DNA from: Lachnospiraceae bacterium
GTDB taxonomy: Bacteria; Bacillota; Clostridia; Lachnospirales; Lachnospiraceae
Assembly: GCA_017467845.1 (NCBI GenBank)
Contig: JAFUKH010000040.1
Coordinates: 1-36,905 of the forward strand
DNA length: 36,905 nucleotides
Reading direction: 5' to 3'
Numbering within the stretch: the stretch's first letter is position 1; each line of letters begins with the position of its first letter. This document shows, one piece after another, positions 1 through 36,905 of this stretch. The position numbers were made by a program, and so were the translations under genes. The notes under the pieces are model-generated. The model saw only the letters and a list, made by a program, of their open reading frames with translations. It searched no databases and was not told the origin of the DNA.

Positions 1-153
1 GTCTGTTCGAGCTTCGAGCAAAATAAAAGAACTGTTCGTCTACAATAAGACACAAAAAACTCTGAAAAGCTAGAAAGAATTCTGCTTTTCAGAGTTTTAT
101 TGTGTCTTTTGTATCCGGACAGTTCTTTCATTTTGTCGAAGACGCGCCCCGAC
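1..153. repeat. Long imperfect inverted repeat (hairpin), may continue left of the window
   Basis: The left arm (about 1-70) pairs with the right arm (about 84-153) around a 13-nt loop. The innermost 14 bp (AAACTCTGAAAAGC and its complement) are perfect; the rest has scattered mismatches and small indels. The outer ends also pair (GTCTGTTCGAG against CGCGCCCCGAC). It is much longer than a normal terminator and lies in non-coding DNA, so a palindromic repeat element or a long structured RNA is possible. It touches the window edge, so its true end is unknown. Confidence 0.7.
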
Positions 154-451
154 ATGAACGGTCACGCAGTTCCCTACTATGGAAATTTCTACGCACTTTC
201 TCTAAGCTTACAAATACAGAGACATAATCCCAAACGAGAGCCGGCTATAAAGTTCTTATATGGGAATCCGCCTAATATGCAAACTGATAACAGAGTGTCT
301 AACCTTGGAAAAACACAACAAATCAAGAAACGCAATGGCTGCTTTTGAAATTACAGCATTTTTGAACAGTCATACAAACATAGGGGAGGTATTCCCCGCA
401 CAACATTCCCTTGCAATCATCTATGGTATTCTGCAACAGCCACTTTTTCTA
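154..451. other. Non-coding stretch, no gene seen
   Basis: Open frames here lack ribosome binding sites and resemble no protein I know. A short hairpin (GGGGA/TCCCC) sits at about 383-397. No riboswitch or RNA gene was recognised. The region probably separates the palindrome on its left from the radical SAM promoter on its right. Confidence 0.45.
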
Positions 452-499
452 TTGCATACACCGAACATATGTGCTATTATAAAGAAAGAACAAATGTTC
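452..499 (+). promoter_or_regulatory. Promoter with two SOS (LexA/DinR) boxes
   Basis: TTGCAT (452-457) and TATTAT (475-480) are separated by 17 nt, a good sigma-A promoter. GAACAAATGTTC (488-499) is a perfect match to the Gram-positive LexA core GAAC-N4-GTTC and covers the expected start of transcription. A second site, GAACATATGTGC (463-474), lies in the spacer and differs from the core at one position. LexA binding at either would block RNA polymerase. The SOS-box reading rests on the known Firmicute consensus; binding itself is inferred. Confidence 0.65.
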
Positions 500-589
500 T
501 GTTGTGGAGATAATAGAGATATGCAGGAATTAGTCACATATGAAAGGAAAAATCTTAATATCATAGAAGCCGGAGTGGAGCATAGTGAA

Positions 590-1915
590 ATGTCCCTGAT
601 GGACAAGCTGGGTATCTTGGCGGACAGCGCGAAATATGACGTTGCATGTACGTCCTCAGGTGTGGAGCGTAAAGGCAATGGGAAGGATATGGGGAACTGT
701 ATCAAAGGGGGGATCTGTCACAGTTTTAGTGCAGATGGAAGATGTATTTCTCTTTTGAAAATATTGCAGACGAACGAGTGCATTTATGACTGTAAATATT
801 GTATCAATAGGCGTTCCAATGATGTTCCGAGAGCCACCTTTTCTCCGGAGGAGGTTTGTACGCTTACCATGGAGTTTTATCGCAGGAATTACATTGAAGG
901 ACTGTTTTTAAGCTCAGGCATTGTACATAGTCCTACCTATACCATGGAGCTAATTTATCGGACGATATATTTGCTTCGGAAGAAGTATCGCTTTAATGGG
1001 TATATTCATGTAAAGGCGATCCCTGGGGCGGACCCCGAATTAATCCGTTTAACGGGCTTTTTGGCGGACAGAATGAGTGTGAACCTGGAACTTCCCACAG
1101 CGGAAGGATTAAAGGAATTAGCGCCCAATAAACACCGTAGAACCATACTTACGCCCATGAGACAGATTCAGAACGGGATTACGGCGAATAAAGATGAGGT
1201 TGTGGTGTATCGCAATGCTCCACGGTTTGTCAGCGGTGGTCAGTCTACACAGATGATCATTGGAGCTACACCGGAGAGTGATTTTCAAATTATAAATGTG
1301 GCGGAGAGTCTGTATCAGAAGTTTGATTTGAAGAGAGTATTCTATTCTGCTTTCGTGAAGGTGAATGAGGATAAGGCACTTCCAGCCCTGCCGGGAGGAC
1401 CACCCCTTCTTAGGGAGCATCGTTTGTATCAGGCAGATTGGCTGCTTCGCTTTTATGGTTTTAAGGCAAGTGAACTGTTAGATGAGAAGAGGCCTTTTTT
1501 TAATGTAATGTTGGATCCGAAGGAGGATTGGGCTGTGCGCCATTTGGAGGTCTTCCCCATTGAAATTAACCGTGCTCCCTATGAGATGTTACTTCGGATT
1601 CCGGGGGTGGGAGTAAGGAGTGCGCAGCGCATTATGATGGCCCGTAGAACTGCTAATCTGACCTTTCGGGATTTAAAGAAGATAGGGGTAGTATTAAAGA
1701 GAGCCTTGTATTTTATTACCTGTAACGGACGTATGATGTATCCTACAAAGTTAGAGGAGGACTATATTGTGCGTAATCTGACTACGGATAAAGATCGTAT
1801 TAAATTCGGAAGTGATGGTATGACATATAAACAGATGTCGTTATTTGATAATGGAAGCTTCAATGCAGAGCCCTCGCAGAGGACACTACTTTCTTCTGTA
1901 GGAGGGCAGCTTTAG
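590..1915 (+). CDS. Putative DNA modification/repair radical SAM protein (rSAM_link_UDG type)
   Basis: This 441-residue protein has a radical SAM CxxxCxxC motif at C64, C68 and C71 (CIYDCKYC), expected to hold a 4Fe-4S cluster, and a helix-hairpin-helix near the C-terminus (RIPGVGVRSAQRI), which suggests DNA binding. The overall pattern, including the opening MSLMDKLGILADSAKYDV, fits the family annotated as putative DNA modification/repair radical SAM proteins (TIGR03916), whose substrate is unknown. ATG 590 is chosen because family members begin here and GGAG lies 9 nt upstream; ATG 521 is an in-frame alternative, and the open frame runs back to 260 through the promoter and SOS boxes, so those codons are not translated. 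The partner gene starts 9 nt downstream with its Shine-Dalgarno overlapping this stop, so the two are probably translationally coupled. Confidence 0.88.
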   Translation: MSLMDKLGILADSAKYDVACTSSGVERKGNGKDMGNCIKGGICHSFSADGRCISLLKILQTNECIYDCKYCINRRSNDVPRATFSPEEVCTLTMEFYRRNYIEGLFLSSGIVHSPTYTMELIYRTIYLLRKKYRFNGYIHVKAIPGADPELIRLTGFLADRMSVNLELPTAEGLKELAPNKHRRTILTPMRQIQNGITANKDEVVVYRNAPRFVSGGQSTQMIIGATPESDFQIINVAESLYQKFDLKRVFYSAFVKVNEDKALPALPGGPPLLREHRLYQADWLLRFYGFKASELLDEKRPFFNVMLDPKEDWAVRHLEVFPIEINRAPYEMLLRIPGVGVRSAQRIMMARRTANLTFRDLKKIGVVLKRALYFITCNGRMMYPTKLEEDYIVRNLTTDKDRIKFGSDGMTYKQMSLFDNGSFNAEPSQRTLLSSVGGQL

Positions 1916-1924
1916 GAGGTAAGG

Positions 1925-2686
1925 ATGTATATATATCGGTGTGAGGAATCCATGGAAGGGATTTTGACGGCGATTTACAATATATATGAGGATAAGAATG
2001 TCTATGAGGATACACAGATTCGCTTGGATGACGAGTATATTCTGTTTGGGGAGGATGTGCCTGTACTAAGTGATAGTGAAAAGGCAAGGAAGGTCAGCAG
2101 AACTTTATATCGCAAGTTTGGAGCAGAGGACTATGACACTATCTGTAAGGCACTGGCATCCTGGTCACCGGACAAGGCAACGGTAGTATTTCATAGCATC
2201 AGATACGGTTTAAGCGCATCTGTAGCCTCAGGAAGGCTATTTCAGCATTTGAGTGATGATAATGTGCTTCAGACCTCAAAGCTTGCCCTAAACGCCGCCA
2301 GAGAATTTCAACATCTGCAGGGCTTTGTACGATTTGAAGAGCTGGAGAACAGTATTTTGTTTTCTCGCATAAAGCCGAAGAATCATGTATTGCAGGGATT
2401 GATGGAGCACTTTTCGGATCGGCTTCCCATGGAAAATTTTTGCATTTATGATGAAGGTAGGGAACAGTTTGCAATCCATCCGGCAGGTAAGGAATGGTTT
2501 TTATTGGAAGGGAGCATGGCAGTAAAGCAAGTGGAGCATGTACCCTGTTCCACGGAAGAAGAGAAATATGCAGCACTTTTTAAGCACTTCTGCAATCGCA
2601 TTGCAATCAAAGATAGGGAGAACTATGAGTTACAGCGTAATATGCTTCCCATCAGATTCCGGGAGTATATGACGGAGTGGAAATAA
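1925..2686 (+). CDS. Partner of the radical SAM protein, probable DNA-metabolism protein (TIGR03915-like)
   Basis: This is a 253-residue protein opening MYIYRCEESMEGILTAIYNIYE, the pattern of the family annotated as 'probable DNA metabolism/repair protein' (TIGR03915, DUF4130-containing) that almost always sits beside the radical SAM gene, as here. No catalytic motif is evident to me. In many genomes the C-terminal domain is associated or fused with a uracil-DNA-glycosylase-like domain; none is visible in this protein. AGGAGG ends a few bases before ATG 1925 and overlaps the upstream stop. The pair probably forms one SOS-controlled operon, and its biochemical role is unknown. Confidence 0.82.
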   Translation: MYIYRCEESMEGILTAIYNIYEDKNVYEDTQIRLDDEYILFGEDVPVLSDSEKARKVSRTLYRKFGAEDYDTICKALASWSPDKATVVFHSIRYGLSASVASGRLFQHLSDDNVLQTSKLALNAAREFQHLQGFVRFEELENSILFSRIKPKNHVLQGLMEHFSDRLPMENFCIYDEGREQFAIHPAGKEWFLLEGSMAVKQVEHVPCSTEEEKYAALFKHFCNRIAIKDRENYELQRNMLPIRFREYMTEWK

Positions 2687-2737
2687 GTGGTAGGCAGGGA
2701 AGATTACGGAAAAATATTACAAAATTGTTAAAATGTG

Positions 2738-2766
2738 TTGCTTTTCTTTTTTATCTATGTTATGTT
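2738..2766 (+). promoter_or_regulatory. Possible sigma-A promoter for the HPr-like gene
   Basis: TTGCTT (2738-2743) and TATGTT (2761-2766) are 17 nt apart, giving a leader of about 70 nt before the HPr-like ATG. An AAAACGTTTT palindrome follows in the leader. Moderate match only; read-through from the upstream operon is also possible. Confidence 0.35.
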
Positions 2767-2841
2767 ATCTGTCGTTGTGGAAAACGTTTTATGGTTGCGG
2801 ATAATATGAGAGATTTATATGTGTTAAGAGAGGAAATGGAA

Positions 2842-3066
2842 ATGATACGTCAAATTAAACTTTCATTGGATGAAGTGCAGCATTTTGTTAACGTGGCATC
2901 GAAATGTGATTTTGATATCGACATCTGCTACAACAGATATGTTGTGGATGCAAAATCCTTTTTAGGTGTGTATGGCCTTGATTTGAATAAGGCGTTAACT
3001 GTGTCTTATGATGGATATAATGCAGAGTTCGAAGAACTCTTACGTGCCCAGGCTGTTGCTTGCTAA
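2842..3066 (+). CDS. HPr-family protein lacking the phosphorylatable histidine (Crh-like)
   Basis: This 74-residue protein aligns with the second half of HPr: FVNVASKCDFDI matches the helix after the active site, and VVDAKSFLGVYGLDL matches the HPr segment with the regulatory serine (KSIMGV type). The N-terminal segment with His15 (GLHARPA in HPr) is shortened and missing, so it cannot carry phosphate from enzyme I. The conserved serine is kept, so a regulatory role like Crh with HPr kinase and CcpA is possible but inferred. ATG 2842 is preceded by AGAGAGGA at 7 nt; the in-frame ATG 2836 is too close to that site. A strong terminator follows, so the gene is probably monocistronic or the last of its transcript. 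Confidence 0.72.
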   Translation: MIRQIKLSLDEVQHFVNVASKCDFDIDICYNRYVVDAKSFLGVYGLDLNKALTVSYDGYNAEFEELLRAQAVAC

Positions 3067-3081
3067 GAAAACGGCTGATTG

Positions 3082-3130
3082 ACTCCCTATGTCGGATAGG
3101 TTACTATCTGATGTAGGGAGTTTTGTTTTT
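3082..3130 (+). terminator. Rho-independent terminator
   Basis: An 18-nt stem (3082-3099 with 3104-3121) with two non-Watson-Crick pairs and a 4-nt loop is followed by TTTTGTTTTT. It ends the HPr-like transcript. Confidence 0.9.
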
Positions 3131-3245
3131 GGGAGTACGCGCGAAGCTGAGCAAAATACCACCAATAAGGCGATAAGCCACATCTTCACAGTCCGTTTGG
3201 AGGTTTTTTAGTTAGTTTCGCAGGATATGAAAGGAGGAGCGTATT

Positions 3246-5717
3246 ATGGATATGGCTAAGGAAATGCAGAGAATTTCTGTGAGAGAGCTGGTGGAATTCC
3301 TTATGCGTGACGGTGATATTGATAACAGACATAAGGCTTCTCCCGAGAATGCAATGCAGGAGGGAAGTCGTATTCATCGCATGATTCAGCGGCGCATGGG
3401 AGCTGAATATCAGGCAGAAGTTTCCCTGAAATATCTGTATGAAACGGAGCATTATATTTTGTCCGTGGAAGGTAGAGCGGACGGTATTGTGGATACTTCT
3501 GATAGAATCATGATTGATGAGATAAAGGGAACCTATAGGGAGCTCTTCCGTATGAAGGAGCCGTTGGGGGTCCATGTGGCTCAGGCGAAGTGCTATGCCT
3601 ATATGTACAGCCGGGCTTTTGATGAGGAAAAGCGTAAAAAAGGCATTGTGATACGCATGACCTACTGCAATATGGACACTGAAGAAATCAAGTATTTCGA
3701 AGAAAAGTGCAGTATTGTAGCAATAGAAGAGTGGTTTGAACAGCTACTGACGAATTATAAGAAGTGGGCAGATTATCAGTTTGAGTGGCGTATTCTCCGC
3801 AATCAGTCCATAAAGGATCTGGAATTTCCTTTCGAATACAGGGAAGGACAAAAGGAACTGGTTACTTATGTGTATCAGACAATTTATCATGGAAGAAAGC
3901 TCTTTTTGGAGGCACCCACCGGTGTGGGAAAGACCATATCTACTATATTTCCGGCAGTTAAAGCCATGGAGCGGAATATGGGAGATAAAATCTTTTATTT
4001 GACAGCAAAAACTATTACAAGAACGGTAGCGGACAATACATTCCGTATTTTGAGGGACAAGGGACTTAGGTTTAAGAGTATCGTTCTGACAGCCAAGGAC
4101 AAAATCTGCTTTTGTGAGAAGCCGGAGTGTAATCCTGAGGCCTGTCCGTACGCAAAGGGGCATTTCGACAGAGTAAACGATGCTATGTATGATATGCTGA
4201 TTCATGAGGAGAATTTCAGTAGGGAGAATATTGAGACTTATGCCCATAAGTATCAGGTATGTCCCTTTGAGTTTGCCCTGGATATGAGCCTTTATTCGGA
4301 CGGAATCATCGGAGATTATAATTATCTTTTTGATCCTCATGTATATTTAAAACGTTTCTTTGCAGAGAACAAGAAGGGGAATTATCTCTTTTTGATTGAT
4401 GAGGCTCATAATCTGCTGGAAAGAGGCAGAGAGATGTATAGTGCCACGGTTGTGAAAGAAGAATTTATGCAGCTACGACGTCATCTAAAGGAGGGACTGG
4501 AGAAGGAAAAGGGAAAAAAAGATGTTCTTTTTGCAGAAGGATATGCTTCGAAGATGGAAAAGCAGCTGGAAAAGTGCAATAAACAGTTGCTAGTTTTAAA
4601 GCGAGAGTGTGAAAACAGCTGTGTTGTGCAGGAAATTGACGCTTTTGTACTGCCACTGATAAGATTGGGAAGTATAATAGAAGGATATCTGGAAGAAAAT
4701 GATGAAGGAAATGGAGAAATCAAGGAGGAGATTCTGGATTTATATTTCAAAATCAGTCATTTTTTGGAGATATATGAGCTTTTGGATGAAAAATATATAA
4801 AATACACACAACTGAGAGGAGACGGAAGCTTTTTGCTGAAGCTTTTCTGTGTAGACCCTTCGGGAAATTTGAAAGCATGTATGAAAAAGGGGAGAAGTAC
4901 CATTTTATTCTCGGCGACACTTCTTCCTATTCAATATTACAAAGCTTTGCTGGGGGGAGATACGGAAGATTACGAAGTGTATGCAAAATCCGTGTTTAAC
5001 ATTAAAAAACGCGCGTTATTAATTTCGAGTGACGTAACAAGCAAATACACCAGACGTACAAACGAAGAATTTTACAAAATCGCACGATATATTGATGATA
5101 TCATTCGTATGAAGCAGGGGAACTATATGGTGTTTTGTCCGTCCTATGCTTTTATGCAGGAGGTCTTCGATTGCTATCAGGAGTGTTTCGGGAGCGATGA
5201 GAAGGAATGCATCATGCAGACTGACTACATGAATGAAGCAGAAAGAGAAGCCTTTCTGGCACGCTTCGAAGGTAACGTGGATTTGGACCTTAATCAAAGC
5301 ATCTTAATGGATATTGATATTGTTGACGAAAAAACGTTAATTGGTTTCTGCGTTCTGGGTGGAATTTTTAGCGAGGGAATTGATTTGAAGAACGATAGTC
5401 TGATTGGGGCCATTATTATCGGAACCGGTCTTCCGCAGGTATGCTTTGAACGGGAAATTTTAAAGGAGTATTTTGATGAACGTGACAACCTAGGATTTGA
5501 CTATTCCTACAGATATCCGGGAATGAATAAGATCCTCCAGGCTGCGGGACGCGTAATCAGAACTGCGGAGGATATAGGAATCATTGCCCTTTTGGATGAG
5601 CGTTTTCTACAGGCATCTTATCAGAGACTGTTCCCAAGAGAATGGAGTGAATTCTCCGTTGTCAGAGGCGATACAGTAGGGGATAAAATTAGAGAATTTT
5701 GGGATAGTCATGTCTAA
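3246..5717 (+). CDS. XPD/DinG-type Fe-S helicase with N-terminal PD-(D/E)XK nuclease domain
   Basis: This is an 823-residue superfamily 2 helicase. Residues 1 to about 190 look like a Cas4/RecB-type nuclease: H44, D79, E92-I-K94 and Q113xxxxY118 occur in the usual order. The helicase part has Walker A (APTGVGKT, K229), DEAH at 385-388 and motif VI (QAAGRVIRTAEDIG). Cysteines 288/290, 295, 300 and 339 match the Fe-S cluster position of XPD/DinG helicases. The protein probably unwinds and processes damaged DNA or DNA:RNA hybrids with 5'-3' polarity, as family members do. AGGAGG lies about 9 nt before ATG 3246. No SOS box was seen upstream. It forms a DNA-repair neighbourhood with the radical SAM pair, though a terminator separates them. 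Confidence 0.9.
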   Translation: MDMAKEMQRISVRELVEFLMRDGDIDNRHKASPENAMQEGSRIHRMIQRRMGAEYQAEVSLKYLYETEHYILSVEGRADGIVDTSDRIMIDEIKGTYRELFRMKEPLGVHVAQAKCYAYMYSRAFDEEKRKKGIVIRMTYCNMDTEEIKYFEEKCSIVAIEEWFEQLLTNYKKWADYQFEWRILRNQSIKDLEFPFEYREGQKELVTYVYQTIYHGRKLFLEAPTGVGKTISTIFPAVKAMERNMGDKIFYLTAKTITRTVADNTFRILRDKGLRFKSIVLTAKDKICFCEKPECNPEACPYAKGHFDRVNDAMYDMLIHEENFSRENIETYAHKYQVCPFEFALDMSLYSDGIIGDYNYLFDPHVYLKRFFAENKKGNYLFLIDEAHNLLERGREMYSATVVKEEFMQLRRHLKEGLEKEKGKKDVLFAEGYASKMEKQLEKCNKQLLVLKRECENSCVVQEIDAFVLPLIRLGSIIEGYLEENDEGNGEIKEEILDLYFKISHFLEIYELLDEKYIKYTQLRGDGSFLLKLFCVDPSGNLKACMKKGRSTILFSATLLPIQYYKALLGGDTEDYEVYAKSVFNIKKRALLISSDVTSKYTRRTNEEFYKIARYIDDIIRMKQGNYMVFCPSYAFMQEVFDCYQECFGSDEKECIMQTDYMNEAEREAFLARFEGNVDLDLNQSILMDIDIVDEKTLIGFCVLGGIFSEGIDLKNDSLIGAIIIGTGLPQVCFEREILKEYFDERDNLGFDYSYRYPGMNKILQAAGRVIRTAEDIGIIALLDERFLQASYQRLFPREWSEFSVVRGDTVGDKIREFWDSHV

Positions 5718-5775
5718 CTAAGCATGTATTTTTTTACACTTTAATATTTTACGATACTTTCGCACGTTACTATGT

Positions 5776-5806
5776 AAAAATCGGGCTTTTGCCCGATTTT
5801 TATTTT
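5776..5806 (+). terminator. Rho-independent terminator
   Basis: AAAAATCGGGC and GCCCGATTTTT form an 11-bp perfect stem with a TTTT loop, followed by more T residues. It is symmetric enough to work on both strands and ends the helicase gene. Confidence 0.9.
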
Positions 5807-5952
5807 GCTATAGTTTATATAACATAAAAATATTACAGTAAACAAATTATGTTTATCAAACATACATTCTTTTTCCAATAAAATTGATGGCATGACATTC
5901 AAAATTAATGAGATTGACGTCGCTGACACCTTAAAAACGACACGCGTGTATA

Positions 5953-5982
5953 TGTGGATAACTATGTGGAAATTGTGGATTA
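5953..5982 (+). promoter_or_regulatory. Cluster of three DnaA-box-like nonamers
   Basis: TGTGGATAA (5953-5961) is the exact complement of the consensus DnaA box TTATCCACA. TGTGGAAAT (5965-5973) and TGTGGATTA (5974-5982) follow in the same orientation. The surroundings (5807-6192) are very AT-rich and non-coding. No dnaA, dnaN, rpmH or other origin gene is nearby, so this is more likely a regulatory or DnaA-titrating cluster, or chance in AT-rich DNA, than oriC. Confidence 0.4.
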
Positions 5983-6039
5983 AAATGTTAAAAGTGACAT
6001 AAAAGCTGACAAAATCGGCATTTTTGGTATTAAACGCTC

Positions 6040-6061
6040 TTTTGCAAGCGAAATTGCAAAA
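6040..6061. promoter_or_regulatory. Palindrome, possible operator upstream of the GH13 gene
   Basis: TTTTGCAA and TTGCAAAA form a perfect 8-bp inverted repeat with a 6-nt centre (GCGAAA), about 130 bp before the glycosidase start. TTGCAA half sites occur in some LacI-family sugar operators, but the centre does not fit the usual CG symmetry. The regulator is unknown. Confidence 0.35.
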
Positions 6062-6192
6062 AAACTAAGTTGGTCAATTAGGATATGTCAACAAGAGGAT
6101 GTGTTATGGTAACCGTGGAAAATGTATATAAAAAACTACAATAAATGTGGTAAAATAGTAAAAAAGACTTATAAGAAAGTGGGATATGAAAT

Positions 6193-7521
6193 ATGTGGGC
6201 ATATGAAACTGTTTTTTATCAAATCTATCCTTTGGGTTTTTGCGGGGCTCCCTTTGAGAATGGACCTGTGTGTAGTAAAGAGGAGATGGAGGTAGAACAT
6301 AAGATTACAAAGGTTCTGGATTGGATTCCTCATATGAAGGAACTTGGAATCGGAGCAATATATTTTTCGCCGATATTTGAGTCGGATACCCATGGTTACA
6401 ATACGAGGGATTATTGTCTTATTGATAGAAGACTGGGTACAAACGAGGATTTTAAGCAGGTGTGTGATACTTTACACGAAAATGGTATTCGGGTAGTCTT
6501 GGATGGTGTATTCAATCATGTGGGAAGAGGTTTCGGACCATTTTTGGATGTTGTGAAAAATAGGGAGAATTCACCATATGTGAATTGGTTTTACCGAATT
6601 GATTTTGGTGGGAATTCCCACTATAACGATGGCCTTTGGTATGAGGGCTGGGAAGGTAATTTCGATTTGGTAAAATTGAATTTGCAGAATGAAGATGTGG
6701 TAAATCACTTGCTTCAAAGTGTGGAGTACTGGATTGATTATTTCGGAATTGATGGTATCCGTCTGGATGTGGCATACAGTCTGGATGAGAATTTTGTGAG
6801 AAGGCTTCGCAGCTTCTGTGATAGTAAGAAGGAAGAGTTTTTCCTGGTGGGAGAGATGCTTCATGGTGACTATAATCGTTTAATGAATGATCAGATGCTG
6901 CATTCGGCAACTAATTATGAATGCTATAAGGGGCTTTACAGTAGCTTTAATAGCATGAATATGTTTGAGATTAATCATTCTCTTCTTCGCCAATTCGGAC
7001 CGGAGAATTGGACCTTATACAAAGGAAAACATTTGTTGTCCTTTGTGGATAATCATGATGTTACCAGAGTAGCTACTATTTTATCCAATGAAAAGCATCT
7101 GCCTTTAATCTATGGATTACTCTTTGGCATGCCGGGAATTCCCTGCATATATTATGGAAGTGAATGGGGGGAGAGAGCGGATAAATCCCAAGGCGACCCG
7201 GCACTGAGACCTGCCTTTGATACACCACAGAAAACGGAGCTTACAGAGTGGATTGGAAAATTGGCACAAGTGAAGAAGAATTCTCATGGGCTTAACTACG
7301 GTGATTTTTCTTCTGTGGTACTCACCAACAGGCAGTGTGTATTCTCCAGAAATAGTGGTCAGGAGCGGGTGCTGGTGGCTATTAATGCGGATGAGAATGA
7401 ATTCTTTGCGGGCTTTCATGTGGGAGCAGGGCAGGCAGAAGATCTACTGTCAGGAGAAATGGTTTCTCTAGAGGGTGGAATTTCTCTTGCACCATATAGT
7501 GTTAGATTTTTAAGAGTATAG
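6193..7521 (+). CDS. Cytoplasmic GH13 alpha-amylase-family glycosidase
   Basis: This 442-residue TIM-barrel glycosidase shows the four GH13 regions: DGVFNHVG, GIRLDVAY (nucleophile D192), VGEML (acid/base E221) and FVDNHD (D289). With no signal peptide it should act inside the cell, probably on maltodextrins or similar alpha-glucans brought in by a transporter. It lacks the N-terminal domain of neopullulanase/cyclomaltodextrinase enzymes and has only a short C-terminal beta domain. The exact specificity cannot be read from the sequence. The Shine-Dalgarno is weak (GTGGGA, 7-8 nt before ATG 6193). An out-of-frame ATG at 6186 is not used. TAAAAT at 6151-6156 may be the -10 element. The gene stands alone between terminators. 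Confidence 0.88.
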   Translation: MWAYETVFYQIYPLGFCGAPFENGPVCSKEEMEVEHKITKVLDWIPHMKELGIGAIYFSPIFESDTHGYNTRDYCLIDRRLGTNEDFKQVCDTLHENGIRVVLDGVFNHVGRGFGPFLDVVKNRENSPYVNWFYRIDFGGNSHYNDGLWYEGWEGNFDLVKLNLQNEDVVNHLLQSVEYWIDYFGIDGIRLDVAYSLDENFVRRLRSFCDSKKEEFFLVGEMLHGDYNRLMNDQMLHSATNYECYKGLYSSFNSMNMFEINHSLLRQFGPENWTLYKGKHLLSFVDNHDVTRVATILSNEKHLPLIYGLLFGMPGIPCIYYGSEWGERADKSQGDPALRPAFDTPQKTELTEWIGKLAQVKKNSHGLNYGDFSSVVLTNRQCVFSRNSGQERVLVAINADENEFFAGFHVGAGQAEDLLSGEMVSLEGGISLAPYSVRFLRV

Positions 7522-7533
7522 CAATATACAGGA

Positions 7534-7559
7534 ACGGCACTGCGTCTAAGCAGTGCCGT
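7534..7559. terminator. Terminator between convergent genes
   Basis: ACGGCACTGC and GCAGTGCCGT form a perfect 10-bp stem with a 6-nt loop. It lies between the GH13 stop and the convergent cyclase stop, with a short AT-rich tail, and probably serves both. Confidence 0.75.
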
Positions 7560-7563
7560 ATAA

Positions 7564-9294
7564 TTATACAATCTTATACTGTGACAGTAGCCTTGCCATT
7601 AATCGATAATAATGCATGTGATCATTATTCCAGGTTATCTTCTTGGTAACAGATTCCAGAGAAAGTACGCAGCGGGCACCGTTCTTGTCCCAGAATTTGA
7701 TGTGGATGCAGGATATAATTCCCTGAGAACGCATCTGCTCGTAAACGATGTGATCCTTGCGTTCGATGATGGAAACATCATCAATCACCACATCTCCCTC
7801 AGCGTAGCTCTTTTTCCAGAATTCCCCATGAATATAATCCTGGGTCTCCTCGATAATCTCGGGGGAACATATCTGGATACCGGCTGTATGGGTGATTTTG
7901 GCACGTTCAAAGTTATATATGGTAATGCGCTCCGGCTCAAAGTTCTCAATATAGTCATTCAAAAGTCTGTCCATAGGATAGCTTTCGGAGTTATATACTC
8001 TGTCCATGATGATACACATCACATCGCCCATGGACATATCATCGCGGCTGTTGATGCAAGTAGTAAGGTTGGCAGTATTTTTTATCTGCTCTAATGAGCC
8101 ATGCTTCTCTTCATCATATATAATATAGCGATTTCGTCCCTTTGCCTTTGCCAGATACACGGCATAATCAGCAAGGGTAAATAGATCCTTGTAGTTGTCT
8201 GCATCCTTTGGATAAGCAGCACAGCCGATGGAAAGGGTGATTACCGGCTGATTCCTTTTATTGTCAGGGAAGGTGGAACGGACAATGTTCTTTATGCTGC
8301 GCAGACGCTCTCTGGAATCCTCCAGATTGTATGCATCGTAAAATAGAATAAAGAATTCATCACCACCGATACGCCCGATAACACCACTATTGCCGATTTC
8401 AGCTTCCATAATAGAGGTGACCTTTTTCAGCAGGTCATCCCCGATCATGTGACCATAGGTATCATTAACCTTCTTAAAATAATCCACATCCACAATAGCA
8501 ATACTTACATTCTGACGCTTCTCAATATCAACACAACGGATGGCACGATTGGTAATTGCGGATTTATTAAGTACGCCGGTCAGGGGATCAAGCTCTGCTT
8601 TGCGAATGCTTGCCTGGGAAGCCTCCAGAGTGCGGTGGATGTAACCTACAGAATAGCTACGAACGCCGTTTTCGTAGATGGAGGTTCCTTTTATATAGGT
8701 ATATTTGGCATCCGAAGAGGTACCTAGCAAGTCGCCGTTAACTCTCAGTTCCAAGGTTCTGGCACTGTTTTGGAGTGAAAGGATAAATTGAGTCACGTCC
8801 TTTGCATTATCACAATGCTCTGTCAGAAGCTTTTCAAATTCGTCCAAGGATAGAGTGCTATCTTCGGAAGTAAAATCGAACTTGGAATAAATACAGACAT
8901 CCCTTGTCTGTGGATCATAAATAAAGAAAGCATCCCCATACAGCTCCAATAACTTCGACTGTATCGCATATTTGGTGTTGGAGGCTTTCTCATCAGAAAT
9001 CCATTTAGCAATATCAATAAGAGTCAGATGCATCTGGCCGGATATGGTTCCGGGTCTCATAGCTGCATAGAAGGGAATGACACTTCCGTCCAAAGCATTA
9101 AGACGCAGGATAAAGCTTTCGGCATAGAGCTTCTTGGTATACTCCAAGAACATGGGAAGGTCAGCATCGCAGACCAGCTTCTCAAAAGTATAATAAAGTC
9201 TGCTGTCATCCATATATGCATAAAAGCCGGTATCAGCAGACAATATGTCGAAAGTTTTCTGTTTGAATGTGATTTGAAATATGTCCTTTGCCAT
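7564..9294 (-). CDS. Diguanylate cyclase with PAS-like N-terminus and C-terminal GAF-like region
   Basis: This 576-residue soluble protein has an intact GGDEF motif at 310-314 within a full cyclase domain (about 236-390; DPLTGVLNK and DVDYFKKVNDTYGH precede it), so it should make cyclic di-GMP. No RxxD inhibitory site precedes the motif, so classical product inhibition is not expected. The first 225 residues look like two PAS-type sensor folds. Residues 400-576 resemble a GAF domain, an unusual position after GGDEF. No membrane segment or EAL domain is seen. AGAAGGG lies 7 nt before the ATG, and TATACT (complement of 9328-9333) is a likely -10 box. Confidence 0.88.
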   Translation of the reverse strand: MAKDIFQITFKQKTFDILSADTGFYAYMDDSRLYYTFEKLVCDADLPMFLEYTKKLYAESFILRLNALDGSVIPFYAAMRPGTISGQMHLTLIDIAKWISDEKASNTKYAIQSKLLELYGDAFFIYDPQTRDVCIYSKFDFTSEDSTLSLDEFEKLLTEHCDNAKDVTQFILSLQNSARTLELRVNGDLLGTSSDAKYTYIKGTSIYENGVRSYSVGYIHRTLEASQASIRKAELDPLTGVLNKSAITNRAIRCVDIEKRQNVSIAIVDVDYFKKVNDTYGHMIGDDLLKKVTSIMEAEIGNSGVIGRIGGDEFFILFYDAYNLEDSRERLRSIKNIVRSTFPDNKRNQPVITLSIGCAAYPKDADNYKDLFTLADYAVYLAKAKGRNRYIIYDEEKHGSLEQIKNTANLTTCINSRDDMSMGDVMCIIMDRVYNSESYPMDRLLNDYIENFEPERITIYNFERAKITHTAGIQICSPEIIEETQDYIHGEFWKKSYAEGDVVIDDVSIIERKDHIVYEQMRSQGIISCIHIKFWDKNGARCVLSLESVTKKITWNNDHMHYYRLMARLLSQYKIV

Positions 9295-9389
9295 GAGTGT
9301 AACCCTTCTCTTTTGTTGGTAGCTTTTAGTATACTACATTTTTATCTATATTTCATCCTTGAATTTGCCGAAATAGTGTGCTTTTATAC

Positions 9390-9424
9390 AAAAAAGCCGT
9401 CCTAAGATGATCTTAAGACGACTT
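9390..9424 (-). terminator. Terminator of the ECF S-component gene
   Basis: On the minus strand AAGTCGTCTTAAG and CTTAGGACGGCTT pair around ATCAT, with G-U pairs, and are followed by a T run. It lies just past the stop of the ECF gene. Confidence 0.8.
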
Positions 9425-9469
9425 AGATTATTTTCATATAGAATTCCCTCTCGGCAGGGGAGCTACTCT

Positions 9470-10051
9470 TTAGTTTGTATTGCGGACATCTACGAAGAGT
9501 CCGCTCTTTTTTAAGGCAGGTCTCAGTGCCAGATAGAAAAGGGATGCACAAATCACAGCGACAACGGCATTCACAAAAGTGGTAATGGAACTCATTTTGG
9601 CCAGTGCAGAGGAAATGTCCTGAGGAACACCGAGCAGGTACATTTTGTAAAAATAACCTACGATCGGGTCTGCGAAGATGTTGAATAACATACCACAGGC
9701 ACTGGAGATAATGGTCGCTTTGGTAATGTATTTTGCATCATGGCTTTTGCTGAGCTTAAAGCCCTTGTGAGCAACGAGGCCGACAATAAGACCGATGCAG
9801 AGTTTTAAGAAAAAGGTTTTTGGGGCACTGGTTACGTAGCCTGTCATTAAATCAGCGATGGTCATTCCGATGGCCCCTGCCAGACCACCCGGAAGTCCTC
9901 CAAGCAGTAGTGCGGCCAATACGCAGAAGGTGTTTCCAAAGTGAAAGGCAGTTTTCTCCGGACCAACCGGAATGTCAAGTTTCATAAAGGCAAAGCCGAT
10001 GTAGCAAAGTGCAGCCATCAGACCTACCTGAGCAATTTTTTTTCCATTCAT
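9470..10051 (-). CDS. ECF transporter S component (membrane substrate-binding subunit)
   Basis: This 193-residue protein is almost entirely hydrophobic, with five or six membrane helices. The segments AAFHFGNTFCVLAALLLGG and GGLAGAIGMTIADLMTGY match the ECF S-component group of PF07155 (ECF-ribofla_trS-like). Such proteins bind a vitamin or small metabolite and use the shared EcfA/EcfA'/EcfT energising module, which is not encoded nearby, as is usual for group II systems. The substrate is unknown. The start is the ATG at 10051, with GAGGAGAA just upstream; the open frame extends 44 codons further but would run through the promoter. The leader is about 35 nt, too short for a vitamin riboswitch. 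Confidence 0.82.
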   Translation of the reverse strand: MNGKKIAQVGLMAALCYIGFAFMKLDIPVGPEKTAFHFGNTFCVLAALLLGGLPGGLAGAIGMTIADLMTGYVTSAPKTFFLKLCIGLIVGLVAHKGFKLSKSHDAKYITKATIISSACGMLFNIFADPIVGYFYKMYLLGVPQDISSALAKMSSITTFVNAVVAVICASLFYLALRPALKKSGLFVDVRNTN

Positions 10052-10091
10052 ATTAGTTCTCCTCATCTGAATTCTTGCATATATGCTGAGC

Positions 10092-10121
10092 ATTATAATA
10101 CACGGAAAGTGGCATTGCCAA
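10092..10121 (-). promoter_or_regulatory. Promoter of the ECF S-component gene
   Basis: On the minus strand TTGGCA (complement of 10116-10121) and a perfect TATAAT (complement of 10092-10097) are 18 nt apart, close to the sigma-A consensus. The -35 lies inside the inverted repeat at 10107-10156. Confidence 0.75.
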
Positions 10122-10156
10122 AATATCCACTTTGGAGATTTTTGACCATGCCACTT
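10107..10156. promoter_or_regulatory. Inverted repeat over the ECF promoter, possible operator
   Basis: AAGTGGCAT (10107-10115) and ATGCCACTT (10148-10156) are perfect 9-bp arms; parts of the interior also pair. The element covers the -35 of the minus-strand promoter and ends about 20 bp from the divergent valS promoter, so a repressor here could control the ECF gene. The regulator is unknown. Confidence 0.45.
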
Positions 10157-10176
10157 AGAACGAATAGAAAAAACAG

Positions 10177-10205
10177 TTGACAAAAACCTGTGAAATAGCT
10201 ATATT
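10177..10205 (+). promoter_or_regulatory. valS promoter
   Basis: TTGACA (10177-10182) is a perfect -35 and TATATT (10200-10205) a good -10, separated by exactly 17 nt. It drives the T-box leader and valS. Confidence 0.85.
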
Positions 10206-10214
10206 TTCTTTATA

Positions 10215-10486
10215 TTGCAAAGGCAGAGAGAAAGAGGAGTACGGATTACCCCTTATCAGAGAGAGTGGCGGTTGCTGAGAGACCACTTTAAGGAAGGGAT
10301 TCGGAAGGTAGCTTTTGAGCCGGTGTGCCGAGAAATAAATAGGTAGGTGCACTCGAGTTATCCCCGTTAACGGATAAGGCTTTTATTTAGAAGTCACTGA
10401 GGCAGCGTATGCTGTGAACAAAGGTGGTACCGCGTTACGAGATTAGACGCCCTTTGCTGAGGAAGCTCGGCAAAGGGCTTTCTTTT
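10215..10486 (+). promoter_or_regulatory. T-box leader (valine-tRNA-sensing riboswitch) of valS
   Basis: The T-box sequence AAAGGTGGTACCGCG lies at about 10421-10435 and is followed by a terminator stem (GCCCTTTGC 10449-10457 with GCAAAGGGC 10470-10478) and a T-rich tail. The distal Stem I signature (AGAGAGTGG...GGTTGCTGAGAG) lies at about 10257-10281. GTA at 10308-10310 is the likely specifier codon, fitting valine and the gene below. Uncharged tRNA-Val should stabilise the antiterminator and allow valS transcription. The specifier assignment is inference from position. Confidence 0.9.
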
Positions 10487-10504
10487 ATGTAGAAAGGAGA
10501 TTGT

Positions 10505-13165
10505 ATGAGCAAAGAACTTGCAAAAACCTACGATCCCAAGGGGATTGAGGACAGACTTTATGAAAAGTGGTTAGAGAAGAAGTACTTCCATGCAGAAGTA
10601 GATCACAGTAAAAAACCTTTTACTATTGTGATTCCGCCTCCAAACATTACCGGACAGCTTCACATGGGTCACGCACTGGACAACACCATGCAGGATATTC
10701 TGATTCGTTTTAAGAGAATGCAGGGGTACAATGCACTATGGCAGCCGGGTACGGACCACGCAAGTATCGCAACCGAGGTTAAGATTATCGAGAAGTTAAA
10801 AGAAGAAGGCATCGACAAGTGGGAGCTTGGTCGTGAGAAATTCTTAGAGCGTGCATGGGACTGGAAGAAGGAGTACGGCGGACGTATTATTTCCCAGCTT
10901 AAGAAGCTTGGTTCATCCTGTGATTGGGACAGAGAACGCTTCACCATGGACGAGGGCTGTAACAAGGCCGTTACCGAAGTATTCGTGAAGATGCATGAGA
11001 AAGGGTATATCTACAAAGGTTCCAGAATTATCAATTGGTGTCCTGTATGTAACACCTCTATCTCTGATGCAGAGGTAGTTTATGAGGAGCAGGCAGGTCA
11101 TTTCTGGCACATTAAGTATCCTATTATGAACGAGGACGGAACTCCGTCAGATACTGAGTTTTTAACCTTTGCAACCACCAGACCGGAGACCATGCTTGGT
11201 GATACCGCTGTGGCAATCCATCCGGAGGATGAGAGATATCAGCATTTAATCGGTAAGAGTGTGATGCTTCCTATCGTGGGAAGAGTTATCCCTGTTGTTA
11301 CCGATACCTACGTAGACAGAGAGTTCGGTACTGGTGTAGTTAAGATTACTCCGGCACATGACCCTAATGACTTTGAGGTAGGGAAGAGACATGACCTTCC
11401 TATCATTAACGTAATGAATGATGACGCTACCATCAATAAGAATGGCGGCAGGTTCGAAGGCATGGACCGCTACGAAGCAAGAAAAGCCATTGTAAAAGAA
11501 TTAGATGAAATGGGCTTACTTGTGAAGATTGAAGACCACGCTCACAATGTAGGTACCCATGATAGATGTAAAACTACTATCGAGCCTATGGTTAAGGCAC
11601 AGTGGTTCGTAAAGATGGATGAGCTGATTAAGCCGGCAGTGGAAGCTGTAAAGAGTGGTGATATCAAGTTAATTCCTGAAAGAATGGACAAGGCATACTA
11701 CAACTGGACCGACAATATCCGTGACTGGTGTATCAGTCGTCAGCTGTGGTGGGGACACAGAATTCCTGCGTACTACTGTGATGAGTGTGGTGAGATTACT
11801 GTTTCAAGAACCGCTCCGGATACCTGTCCTAAGTGTGGATGCAATCACTTGACCCAGGACCCGGATACCTTAGATACCTGGTTCTCTTCAGCACTTTGGC
11901 CTTTCGAGACCTTAGGCTGGCCGGATAAGACAGAGGACCTTGAGTATTTCTATCCTACCGATGTACTTGTTACCGGTTACGATATTATTTTCTTCTGGGT
12001 AATCCGTATGATTTTCTCAGGGTTTGAGCAGATGGGTAAGAAGCCGTTCTCAACCGTACTTTTCCACGGTTTGGTAAGAGATAGTCAGGGACGTAAGATG
12101 AGTAAGTCTCTGGGTAACGGTATTGATCCTCTTGAGGTAATCGACCAGTACGGTGCGGACGCACTTCGTCTCACCTTAATCACCGGTAATGCACCGGGTA
12201 ACGACATGCGTTTCTACTATGAGAGAGTAGAAAACAGCCGTAATTTTGCTAATAAGGTATGGAATGCATCCCGTTTCATTATGATGAATATGGATGGTAA
12301 GGAAGTAACCGCTCCGAAGGCAGGGGAGCTTGCTCCTGTGGATAAGTGGATTCTTTCTAAGTTAAATACTTTAGTTAAGGATGTAACCGAGAACATGGAA
12401 TCCTTCGAGCTTGGTATTGCAGTTCAGAAGGTTTATGACTTTATCTGGGATGAGTTCTGCGACTGGTACATCGAGATGGTTAAGCCTCGTCTTTATAATT
12501 CTGACGATGTAGTTAGCCAGAACGCAGCACTTTGGACCTTAAAGACCGTTCTTATCGATGCACTTAAACTTCTTCATCCTTATATGCCATTTATTACCGA
12601 GGAAATCTTCTGTACTCTTCAGAGTGAAGAAGAGTCCATTATGATCAGTAAGTGGCCGGAATTCGCAGAGGAGAGAAAATTTGCAAAGGACGAGAAGGAC
12701 ATCGAGACCATCAAGGAAGCGGTTCGCGGCATCCGTAACATCCGTACTGAGATGAACGTAGCTCCAAGCCGTAAGGCACTTTGCTATGTAGTCAGTGAAA
12801 GCGAGGACATTCGCGCAACCTTCACCGAGGGTAAGCTGTTCTTCGCATCCCTTGCTTATGCAAACGAAGTAATCGTTCAGAGCGACAAGACCGGTATCGC
12901 AACCGACGCGGTATCTGTAATGATTCCGGGTGCAACTGTATACATTCCTTTTGCAGAGTTGGTTGACATTGCACAGGAAATCGAGCGTCTTCAGAAGGAG
13001 AAGAAGCGTCTGGAGGGAGAGCTTAATCGTGTAAACGGTATGCTTGCCAACGAGAAGTTCATTTCCAAGGCACCTCAGGCAAAGATTGATGAGGAAAAGG
13101 AAAAGCTGGCAAAATATACACAGATGATGGAACAGGTAACTGAACGTTTAGCTCAGCTTAGCTAA
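10505..13165 (+). CDS. valS: Valyl-tRNA synthetase
   Basis: This 886-residue class I synthetase charges tRNA-Val. The HIGH motif is HMGH at 53-56 ([14 protein letters not shown]), and KMSKS is at 531-535. The editing (CP1) domain is present, and a zinc-ribbon-like CDECGE...CPKCGC lies in the insertion. The C-terminal region ([19 protein letters not shown]) is the coiled-coil arm typical of bacterial ValRS. Length is normal. The AAAGGAG ribosome site lies about 5 nt before the ATG, and expression is controlled by the T-box just upstream. The coding style, rich in ACC, AAG and CTT, fits a highly expressed gene. Confidence 0.98.
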
Positions 13166-13191
13166 GCACAAAAGAAAAAGGGGATAAAACT

Positions 13192-13449
13192 ATGGCAAGA
13201 AGAAGTGGAGCAGTAGGTGGTGCATTTGGCAGTGGCAGCAGACCATCCGGCCCACCAAGGCAGCCAAGAAGGGAAAGACCTACACCTCCGCCACCACCGG
13301 GGGGACATCATGGACCCAGACCGCCAAGACATAATAGACCGGTTTACAGGCCGGCAAGGTCCGGCAGACCACCAAGAAAGGCAAGCTGCCTTAGTTATAT
13401 TATAGCTATTGTGTTTGTCGTGGTGGTGATTATGATGGTTTTTAAGTAA
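13192..13449 (+). CDS. Small Pro/Arg/Gly-rich tail-anchored membrane protein
   Basis: This 85-residue protein has a basic, low-complexity first part (about 1-64) rich in Pro, Arg and Gly, including PTPPPPPGGHHGPRPPRHNR, then a single hydrophobic helix (SYIIAIVFVVVVIMMVF) ending one residue before the stop. With the positive stretch before the helix, the N-terminal part should stay in the cytoplasm, so it looks tail-anchored. The function is unknown; the disordered part could bind RNA, DNA or SH3-like partners. It begins 26 nt after the valS stop, behind an AAAAGGGGATAAAA site, and is probably co-transcribed with valS. Confidence 0.75.
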   Translation: MARRSGAVGGAFGSGSRPSGPPRQPRRERPTPPPPPGGHHGPRPPRHNRPVYRPARSGRPPRKASCLSYIIAIVFVVVVIMMVFK

Positions 13450-13456
13450 GGGCAGA

Positions 13457-13484
13457 GGGGCTGTCGCAATAGTGCGATGGCCCC
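13457..13484 (+). other. Hairpin before folC
   Basis: GGGGCTGTCGCA and TGCGATGGCCCC pair over 12 positions (two G-U) around a 4-nt loop. No T tract follows, so it may be a processing or stability element rather than a terminator. An in-frame GTG at 13472 lies inside it and is therefore a poor start for folC. Confidence 0.6.
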
Positions 13485-13516
13485 TTGACCTAGGTTACAG
13501 GAAGAAGGAGTTGTAC

Positions 13517-14839
13517 TTGAAAAAACAGATAATTGGAAGTTACGACGAAGCAGTAGAATATATTATGAGTACTCCAAAGTTCACTACCAAGAACAGTATG
13601 GAGGACACCAAAGCCTTTTTGTGTAGATTGGGCAATCCGGACAGGAAGCTTAAGATTATCCATGTGGCGGGAACAAACGGAAAGGGTTCTACCTGCTCCT
13701 ATATGAAGAGTATTTTAGAGGCAGCTGGGAAGAGGATTGCACTGTTTACCTCACCTCATCTCGTGGATGTGAGAGAGCGATTCCGTATCGGAAGCGAGAT
13801 GGTGTCAGAAGTAGTCTTTTACAATGCTTTTATACGTGTATATAATGCTTTGGATTGGGACTCCTTGGAAAAAGAAGGAGGATATCATCCTACCTTTTTT
13901 GAATATCTGTTTTTTATGGCGATGCTTATTTTTTCTGAGGAAGAGATTGATTATTGCATTTTGGAAACAGGACTGGGTGGCAGACTGGATGCTACCAACA
14001 GTGTGGAAAATAAGGTGCTCAGTGTGATTACCAGAATCAGTCTGGAGCATGTGGAATACCTTGGTAACAGTATCGGTGAAATCGCAGGGGAAAAGGCCGG
14101 AATTATTATGAACAGAGTTCCGGTGGTGTTCTCCGATGTGGAGCAGGAAGCCACAAGGGTTTTCTTAGAGAAAGCAAAAGAATTGTCGAGCCCTGCTTAT
14201 CCTGTGTCTAAAAATGACTACAGGGTGCTAAATTTGCGAAACAAAAGCATTGATTTTTCTTATGTTTCTCGTTATGATAAAAATGTGTGTACTACGCTTT
14301 GTTTACATACTATTGCACACTATCAGGTGGAGAATTGTGCACTGGCACTGAGAGCAGTGGAGATTTTAGACACTGCCCATGAGATTACCGTGCAACAGAT
14401 ATACAAGGGCGTAGAGAATTGCTTTTGGGAAGGGCGCATGGAGGAAGTATTACCGGACACGTTTGTGGACGGTGCTCACAATGAGGATGGTATCAGAGCG
14501 TTTCTGGAGACAGTGGCTCAGGATGGACATCGGGGGAAGAGAACACTTCTTTTCAGTGTTGTAGCAGATAAAGATTATAGGAAAATGATTGGGGCAATCG
14601 GCCGGTCAGGTCTTTTTGACAAGCTGGTGGTTGCGCGTTTGAATACTAGCAGAGCTGCTTCTTTTGAGGATTTAGAGGTGCTTTTGCAGCAAGTGACGGC
14701 TTATCATGGAGAGCATTATGAAGATGTAATCAGTGCTTTCGAGAGCTGTCTTAACCGCAGAGAGGAAGGCGAGCGGATTTATGTAGCCGGCTCTTTGTAT
14801 TTGGTTGGTGAAATAAAGGAGTTTTTAGGTAATGATTAA
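13517..14839 (+). CDS. folC: Folylpolyglutamate synthase / dihydrofolate synthase
   Basis: This 440-residue Mur-ligase-fold enzyme adds glutamate to folates, and probably also joins dihydropteroate to glutamate. Seen motifs are the P-loop HVAGTNGKGST, the family signature ETGLGGRLDATN, SLEHVEYLG and DGAHNEDGI near the C-terminal domain. The start is taken as TTG 13517 because AAGGAG ends 6 nt before it; GTG 13472 lies in a hairpin with no ribosome site, and TTG 13511 abuts the Shine-Dalgarno. Its last 8 nt overlap the next small gene. Confidence 0.92.
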   Translation: MKKQIIGSYDEAVEYIMSTPKFTTKNSMEDTKAFLCRLGNPDRKLKIIHVAGTNGKGSTCSYMKSILEAAGKRIALFTSPHLVDVRERFRIGSEMVSEVVFYNAFIRVYNALDWDSLEKEGGYHPTFFEYLFFMAMLIFSEEEIDYCILETGLGGRLDATNSVENKVLSVITRISLEHVEYLGNSIGEIAGEKAGIIMNRVPVVFSDVEQEATRVFLEKAKELSSPAYPVSKNDYRVLNLRNKSIDFSYVSRYDKNVCTTLCLHTIAHYQVENCALALRAVEILDTAHEITVQQIYKGVENCFWEGRMEEVLPDTFVDGAHNEDGIRAFLETVAQDGHRGKRTLLFSVVADKDYRKMIGAIGRSGLFDKLVVARLNTSRAASFEDLEVLLQQVTAYHGEHYEDVISAFESCLNRREEGERIYVAGSLYLVGEIKEFLGND

Positions 14840-14978
14840 TTTCGAAGAAGAGTTGAAGAAATTTCATCCCAGCCTTGAGGTAGAGGATGTTAGTGATGCA
14901 ATTTATAATCAGGATTTAACGGATATGGCAGATTTGGTTGTGAAAATAATCAGAGAAACCAAAGAAGCAGAAGAATAG
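14832..14978 (+). CDS. 48-residue acidic protein overlapping the folC end
   Basis: The ATG at 14832 overlaps the folC stop by 8 nt in another frame, and AAAGGAG lies 11 nt upstream. The product (MINFEEELKKFHPSLEVEDV at its start) is acidic and probably two or three helices, with no membrane segment. It has no known function. Its tight coupling to folC, good ribosome site and the close start of the next gene 22 nt later make it likely to be translated. Confidence 0.65.
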   Translation: MINFEEELKKFHPSLEVEDVSDAIYNQDLTDMADLVVKIIRETKEAEE

Positions 14979-15000
14979 TACTGCGTATTTTGGAGGATTT

Positions 15001-16401
15001 ATGTTTTGTTATAATTGTGGCTGCCATTTATCCGAGCATGATTTCTGTACCTCCTGCGGTGCGGATGTGGGACAGTATAAGAAAGTAATGTATAGTGCCA
15101 ACAGGTACTATAACGACGGCTTGGCGAAGGCAAAGGTTCGTGATCTGTCAGGGGCGATTTCCAGCCTGAGACAGTGTTTGAAATTTAATAAAAATCATAT
15201 CGAGGCAAGAAATCTTCTCGGCCTTGTTTACTTTGAAATGGGCGAGGTAGTGGCTGCCTTAAGTGAGTGGGTAATCAGTAAGAATATGCAGCCGGAGAAG
15301 AATATTGCGGATGATTATATCAGCAGGGTTCAGTCGAATGGTTCCAGGTTAGAGTCCATTAATCAGACCATTAAGAAGTACAATCTGGCACTTGCTTACT
15401 GTCAGCAGGACAGTAAGGATTTGGCGGTAATTCAGCTGAAAAAGGTACTTTCTTTAAATACAAAGTTCCTTCGTGCACATCAGCTGTTGGCACTTCTTTA
15501 CATTGACAGTGAGCAGTGGGAGAAGGCGAAGCGTGAGCTGAATAAGTGCATGGATATTGACCGTAACAACACCATTACCCTTTCTTATATGAAAGAGGTG
15601 GACATGATGCTGGCACCGGATGAAAACGGTCGAAGCATTAAGCGGAAGAATGATGAGGCAGTTCGCTTCCAATCAGATAACGAGATGATTATCCAGCCTA
15701 CTCATTTTGCTGAAGGTTCCAAGGGTGGCGCCGGTACGTTACTTAATATTGTAATCGGCCTTATAATCGGTATTGCTGCAATGTACTTTTTGGTGATTCC
15801 CTCTGTGAAGACCAATGTGCAGAATGATATGCAGGCAAAGGTAACGGATATCAGTAATCAGGTAGATGCTAAGAATGCTACCATTGCTGAGCTGGAAAGT
15901 AAGATTGCGGATTTGGAGAATCAGACCCAGCAGCTGAATAAGGAGTTGGAGGCTTATGTAGGTACTGATGGCACCTTAGAGAGTATGGAGAAGCTCCTTC
16001 AGGCTGCCAATGTATATATTTCTCTGCAGGATTATGTGCAGACTGCGGATCTTTTAGAGCAGATTCGTGGGGAAGTGGTACTGGAGGAGACGTCCCAGTC
16101 TTTCCAAGACTTATTTAACGGACTTCTGACGATGGTAGGACCTCAGGTGGCTGTAATCAGCTATGATGAGGGCTATGCGGCATATGAAAACAGGGACTAT
16201 GAAACCGCTATTCCTCTTCTGGAGAAGACGGTAATGTACGATGAGACCCATGCCAACGGCTGGTATTATCTTGCCCAATCTTATCGAAATACGGAAGCTG
16301 TGGAAAAGGCTTTAGAGGCTTATGCCAAGGTAATTGAGCTGGTACCTGACAGTGACAGGGCGAGCCGCTCCCAGAGATACATTAATGATTTAAAAGAATA
16401 A
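15001..16401 (+). CDS. Zinc-ribbon / TPR / membrane / coiled-coil protein
   Basis: This 466-residue protein starts with a small zinc ribbon (C3, C6, C16, C19). Residues about 35-200 hold TPR-like repeats, then a basic linker and one membrane helix (about 246-267, LLNIVIGLIIGIAAMYFLVI). A coiled coil (about 278-318) and a second TPR group (about 385-460) follow. The topology places the zinc ribbon and first TPR set inside and the C-terminal TPR set outside. It looks like a scaffold or adaptor with no enzyme motif. GGAGG lies 5 nt before the ATG. It directly precedes the sigma-F operon, so a link to envelope or sporulation work is possible but unproven. Confidence 0.75.
   Translation: MFCYNCGCHLSEHDFCTSCGADVGQYKKVMYSANRYYNDGLAKAKVRDLSGAISSLRQCLKFNKNHIEARNLLGLVYFEMGEVVAALSEWVISKNMQPEKNIADDYISRVQSNGSRLESINQTIKKYNLALAYCQQDSKDLAVIQLKKVLSLNTKFLRAHQLLALLYIDSEQWEKAKRELNKCMDIDRNNTITLSYMKEVDMMLAPDENGRSIKRKNDEAVRFQSDNEMIIQPTHFAEGSKGGAGTLLNIVIGLIIGIAAMYFLVIPSVKTNVQNDMQAKVTDISNQVDAKNATIAELESKIADLENQTQQLNKELEAYVGTDGTLESMEKLLQAANVYISLQDYVQTADLLEQIRGEVVLEETSQSFQDLFNGLLTMVGPQVAVISYDEGYAAYENRDYETAIPLLEKTVMYDETHANGWYYLAQSYRNTEAVEKALEAYAKVIELVPDSDRASRSQRYINDLKE
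16373..16401 (+). promoter_or_regulatory. Possible sigma-H promoter for the spoIIA operon
   Basis: AAAGAATAA (16393-16401) matches the Bacillus sigma-H -10 consensus RNNGAATWW at every position. AGAGATACA (16373-16381), 11 nt upstream, is only a partial -35. It lies in the last codons of the TPR gene and before a terminator-like hairpin. In Bacillus the spoIIA operon is read by sigma-H. Confidence 0.3.
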
Positions 16402-16410
16402 TAAATTACG

Positions 16411-16449
16411 AAAGAAGACATGTAGCAATGCTGCATGTCTTCTTTATTT
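16411..16449 (+). terminator. Terminator-like hairpin before spoIIAA
   Basis: AAAGAAGACATG (16411-16422) and CATGTCTTCTTT (16434-16445) form a perfect 12-bp stem, followed by ATTTC. The loop-side bases AGC/GCT also pair. It ends the TPR gene; if the spoIIA promoter lies upstream of it, it must be read through. Confidence 0.75.
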
Positions 16450-16477
16450 CCCGAAAATATCTGAAAAGGAGGCATTT

Positions 16478-16783
16478 ATGGAGGAGTTCAAGGTGATAGA
16501 TCGGTGCCTGATGGTGAGGATGCCGGAGGAAATTGATCATTACAAGTCGTCGTACATATGTGAAGAAACGGATAAAAGGATTATGAGGGAGAATGTGGAC
16601 CATGTGGTGTTTGATTTTGAGGAGACAAGATTTATGGATTCCTCGGGAATCGGCATCCTGATGGGACGGTACAAGAAGATGCAGTTTATAGGTGGGAAAG
16701 TATTGATAATTCATCCGGACAAGCTGATTACCAGAATGCTGCATATGGCGGGAATCAGCCGTTATATTGAGATTATGGAGTAA
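16478..16783 (+). CDS. spoIIAA: Anti-sigma-F factor antagonist
   Basis: This is a 101-residue STAS-domain protein. The phosphorylation site FMDSSGIG places the regulatory serine at S56 (S58 in Bacillus). When dephosphorylated by SpoIIE in the forespore it binds SpoIIAB and frees sigma-F. Gene order spoIIAA-spoIIAB-sigF and short gaps confirm it. AAGGAGG lies 6-7 nt before the ATG. Confidence 0.95.
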   Translation: MEEFKVIDRCLMVRMPEEIDHYKSSYICEETDKRIMRENVDHVVFDFEETRFMDSSGIGILMGRYKKMQFIGGKVLIIHPDKLITRMLHMAGISRYIEIME

Positions 16784-16798
16784 GGAGGCATAAGAGAA

Positions 16799-17290
16799 AT
16801 GAGAAATGAAATGTGTTTAGAGTTTGAAGCCATTGCGGTGAATGAAAGTCTTGCAAGAGTTGCCATTGCAGCCTTTGTAGCACCACTGAATCCTACTCTT
16901 GAGGAGCTTTCGGATATTAAAACAGCAGTTAGTGAAGCGGTAACCAATGCCATTATCCATGGCTATGAGAACTGGCAGGGCTATGATGTAGAAAAGAGAA
17001 GTGTGCCTGTAAAGTTCCCCATACATCCCGGCAGGGTTACTATGAAATGCCGTTTGGAGGAGGGGTATCTTTTTGTAGAAATTGGTGATAAGGGCAAGGG
17101 AATCCGGGATATTGAGAAGGCGATGGAGCCCCTTTATACCACCAGACCGGAACAAAACCGTTCCGGAATGGGATTTGCATTCATGGAGGCATTTACAGAT
17201 GATTTGGAGGTGGAAAGTACCCCGGGAGAGGGAACCACCGTGTATATGAAAAAGAAAATGGATAGTGGGAACTGGATTAAAGAAGCTTAG
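16799..17290 (+). CDS. spoIIAB: Anti-sigma-F factor, serine protein kinase
   Basis: This is a 163-residue GHKL-fold kinase that binds sigma-F and phosphorylates SpoIIAA. The N box is SEAVTNAIIHGY (E46, N50, the same numbers as in Bacillus), and the nucleotide loops are DKGKGI and RSGMGF. It is about 17 residues longer than the roughly 146-residue Bacillus protein because of an insertion near 60-76 (rich in V, K, P), between the N box and the next strand. AAGGAGG precedes the ATG, and the gene lies 15 nt after spoIIAA. Confidence 0.94.
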   Translation: MRNEMCLEFEAIAVNESLARVAIAAFVAPLNPTLEELSDIKTAVSEAVTNAIIHGYENWQGYDVEKRSVPVKFPIHPGRVTMKCRLEEGYLFVEIGDKGKGIRDIEKAMEPLYTTRPEQNRSGMGFAFMEAFTDDLEVESTPGEGTTVYMKKKMDSGNWIKEA

Positions 17291-17298
17291 GAGGGGCA

Positions 17299-18027
17299 AT
17301 GGAAGAGATATCAGTACTTCTTGCAAAAGCACACGCTGGTGACGTAAATGCCAGAGAGTTACTGATAGAGAAAAACCTGGGGCTGGTTCATGCAGTGGTT
17401 TCCCGTTTTTTAGGACGAGGTGTGGAACGGGAGGATTTATTTCAGATTGGTGTAATAGGACTGATGAAGGCAATAGACCGCTTTGACTTATCCTATGATG
17501 TAAAATTCTCCACTTATGCAGTGCCGCTGATTACGGGAGAGATTAAGCGGTTCTTTAGAGACGACGGTCCGGTAAAAATCTCCAGAAGTATTAAGGAACA
17601 GGCTTACCGGGTGCAGAAGGCAAGAGAGGCCTTGCAGGGGAAGCTTGGGACGGAGCCTACTTTGAAGGAGCTTGTAGCAGAAACGGGCTTGTCTTTGGAT
17701 GAAGTCATCGTGGCTCTGGAAGCCGGGGGACCGGTGGAGTCGTTGTATGCACCTGCCTATGGGGAGGAGAAGGACTCCGCATATTTGGTAGACACCATCC
17801 GCAGCACGGATAACGGGGAGGAGAAAATGCTGAATCATATGCTGTTGGGAAGTCTCTTGAATGGGCTTGCGCCCAGGGAGCGGCAGATGATTGTACATAG
17901 ATATTTTGAAAATAAGACCCAATGTCAGGTGGCACAGCTTCTGGGAATGAGCCAGGTACAGGTCAGTCGTATGGAGAAAAAGGTGCTGCTGCATATGCGG
18001 AAAGAAGCCGGGGAGGACATTCATTAA
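17299..18027 (+). CDS. sigF: RNA polymerase sigma-F factor (forespore)
   Basis: This 242-residue sigma-70-type factor is expected to direct early forespore transcription. Region 2 is seen in EDLFQIGVIGLMKAIDRFDLS and KFSTYAVPLITGEIKRF, and region 4 (REMI..YF...TQCQVAQLLGMSQVQVSRMEKK) carries the helix-turn-helix. Its place after spoIIAA and spoIIAB identifies it as sigma-F rather than sigma-G. It starts 9 nt after spoIIAB, with GGAGG just upstream. Confidence 0.95.
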   Translation: MEEISVLLAKAHAGDVNARELLIEKNLGLVHAVVSRFLGRGVEREDLFQIGVIGLMKAIDRFDLSYDVKFSTYAVPLITGEIKRFFRDDGPVKISRSIKEQAYRVQKAREALQGKLGTEPTLKELVAETGLSLDEVIVALEAGGPVESLYAPAYGEEKDSAYLVDTIRSTDNGEEKMLNHMLLGSLLNGLAPRERQMIVHRYFENKTQCQVAQLLGMSQVQVSRMEKKVLLHMRKEAGEDIH

Positions 18028-18118
18028 GATTTTATAAAAAACATTTATTTCCACTTCCCTTAAAGACATTTTTCGACTAGAATAGAGAAAAATGTGTATG
18101 AGAGTAAGAGGAGATAGA

Positions 18119-19258
18119 ATGGATTATAATGCAGTAGAGAGAGACGAGCTTTTGGCGAAGGAAAGAGCAAAACGCCTTAAACGAAAAAGAACATTAAATT
18201 CCATACTGGCATTTGTGGTATGTATGGTTGTATTTATTGTGGTAATGGTATTATGTGTTGTGGGCTATATCTGGGTAGATGAAGCATTACAGGATAATCT
18301 GTCTACAGCGATTCAGGTCGACCAACAGGCACAGATTGAAGCTGCGGGAGAAGTGGCGGTTACCTATACCGAATCTCAAATCGAAGAGCTGATTGTAGCT
18401 GCGAAAGCAGAGGGAGAGCTGGAAGGAGCAGACAAAATTCTGGAGACTTTACAGACCTCATTGTCCGAAGGAAAGTCGGTAGCGGAGGTACTGAGACCTC
18501 TCTACGCTGACCAGTTGATTGTGGTCAGTGGAGGTAAGTATAATTTTGTACCCATTGATAAATCTTTAAAGATGCATAGCTACGTGGCGGAGAATCTGAC
18601 AGTAAATGAGAACGGCTTCTATGAGTATGTGGAGAACGGTCAGCTGGTAAGTCACAAGGGTATAGATGTATCCAAGCATCAGGGGGAAATTGATTGGGCA
18701 CAGGTTGCGGCAGACGGCGTGGAATTTGCATTTATCCGTGTAGGAAATCGAGGCTACGGTTCGGGACTGATTGTGCTGGACGAGCAGTTTGAGAGTAATA
18801 TTAAGGGTGCTACAACTAACGGAATTAAGGCCGGAGTATATTTCTTCTCACAGGCAACAACGGAGGAAGAGGCGATTGAGGAAGCGAATTTTGTTCTGGA
18901 GAACATTGCTCCTTATAAGATTGAGTGTCCTGTGGTTGTAGATGTGGAGAAGGTAAGCGATAGTCAGGCTCGTATGAATCTGATTACCAAGGAGCAGAGA
19001 ACCGCTAATGTGAAGGCTTTCTGTGAGACCATTGCAGCGGCGGGCTATACCCCTATGATTTATCATAATATGGAGATGGCGACCATGTTTCTGGATATGA
19101 GTCAGTTAGAGGATTACCAGAAATGGTTTGCTTATTATAATAATCAGGATTTCTATTATCCCTATGCTTATGATGTTCTGCAGTATTCTGACAAGGGTAA
19201 GGTTAGCGGCATCAGCGGCGATGTGGATTTGAATATTTCCTTTCATCTCTGGGAGTAG
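18119..19258 (+). CDS. Membrane-anchored GH25 lysozyme-like protein
   Basis: This 379-residue protein has a short basic cytoplasmic tail, one membrane helix (about 29-55, ILAFVVCMVVFIVVMVLCVV) and a C-terminal GH25 muramidase domain (about 190-378) with GIDVSKHQGEIDW, AFIRVGNRGY and VVVDVEKV holding the expected acidic residues. It should cleave peptidoglycan outside the membrane. The middle is helical and acidic. AAGAGGAG precedes ATG 18119; the open frame also allows an ATG at 18092, which lacks a ribosome site. It sits between sigF and spoVAA, so a role in septal or forespore wall remodelling is plausible but inferred. Confidence 0.85.
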   Translation: MDYNAVERDELLAKERAKRLKRKRTLNSILAFVVCMVVFIVVMVLCVVGYIWVDEALQDNLSTAIQVDQQAQIEAAGEVAVTYTESQIEELIVAAKAEGELEGADKILETLQTSLSEGKSVAEVLRPLYADQLIVVSGGKYNFVPIDKSLKMHSYVAENLTVNENGFYEYVENGQLVSHKGIDVSKHQGEIDWAQVAADGVEFAFIRVGNRGYGSGLIVLDEQFESNIKGATTNGIKAGVYFFSQATTEEEAIEEANFVLENIAPYKIECPVVVDVEKVSDSQARMNLITKEQRTANVKAFCETIAAAGYTPMIYHNMEMATMFLDMSQLEDYQKWFAYYNNQDFYYPYAYDVLQYSDKGKVSGISGDVDLNISFHLWE

Positions 19259-19271
19259 CCCCAATAAAATT

Positions 19272-19315
19272 ATCCATGTTTTGGAGATTTTCTTCAAAAC
19301 ATGGATTTTTTTTTA
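19272..19315 (+). terminator. Rho-independent terminator
   Basis: ATCCATGTTTTG (19272-19283) and CAAAACATGGAT (19295-19306) form a perfect 12-bp stem followed by nine T residues. It ends the GH25 transcript. Confidence 0.93.
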
Positions 19316-19325
19316 TTTCATTGCA

Positions 19326-19332
19326 CATAATA
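19326..19332 (+). promoter_or_regulatory. Possible sigma-G -10 element of the spoVA genes
   Basis: CATAATA matches the Bacillus sigma-G/F -10 consensus CATWMTA exactly, 15-20 nt before the spoVAA ribosome site. The expected -35 position (about 19303-19308, GGATTT) is a poor match and falls in the terminator just upstream. In Bacillus the spoVA operon is a sigma-G target. Confidence 0.4.
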
Positions 19333-19354
19333 CCTGCATCAGGAGGATTAGATT

Positions 19355-19984
19355 ATGCAGGTGAAAACTATCGTTTATCTAAAATGTAATCGAAGCAGTG
19401 AGGTTTACCGCCCCAAGGTGTATCTGGAGGATGTAGCCAGTGTTTACAGCTCAGACCCGGCAGTGACTGCTACCTGCAAGGCATTGACCGTGTATCGTTT
19501 TACCAAGAAAAATGAAACAAAGGCGGTACTTAGTGTAATCCATTTGATTGCTTTGATTGAAAAAGAATGTCCCAATGTGCACGTGATGAGCGTTGGAGAG
19601 AATGATGTGGTTGTGGAATACATGGCGCAGCCTCCTGCAAATGATTGGAAGCAGAAGTTGAAAATCGGCTTGGTGTGCGCAGTATGCTTTTTCGGAACTG
19701 CCTTTACCATTATGGCATTTCATAATGATATTGAAATCAGTGGTGTGTTTGAACGTATCTATGAAATGTGGCGTGGACAGGTGGACAATGCAATCAGTGT
19801 GCTGGAGATTGCCTATAGTGCAGGGTTGGCAGCGGGAATTGTGGTGTTCTTCGGACATATCGGTAAGATGAAGCTGACCAAGGATCCGTCGCCTATTCAG
19901 GTTTCCATGAAGAACTATGAAAAGGATGTGGACTATACGGTGATTGAATCTGCGGGACGTAACGGAATGGAGCTGGAAGAGTAA
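19355..19984 (+). CDS. spoVAA: Stage V sporulation protein AA
   Basis: This 209-residue protein has a soluble N-terminal part (MQVKTIVYLKCNRSSEVY and so on) and two membrane helices (about 105-125 and 145-170). Length, topology and its position before spoVAB and spoVAC identify SpoVAA, part of the system that moves calcium-dipicolinic acid into the forespore. CAGGAGGA lies about 8 nt before the ATG. spoVAB begins 1 nt after its stop. Confidence 0.88.
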   Translation: MQVKTIVYLKCNRSSEVYRPKVYLEDVASVYSSDPAVTATCKALTVYRFTKKNETKAVLSVIHLIALIEKECPNVHVMSVGENDVVVEYMAQPPANDWKQKLKIGLVCAVCFFGTAFTIMAFHNDIEISGVFERIYEMWRGQVDNAISVLEIAYSAGLAAGIVVFFGHIGKMKLTKDPSPIQVSMKNYEKDVDYTVIESAGRNGMELEE

Positions 19985-19985
19985 A

Positions 19986-20411
19986 ATGGAAGGGTTATTG
20001 TTGTGTTTCTGTATGTTTTGCTTTGGGGCATTGGCATCGGCCGGTGTATTTACTGTACTTAGCAGTATCAGTCTGGTTCCAAGATTTGCAGGTAAAACAA
20101 GAACGGCAGGAGAAATACGGCTTTATGAGAATATGATAATCCTGGGGACTATCTGGGGCGGTATAACAAGTCTTACGGAAAGACCCTTTCAGATAGGATT
20201 GCCGGGGTGGCTCAATATGCCTTTGCTTATTGTGATAGGTGTGTTCAGTGGGATGTTTGTAGGATGTATTGCGCTGGCGATTGCGGAAATGCTGGACAGT
20301 TTTCCCATTTTCTTCCGGCGCATTAAGCTAAAAAGGGGGATTGCAGTAATGGTGTTTTTTATTGCATTGGGTAAGCTATGCGGTTCGCTGGTATATTTTA
20401 TGATGAAATGA
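19986..20411 (+). CDS. spoVAB: Stage V sporulation protein AB
   Basis: This 141-residue protein has four or five membrane helices (start GLLLCFCMFCFGALASAGVF), matching SpoVAB, which acts with SpoVAA and SpoVAC in dipicolinic acid transfer. ATG 19986 is chosen because GGAAG lies 7-8 nt before it and it starts right after the spoVAA stop; the open frame extends 14 codons further back into spoVAA. Confidence 0.87.
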   Translation: MEGLLLCFCMFCFGALASAGVFTVLSSISLVPRFAGKTRTAGEIRLYENMIILGTIWGGITSLTERPFQIGLPGWLNMPLLIVIGVFSGMFVGCIALAIAEMLDSFPIFFRRIKLKRGIAVMVFFIALGKLCGSLVYFMMK

Positions 20412-20427
20412 TAGGAGAGATTTAAGT

Positions 20428-20883
20428 ATGACATTGTCAGATAGTGAAAAACAGGAATATGCGGAATATGTGAAGGAAGTCACACCTACTCACAATCTAT
20501 GGATGCAGATGCTTAGGGCATTTGTGGTGGGTGGAATCATCTGCGCCATGGGACAGTTTATTTTGAATGTGGCTACGGATTATTTTGAACTGGAGAAGGA
20601 TGTGGCAGCTTCCTGGTGTTCCCTGATTTTGGTGTTGGAATCTGTGCTTCTTACGGGATTCAACATTTATCCTAAGATTGTAAAATGGGGTGGTGCCGGT
20701 GCTCTGGTGCCTATTACCGGCTTTGCCAATTCTGTGGCTGCTGCAGCTATTGAATATAAAACAGAGGGACAAGTCTTTGGTATCGGTTGTAAGATATTCA
20801 CCATTGCAGGACCGGTGATTTTATATGGGATTTTCTCAAGCTGGGTGCTTGGACTTTTATACTGGATTTATACCATACTTTGA
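20428..20883 (+). CDS. spoVAC: Stage V sporulation protein AC
   Basis: This 151-residue protein matches SpoVAC: the opening SDSEKQEYAEYVKEVTPTHN, then membrane helices and the loop GGAGALVPITGFANSVAAAAIEY. SpoVAC forms a mechanosensitive channel used in spore germination in Bacillus. It begins 16 nt after spoVAB with AGGAGAG upstream. A strong terminator follows at once, so spoVAD and spoVAE, which usually come next, are not in this operon. Confidence 0.93.
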   Translation: MTLSDSEKQEYAEYVKEVTPTHNLWMQMLRAFVVGGIICAMGQFILNVATDYFELEKDVAASWCSLILVLESVLLTGFNIYPKIVKWGGAGALVPITGFANSVAAAAIEYKTEGQVFGIGCKIFTIAGPVILYGIFSSWVLGLLYWIYTIL

Positions 20884-20885
20884 TG

Positions 20886-20912
20886 GGAGTGGCTTAGGCC
20901 ACTCCTCTTTTT
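20886..20912 (+). terminator. Rho-independent terminator of the spoVA genes
   Basis: GGAGTGGC and GCCACTCC form a perfect 8-bp stem with a 4-nt loop, followed by TCTTTTT. Confidence 0.9.
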
Positions 20913-20999
20913 GGTAGGAACTTTTACCCAAAAAGTCAAGCGCCCATTCCTTTTCTGTGCTAGTATGTAATTACGGTACCGGAATCAAGGAGGAAAAAC

Positions 21000-21806
21000 G
21001 TGAGTAAGGTAGAGTTACTTGCAAATGCACTGGAATACATAGAACTGCATCTGGTGGAAGATATGAAGACGGAGGATATTGCCAAGGCGGTATTCTGCTC
21101 AAAATCTACGCTGGAGAAGCTTTTTCAATCCATTAATCATATAAGTATTCATGATTATGTAATGCGACGCAGGATGAATAAGGGAGCGAAGCTTCTGTTT
21201 CAGAATGAGGAGCTCAGTATTTTGGATGCAGCATTGCAGGTGGGGTATAGTAGTCACGAATCCTTCACAAGAGCTTTTAAACAAGTGTGGAACTGTAATC
21301 CTTCGGAGTTTCGGGGACGTGCCCGGTATAGCGAGATTTTTCCGAGATTATATCCACCAATAGAATGTGGAGATGAGTATATGATGAATAGAAGACATGT
21401 AGATATCAGTGAGCTGTATGATTTGATTGTTGAGAGAAAGAATTGCTATTATATTTGCAGTGACATTAAGAGACTGGTTCCCATTAACGAAATCAGTCAT
21501 AAGGCGGGGGATTTAGCTATTTTAGAGTCGTTGAACCGTTTGAATGATGCAGCAGGGGGAGAGGATGTAGTCTTCCGTATCGGCGGTGATGAATTTGTGC
21601 TTTTGACTGCAAGTGAAGATAAGGCGTATGCAGACGGTCTTGTAGAGAAGATTCTCGCAAAGAACGGAGAGACCTTCCGTTATGAAGATATGGATATTCC
21701 GTTAAGTCTTTATGCAGTGCCTTCGAAGCTGGAGTTGAAGCAGGTGAAGTACAACGAGGTATTCAGACAGCTTCATGAGACAATTCAGGAGAATAAAGAA
21801 GACTAA
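21000..21806 (+). CDS. AraC-type DNA-binding domain fused to a GGDEF-type domain
   Basis: This 268-residue protein has a full AraC/XylS two-HTH domain at the N-terminus (about 5-108: TEDIAKAVFCSKSTLEKLF and LDAALQVGYSSHESFTRAFK), the reverse of the usual C-terminal location. Residues about 130-265 resemble a cut-down cyclase domain: SDIKRLVPINEISHKAGD replaces the DxDxFKxxNDxxGHxxGD segment and RIGGDEF at 193-199 is intact, but about 60 residues usually before it are missing. It may bind rather than make cyclic di-GMP, or act as a plain regulator. GTG 21000 is the start, with AAGGAGG 6 nt before it. Target genes are unknown. Confidence 0.78.
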   Translation: MSKVELLANALEYIELHLVEDMKTEDIAKAVFCSKSTLEKLFQSINHISIHDYVMRRRMNKGAKLLFQNEELSILDAALQVGYSSHESFTRAFKQVWNCNPSEFRGRARYSEIFPRLYPPIECGDEYMMNRRHVDISELYDLIVERKNCYYICSDIKRLVPINEISHKAGDLAILESLNRLNDAAGGEDVVFRIGGDEFVLLTASEDKAYADGLVEKILAKNGETFRYEDMDIPLSLYAVPSKLELKQVKYNEVFRQLHETIQENKED

Positions 21807-21871
21807 GGAGTGACAACTACTTTATTATTTAGCGGATTCCGGCGTCCTCGCATGTAGTAGTTGATGAGGCG
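21803..21871 (-). pseudogene. Remnant resembling the 3' end of a MATE transporter gene
   Basis: Read on the minus strand, 21824-21871 gives RLINYYMRGRRNPLNN, close to the last residues of the intact MATE protein 1.5 kb away (FIIHYARGRWNPLNKY). At the DNA level TTATTTAGCGGATTCC is shared exactly and the next bases largely agree. No upstream MATE sequence is visible, so only the tail remains. It could be the scar of a lost tandem copy or of a rearrangement. The match is short, hence moderate confidence. Confidence 0.5.
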
Positions 21872-21977
21872 CGAGGTACTGCCGGGTATCTGGAAGTGTG
21901 AAAAATATGCTTAGACACTATTTTTCTCTGAAAAGTATGAATATGAATTGAAAAAGTAACTGTACAGACTATTTTTT

Positions 21978-22026
21978 GTCAGAGATACCACATTTGGGGA
22001 GAATGGGTATCTCTGACATTTTTTTT
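21978..22026 (+). terminator. Hairpin H1 with conserved loop and T8 tail, upstream of the nuclease gene
   Basis: GTCAGAGATACC (21978-21989) and GGTATCTCTGAC (22006-22017) form a perfect 12-bp stem, closed by the 16-nt loop ACATTTGGGGAGAATG and followed by eight T residues. It has terminator form, yet no gene on this strand ends nearby except the AraC/GGDEF gene 170 bp before. The loop recurs with one change in hairpin H3 at 23073-23106. It may be a terminator for a short RNA. Confidence 0.85.
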
Positions 22027-22098
22027 GAATAGAAGGTACTATTTAGAGATTTTATGATAGTAAAATGTGTGGAATAAGTATCTCTTGACGATATTGAA

Positions 22099-22121
22099 GG
22101 TATCAGATACCCATTGGTATT
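22099..22121. repeat. Tight GATACC/GGTATC repeats (H2) before the nuclease gene
   Basis: GGTATC-A-GATACC (22099-22111) runs into GATACC-CATT-GGTATT (22106-22121), so two alternative small hairpins share the middle arm. The GATACC/GGTATC words are the same as the stem tops of H1 and H3. The DNA between 22027 and 22180 holds no other gene-like feature. Confidence 0.55.
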
Positions 22122-22180
22122 AATTGAAAGAAGTGCTTGACTTTTGGAGAGAGGCTAGTAAACTAATCTTATAATCAATA

Positions 22181-22975
22181 ATGAAGGAGGCGAGGATTAT
22201 CTACAAAGAAATGCAAAAAGAATACGAGCGATTGGAAAAGAGAATTGCTCAAGTAAAGCAAGAGTTAACTGCTTTGCCGGAAGGGAAGTTGATCTGTGCC
22301 CAAGGGAACAATTGTTATAAGTGGTATGTCAGTGATGGACATCATAAGACTTACCTTCCCAAGCGAGAACGCAGGTTGGCAGAACAGTTGGCATATAAGA
22401 AGTATCTAACGCTTTTATTGGAGGAAATGGAGCATGAGAAAATGGCGATATCATTTTATCTGCGGCACCATTCTTCAGGGAGAAACAAATTTACACATCT
22501 GCTTAAGGAACAGGCTGGTTACCGAGAGCTTCTATCACCTCATTTCAAATCTGCATCACAAGAATTGTCTGATTGGATGCAAACTCCTTATGAGAAAAAT
22601 CTAAATTATCCTGAATATTTGATTCATGAAACAATTGATGGAAACTTTGTGCGCTCTAAGTCCGAGGCGATGATTTATCATGCCTTGTATCTGCATAAAA
22701 TTCCCTTTCGATATGAGTGTGCACTTACGGTTGGTGGAGAGACTTATTATCCGGATTTTACGATTCTGCATCCGAGGACGGGAAAGACGTATTATTGGGA
22801 ACATTGTGGACGTATGGATGATGAAAATTATTCTCAGAGAGTGTTTTCCAAGCTACATTCTTTCAATGTACATGGTATTATGCCGGGGGTACAGCTGATT
22901 GTTACTTATGAAAGTGGGAAGTATCCGTTGCGACAGTTCGAAATCGAAGAAATAATAGAGAAATATTTCTTGTAG
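22181..22975 (+). CDS. Stand-alone PD-(D/E)XK-fold nuclease-like protein
   Basis: This 264-residue protein has an N-terminal coiled coil (about 1-35) and a helical middle; residues 155-260 carry a restriction-nuclease-like core: E162 (VRSKSEAMIYHAL), then YPDF with D192, then YYWEHCG with E207. The usual lysine is replaced by H208/C209, a pattern I associate with nuclease domains in some helicases and transposon-type proteins. Catalysis is therefore likely but not certain. The start is ambiguous: ATG 22181 has no ribosome site, while AAGGAGG at 22184-22190 lies just after it and points to ATT 22196 or ATG 22211. GATAC-type hairpins bracket the gene. No methylase, helicase or transposase is next to it. 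Confidence 0.72.
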   Translation: MKEARIIYKEMQKEYERLEKRIAQVKQELTALPEGKLICAQGNNCYKWYVSDGHHKTYLPKRERRLAEQLAYKKYLTLLLEEMEHEKMAISFYLRHHSSGRNKFTHLLKEQAGYRELLSPHFKSASQELSDWMQTPYEKNLNYPEYLIHETIDGNFVRSKSEAMIYHALYLHKIPFRYECALTVGGETYYPDFTILHPRTGKTYYWEHCGRMDDENYSQRVFSKLHSFNVHGIMPGVQLIVTYESGKYPLRQFEIEEIIEKYFL

Positions 22976-23034
22976 AGTATCCCAAGGGTTATTCTTTTGC
23001 AGGAGATACTCAAAAGTGATAAATGAATAACCTT
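22975..23034 (+). other. Possible pseudoknot right after the nuclease stop codon
   Basis: GAGTATC (22975-22981) pairs with GATACTC (23005-23011), and AAGGGTTATTC (22984-22994) pairs with GAATAACCTT (23025-23034) with one bulged G. The order of the four arms crosses, which is the H-type pseudoknot topology. The first base of stem 1 is the last of the stop codon. It may be a structured 3' RNA. Chance pairing in AT-rich DNA is possible. Confidence 0.4.
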
Positions 23035-23072
23035 AAAGAGGGAATTAGTAAATTTTCAATGAGAAAATGTAT

Positions 23073-23106
23073 ATAGATACCACATTTGGGCAGAATGGGT
23101 ATCTAT
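23073..23106 (+). repeat. Hairpin H3, second copy of the conserved-loop hairpin
   Basis: ATAGATACC (23073-23081) and GGTATCTAT (23098-23106) form a perfect 9-bp stem with the loop ACATTTGGGCAGAATG, identical to H1 except for one base. The outer stem bases differ from H1 but still pair. No T tract follows, so unlike H1 it is not a terminator. The stretch 23107-23305 has no convincing gene, though GATAC/GTATC words recur at about 23124, 23168 and 23195. Confidence 0.75.
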
Positions 23107-23305
23107 GTATAAAAACAGTTTCGGAGATACTGAAAAGGCTGTTTTATTGGGGAGAAATAGCAAATAGAGTATCTTCGTCAAAAAAGAGATTATGTGGATA
23201 CTGGGTAAGTATAAACAAGGCAAGTTTTAATTGGGAGACTCTGATAAGCAGTTGCAAAATGCTTTGCTCGTGCAAGCAGAGAAAGTGTTTTATGCGCTGC
23301 CATAT

Positions 23306-23342
23306 ATAAAAGAACAGCAATCTTCCTTGAGATGCTGTTCTT
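23306..23342 (-). terminator. Terminator of the MATE gene
   Basis: AAGAACAGCA (23310-23319) and TGCTGTTCTT (23333-23342) form a perfect 10-bp stem. On the minus strand it is followed by TTTTATATA, just past the MATE stop. Confidence 0.85.
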
Positions 23343-23352
23343 AAGAAGCAAA

Positions 23353-24693
23353 TTAGTACTTATTTAGCGGATTCCACCGTCCGCGCGCATAATGAATGAT
23401 AAAGAGGACGAAGAGGAGCATATTGTGGGCAATCATGCATGCCCATGCAGCTACCAGTCCCATTTCCAGAAGCTGGGTACAAATGAAGGTTCCTATGATG
23501 CGGATTCCCCACATGCCGATGATGTTGAAAATAAAGGGGACAATTGTCTTACCAACACCTTGCAGCATACCTTCGATAATGATGGACACTCCATAAAAGG
23601 GCTCTGATACGGCAACCATGCGAAGAACGATAGAGCCGAGAAGGATGACCTGAGTATCCTTGGTAAAGAGGTTCATCATTGCCGGTGCGAAGATAAAGAG
23701 GAGTCCACCGGAAATAATCATTAGGAGAACTTCGATAAGAATAATCATCTTGGCAAGGTCTTTCATGCGCTGTTTGTCTTTTGCACCGTAGGCATTGCCG
23801 GCCAGGGTGGCGGCAGCAGTCTGCATACCATAGCCCGGGATGTAGAATGCGGACTCTACGGTATTGGCAATGGTGTGTGCTGCGGTAGAGATCTCGCCCA
23901 GGGAATTAATCATGGAGGCAAAAAATACATAGCCAAGGGACGTTCCAAAACGTTGTAACATATTGGGAAAAGCCACCTTTAAGCAGGGGCGTAATATCTC
24001 CTTGTCCGGCTTAAAGCTTTGCCCTTTGGGGGAAAGCATGGGATGTCGCCAAAGCTTAACCGTAATGGCAACACCGCCGAAGGTAAAGGCGATGGCACTT
24101 GCGATGGCAGCACCGATAACTCCTAAATTCACACCATATATTAATATGCAATTCAGAATCACATTTATAATATTCACCCAGATCCCAATCAGCATAGGAG
24201 TCTTGGTGTCTCCGGCGGCACGTAGTGCTGTGCCGAAGATGATGGTAGCTGCTCTGGGCAGCATAGGTGTATATAGAATGAAAAAGTAAGTGGCGGAGAG
24301 CTTCTGAATAGATGGATCCACCTGCATCCATACCGGAACCATACCACTTAAAGAAAGGGTCAGTATGGTAAATAAGATACCGGATACCAGCGTTGCCAGA
24401 ACTGCCTGGGATACCACCCGGGAAGCAAGCTTTTCATCATCTGCGCCGTACGCTTTGGCGATAATGGACAGAAAGCCTACGGCAAGCGCTGAGATGGTAC
24501 TTCCCACCAGCCAGTTGACGGTGGTAGTAGCACCTACTGCAGCGGTAGCGGAGGTTCCCAGACTTCCTACCATGGCGGTGTCAATATATTGTACTGCGGT
24601 CTGCATCAGCTGTTCCAACATGGTGGGCCATGCCAGAGAGAAGATGACCGGTACCATTGCAAATTGGGATTGGTTTTTCTTTGTGTCAGTCAT
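23353..24693 (-). CDS. MATE-family multidrug/sodium antiporter
   Basis: This 446-residue protein has about 12 membrane helices and the two-fold repeat of MATE transporters: PTMLEQLMQTAVQYIDTAMVG in the first half and FPNMLQRFGTSLGYVFFASM in the second. It is expected to export cationic compounds in exchange for Na+ or H+; the substrate is unknown. The start is the ATG at 24693 (MTDTKKNQ), with GGGAG 7-8 nt before it; the open frame extends 43 codons upstream into the leader hairpin and promoter. A -35/-10 pair and a strong leader hairpin precede it. The gene is convergent with the AraC/GGDEF gene across the nuclease island. Confidence 0.92.
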   Translation of the reverse strand: MTDTKKNQSQFAMVPVIFSLAWPTMLEQLMQTAVQYIDTAMVGSLGTSATAAVGATTTVNWLVGSTISALAVGFLSIIAKAYGADDEKLASRVVSQAVLATLVSGILFTILTLSLSGMVPVWMQVDPSIQKLSATYFFILYTPMLPRAATIIFGTALRAAGDTKTPMLIGIWVNIINVILNCILIYGVNLGVIGAAIASAIAFTFGGVAITVKLWRHPMLSPKGQSFKPDKEILRPCLKVAFPNMLQRFGTSLGYVFFASMINSLGEISTAAHTIANTVESAFYIPGYGMQTAAATLAGNAYGAKDKQRMKDLAKMIILIEVLLMIISGGLLFIFAPAMMNLFTKDTQVILLGSIVLRMVAVSEPFYGVSIIIEGMLQGVGKTIVPFIFNIIGMWGIRIIGTFICTQLLEMGLVAAWACMIAHNMLLFVLFIIHYARGRWNPLNKY

Positions 24694-24709
24694 GGAATAC
24701 TCCCTAAAA

Positions 24710-24771
24710 TGTAACAGTTCAGGCGCGCCATTCGCAAAATCACGCCTGCACGGGTTGTCTGAACTGTTACA
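24710..24771 (-). promoter_or_regulatory. Hairpin in the MATE leader
   Basis: TGTAACAGTTCAG (24710-24722) and CTGAACTGTTACA (24759-24771) are perfect 13-bp inverted arms; AGGCG/CGCCT extends pairing inside. In the MATE messenger it lies between the promoter and the ribosome site and is followed by UUUU, so it could work as an attenuator, or as a repressor site in DNA. The trigger is unknown. Confidence 0.6.
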
Positions 24772-24793
24772 AGATAATCGTTTTAGCTTAGAA

Positions 24794-24822
24794 AGTCTAT
24801 CATTTTCGGTAGGAAAAGTCAA
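24794..24822 (-). promoter_or_regulatory. MATE promoter
   Basis: On the minus strand TTGACT (complement of 24817-24822) and TAGACT (complement of 24794-24799) are exactly 17 nt apart. The start of transcription would fall near 24787, about 95 nt before the MATE ATG. Confidence 0.65.
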
Positions 24823-24869
24823 CGAAGCATGGTAAGATAGTCATAAGTATTATCTAGGAGGATGCGACT

Positions 24870-26018
24870 ATGCTTTTGATTAGAAATGGTAATGTACATG
24901 ATGCGATTCATGCAGAAGTAAAGTTGATGGATATTTTGGTAGAGGATGGCAAGATTGCCGCTATGGGAGCCGGGCTTGATATTCCGGCAGGAGCAGAGGT
25001 CATCGATGCTACGGGCAAAGAGGTATATCCGGGCTTTGTGGAGGCTCACGGACATATTGGTCTGGACGGCTACGGTATCGGATATGAGGGCTGCGATTAT
25101 AATGAAATGAATGACATTGTTTCCCCGCAGCTTCGCGGGATTGATGGCGTAAAGCCTCAGGAGCCTACCTTCCTTAAGGCAGCAGAGGCAGGCGTTACTA
25201 CCGTGTGTGTTGGACCGGGAAGTGCTAATGTACTGGGTGGAACCTTTACCGTGATTAAGACGGTAGGTAATTCTGTGGATGAAATGCTGGTACGTGATGG
25301 TGTAGCAATGAAATGTGCCTTTGGCGAGAATCCAAAGAGATGCTATCGCGATAAGAAGGATTCTACACGTATGTCTACGGCGTCCCTCCTTCGTGAGATG
25401 CTTTTTAAGGCAAGAGAGTATATGGAGAAGAAGGAAGCGGCAGGAGATGACATTTTCAAGAAGCCTGCTTTTGATATGAAGATGGAGGCGTTAATTCCGG
25501 TAATTAAGGGGGAAATTCCCTTAAAGGCCCATGCTCATGCAGCAGTGGATATTATCACGGCTCTTCGTATTGCCAGAGAATTTGGTGTGAAGATTACCTT
25601 AGAGCATGTAACGGAAGGACATTTGATTGTGAAGGAACTAGTGGAGGCAAATGTTCCTCTTGCGGTGGGTCCTACACTTACCAATGCATCTAAGTTTGAG
25701 CTTCGTAATAAGAGTTGGACTACTCCGGGCATTCTTGCAGCTGCAGGTTGTCAGGTATCCATTATCACCGATTCACCGGTAATCAATCAGGAGTATCTTC
25801 CTCTTTGTGCAGGTATGGCGGTGAAGGCAGGAATGGATCCGTTTAAAGCATTGCAGGCCATTACCATTAATCCGGCAAAGCATGCGGGCGTAGCTGACAG
25901 AGTGGGTTCTTTAGAGGTAGGAAAGGATGCGGATGTCGTTATCTGTGACGGCTGTGCCTTTGAGGTATCTACGAATGTGGAATGTGTGCTTATTGACGGT
26001 AAACGTATAGGAGAATAA
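24870..26018 (+). CDS. Amidohydrolase (imidazolonepropionase/dihydroorotase-like fold)
   Basis: This 382-residue metal-dependent hydrolase has EAHGHIG for the HxH metal site, KAHAHAA and LEHVTEGH for further histidines, and ITDSP for the catalytic aspartate. The N-terminal and C-terminal strands (MLLIRNGNV and GKDADVVICDG) form the usual beta sandwich. Related proteins are annotated as amidohydrolases with no proven substrate. AGGAGG is 8 nt before the ATG. The GH115 gene starts 2 nt after its stop, so the two are very likely one operon, hinting that the substrate may be related to plant-polymer breakdown, which is inference. Confidence 0.87.
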   Translation: MLLIRNGNVHDAIHAEVKLMDILVEDGKIAAMGAGLDIPAGAEVIDATGKEVYPGFVEAHGHIGLDGYGIGYEGCDYNEMNDIVSPQLRGIDGVKPQEPTFLKAAEAGVTTVCVGPGSANVLGGTFTVIKTVGNSVDEMLVRDGVAMKCAFGENPKRCYRDKKDSTRMSTASLLREMLFKAREYMEKKEAAGDDIFKKPAFDMKMEALIPVIKGEIPLKAHAHAAVDIITALRIAREFGVKITLEHVTEGHLIVKELVEANVPLAVGPTLTNASKFELRNKSWTTPGILAAAGCQVSIITDSPVINQEYLPLCAGMAVKAGMDPFKALQAITINPAKHAGVADRVGSLEVGKDADVVICDGCAFEVSTNVECVLIDGKRIGE

Positions 26019-26020
26019 CC

Positions 26021-29000
26021 ATGGGATTTTGTATTAACAAAGGGGATTTCGTAAAGCTGGTCTACAGTGAGAAGGAGACGGAGGCCGTAAAGTATGCGGT
26101 GAACAGTCTTCGCAGAGATTTGATGCGTGTACTGGATGCAAAGATTAATGCAGATGTAAATCTCCCCATGAAGGAAATTTACGTGGGAACTGCCCGGGTG
26201 GCAGATTATGCGGTATGTTGTGAAGAGGGACCAAAGGAAGCTTTTACCGTTAAGGTGGTGGGAGAAGCTTTATATATCTGTGGAGCGGATCGCAGAGGTA
26301 CTATCTATGGAATCTACGATTTCTGCCAGAACATGCTGGGAGTATCCCCATGGTATTTCTTCGGGGATGTGCCGGTGAAGGAGAAGCTTTCCATAGAACT
26401 GCCGGAGGGGTATGAAAAGACGGACTATCCATCCATTGAATATCGTGGAATCTTTATAAATGATGAGGAAGAATTGGAGCACTGGGTACAGCGTTATATG
26501 GGTGAGGAAACCATCGGTGTGAAGACCTACGAGCATATTTTTGAGCTGCTTCTTCGTTTGAAACTAAACTATATCTGGCCTGCCATGCATGTGAATTCCT
26601 TCAACATCAAGCAGGAAAACGGAGCACTTGCCAATCGTATGGGAATCGTAGTGGGAACTTCCCACTGCGATATGTTGATGCGCAGTAACAATAGAGAATG
26701 GAAGCCTTGGATTGCGAAGAAGGGGTACGAAGGCGTGGAGTATGACTATTCCATCCCTGGAAGAAATCGTGAGATTTTGCAGGAATACTGGAGGGAAAGC
26801 GTAGAGCAGAACAAGGATTTTGAAGTAAGCTATACCCTTGGTATGCGCGGTATTCATGATTCAGGCTTTGAGGTACGCGGGCTGGAAGGTAAGGCCGGGG
26901 AAGAGCTTTTAAAAGCGAAGATACAGCTTCTTTCGGACGTTATGACCTATCAGTATCAGATGCTGGGAGATGTACTCCGGAAGAAAACACAGATGAATTT
27001 TGTACCCTACAAAGAGGTACTTGAATTGTATGATAATGGGCTGGAAGTGCCGGAGGATATGACCTTGATCTGGGTAAATGATAACTATGGTTATGTGCGC
27101 AGATATCCGGGAGAGAAGGAAAAAGCAAGAAAGGGTGGAAATGGAATTTACTTCCACAATTCCTATTGGGCACCGCCGGGAAATTCTTATCTGTTTATTT
27201 GTTCCATACCTCTTGCCCATACCCGTAATGAGTTAAAGAAGGCTTATGAGGAGGGAATCCGTAAGCTTTGGGTAACCAATTTCGGAGCTATTAAACCTTT
27301 GGAACAGCAGCTTTCCTTCTATGCAGCTTATGCTTGGACGGCAGGCAGAGAGGACGCTGAGACGGAAGATGAGCAGCTTTTCCTGGAAAACTGGATTAAC
27401 CAGACCTTTAGTGGTAATCATGGGAAAGAGTTGGCACCTCTTTTGGTAAAATTTGACCAGCTTACCAATGTGCGTAAGTTAGAACACATGGATAGTGATG
27501 TGTTCAGTCAGGTTTCCTACGGAGATGAAGGTGCAGGTCGTTTGCATGAGTATGAAGCGATGTTTGAGATTGTGAACCGTATTCATGAAAGTCTTCCGAG
27601 ACAGGAAAAAGATGCCTTTTTCCAGATGGTTGCCATGAAGATACATGCAGCGTATTATACCTATGCCATGTATTATTACGCGGATAGAAGCGTGTTGTCC
27701 ATGAAGCAGGAAAAGATGACTGCGGCAGATAAGTATACCAAGCTTTCTTTAGAGTATGACCACGCCAGAAGAAGCATGCTCTACTACTATAATCATGTGA
27801 TGAGCAATGGAAAGTGGAATGGTATGGTGACACCGGAAGATTTCCCGCCACCAAGAACCAATATGCATCCGGCAGCAATGCCGGCACTTGCTGTAGGGGA
27901 GAAGGAGCTGAAGCTTTGCACATGGGGAGGCGAGGAGATGCTTACCTTTGTAACCGGTAAGAAGAAGTGGTTTGAGCTGGCAAATGCCGGAGAAGGCGAG
28001 ATTCTGTGCAAGATTAAGGTCCCTTCCTATGTGAATCTATGCTGCGAAGGCTTTGAGGAATCAAAAGGAGCGGCAACCGGGGAAAACCGTGTATTTGTGG
28101 GCTCTGTGGCTCAGGATAGCCGTTTTATTGTTTGGGTAGAGAAGGAAAGCCTTTTATCTGATAAGAGAGGCATAATCGAGATATATGACATGGATAATAG
28201 CACTTCCATGGAGATTCCGGTGGAAGTAATCGCAGGATTTGCAGGAGGACTTTCGGTAGAAGAGGATGGTTATCTTGTGGTAGAGGCATCCGATTATCTG
28301 GAAAAGGATACTTCTGTGCAGGTGATTAAAGGACTGGGCCGTGGTAAGGGCACTTTGGTAGAGGGAAGAGTGGAAGGAACCACTGTGTCCTATGAAGTAA
28401 CCCTTCGAAGCCCGGGGGAGCACACCTTAGAACTGCATAGATTCCCGACGCTGAACAGTGTGGGTAGACTTCGCATTGGTGTATCTGTGGATGATGGAGA
28501 AGTGCAGGTGCTGGAAAGCTTTACCAATGATGAACATAAAGGTAACTGGAAGGGCAATGTGCAGAATAATGTGGACAAGATATATCTGCAGCTTCCCTTC
28601 ATGGGAGCGGGAAAACACCGGATTACCTTCCATGTGATGGATAAGTATGTGGCATTCAGTAGATTTGTAATTTATACTGCCGCACGTAAGCAGGCCAGTC
28701 TGGTATATGATTTTGAGAATCAGAGCCTGCCAAAGGAATGGGATTTGCAGGGCTTTTTAAAGGAATTCTACGGTGAGGAGGCTGCCAAGTTGCAGCCAAG
28801 ACCGGTGTTGTATCTGACTACTCAGCGGAAGGGAGATACCTTATGTCTGGAGGATGTAAGCATTTCCCCTCGGTGGTATGGTAGCAAGGTAACACCTCAG
28901 TATTTCCTGGACAAAGGACAGAGCATCTTTGGAGAAGAAGGTGGGGTACATATTGATATGGCATCTGCGCTGGCCTTGACAGAATATGCTTCTATGGAAG

Positions 29001-29410
29001 GAGAGGGATGGCTTTACTGTAACAGCCCTTCCTATGGAGAAAGCGGCCTTGCTATGTATATTCGCGAAGAAGGACTGCGCTTTGCGGTAGAAGATGCGCC
29101 AAAGCTTCGATATAAAATTGCTGTACATGGAGGAAAATACCGTATCTGGATTCGAACCTTCTGCTGGGGAAATGATGCGTCCCACTTTACCTTGGGGCTG
29201 GATGGAAAAGTACTTGAAGAAAAGGAATTGTATGGCGGAAAAAATATCTGGACTTATTCCAGTGAAAATGTCTGGAAGTGGATTCCGGCAGTGGAGCTGG
29301 AGCTTACGCCGGGTGAGCATTTATTGGAAGTGTATGCCCTTAGTTCCCGCCTGCGTATGGAGCAGATTTATATAGCATCAGGGGATGATCTTCCGCCTGT
29401 GACACCATAA
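26021..29410 (+). CDS. GH115 alpha-glucuronidase
   Basis: This 1129-residue protein has the GH115 pattern: an N-terminal alpha/beta domain (ADRRGTIYGIYDFCQNMLG), the barrel start YPSIEYRGIFINDEEEL, then LRLKLNYIWPAMHVNSFN, LGMRGIHDSGFE and WVNDNYGYVRRYP, a long helical region and C-terminal beta domains (to about 1129; GEHLLEVYALSSRLRMEQI). GH115 enzymes remove alpha-1,2-linked (methyl)glucuronic acid from xylan or its oligomers. There is no signal peptide, so it should act on imported oligosaccharides. GGAG precedes the ATG. The operon ends at the long palindrome. No xylanase or transporter lies in the window. Confidence 0.9.
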   Translation: MGFCINKGDFVKLVYSEKETEAVKYAVNSLRRDLMRVLDAKINADVNLPMKEIYVGTARVADYAVCCEEGPKEAFTVKVVGEALYICGADRRGTIYGIYDFCQNMLGVSPWYFFGDVPVKEKLSIELPEGYEKTDYPSIEYRGIFINDEEELEHWVQRYMGEETIGVKTYEHIFELLLRLKLNYIWPAMHVNSFNIKQENGALANRMGIVVGTSHCDMLMRSNNREWKPWIAKKGYEGVEYDYSIPGRNREILQEYWRESVEQNKDFEVSYTLGMRGIHDSGFEVRGLEGKAGEELLKAKIQLLSDVMTYQYQMLGDVLRKKTQMNFVPYKEVLELYDNGLEVPEDMTLIWVNDNYGYVRRYPGEKEKARKGGNGIYFHNSYWAPPGNSYLFICSIPLAHTRNELKKAYEEGIRKLWVTNFGAIKPLEQQLSFYAAYAWTAGREDAETEDEQLFLENWINQTFSGNHGKELAPLLVKFDQLTNVRKLEHMDSDVFSQVSYGDEGAGRLHEYEAMFEIVNRIHESLPRQEKDAFFQMVAMKIHAAYYTYAMYYYADRSVLSMKQEKMTAADKYTKLSLEYDHARRSMLYYYNHVMSNGKWNGMVTPEDFPPPRTNMHPAAMPALAVGEKELKLCTWGGEEMLTFVTGKKKWFELANAGEGEILCKIKVPSYVNLCCEGFEESKGAATGENRVFVGSVAQDSRFIVWVEKESLLSDKRGIIEIYDMDNSTSMEIPVEVIAGFAGGLSVEEDGYLVVEASDYLEKDTSVQVIKGLGRGKGTLVEGRVEGTTVSYEVTLRSPGEHTLELHRFPTLNSVGRLRIGVSVDDGEVQVLESFTNDEHKGNWKGNVQNNVDKIYLQLPFMGAGKHRITFHVMDKYVAFSRFVIYTAARKQASLVYDFENQSLPKEWDLQGFLKEFYGEEAAKLQPRPVLYLTTQRKGDTLCLEDVSISPRWYGSKVTPQYFLDKGQSIFGEEGGVHIDMASALALTEYASMEGEGWLYCNSPSYGESGLAMYIREEGLRFAVEDAPKLRYKIAVHGGKYRIWIRTFCWGNDASHFTLGLDGKVLEEKELYGGKNIWTYSSENVWKWIPAVELELTPGEHLLEVYALSSRLRMEQIYIASGDDLPPVTP

Positions 29411-29422
29411 TATTTTTAATGA

Positions 29423-29643
29423 AGAGCTGTGGCACTGCCACAATGTCATTTAGCCCGGAAATTATGCAGAGAGGGAATGATGTGTTTTATGAAGACCGTT
29501 GGAAAACGTCAGTACTTAGCGAAGTATTTTCGAGCTTAGTACTGTTACGTTTTACATCGAGCGAGAGCGTGTCTGAATAAAACACATCGTTCCCTCTCGG
29601 AGCAATTTCCGGGCTAAATGACATTGGGTCTTGCCATGGCTCT
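29423..29643. repeat. 221 bp imperfect palindrome with terminator-like end
   Basis: The outer arms 29423-29496 and 29571-29643 pair over about 73 positions and include a perfect 22-bp block (29442-29463 with 29602-29623, core TTTAGCCCGGAAATT). An inner stem, 29503-29520 with 29534-29553, pairs around the loop GAAGTATTTTCGA. The right end is followed by TTTTT, so on the plus strand the outer stem could end the GH115 messenger. The size and nesting are far beyond a normal terminator and suggest a palindromic mobile element (MITE-like) or a structured RNA. No coding frame lies inside it. Confidence 0.85.
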
Positions 29644-29803
29644 TTTTACATATTTTGCAGTGGGAAATTACCAAATTGGAGTGATTATTTTTGGTGAAAA
29701 TAGCAAAAGAAAATTGGTACTTTTTGGCTAGTAGCTCATTTAAAAAAATGATATAATAAGCCTAAATTAGTACCAAAGTACCCTTGGGGTAAAAGGAGTC
29801 GCT
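29644..29803 (+). promoter_or_regulatory. AT-rich leader of the chemoreceptor gene
   Basis: A perfect TATAAT sits at 29752-29757, about 45 nt before the start; no good -35 is visible at 17 nt. AAAAGGAG (29792-29799) is the ribosome site. No cyclic di-GMP riboswitch pattern was recognised. Confidence 0.5.
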
Positions 29804-32158
29804 ATGTTAGAGAATGAGAAAAATGAAACCACACAGACAGAAAATCGAGAGGTTATGGAGTTAACTACTCCGGAAGAAAAGAAGGGGTTAAAGCTACCGA
29901 AACGTTCCAAGGAGAAGAAGGTGAAAGAGCCGAGAAAGCCCAAGGAACCAAAGGTTCCAAAGGAGAAGAAGGTGAAGGAACCCAAAGCTCCTAAGGAAGG
30001 CAAAAAGGTGGATTTGTCTAAGGCTGCAGGTGCGGTGAAGTCCGTGAAGTGGTCTAAACTATATGACAATAAGGTGGTAAAATTCTTGTCCGAGAAGCGG
30101 GGCGAGATGGGCAGGAGTATTATGGGAACTTTGACAACCAGTGCGATTTTACCGGTTATTTTCATGGTAATCATGGGTGTGGTAAGCTATGCTACGGCAT
30201 CCAATGCATTGGTTAGTAACACCGAAGAATCTGCAACAGCTACAGTAGTGGCAGTGGCCGATTATTTGGGAGTTATCTGTGACAATATTTCTTCTAAGGC
30301 AGCAGAGCTGGTATCTAACAATGATATTAAGGATTACTACCAGAAGCTATATGAAAACCGAGGAGACACGGTAGCAGAGGATACGCTGACAGCAGCGAAA
30401 TCTACCTTAGGGCAGGCCAAAATCAGTAACAAGTATATGTTCAGTTATTCCATTATCCCGGTGGGCGGTAAGATTGCAACCTCTTTAACCGGAGCATTGC
30501 CGGATGACCATTGGGCATTGTATGAAGCAACGGCAGAAGGTCAGGCATTTGCGGCGGACAAGAAGCTGAAGTCTTCCTGGTTTGGTTATCATAGTTTTGT
30601 AGATGAATATTATTATGCAACTCCTGATAAGTATGGTCTTGCATATTTCCGTGAATTTATTCAGAACGATGCCATGCTGGTACTTGATATTGATATTAAC
30701 GTTCTGACGGAGATGTTAATGAGTATGGATACCGGTGAGGGAAGTATCAAGGCGATTGTTTCACCGGACGGGCGTGAAATCGGTGTAATGGATGGTGCAG
30801 AAGCTGCATATACCATCGATGGCGTAGAGACGAGCTGGTTTGCCGGTACTAAATATTTTGAGAAGTATAAAGATAGCGAAGTAGCAGGCGCGGAAGAAGT
30901 TACGGTAGGTCTTAAGAAATACTTATATATCTATGCACCTGTTGAAAGTACAGGAATCATGCTCTGTGCACTGATTCCACAGGATACTCTGGTTGCAGAT
31001 GCGCAGCCGATTTTCTGGTTGACTGTATTAGTGGTACTCATTGCGGGTGCGATTGCACTCTTCAACGGTATCTCAATTGCCAACGGTATTAAGAGAACGT
31101 TGCAGCATGTCATTGGTGACTTAGAGAAGGTGGAGAAGGGAGATTTATCCGTAAACTTCACTGTAAAGCGTAAGGATGAATTCCTACAGCTGGCAACGGG
31201 ACTGAACAACATGCTTGGCGGTATTCGTCAGCTCATTACTGATACCTCTAAATTCGGTGAGGAAGTAAATATCATGTCTGAGGAGCTGGCATCAAGTGCT
31301 TCTGACTTAAGAGAGGCAATGGATCAGGTGCTTGTGGCTGTAGATGAGGTTTCTACCGGGGCACAGCATCAGGCGGAAGAGACAGAGAACAGTAATGAGA
31401 AGATGCAGGGCTTATCCGATAACTTAACGATTATCTCCGATAAGACCGCTTCTATGGAATCTATGGCAGATGCGGTGATGACCTCGGTAGAAAAGGGTCA
31501 GGAAATCGTAGATGTATTGACAGATAAGGCAGACAAGACATCTGCACTTACCAAAGAGCTGAGTATTGAGATGGAGGCTGTTGATAAGCGTACCAAGGAA
31601 ATCGAAGGCTTTGTACAGATGATTAATGAAATTGCAGGTCAGACCAATCTCCTTTCTTTAAATGCATCCATTGAGGCTGCAAGAGCGGGAGAGCATGGCA
31701 GAGGATTTGCAGTTGTAGCAGAGGAAATCCGTAAGCTGGCTGACCAGTCTAAGGAATCTGCAAATAAGATTAAGGAAATTGTTGGAGGTATTACAGAGAC
31801 TACCCAGCGTACATCCGTAGCAGCAAAGAGTACGGACGATATGATGAGGGAGCAGATGGCTGCCTTAGAAAGTACAGTTACCGTATTCCATGAAATCCGT
31901 GAGACTACTTTAGGACTTGTGGATAACCTCCGTAAGACCGTGGAAGGTATGAATCGTATCATGGGTGAGAAGGTAGAAGTTGGAGATTCTCTCCAGAACA
32001 TCGCAGCAATCTCTGAAGAAGCAGCAGCTTCCGTAGAAGAAATCAATGCAACCATCAGCGAGCAGGTAAATATGATTGCCAGACTTGCAGAGCAGGCAGA
32101 CGCTCTGAAGGGTCAGATGACGGATATGAATTCTTCATTGGAGAAGTTCCAGTTATAA
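29804..32158 (+). CDS. Methyl-accepting chemotaxis protein with Lys/Pro-rich N-terminus
   Basis: This is a 784-residue receptor. Residues 1-100 form a long cytoplasmic tail with imperfect repeats of KEPKxPKEKKV type, which is unusual for chemoreceptors. Membrane helices lie at about 107-130 and 402-425, with a dCache-like sensor outside between them. HAMP follows (about 425-480), then the signalling domain with the highly conserved tip [20 protein letters not shown] and [12 protein letters not shown] (about 608-645), which binds CheA and CheW. No C-terminal CheR-binding pentapeptide is seen. The ligand is unknown. The gene stands alone between a palindrome and a terminator. Confidence 0.93.
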
Positions 32159-32187
32159 AGTTAGGTAAGGATAAAGTAAGGATAAAG

Positions 32188-32222
32188 AAAACCGGGTTAC
32201 CGCTTATGCGGTGCCCGGTTTT
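32188..32222. terminator. Terminator between convergent genes
   Basis: AAAACCGGG (32188-32196) and CCCGGTTTT (32214-32222) pair, and ACCGC/GCGGT extends the stem after one mismatch; the loop is TTAT. Its A and T ends serve both strands, ending the receptor and the F420-ligase-like gene. Confidence 0.88.
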
Positions 32223-32241
32223 CGATTTTATAGATATTGAA

Positions 32242-33435
32242 TTAATCGTTGGTGTAGTTGTCGAAGTAGCCCTGAATTAAGATAACAGGAGTACCCTTGT
32301 CACCGGAACCGCTGGTTAAGTCACAGAGAGAACCGATTAAGTCAGTGAGCTGTCTTGGGGTAGTACCCTGAGAAGCCATGTTACCAACTAAGTTGCTGTC
32401 CTTGGTCTTGATGCTGTTGGAGATCGCTTCCTTCAACTCAGCACCGCTTAAGTTAGCAAAATCGTTGTCAGCTAAATACTTAAGCTTTAACTCGTTAGGA
32501 GTACCGATAAGACCATCAGTGAATGCAGGAGATACTACAGGGTCTGCAAGCTCCCAAATCTTACCCTGAGGATCCTTGAATGCGCCGTCGCCGTAAACCA
32601 TAACTTCTACGTGCTTGCCGGTCTTCTCTAAAATCTGAGCCTGAATGTCAAGAACTAAGTCCTTGCACTCCTGAGGGAATAATTTAATCTTGTCCTCGGT
32701 AGACTTGTTAGAACCAAGTAAACCGTACTTTGCATTGAAGCCGCTTCCGTTAATGGAAGCAGTCATAATATCATCTAAACCGCATACAACCTTAGCACCG
32801 TTCTCTTTTAAGATACGCTTGGTACGAACACGGGTGTGAATATCACAGTTGATGATACGATCTGTATAGTTAAGAATAGTCTTAGCCTGATTAGCGAAGA
32901 TTACTTCAACCTCAGCACCAGCTTCTTTGATAATGTTGGAATAGTAATCTACATAATCAACACCGGTTAACTCATGAACATTCTCGCCGAATAATTCACG
33001 ATACTTCTCTAATGTTAATACATCAGAGTAAGGATTGATACCTGCTTCATCAAGCTGGTCGTAAGTAAGAAGTGCATTACCAACCTCATCGCTTGGGTAG
33101 CTGAGCATTAATACAACCTTCTTGCATCCCATTGCAATACCCTTTAAGTTGATTGCAAAACGGTTACGGGAAAGGATAGGGAAAATAACACCAACGGTCT
33201 CTCCGCCTAACTTTGCTTTTACATCAGCTGCGATGTCCTGAACAGTAACGTAGTTACCCTGAGCACGTGCAACGATAGACTCTGTTAATGCGATAACATC
33301 TCTGTCTCGTAATTCAAATCCTTCGCTGGCAGCTGCTTCTAATACGCTGTTAACTGTCATGTCCACCAGATTGTCGCCTTCACGAATGATAGGGCAACGA
33401 ATACCTCTTGAAACTGTACCGACTCTTCTTTCCAT
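32242..33435 (-). CDS. Coenzyme F420-0:L-glutamate ligase-like protein
   Basis: This 397-residue protein matches the CofE/F420_ligase family (PF01996): GTVSRGIRCPIIREGDNLVD, DRDVIALTESIVARAQGN and VMVYGDGAFKDPQGKIWELA. In archaea and actinobacteria this fold adds glutamate to F420-0. Clostridia are not known to make F420 and no other F420 gene is visible here, so the true substrate is unknown; another gamma-glutamyl ligation is possible. Codon choice is strongly biased (GTA, CTT, ACC, AAC-rich) like valS, and the promoter is near consensus, so it is probably abundant. AGAGGAT lies about 10 nt before the ATG. Confidence 0.85.
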   Translation of the reverse strand: MERRVGTVSRGIRCPIIREGDNLVDMTVNSVLEAAASEGFELRDRDVIALTESIVARAQGNYVTVQDIAADVKAKLGGETVGVIFPILSRNRFAINLKGIAMGCKKVVLMLSYPSDEVGNALLTYDQLDEAGINPYSDVLTLEKYRELFGENVHELTGVDYVDYYSNIIKEAGAEVEVIFANQAKTILNYTDRIINCDIHTRVRTKRILKENGAKVVCGLDDIMTASINGSGFNAKYGLLGSNKSTEDKIKLFPQECKDLVLDIQAQILEKTGKHVEVMVYGDGAFKDPQGKIWELADPVVSPAFTDGLIGTPNELKLKYLADNDFANLSGAELKEAISNSIKTKDSNLVGNMASQGTTPRQLTDLIGSLCDLTSGSGDKGTPVILIQGYFDNYTND

Positions 33436-33486
33436 AATTTTTTTATCCTCTTTTTCAAAGTTTATGTGTCAAAAAAACACGAACCA

Positions 33487-33515
33487 ATTATACACCTACT
33501 ATTACGATAGTGCAA
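33487..33515 (-). promoter_or_regulatory. Strong promoter of the F420-ligase-like gene
   Basis: On the minus strand TTGCAC (complement of 33510-33515) and a perfect TATAAT (complement of 33487-33492) are exactly 17 nt apart. It gives a leader of about 45 nt. Confidence 0.8.
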
Positions 33516-33590
33516 GAAAGTATGAAAAATTTAATTGTGTGACTTCTTTTCATATGGGGAGAAATTATGAGGAAAAATACGCGCAATTAG

Positions 33591-33619
33591 TTGAAAGATA
33601 TACGTATTTTGGGTAAAAT
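33591..33619 (+). promoter_or_regulatory. Promoter of the GNAT-GH13 pair
   Basis: TTGAAA (33591-33596) and TAAAAT (33614-33619) are 17 nt apart, ending about 37 nt before the acetyltransferase start. Confidence 0.6.
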
Positions 33620-33655
33620 TTATACAGAAGTATTTTATATGGAAAGAGGAAATGT

Positions 33656-34150
33656 ATGAATATCAGAAATGCAAAAATGGAAGAACTTCCACAGATTGAA
33701 GCAATTTATGAAAGAGCAAGAAATTATATGAAAGAGACCGGTAATCCAAATCAGTGGCAGGACAAGTATCCGTTGCCGGAGTGGATCGTAAGGGATATTG
33801 CAAATGGTGACCTGTATGTGTGTGTGGATGAGGGGGAGCTTTGCGGAGTTTTTTACTTTTCCTTAGAGCCCGACCCGGATTATCGGCTGATTGAGAATGG
33901 TAAGTGGCGTAGTAATGCGCCTCACGGAATTATTCACCGGGTTGCCAGTAGTGGAACCAGAAAAGGGGTGTTCCCGGCGATTTTAAATTACTGCAAAGGA
34001 ATCATCGGAAATATCCGTATGGATACCCATGCAGAGAATAAGGTTATGCAGCATGTGCTGGAGAAGCAGGGCTTTGTCCATTGCGGAACCGTGTATGTAA
34101 GAGGAGACAGCCCCAGAATGGCTTACCAGTTCATGGAGGAGAGAAAATGA
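33656..34150 (+). CDS. GNAT-family N-acetyltransferase
   Basis: This 164-residue protein has the GNAT fold: LPQIEAIYERARNYM at the start, VFYFSLEPD in the central strands, IHRVASSGTRKGVFPAIL in the acetyl-CoA loop position, and IRMDTHAENKVMQHVLEKQGF with HCGTVYV at the end. The acetyl-CoA loop is less glycine-rich than classical RxxGxG. The acceptor is unknown. AGAGGA lies 5 nt before the ATG. Its stop overlaps the start of the GH13 gene (ATGA), so the two are coupled. Confidence 0.85.
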   Translation: MNIRNAKMEELPQIEAIYERARNYMKETGNPNQWQDKYPLPEWIVRDIANGDLYVCVDEGELCGVFYFSLEPDPDYRLIENGKWRSNAPHGIIHRVASSGTRKGVFPAILNYCKGIIGNIRMDTHAENKVMQHVLEKQGFVHCGTVYVRGDSPRMAYQFMEERK

Positions 34151-36000
34151 GCGAAGCAAATAAAATGACAATGGAAAGTACGATAGGACAGCTTTATGCC
34201 ACACCCATCGGACATGATACCATGGCTAAGGTAGTGATGCAGCTGGGAGCGCCCGAGGTACTTCTTCAAAAGGGACCTCTTGCCAATATGAAACTGAAGA
34301 CTTTGGCCGGGATAGCGGAAAAGGTGCTGGGGGAGGGTTTCTTTGACGCACTGTTGCATTTGGTGAACAGTGAAAAAGATATGCCGATAATCTCTAAAGG
34401 AAAAATCAGTCATAAGTGGTGGAAGGAAGCGGTGTTTTATCAGATTTATCCCAGAAGCTTCTATGACACGGATGGTGACGGTATCGGTGACCTCAGAGGT
34501 ATTATTGAGAAGCTGGATTATCTTGAAGAACTTGGGGTAACTGCACTCTGGCTTTCTCCCATCTACGACTCTCCCAATGATGATAACGGGTACGATATCA
34601 GGGATTACCACAAGATTATGGAAGAATTCGGAACCATGGAGGATTTTGAGGAGCTTCTTTCCAAGGTGCATGAGAAGGGCATGAAGCTGATAATGGATTT
34701 GGTAATCAACCATACCTCAGATGAGCATAAGTGGTTTCGGGAGGCATTAAAAGATCCGGATTCCAAATATCGGAATTACTACCATTTACGTAAAGGTGAC
34801 GGTAGCGACAATCCGCCCAACAACTGGACCAGCTTTTTCTCCGGAAGTGCATGGAATCATTATAAGGAGTCGGATGAGTGGGCGTTGCATCTCTTTTCCA
34901 GGAAACAGATGGACTTAAATTGGGACAATCCTCAGGTACGGGAGGATTTGGTTGCCATGATAAATTGGTGGCTGGATAAGGGCGTTGACGGCTTTCGAAT
35001 GGATGTTATCAACTATATTTCTAAGGAACCGGAATTACCTCAGGGCAATACCATTATCGGCAAAATGATGGGATACACCGGAATCGAGAATTATTATTAC
35101 GGGCCTAATTTGCACAAATATCTGCGACAGGTGCGGGCAGAAGCCTTTGATAAATACGGCGCTTTTTCGGTAGGTGAAACTCCGGGCGTGGGAATCAATA
35201 TGTGTCGCCTGCTTACCGGAGAAGAGCGGAAGGAGCTGGATATGGTATTTTCCTTCGACCATCTGGAAACCCCGGGACATGTGCGTATGGAGGACTATGA
35301 GTACGATTTGAATTACTATAGGGATTATATCTGCGAGTGGGTGGGAAACTACGGAAACAATTGCTGGATGTCCCTGTTCTACAACAACCATGATAATCCG
35401 AGAATGATTAGTAAGGTGACAAAGGATGCGAAATATTATCCGGCACTCTCTAAGCTTCTTGCGGTGATGCAGCTGACCATGAAGGGAACTCCTTTTATTT
35501 TCCAGGGTGAAGAGATGGGGCTTTCCAATTACCGGTTTACTTCCATGGAGCAGATTACGGATGTGGAGGCAAAGGGGTACTATCAGGAGCTGCTGGATAG
35601 AGGAAAGACACCCGGGCAGGCCTTTGCAACCATCCTTGCAGGCACCAGAGAGCATTGTAGAGTGTTGCTCCCTTGGAATGAGAAATTACCGTCATATCAT
35701 GATGGTTTGAAGCAGGAAATTAATGAGGACGTTCAGGAGGCCTATCGTCAACTTATTGCGCTCCGTAAGGCAGATGAGACTTTAGTTTACGGTGATTTCA
35801 AGATATTGAATGATAAAAGAGACCGTTTTACTTATAGCCGTGGTCTTAATGGACGTCGTTACATTATTGACTGCAATCTGGGGCAAAAGAAGCAGAAGGC
35901 TTATCAGTCCCGTGGAGACTATGAGCTGGTTTATGCTTCCGCAGAGTGGGAAGATGGCTTTTTGCAACCCTATGAGGCGCGGATTTGGAGAAAGAAGTAG
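34147..36000 (+). CDS. GH13 oligo-1,6-glucosidase/alpha-glucosidase with N-terminal extension
   Basis: This 617-residue enzyme carries a GH13 barrel starting near residue 90 (EAVFYQIYPRSFYDTDGDGI). Its regions are DLVINHTSDEHKWF, GFRMDVIN (nucleophile D), VGETPGV (acid/base E) and YNNHDNPR, typical of alpha-1,4/1,6-oligoglucosidases; MDLNWDNPQVR and the calcium loop DTDGDGIGD fit too. The first 85 or so residues (TIGQLYATPIGHDTMAKVVM) are an extra helical domain of unknown role. There is no signal peptide, so it acts in the cytoplasm on isomaltose or maltose-type oligomers. GGAGGAG precedes ATG 34147, which overlaps the previous stop. ATG 34081 is in frame but lies inside the GNAT gene. Confidence 0.92.
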   Translation: MSEANKMTMESTIGQLYATPIGHDTMAKVVMQLGAPEVLLQKGPLANMKLKTLAGIAEKVLGEGFFDALLHLVNSEKDMPIISKGKISHKWWKEAVFYQIYPRSFYDTDGDGIGDLRGIIEKLDYLEELGVTALWLSPIYDSPNDDNGYDIRDYHKIMEEFGTMEDFEELLSKVHEKGMKLIMDLVINHTSDEHKWFREALKDPDSKYRNYYHLRKGDGSDNPPNNWTSFFSGSAWNHYKESDEWALHLFSRKQMDLNWDNPQVREDLVAMINWWLDKGVDGFRMDVINYISKEPELPQGNTIIGKMMGYTGIENYYYGPNLHKYLRQVRAEAFDKYGAFSVGETPGVGINMCRLLTGEERKELDMVFSFDHLETPGHVRMEDYEYDLNYYRDYICEWVGNYGNNCWMSLFYNNHDNPRMISKVTKDAKYYPALSKLLAVMQLTMKGTPFIFQGEEMGLSNYRFTSMEQITDVEAKGYYQELLDRGKTPGQAFATILAGTREHCRVLLPWNEKLPSYHDGLKQEINEDVQEAYRQLIALRKADETLVYGDFKILNDKRDRFTYSRGLNGRRYIIDCNLGQKKQKAYQSRGDYELVYASAEWEDGFLQPYEARIWRKK

Positions 36001-36049
36001 CGTGGGAGGCCGTGTCGAAATTTGTGGAGAATAAGATGATAAAATATGT

Positions 36050-36078
36050 TTGTAACAGCGAGGTAATGGGTGTATGAT
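36050..36078 (+). promoter_or_regulatory. nadE promoter
   Basis: TTGTAA (36050-36055) and TATGAT (36073-36078) are exactly 17 nt apart, giving a leader of about 45 nt before nadE. Confidence 0.6.
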
Positions 36079-36129
36079 ATAGGCGCGGAGCGAACATCGG
36101 TATCAGACAGCCCGCCAGGAGGAAAAGTT

Positions 36130-36864
36130 ATGTATAGTTTTAATGCAGTAGAAGTTAAAGATAGATGTGTTGCATGGATTCAGGAGTTTTTTGAGAAAAA
36201 CGGTCCGGGATGTAACGCCATTGTTGGCATTTCCGGCGGAAAGGACAGCTCCGTGGTAGCTGCTCTCTGTGTGGAGGCTCTCGGCAAGGACAGAGTCATC
36301 GGTGTACTGATGCCTTGCGGCGAGCAGGCGGATATTGATGCCGCAAGAAAACTGGTGAATCATCTTGGAATCAAGAATTATGAAGTAAATGTGAAAGCTG
36401 CGGTAGATGGTGTGCTCAGTAGCGTTGCTGATGCGAATGTGGAGCTTACTACTCAGGCCAGAACCAATCTTCCACCCAGAATCCGTATGAGTACTTTATA
36501 TGCAGTAGGTCAGAGTATGAACGGACGTGTAGCAAATACCTGTAATCTCTCTGAGGACTGGGTAGGCTACTCTACCAGATATGGTGACGCAGCCGGTGAT
36601 TTCAGTCCGTTGTCCTTCTTGACAGTAACCGAAGTGAAGGAGATTGGAAAATTACTTGGTCTTCCTATTGATTTAGTGGAGAAAGTACCGATCGATGGCT
36701 TGTGCGGCAAGACCGACGAAGAGAATTTAGGCTTTACTTATGCAATGCTGGACAAGTATATTCGTGAAGGAATCTGCGAGGATGAAGCGATTAAGGAGCG
36801 TATAGATACCTTACATGTACGCAATCAGTTTAAATTGGAATTTATGCCCTGCTTCAGACCGTAA
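36130..36864 (+). CDS. nadE: Ammonia-dependent NAD+ synthetase
   Basis: This 244-residue N-type ATP pyrophosphatase amidates nicotinic acid adenine dinucleotide to NAD+. The PP-loop is SGGKDSS at 35-41; NLSEDWVGYSTRYGDAAGDF and GLCGKTDEENLGFTYAMLD are the family's substrate loops. There is no N-terminal glutaminase (nitrilase) domain, so it should use free ammonia. ATG 36130 is chosen because AGGAGG lies just upstream; the open frame extends 20 codons further, overlapping the promoter. The 41 bases after the stop (36865-36905) hold nothing recognisable. Confidence 0.95.
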   Translation: MYSFNAVEVKDRCVAWIQEFFEKNGPGCNAIVGISGGKDSSVVAALCVEALGKDRVIGVLMPCGEQADIDAARKLVNHLGIKNYEVNVKAAVDGVLSSVADANVELTTQARTNLPPRIRMSTLYAVGQSMNGRVANTCNLSEDWVGYSTRYGDAAGDFSPLSFLTVTEVKEIGKLLGLPIDLVEKVPIDGLCGKTDEENLGFTYAMLDKYIREGICEDEAIKERIDTLHVRNQFKLEFMPCFRP

Positions 36865-36905
36865 AGAAAAAGAAGGGGCAGCTGCAAAATATAGAGAGCT
36901 GGGGA

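Follow-up and report, generated by a model that had tools for sequence, protein, structure and literature searches.

The nuclease-like gene and its flanking arrays

The window, which is the whole 36,905-nucleotide stretch analysed here, comes from genome G000 of a gut-type Lachnospiraceae bacterium and contains a stand-alone PD-(D/E)XK-like nuclease gene. A preliminary description had placed this gene between two hairpins, H1 and H3. Our analysis confirmed the two hairpins and supported the link between the inverted repeats and the gene. The hairpins are the centres of a larger structure, an eight-site palindromic array on each side of the gene. The features are given below, with > and < marking the direction of each array site.

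21825..21851, no strand assigned: direct copy of 27 nt from the MATE 3' end, across the nuclease-array block from that gene, 24/27 identical
21885..22111, no strand assigned: 5' eight-site palindromic array, score 3.5 mismatches over 56 positions; sites > 21885, < 21913 (1 mismatch), > 21955 (1 mismatch), < 21983, > 22006, < 22034 (1 mismatch), > 22077, < 22105; gaps 21/35/21/16/21/36/21 nt
21977..22018, no strand assigned: H1, central inverted pair AGATACC-N16-GGTATCT of the 5' array
22181..22975, + strand: PD-(D/E)XK-like nuclease gene, 264 aa (P0001)
22976..23202, no strand assigned: 3' eight-site palindromic array, score 2.5 mismatches over 56 positions; sites > 22976, < 23004, > 23047 (2 mismatches), < 23075, > 23098, < 23125, > 23168, < 23196; gaps 21/36/21/16/20/36/21 nt
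23070..23109, no strand assigned: H3, central inverted pair of the 3' array
23360..23386, no strand assigned: the matching 27 nt, 3' end of the MATE gene

The C-terminal half of P0001 carries RSKSE, PDF and WEH motifs, and residues E162, P191-D192 and E207-H208 were invariant in alignments of 20 and of 41 homologues, the larger of which left out, for brevity, some stop-free loci (L083, L088, L098 and more). Homologous loci L084, L101, L118 and L128 have internal stops. In the 20-homologue alignment the third motif was E-H-(F/C/L/Y/R) instead of E-X-K, with the usual lysine missing from the putative active site, and by its sequence P0001 carries an incomplete PD-(D/E)XK signature. The N-terminal half evolves faster, being the more diverged half in 7/7 close homologue pairs chosen for comparison.

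The C-terminal half matched the PADLOC model PDC-S68 with an E value of 4.2e-30. P0001 had no Pfam family at E 0.1, a single far-below-cutoff NRPS match in NCBIfam, no PDB homologue by profile (sole match E 0.26) and no convincing PHROG match. Among the best 25 of the 50 families matched by the 41 aligned members there was no transposase; all these matches were weak, an example being Gemini_AL1_M, the geminivirus Rep central domain (three members, best E 0.035). The first ATG overlaps a strong AAGGAGG ribosome-binding sequence (22181-22205), and alignments with homologues begin at about residue 6-8. Translation may truly begin at a different codon, such as ATT/ATC at 22196-22199.

Both window arrays are made of the word RGTATCY/RGATACY (GGTATCT/AGATACC and near forms), with 16 sites in total, the symmetric order > < > < > < > < and a general gap pattern of about 21-36-21-16-21-36-21 nt. 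We scored this eight-site grammar by dynamic programming. While the window arrays scored 3.5 and 2.5 under a grammar derived from the same window and dispersed arrays that were scored, 100 shuffled windows never fell below 17.5, 40 random gap sets applied to the real window gave a best score of 16.0, and the best score in 1.40 Mb of loci from other genomes was 12 (L088), followed by 16. The spacing of the 16 sites in the two symmetric arrays is far beyond chance, and the array anatomy is very likely real.

The arms of H1 (21977-21989 and 22006-22018) paired at 13/13 positions and those of H3 (23070-23081 and 23098-23109, 12 bp) at 92%, each with 16 nt between them. The two hairpins have 33 nt in common at 94% identity, with one difference inside the loop and one outside, and their 16-nt loops are one base apart, as had been described. 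Folded as RNA, H1 reached -26.1 kcal/mol (z -7.4) and H3 -21.3 kcal/mol (z -6.5), and 0/200 shuffles equalled either. The GATAC/GTATC inverted repeats described at 22099-22121 and 22975-23011 are present, and both contain array sites; the repeat at 22975-23011 was weak as an RNA fold (z -1.0, with 34/200 shuffles equally good).

The preliminary description had further taken the conserved loop and the compensated outer stem for the mark of a functional structure. The compensation held for one changed pair, the rest of the outer stem consisting of different extensions outside the conserved 7-mers. The loop is not a feature of the family. A search of the host genome with the full-loop pattern (up to 3 mismatches) returned only the H1 and H3 places, whereas the stem pairs recurred elsewhere and the stem word with exactly 16 nt recurred with unrelated loops.

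Solo arrays and their genomic surroundings

The exact pattern AGATACC-N(8-38)-GGTATCT occurred seven times in the 3.0-Mb genome G000, six of them at exactly 16 nt, and the backward pattern four times. With up to one mismatch at 16 nt, the central pair was found 14 times in G000, against 2 for the backward control. Of the 137 other genus genomes, 66 had 1-5 such pairs, a level comparable to that of the backward control, and the others had none. Since the pair reached 14 in G000 and at most 5 elsewhere, this array family goes with the genome that carries the cognate gene. Allowing up to 3 mismatches gave a modest excess (204 vs 111), and the analysis was therefore restricted to sites with 0-1 mismatch. 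The preliminary description had held that hairpins scattered with no link to the gene would speak against it. The stem pairs are indeed scattered in the host genome, but among the 138 genus genomes they are enriched only there, and L088, a locus in another genome with the same word, has such an array beside its gene.

Thirteen G000 loci were scored for the eight-site grammar, namely the 12 of the 14 central pairs that lie outside the window and a 20-nt match, L039. Nine of the 13 were full eight-site arrays (scores 2.0-9.5), and L041 and L048 were partial. L039 and L042, which lie inside long ORFs and lack an array, were rejected. At seven of the nine full solo arrays the site was not crossed by any ORF of 70 aa; ORFs of 99, 115 and 92 aa, probably spurious, cover L038, L040 and L041, respectively.

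When 12 G000 arrays, including both window arrays and the partial L041, were turned for best fit and compared, agreement was 64% at the sites and 36% in the spacers, with a shifted null of 28%. Since the spacers are nearly unrelated, the arrays do not represent recent copies of a single one. The words have been preserved and the remaining array sequence has drifted.

Similar dispersal was seen in other genomes. In G139, a Blautia MAG, the 255-bp array beside L052 gave at least 44 genome matches at 68-80% identity, some of them short. These covered at least about 35 distinct places besides the two gene flanks, a count that may be a lower bound, as 40 of 69 candidates were scored. Sixteen of 18 inspected copies lie in gaps between ORFs. 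An alignment of 20 G139 stretches (18 dispersed copies and one gene-flank copy entered twice) had TIR-like ends and a central dyad, and the copy consensus ends in CGGGGTCTATGCA...TGCATAGACCCCG-like sequence. In G281, from another genus, 11/11 exact TTAGCCT...AGGCTAA pairs were spaced at 22 or 23 nt when 10-40 nt was allowed, with 1 for the backward control; five pairs belong to the gene locus, and the other six are spread over three regions elsewhere. In G138 (L100) dispersal was weak, with the two gene flanks and four weak matches at three places. Solo arrays are thus clear in three of the four genomes searched and weak in G138.

We then compared the surroundings of the arrays with the sister genome G026, which is 83-86% identical over the 20-kb stretch compared and 80-83% beside the nuclease block. 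Homology breaks off near position 21797 of the window and picks up again near 23369. The MATE and AraC-GGDEF neighbours are kept in G026 with a different gene (L165) between them, which suggests that the gap between these neighbours is a site of gene turnover. The nuclease block and both solo arrays compared are absent from their orthologous places in G026. At the two solo arrays homology ends beside the array, and the neighbouring sequence on one side differs too. Neither the nuclease block nor the two solo arrays corresponded to a clean empty site. The G026 genome does contain three one-mismatch central pairs.

The gene is flanked by extended direct repeats at two loci, of 255 bp (91%) and 278 bp (92%), and by weaker ones at others; any self-match of the flanks was given by 11 of up to 111 loci, some matches being inverted or very short. 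The 27-nt repeat around the window block is a possible target duplication seen in a single case, and the duplicate may stem from another event. At solo arrays, 9/10 tested flanks showed no duplication above the 95% level of the null, the tenth being L044 (27, with a 95% level of 22 and a maximum of 30). Because a clean empty site was missing and the duplications at the ten solo arrays were unconvincing, we treat movement of the arrays as inferred.

Words and spacings at homologous loci

The protein was found in 51/138 genus genomes searched, with up to 10 matches per genome, and G000 has two other paralogues (L002 and L003). A 7-mer present at least 6 times was found in 42/74 gene flanks vs 7/427 control windows of the same shape from the same loci; the 74 are those of the 82 gene loci with 600 nt available on both sides. 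L097 duplicates L096, and without it the count is 41/73. These two loci are 20.8-kb stretches of one contig with 100% identity, probably an assembly artefact.

The words varied among homologues and included TGGGCAT, TGGGTAT, GGACATA, AGGCTAA, GTCCGTG, CGGGGTC, TTGGACA, GGGCGAC and others. Several of the 42 top words were A/T-rich (AAAAAGT in three loci) or came from tandem units, not from a palindromic grammar. The own word occurred at 5.6 per kb, a value inflated by its being picked as the commonest at its locus, compared with 0.31 per kb for the words of other loci. It had been stated beforehand that homologues of the gene without such hairpins would count against the association. This was borne out for part of the loci, since 32/74 flanks lack any 7-mer present at least 6 times, but the other 42 have a repeated word. 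At L067, L089, L098, L099, L124 and the own-genome paralogue L002, word counts were no better than in shuffles.

Among the 42 loci with a word, inverted neighbours (> <) were 19-24 nt apart in 52/78 cases, opposite pairs were at 14-18, 23, 28, 33-38 or 43-46 nt in 46/52 cases, and same-direction neighbours were at 43-46 or 63-66 nt in 52/106 cases. L016 has a complete symmetric eight-site array with another word (>22<46>21<17>21<46>22<), and downstream of the gene at L088 lie eight sites with the word and order of the window arrays, one gap measuring 45 rather than 36 nt. We also analysed nine hold-out loci of four other genera, which played no part in finding the spacing rules. In four of the nine a word occurred at least 10 times, at spacings similar to those above; the remaining loci had a word 5 or 6 times, near the shuffle maximum. 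At some loci (L018/L118, L019/L120, L030, L033 and L034) the gene adjoins tandem units of about 60-75 nt in place of a symmetric eight-site array. The L118 gene is broken, but its array persists.

The word also tracked the protein. The Mantel correlation was 0.32 (p 0.0024) for 27 loci, and on a 29-row tree there were 17 word-class changes vs 20.0 after shuffling, with as low a number in 4/200 shuffles; both tests used clear-word loci only (27 and 29 of 82), with words and cores hand-picked from the counts. On the word tree GGACAT and GGGTAT were clustered, whereas GGGCAT and GGGTCT were not. Word and protein thus go together moderately. L071 and L075, near paralogues of one genome bin, have different words.

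The distances between sites were arranged in helical steps. Same-direction start-to-start distances in 39 loci clustered at 51-52, 71-72, 81-82 and 121-124 bp, with smaller groups at 61-62 and 101-103 bp. The best period for same-direction sites was 10.15 bp (R 0.70, null 0.16, n 115), and two other pair types gave periods of 10.15-10.25 bp. A set thinned by protein identity to 35 of the 39 loci, with near-equal distances collapsed, gave 10.1 bp (R 0.73, null 0.27, p 0.001). These tests used hand-picked words of clear-word loci and a uniform null, and distances within a locus are not independent. Shared descent of the arrays would produce equal distances, but not steps of ten. The steps of about 10 bp, together with the unrelated spacers, point to phased protein sites on one face of double-stranded B-DNA rather than to an RNA hairpin.

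Many genes of the family are accompanied, on one side or on both, by arrays of a short DNA word of their own; these arrays are helically phased and often palindromic. The words differ between homologues and the spacing rules persist.

Known systems, a proposed mechanism and rival explanations

Tn7 has several short binding sites for its proteins (TnsA/TnsB) at both ends and a PD-(D/E)XK enzyme. The locus resembles it in the multiple short sites at the ends and the PD-(D/E)XK-like enzyme, but no DDE transposase was matched by the seven window proteins scanned, the arrays are symmetric on both flanks, and solo arrays occur elsewhere. In ToxIN, a type III toxin-antitoxin system, repeats lie next to a nuclease gene. 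Repeats adjoin the nuclease gene here as well, but as phased arrays on both flanks and at dispersed places, and P0001 had no ToxN family match and no match in Pfam. P0001 also differs from OMEGA nucleases in having no TnpB/IscB-type RuvC/HNH match in Pfam or NCBIfam. With PDC-S68 it has the C-terminal nuclease domain in common, but the PDC-S68 models run to 1202-1273 positions, and their match to P0001 is confined to its C-terminal part.

The closest parallels in working are REPtrons (TnpA-REP/RAYT with REP/BIME). As presented in the excerpts of PMC8266576, these consist of a chromosomal gene beside its own repeats, which are also dispersed between genes; the gene is more resident than a transposon, the repeats co-evolve with the protein, and more than one set can live in one genome. 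Here too, cognate palindromic repeats flank the gene and recur at dispersed places, weakly so in G138. Unlike REPtrons, P0001 has no HUH/Y1 transposase match, and neither consensus computed has a common GTAG tag, the conserved words being GGTATCT, TGGGCAT, GGACATA and so on. REP repeats, in the same excerpts, are palindromes of 20-50 nt recognised as single strands and number in the hundreds, whereas the sites here are 7-10 bp long with phasing of about 10 bp, extend over about 230 bp in the window, and form 3 to about 35 solo arrays in three genomes. By the tests made, the system is not a member of the REPtrons (no HUH enzyme, no GTAG tag), of the type III toxin-antitoxin systems or of OMEGA. 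Prokaryotic MITEs with an autonomous partner, in the excerpts of PMC10969869, are similar in their palindromic, mainly intergenic copies (about 230-255 bp here), TIR-like ends (in G139), palindromic arrays (in G000) and a gene between like repeats; the system here differs in having no transposase match, no general target duplication, and spacers that diverge while the sites stay. Among the literature matches listed, which covered few subscription journals or preprints and included the available parts of PMC8266576, PMC8049555, PMC10969869, PMC8040213 and PMC3733652, there was no account of a nuclease gene with such arrays.

We propose that P0001 and its arrays form a nuclease-with-cognate-repeats system, REPtron-like in working but built from other parts, which would read its word on phased double-stranded DNA and maintain or spread its arrays; we put the probability of this reading at about 0.5. 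Binding, cutting and spreading by the P0001 family would follow from the sequence patterns in this way. The faster-evolving N-terminal half would read the word, and copies of the protein would come together on the phased sites to form a dimer or higher oligomer. The PD-(D/E)XK domains may then nick or cut the non-conserved spacers between inverted sites, in a geometry like that of a paired-half-site nuclease. Cutting followed by repair would copy arrays, and occasionally the gene, to new intergenic places, and the sites would stay conserved because an array that no longer binds would be neither maintained nor useful. The outcome would be a long-lived intragenomic symbiont family made up of one gene and a modest number of arrays. 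Of the suggestions in the preliminary description, that of a nuclease working on repeats of its own comes close to this proposal, whereas a structured-RNA guide or RNA antitoxin is unsupported. More tentatively, such systems may make up an undescribed class of nuclease-repeat symbiosis in Lachnospiraceae, in which the N-terminal half reads a fast-evolving word of 7-10 bp, the sites come as eight helically phased copies, and cutting in the spacers maintains and spreads the arrays.

If the proposal is true, the system is a second, independently built version of the REP/RAYT idea, with an unrelated nuclease and double-stranded, helically phased sites. Gene and arrays would then form a code that pairs protein sequence with a DNA word and is readable from genomes alone. 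Since many homologues have their own word in natural arrays, sequence data by themselves could suffice to learn this recognition code. Common gut bacteria would offer a means of testing how a single gene keeps up a dispersed bacterial repeat family, which is a long-standing question. Should its cuts fall in the spacers, the enzyme may represent a small nuclease whose sequence specificity has diversified naturally.

A structured RNA, either a guide or the antitoxin of a type III system, had been suggested for the hairpins. The very good RNA folds of H1 and H3 and the loci with tandem units of 51-74 nt beside the gene, all in one direction, agree with this, but the stem words are conserved among dispersed copies and the loops are not, sites are spaced in steps of about 10 bp, and arrays lie on both sides of the gene and at solo places elsewhere. 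The window arrays are palindromic, so that neither strand is preferred. No Rfam family reached threshold, the one sub-threshold match being rli52 (24 bits vs 70, E 0.87). We therefore rejected RNA structure as the main reading and regard it as very improbable. An ordinary composite transposon, in which the arrays are terminal inverted repeats and solo arrays are dead, MITE-like non-autonomous copies, is unlikely. It would account for the array-gene-array layout, the 91-92% direct repeats at two loci, the at least about 35 dispersed G139 copies with TIR-like ends in the 20-stretch alignment, and the one 27-nt flanking duplication in the window, but not for the missing transposase family match, the sites kept in otherwise diverged solo arrays or the lack of a general target duplication; moreover, the other two G000 paralogues are only 46-49% identical to P0001 and are not recent copies.

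That the arrays serve the host is somewhat less unlikely. A domesticated nuclease-fold protein would then bind the arrays to organise the chromosome or control neighbouring genes, with no spreading. The conservation of sites while spacers drift, the low copy number, the mainly intergenic placement and the syntenic alignment of several pairs of relatives across the gene (L053/L055, L060/L063 and L119/L121, among others) are consistent with such a role. Invariance of E162, D192 and E207 in 41 homologues is not needed for pure binding and argues against it, as do the absence of the compared arrays from G026 and the different words of the near paralogues L071 and L075. Quite improbable is a DNA-decoy addiction or self-marking system, in which many chromosomal arrays would restrain the nuclease, and array loss or foreign DNA would free it for a defence or toxin-like action. 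No partner gene was recognised beside the window gene, although the nuclease domain is common to the candidate defence proteins PDC-S68, to plasmid proteins annotated as AAA ATPase (6/9 records) or helicase (2/9) and to frames of about 1220 aa in three genomes of a phylum sample.

In that sample of 398 genomes, 12 matched P0001. Full-length stand-alone genes were present in only five of the 12, all of the same family and including its own genome; the other seven had partial matches including the nuclease half, three of them in the frames of about 1220 aa. None of the nine plasmid records (plasmid hits H1-H9, the ninth protein being unannotated) was matched over 80% of the query. In L183-L189 and these plasmid hits the nuclease domain belongs to other proteins, many of them annotated as AAA ATPase or helicase or in frames of about 1220 aa, PDC-S68-like (candidate phage defence). 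The viral_contigs collection held no relative of P0001. Three phage records matched (MT839528.1, MT837260.1 and MT839248.1); they are short (4-7 kb), unannotated fecal 'Bacteriophage sp.' entries with distant similarity (about 28-29% identity), perhaps bacterial or prophage fragments.
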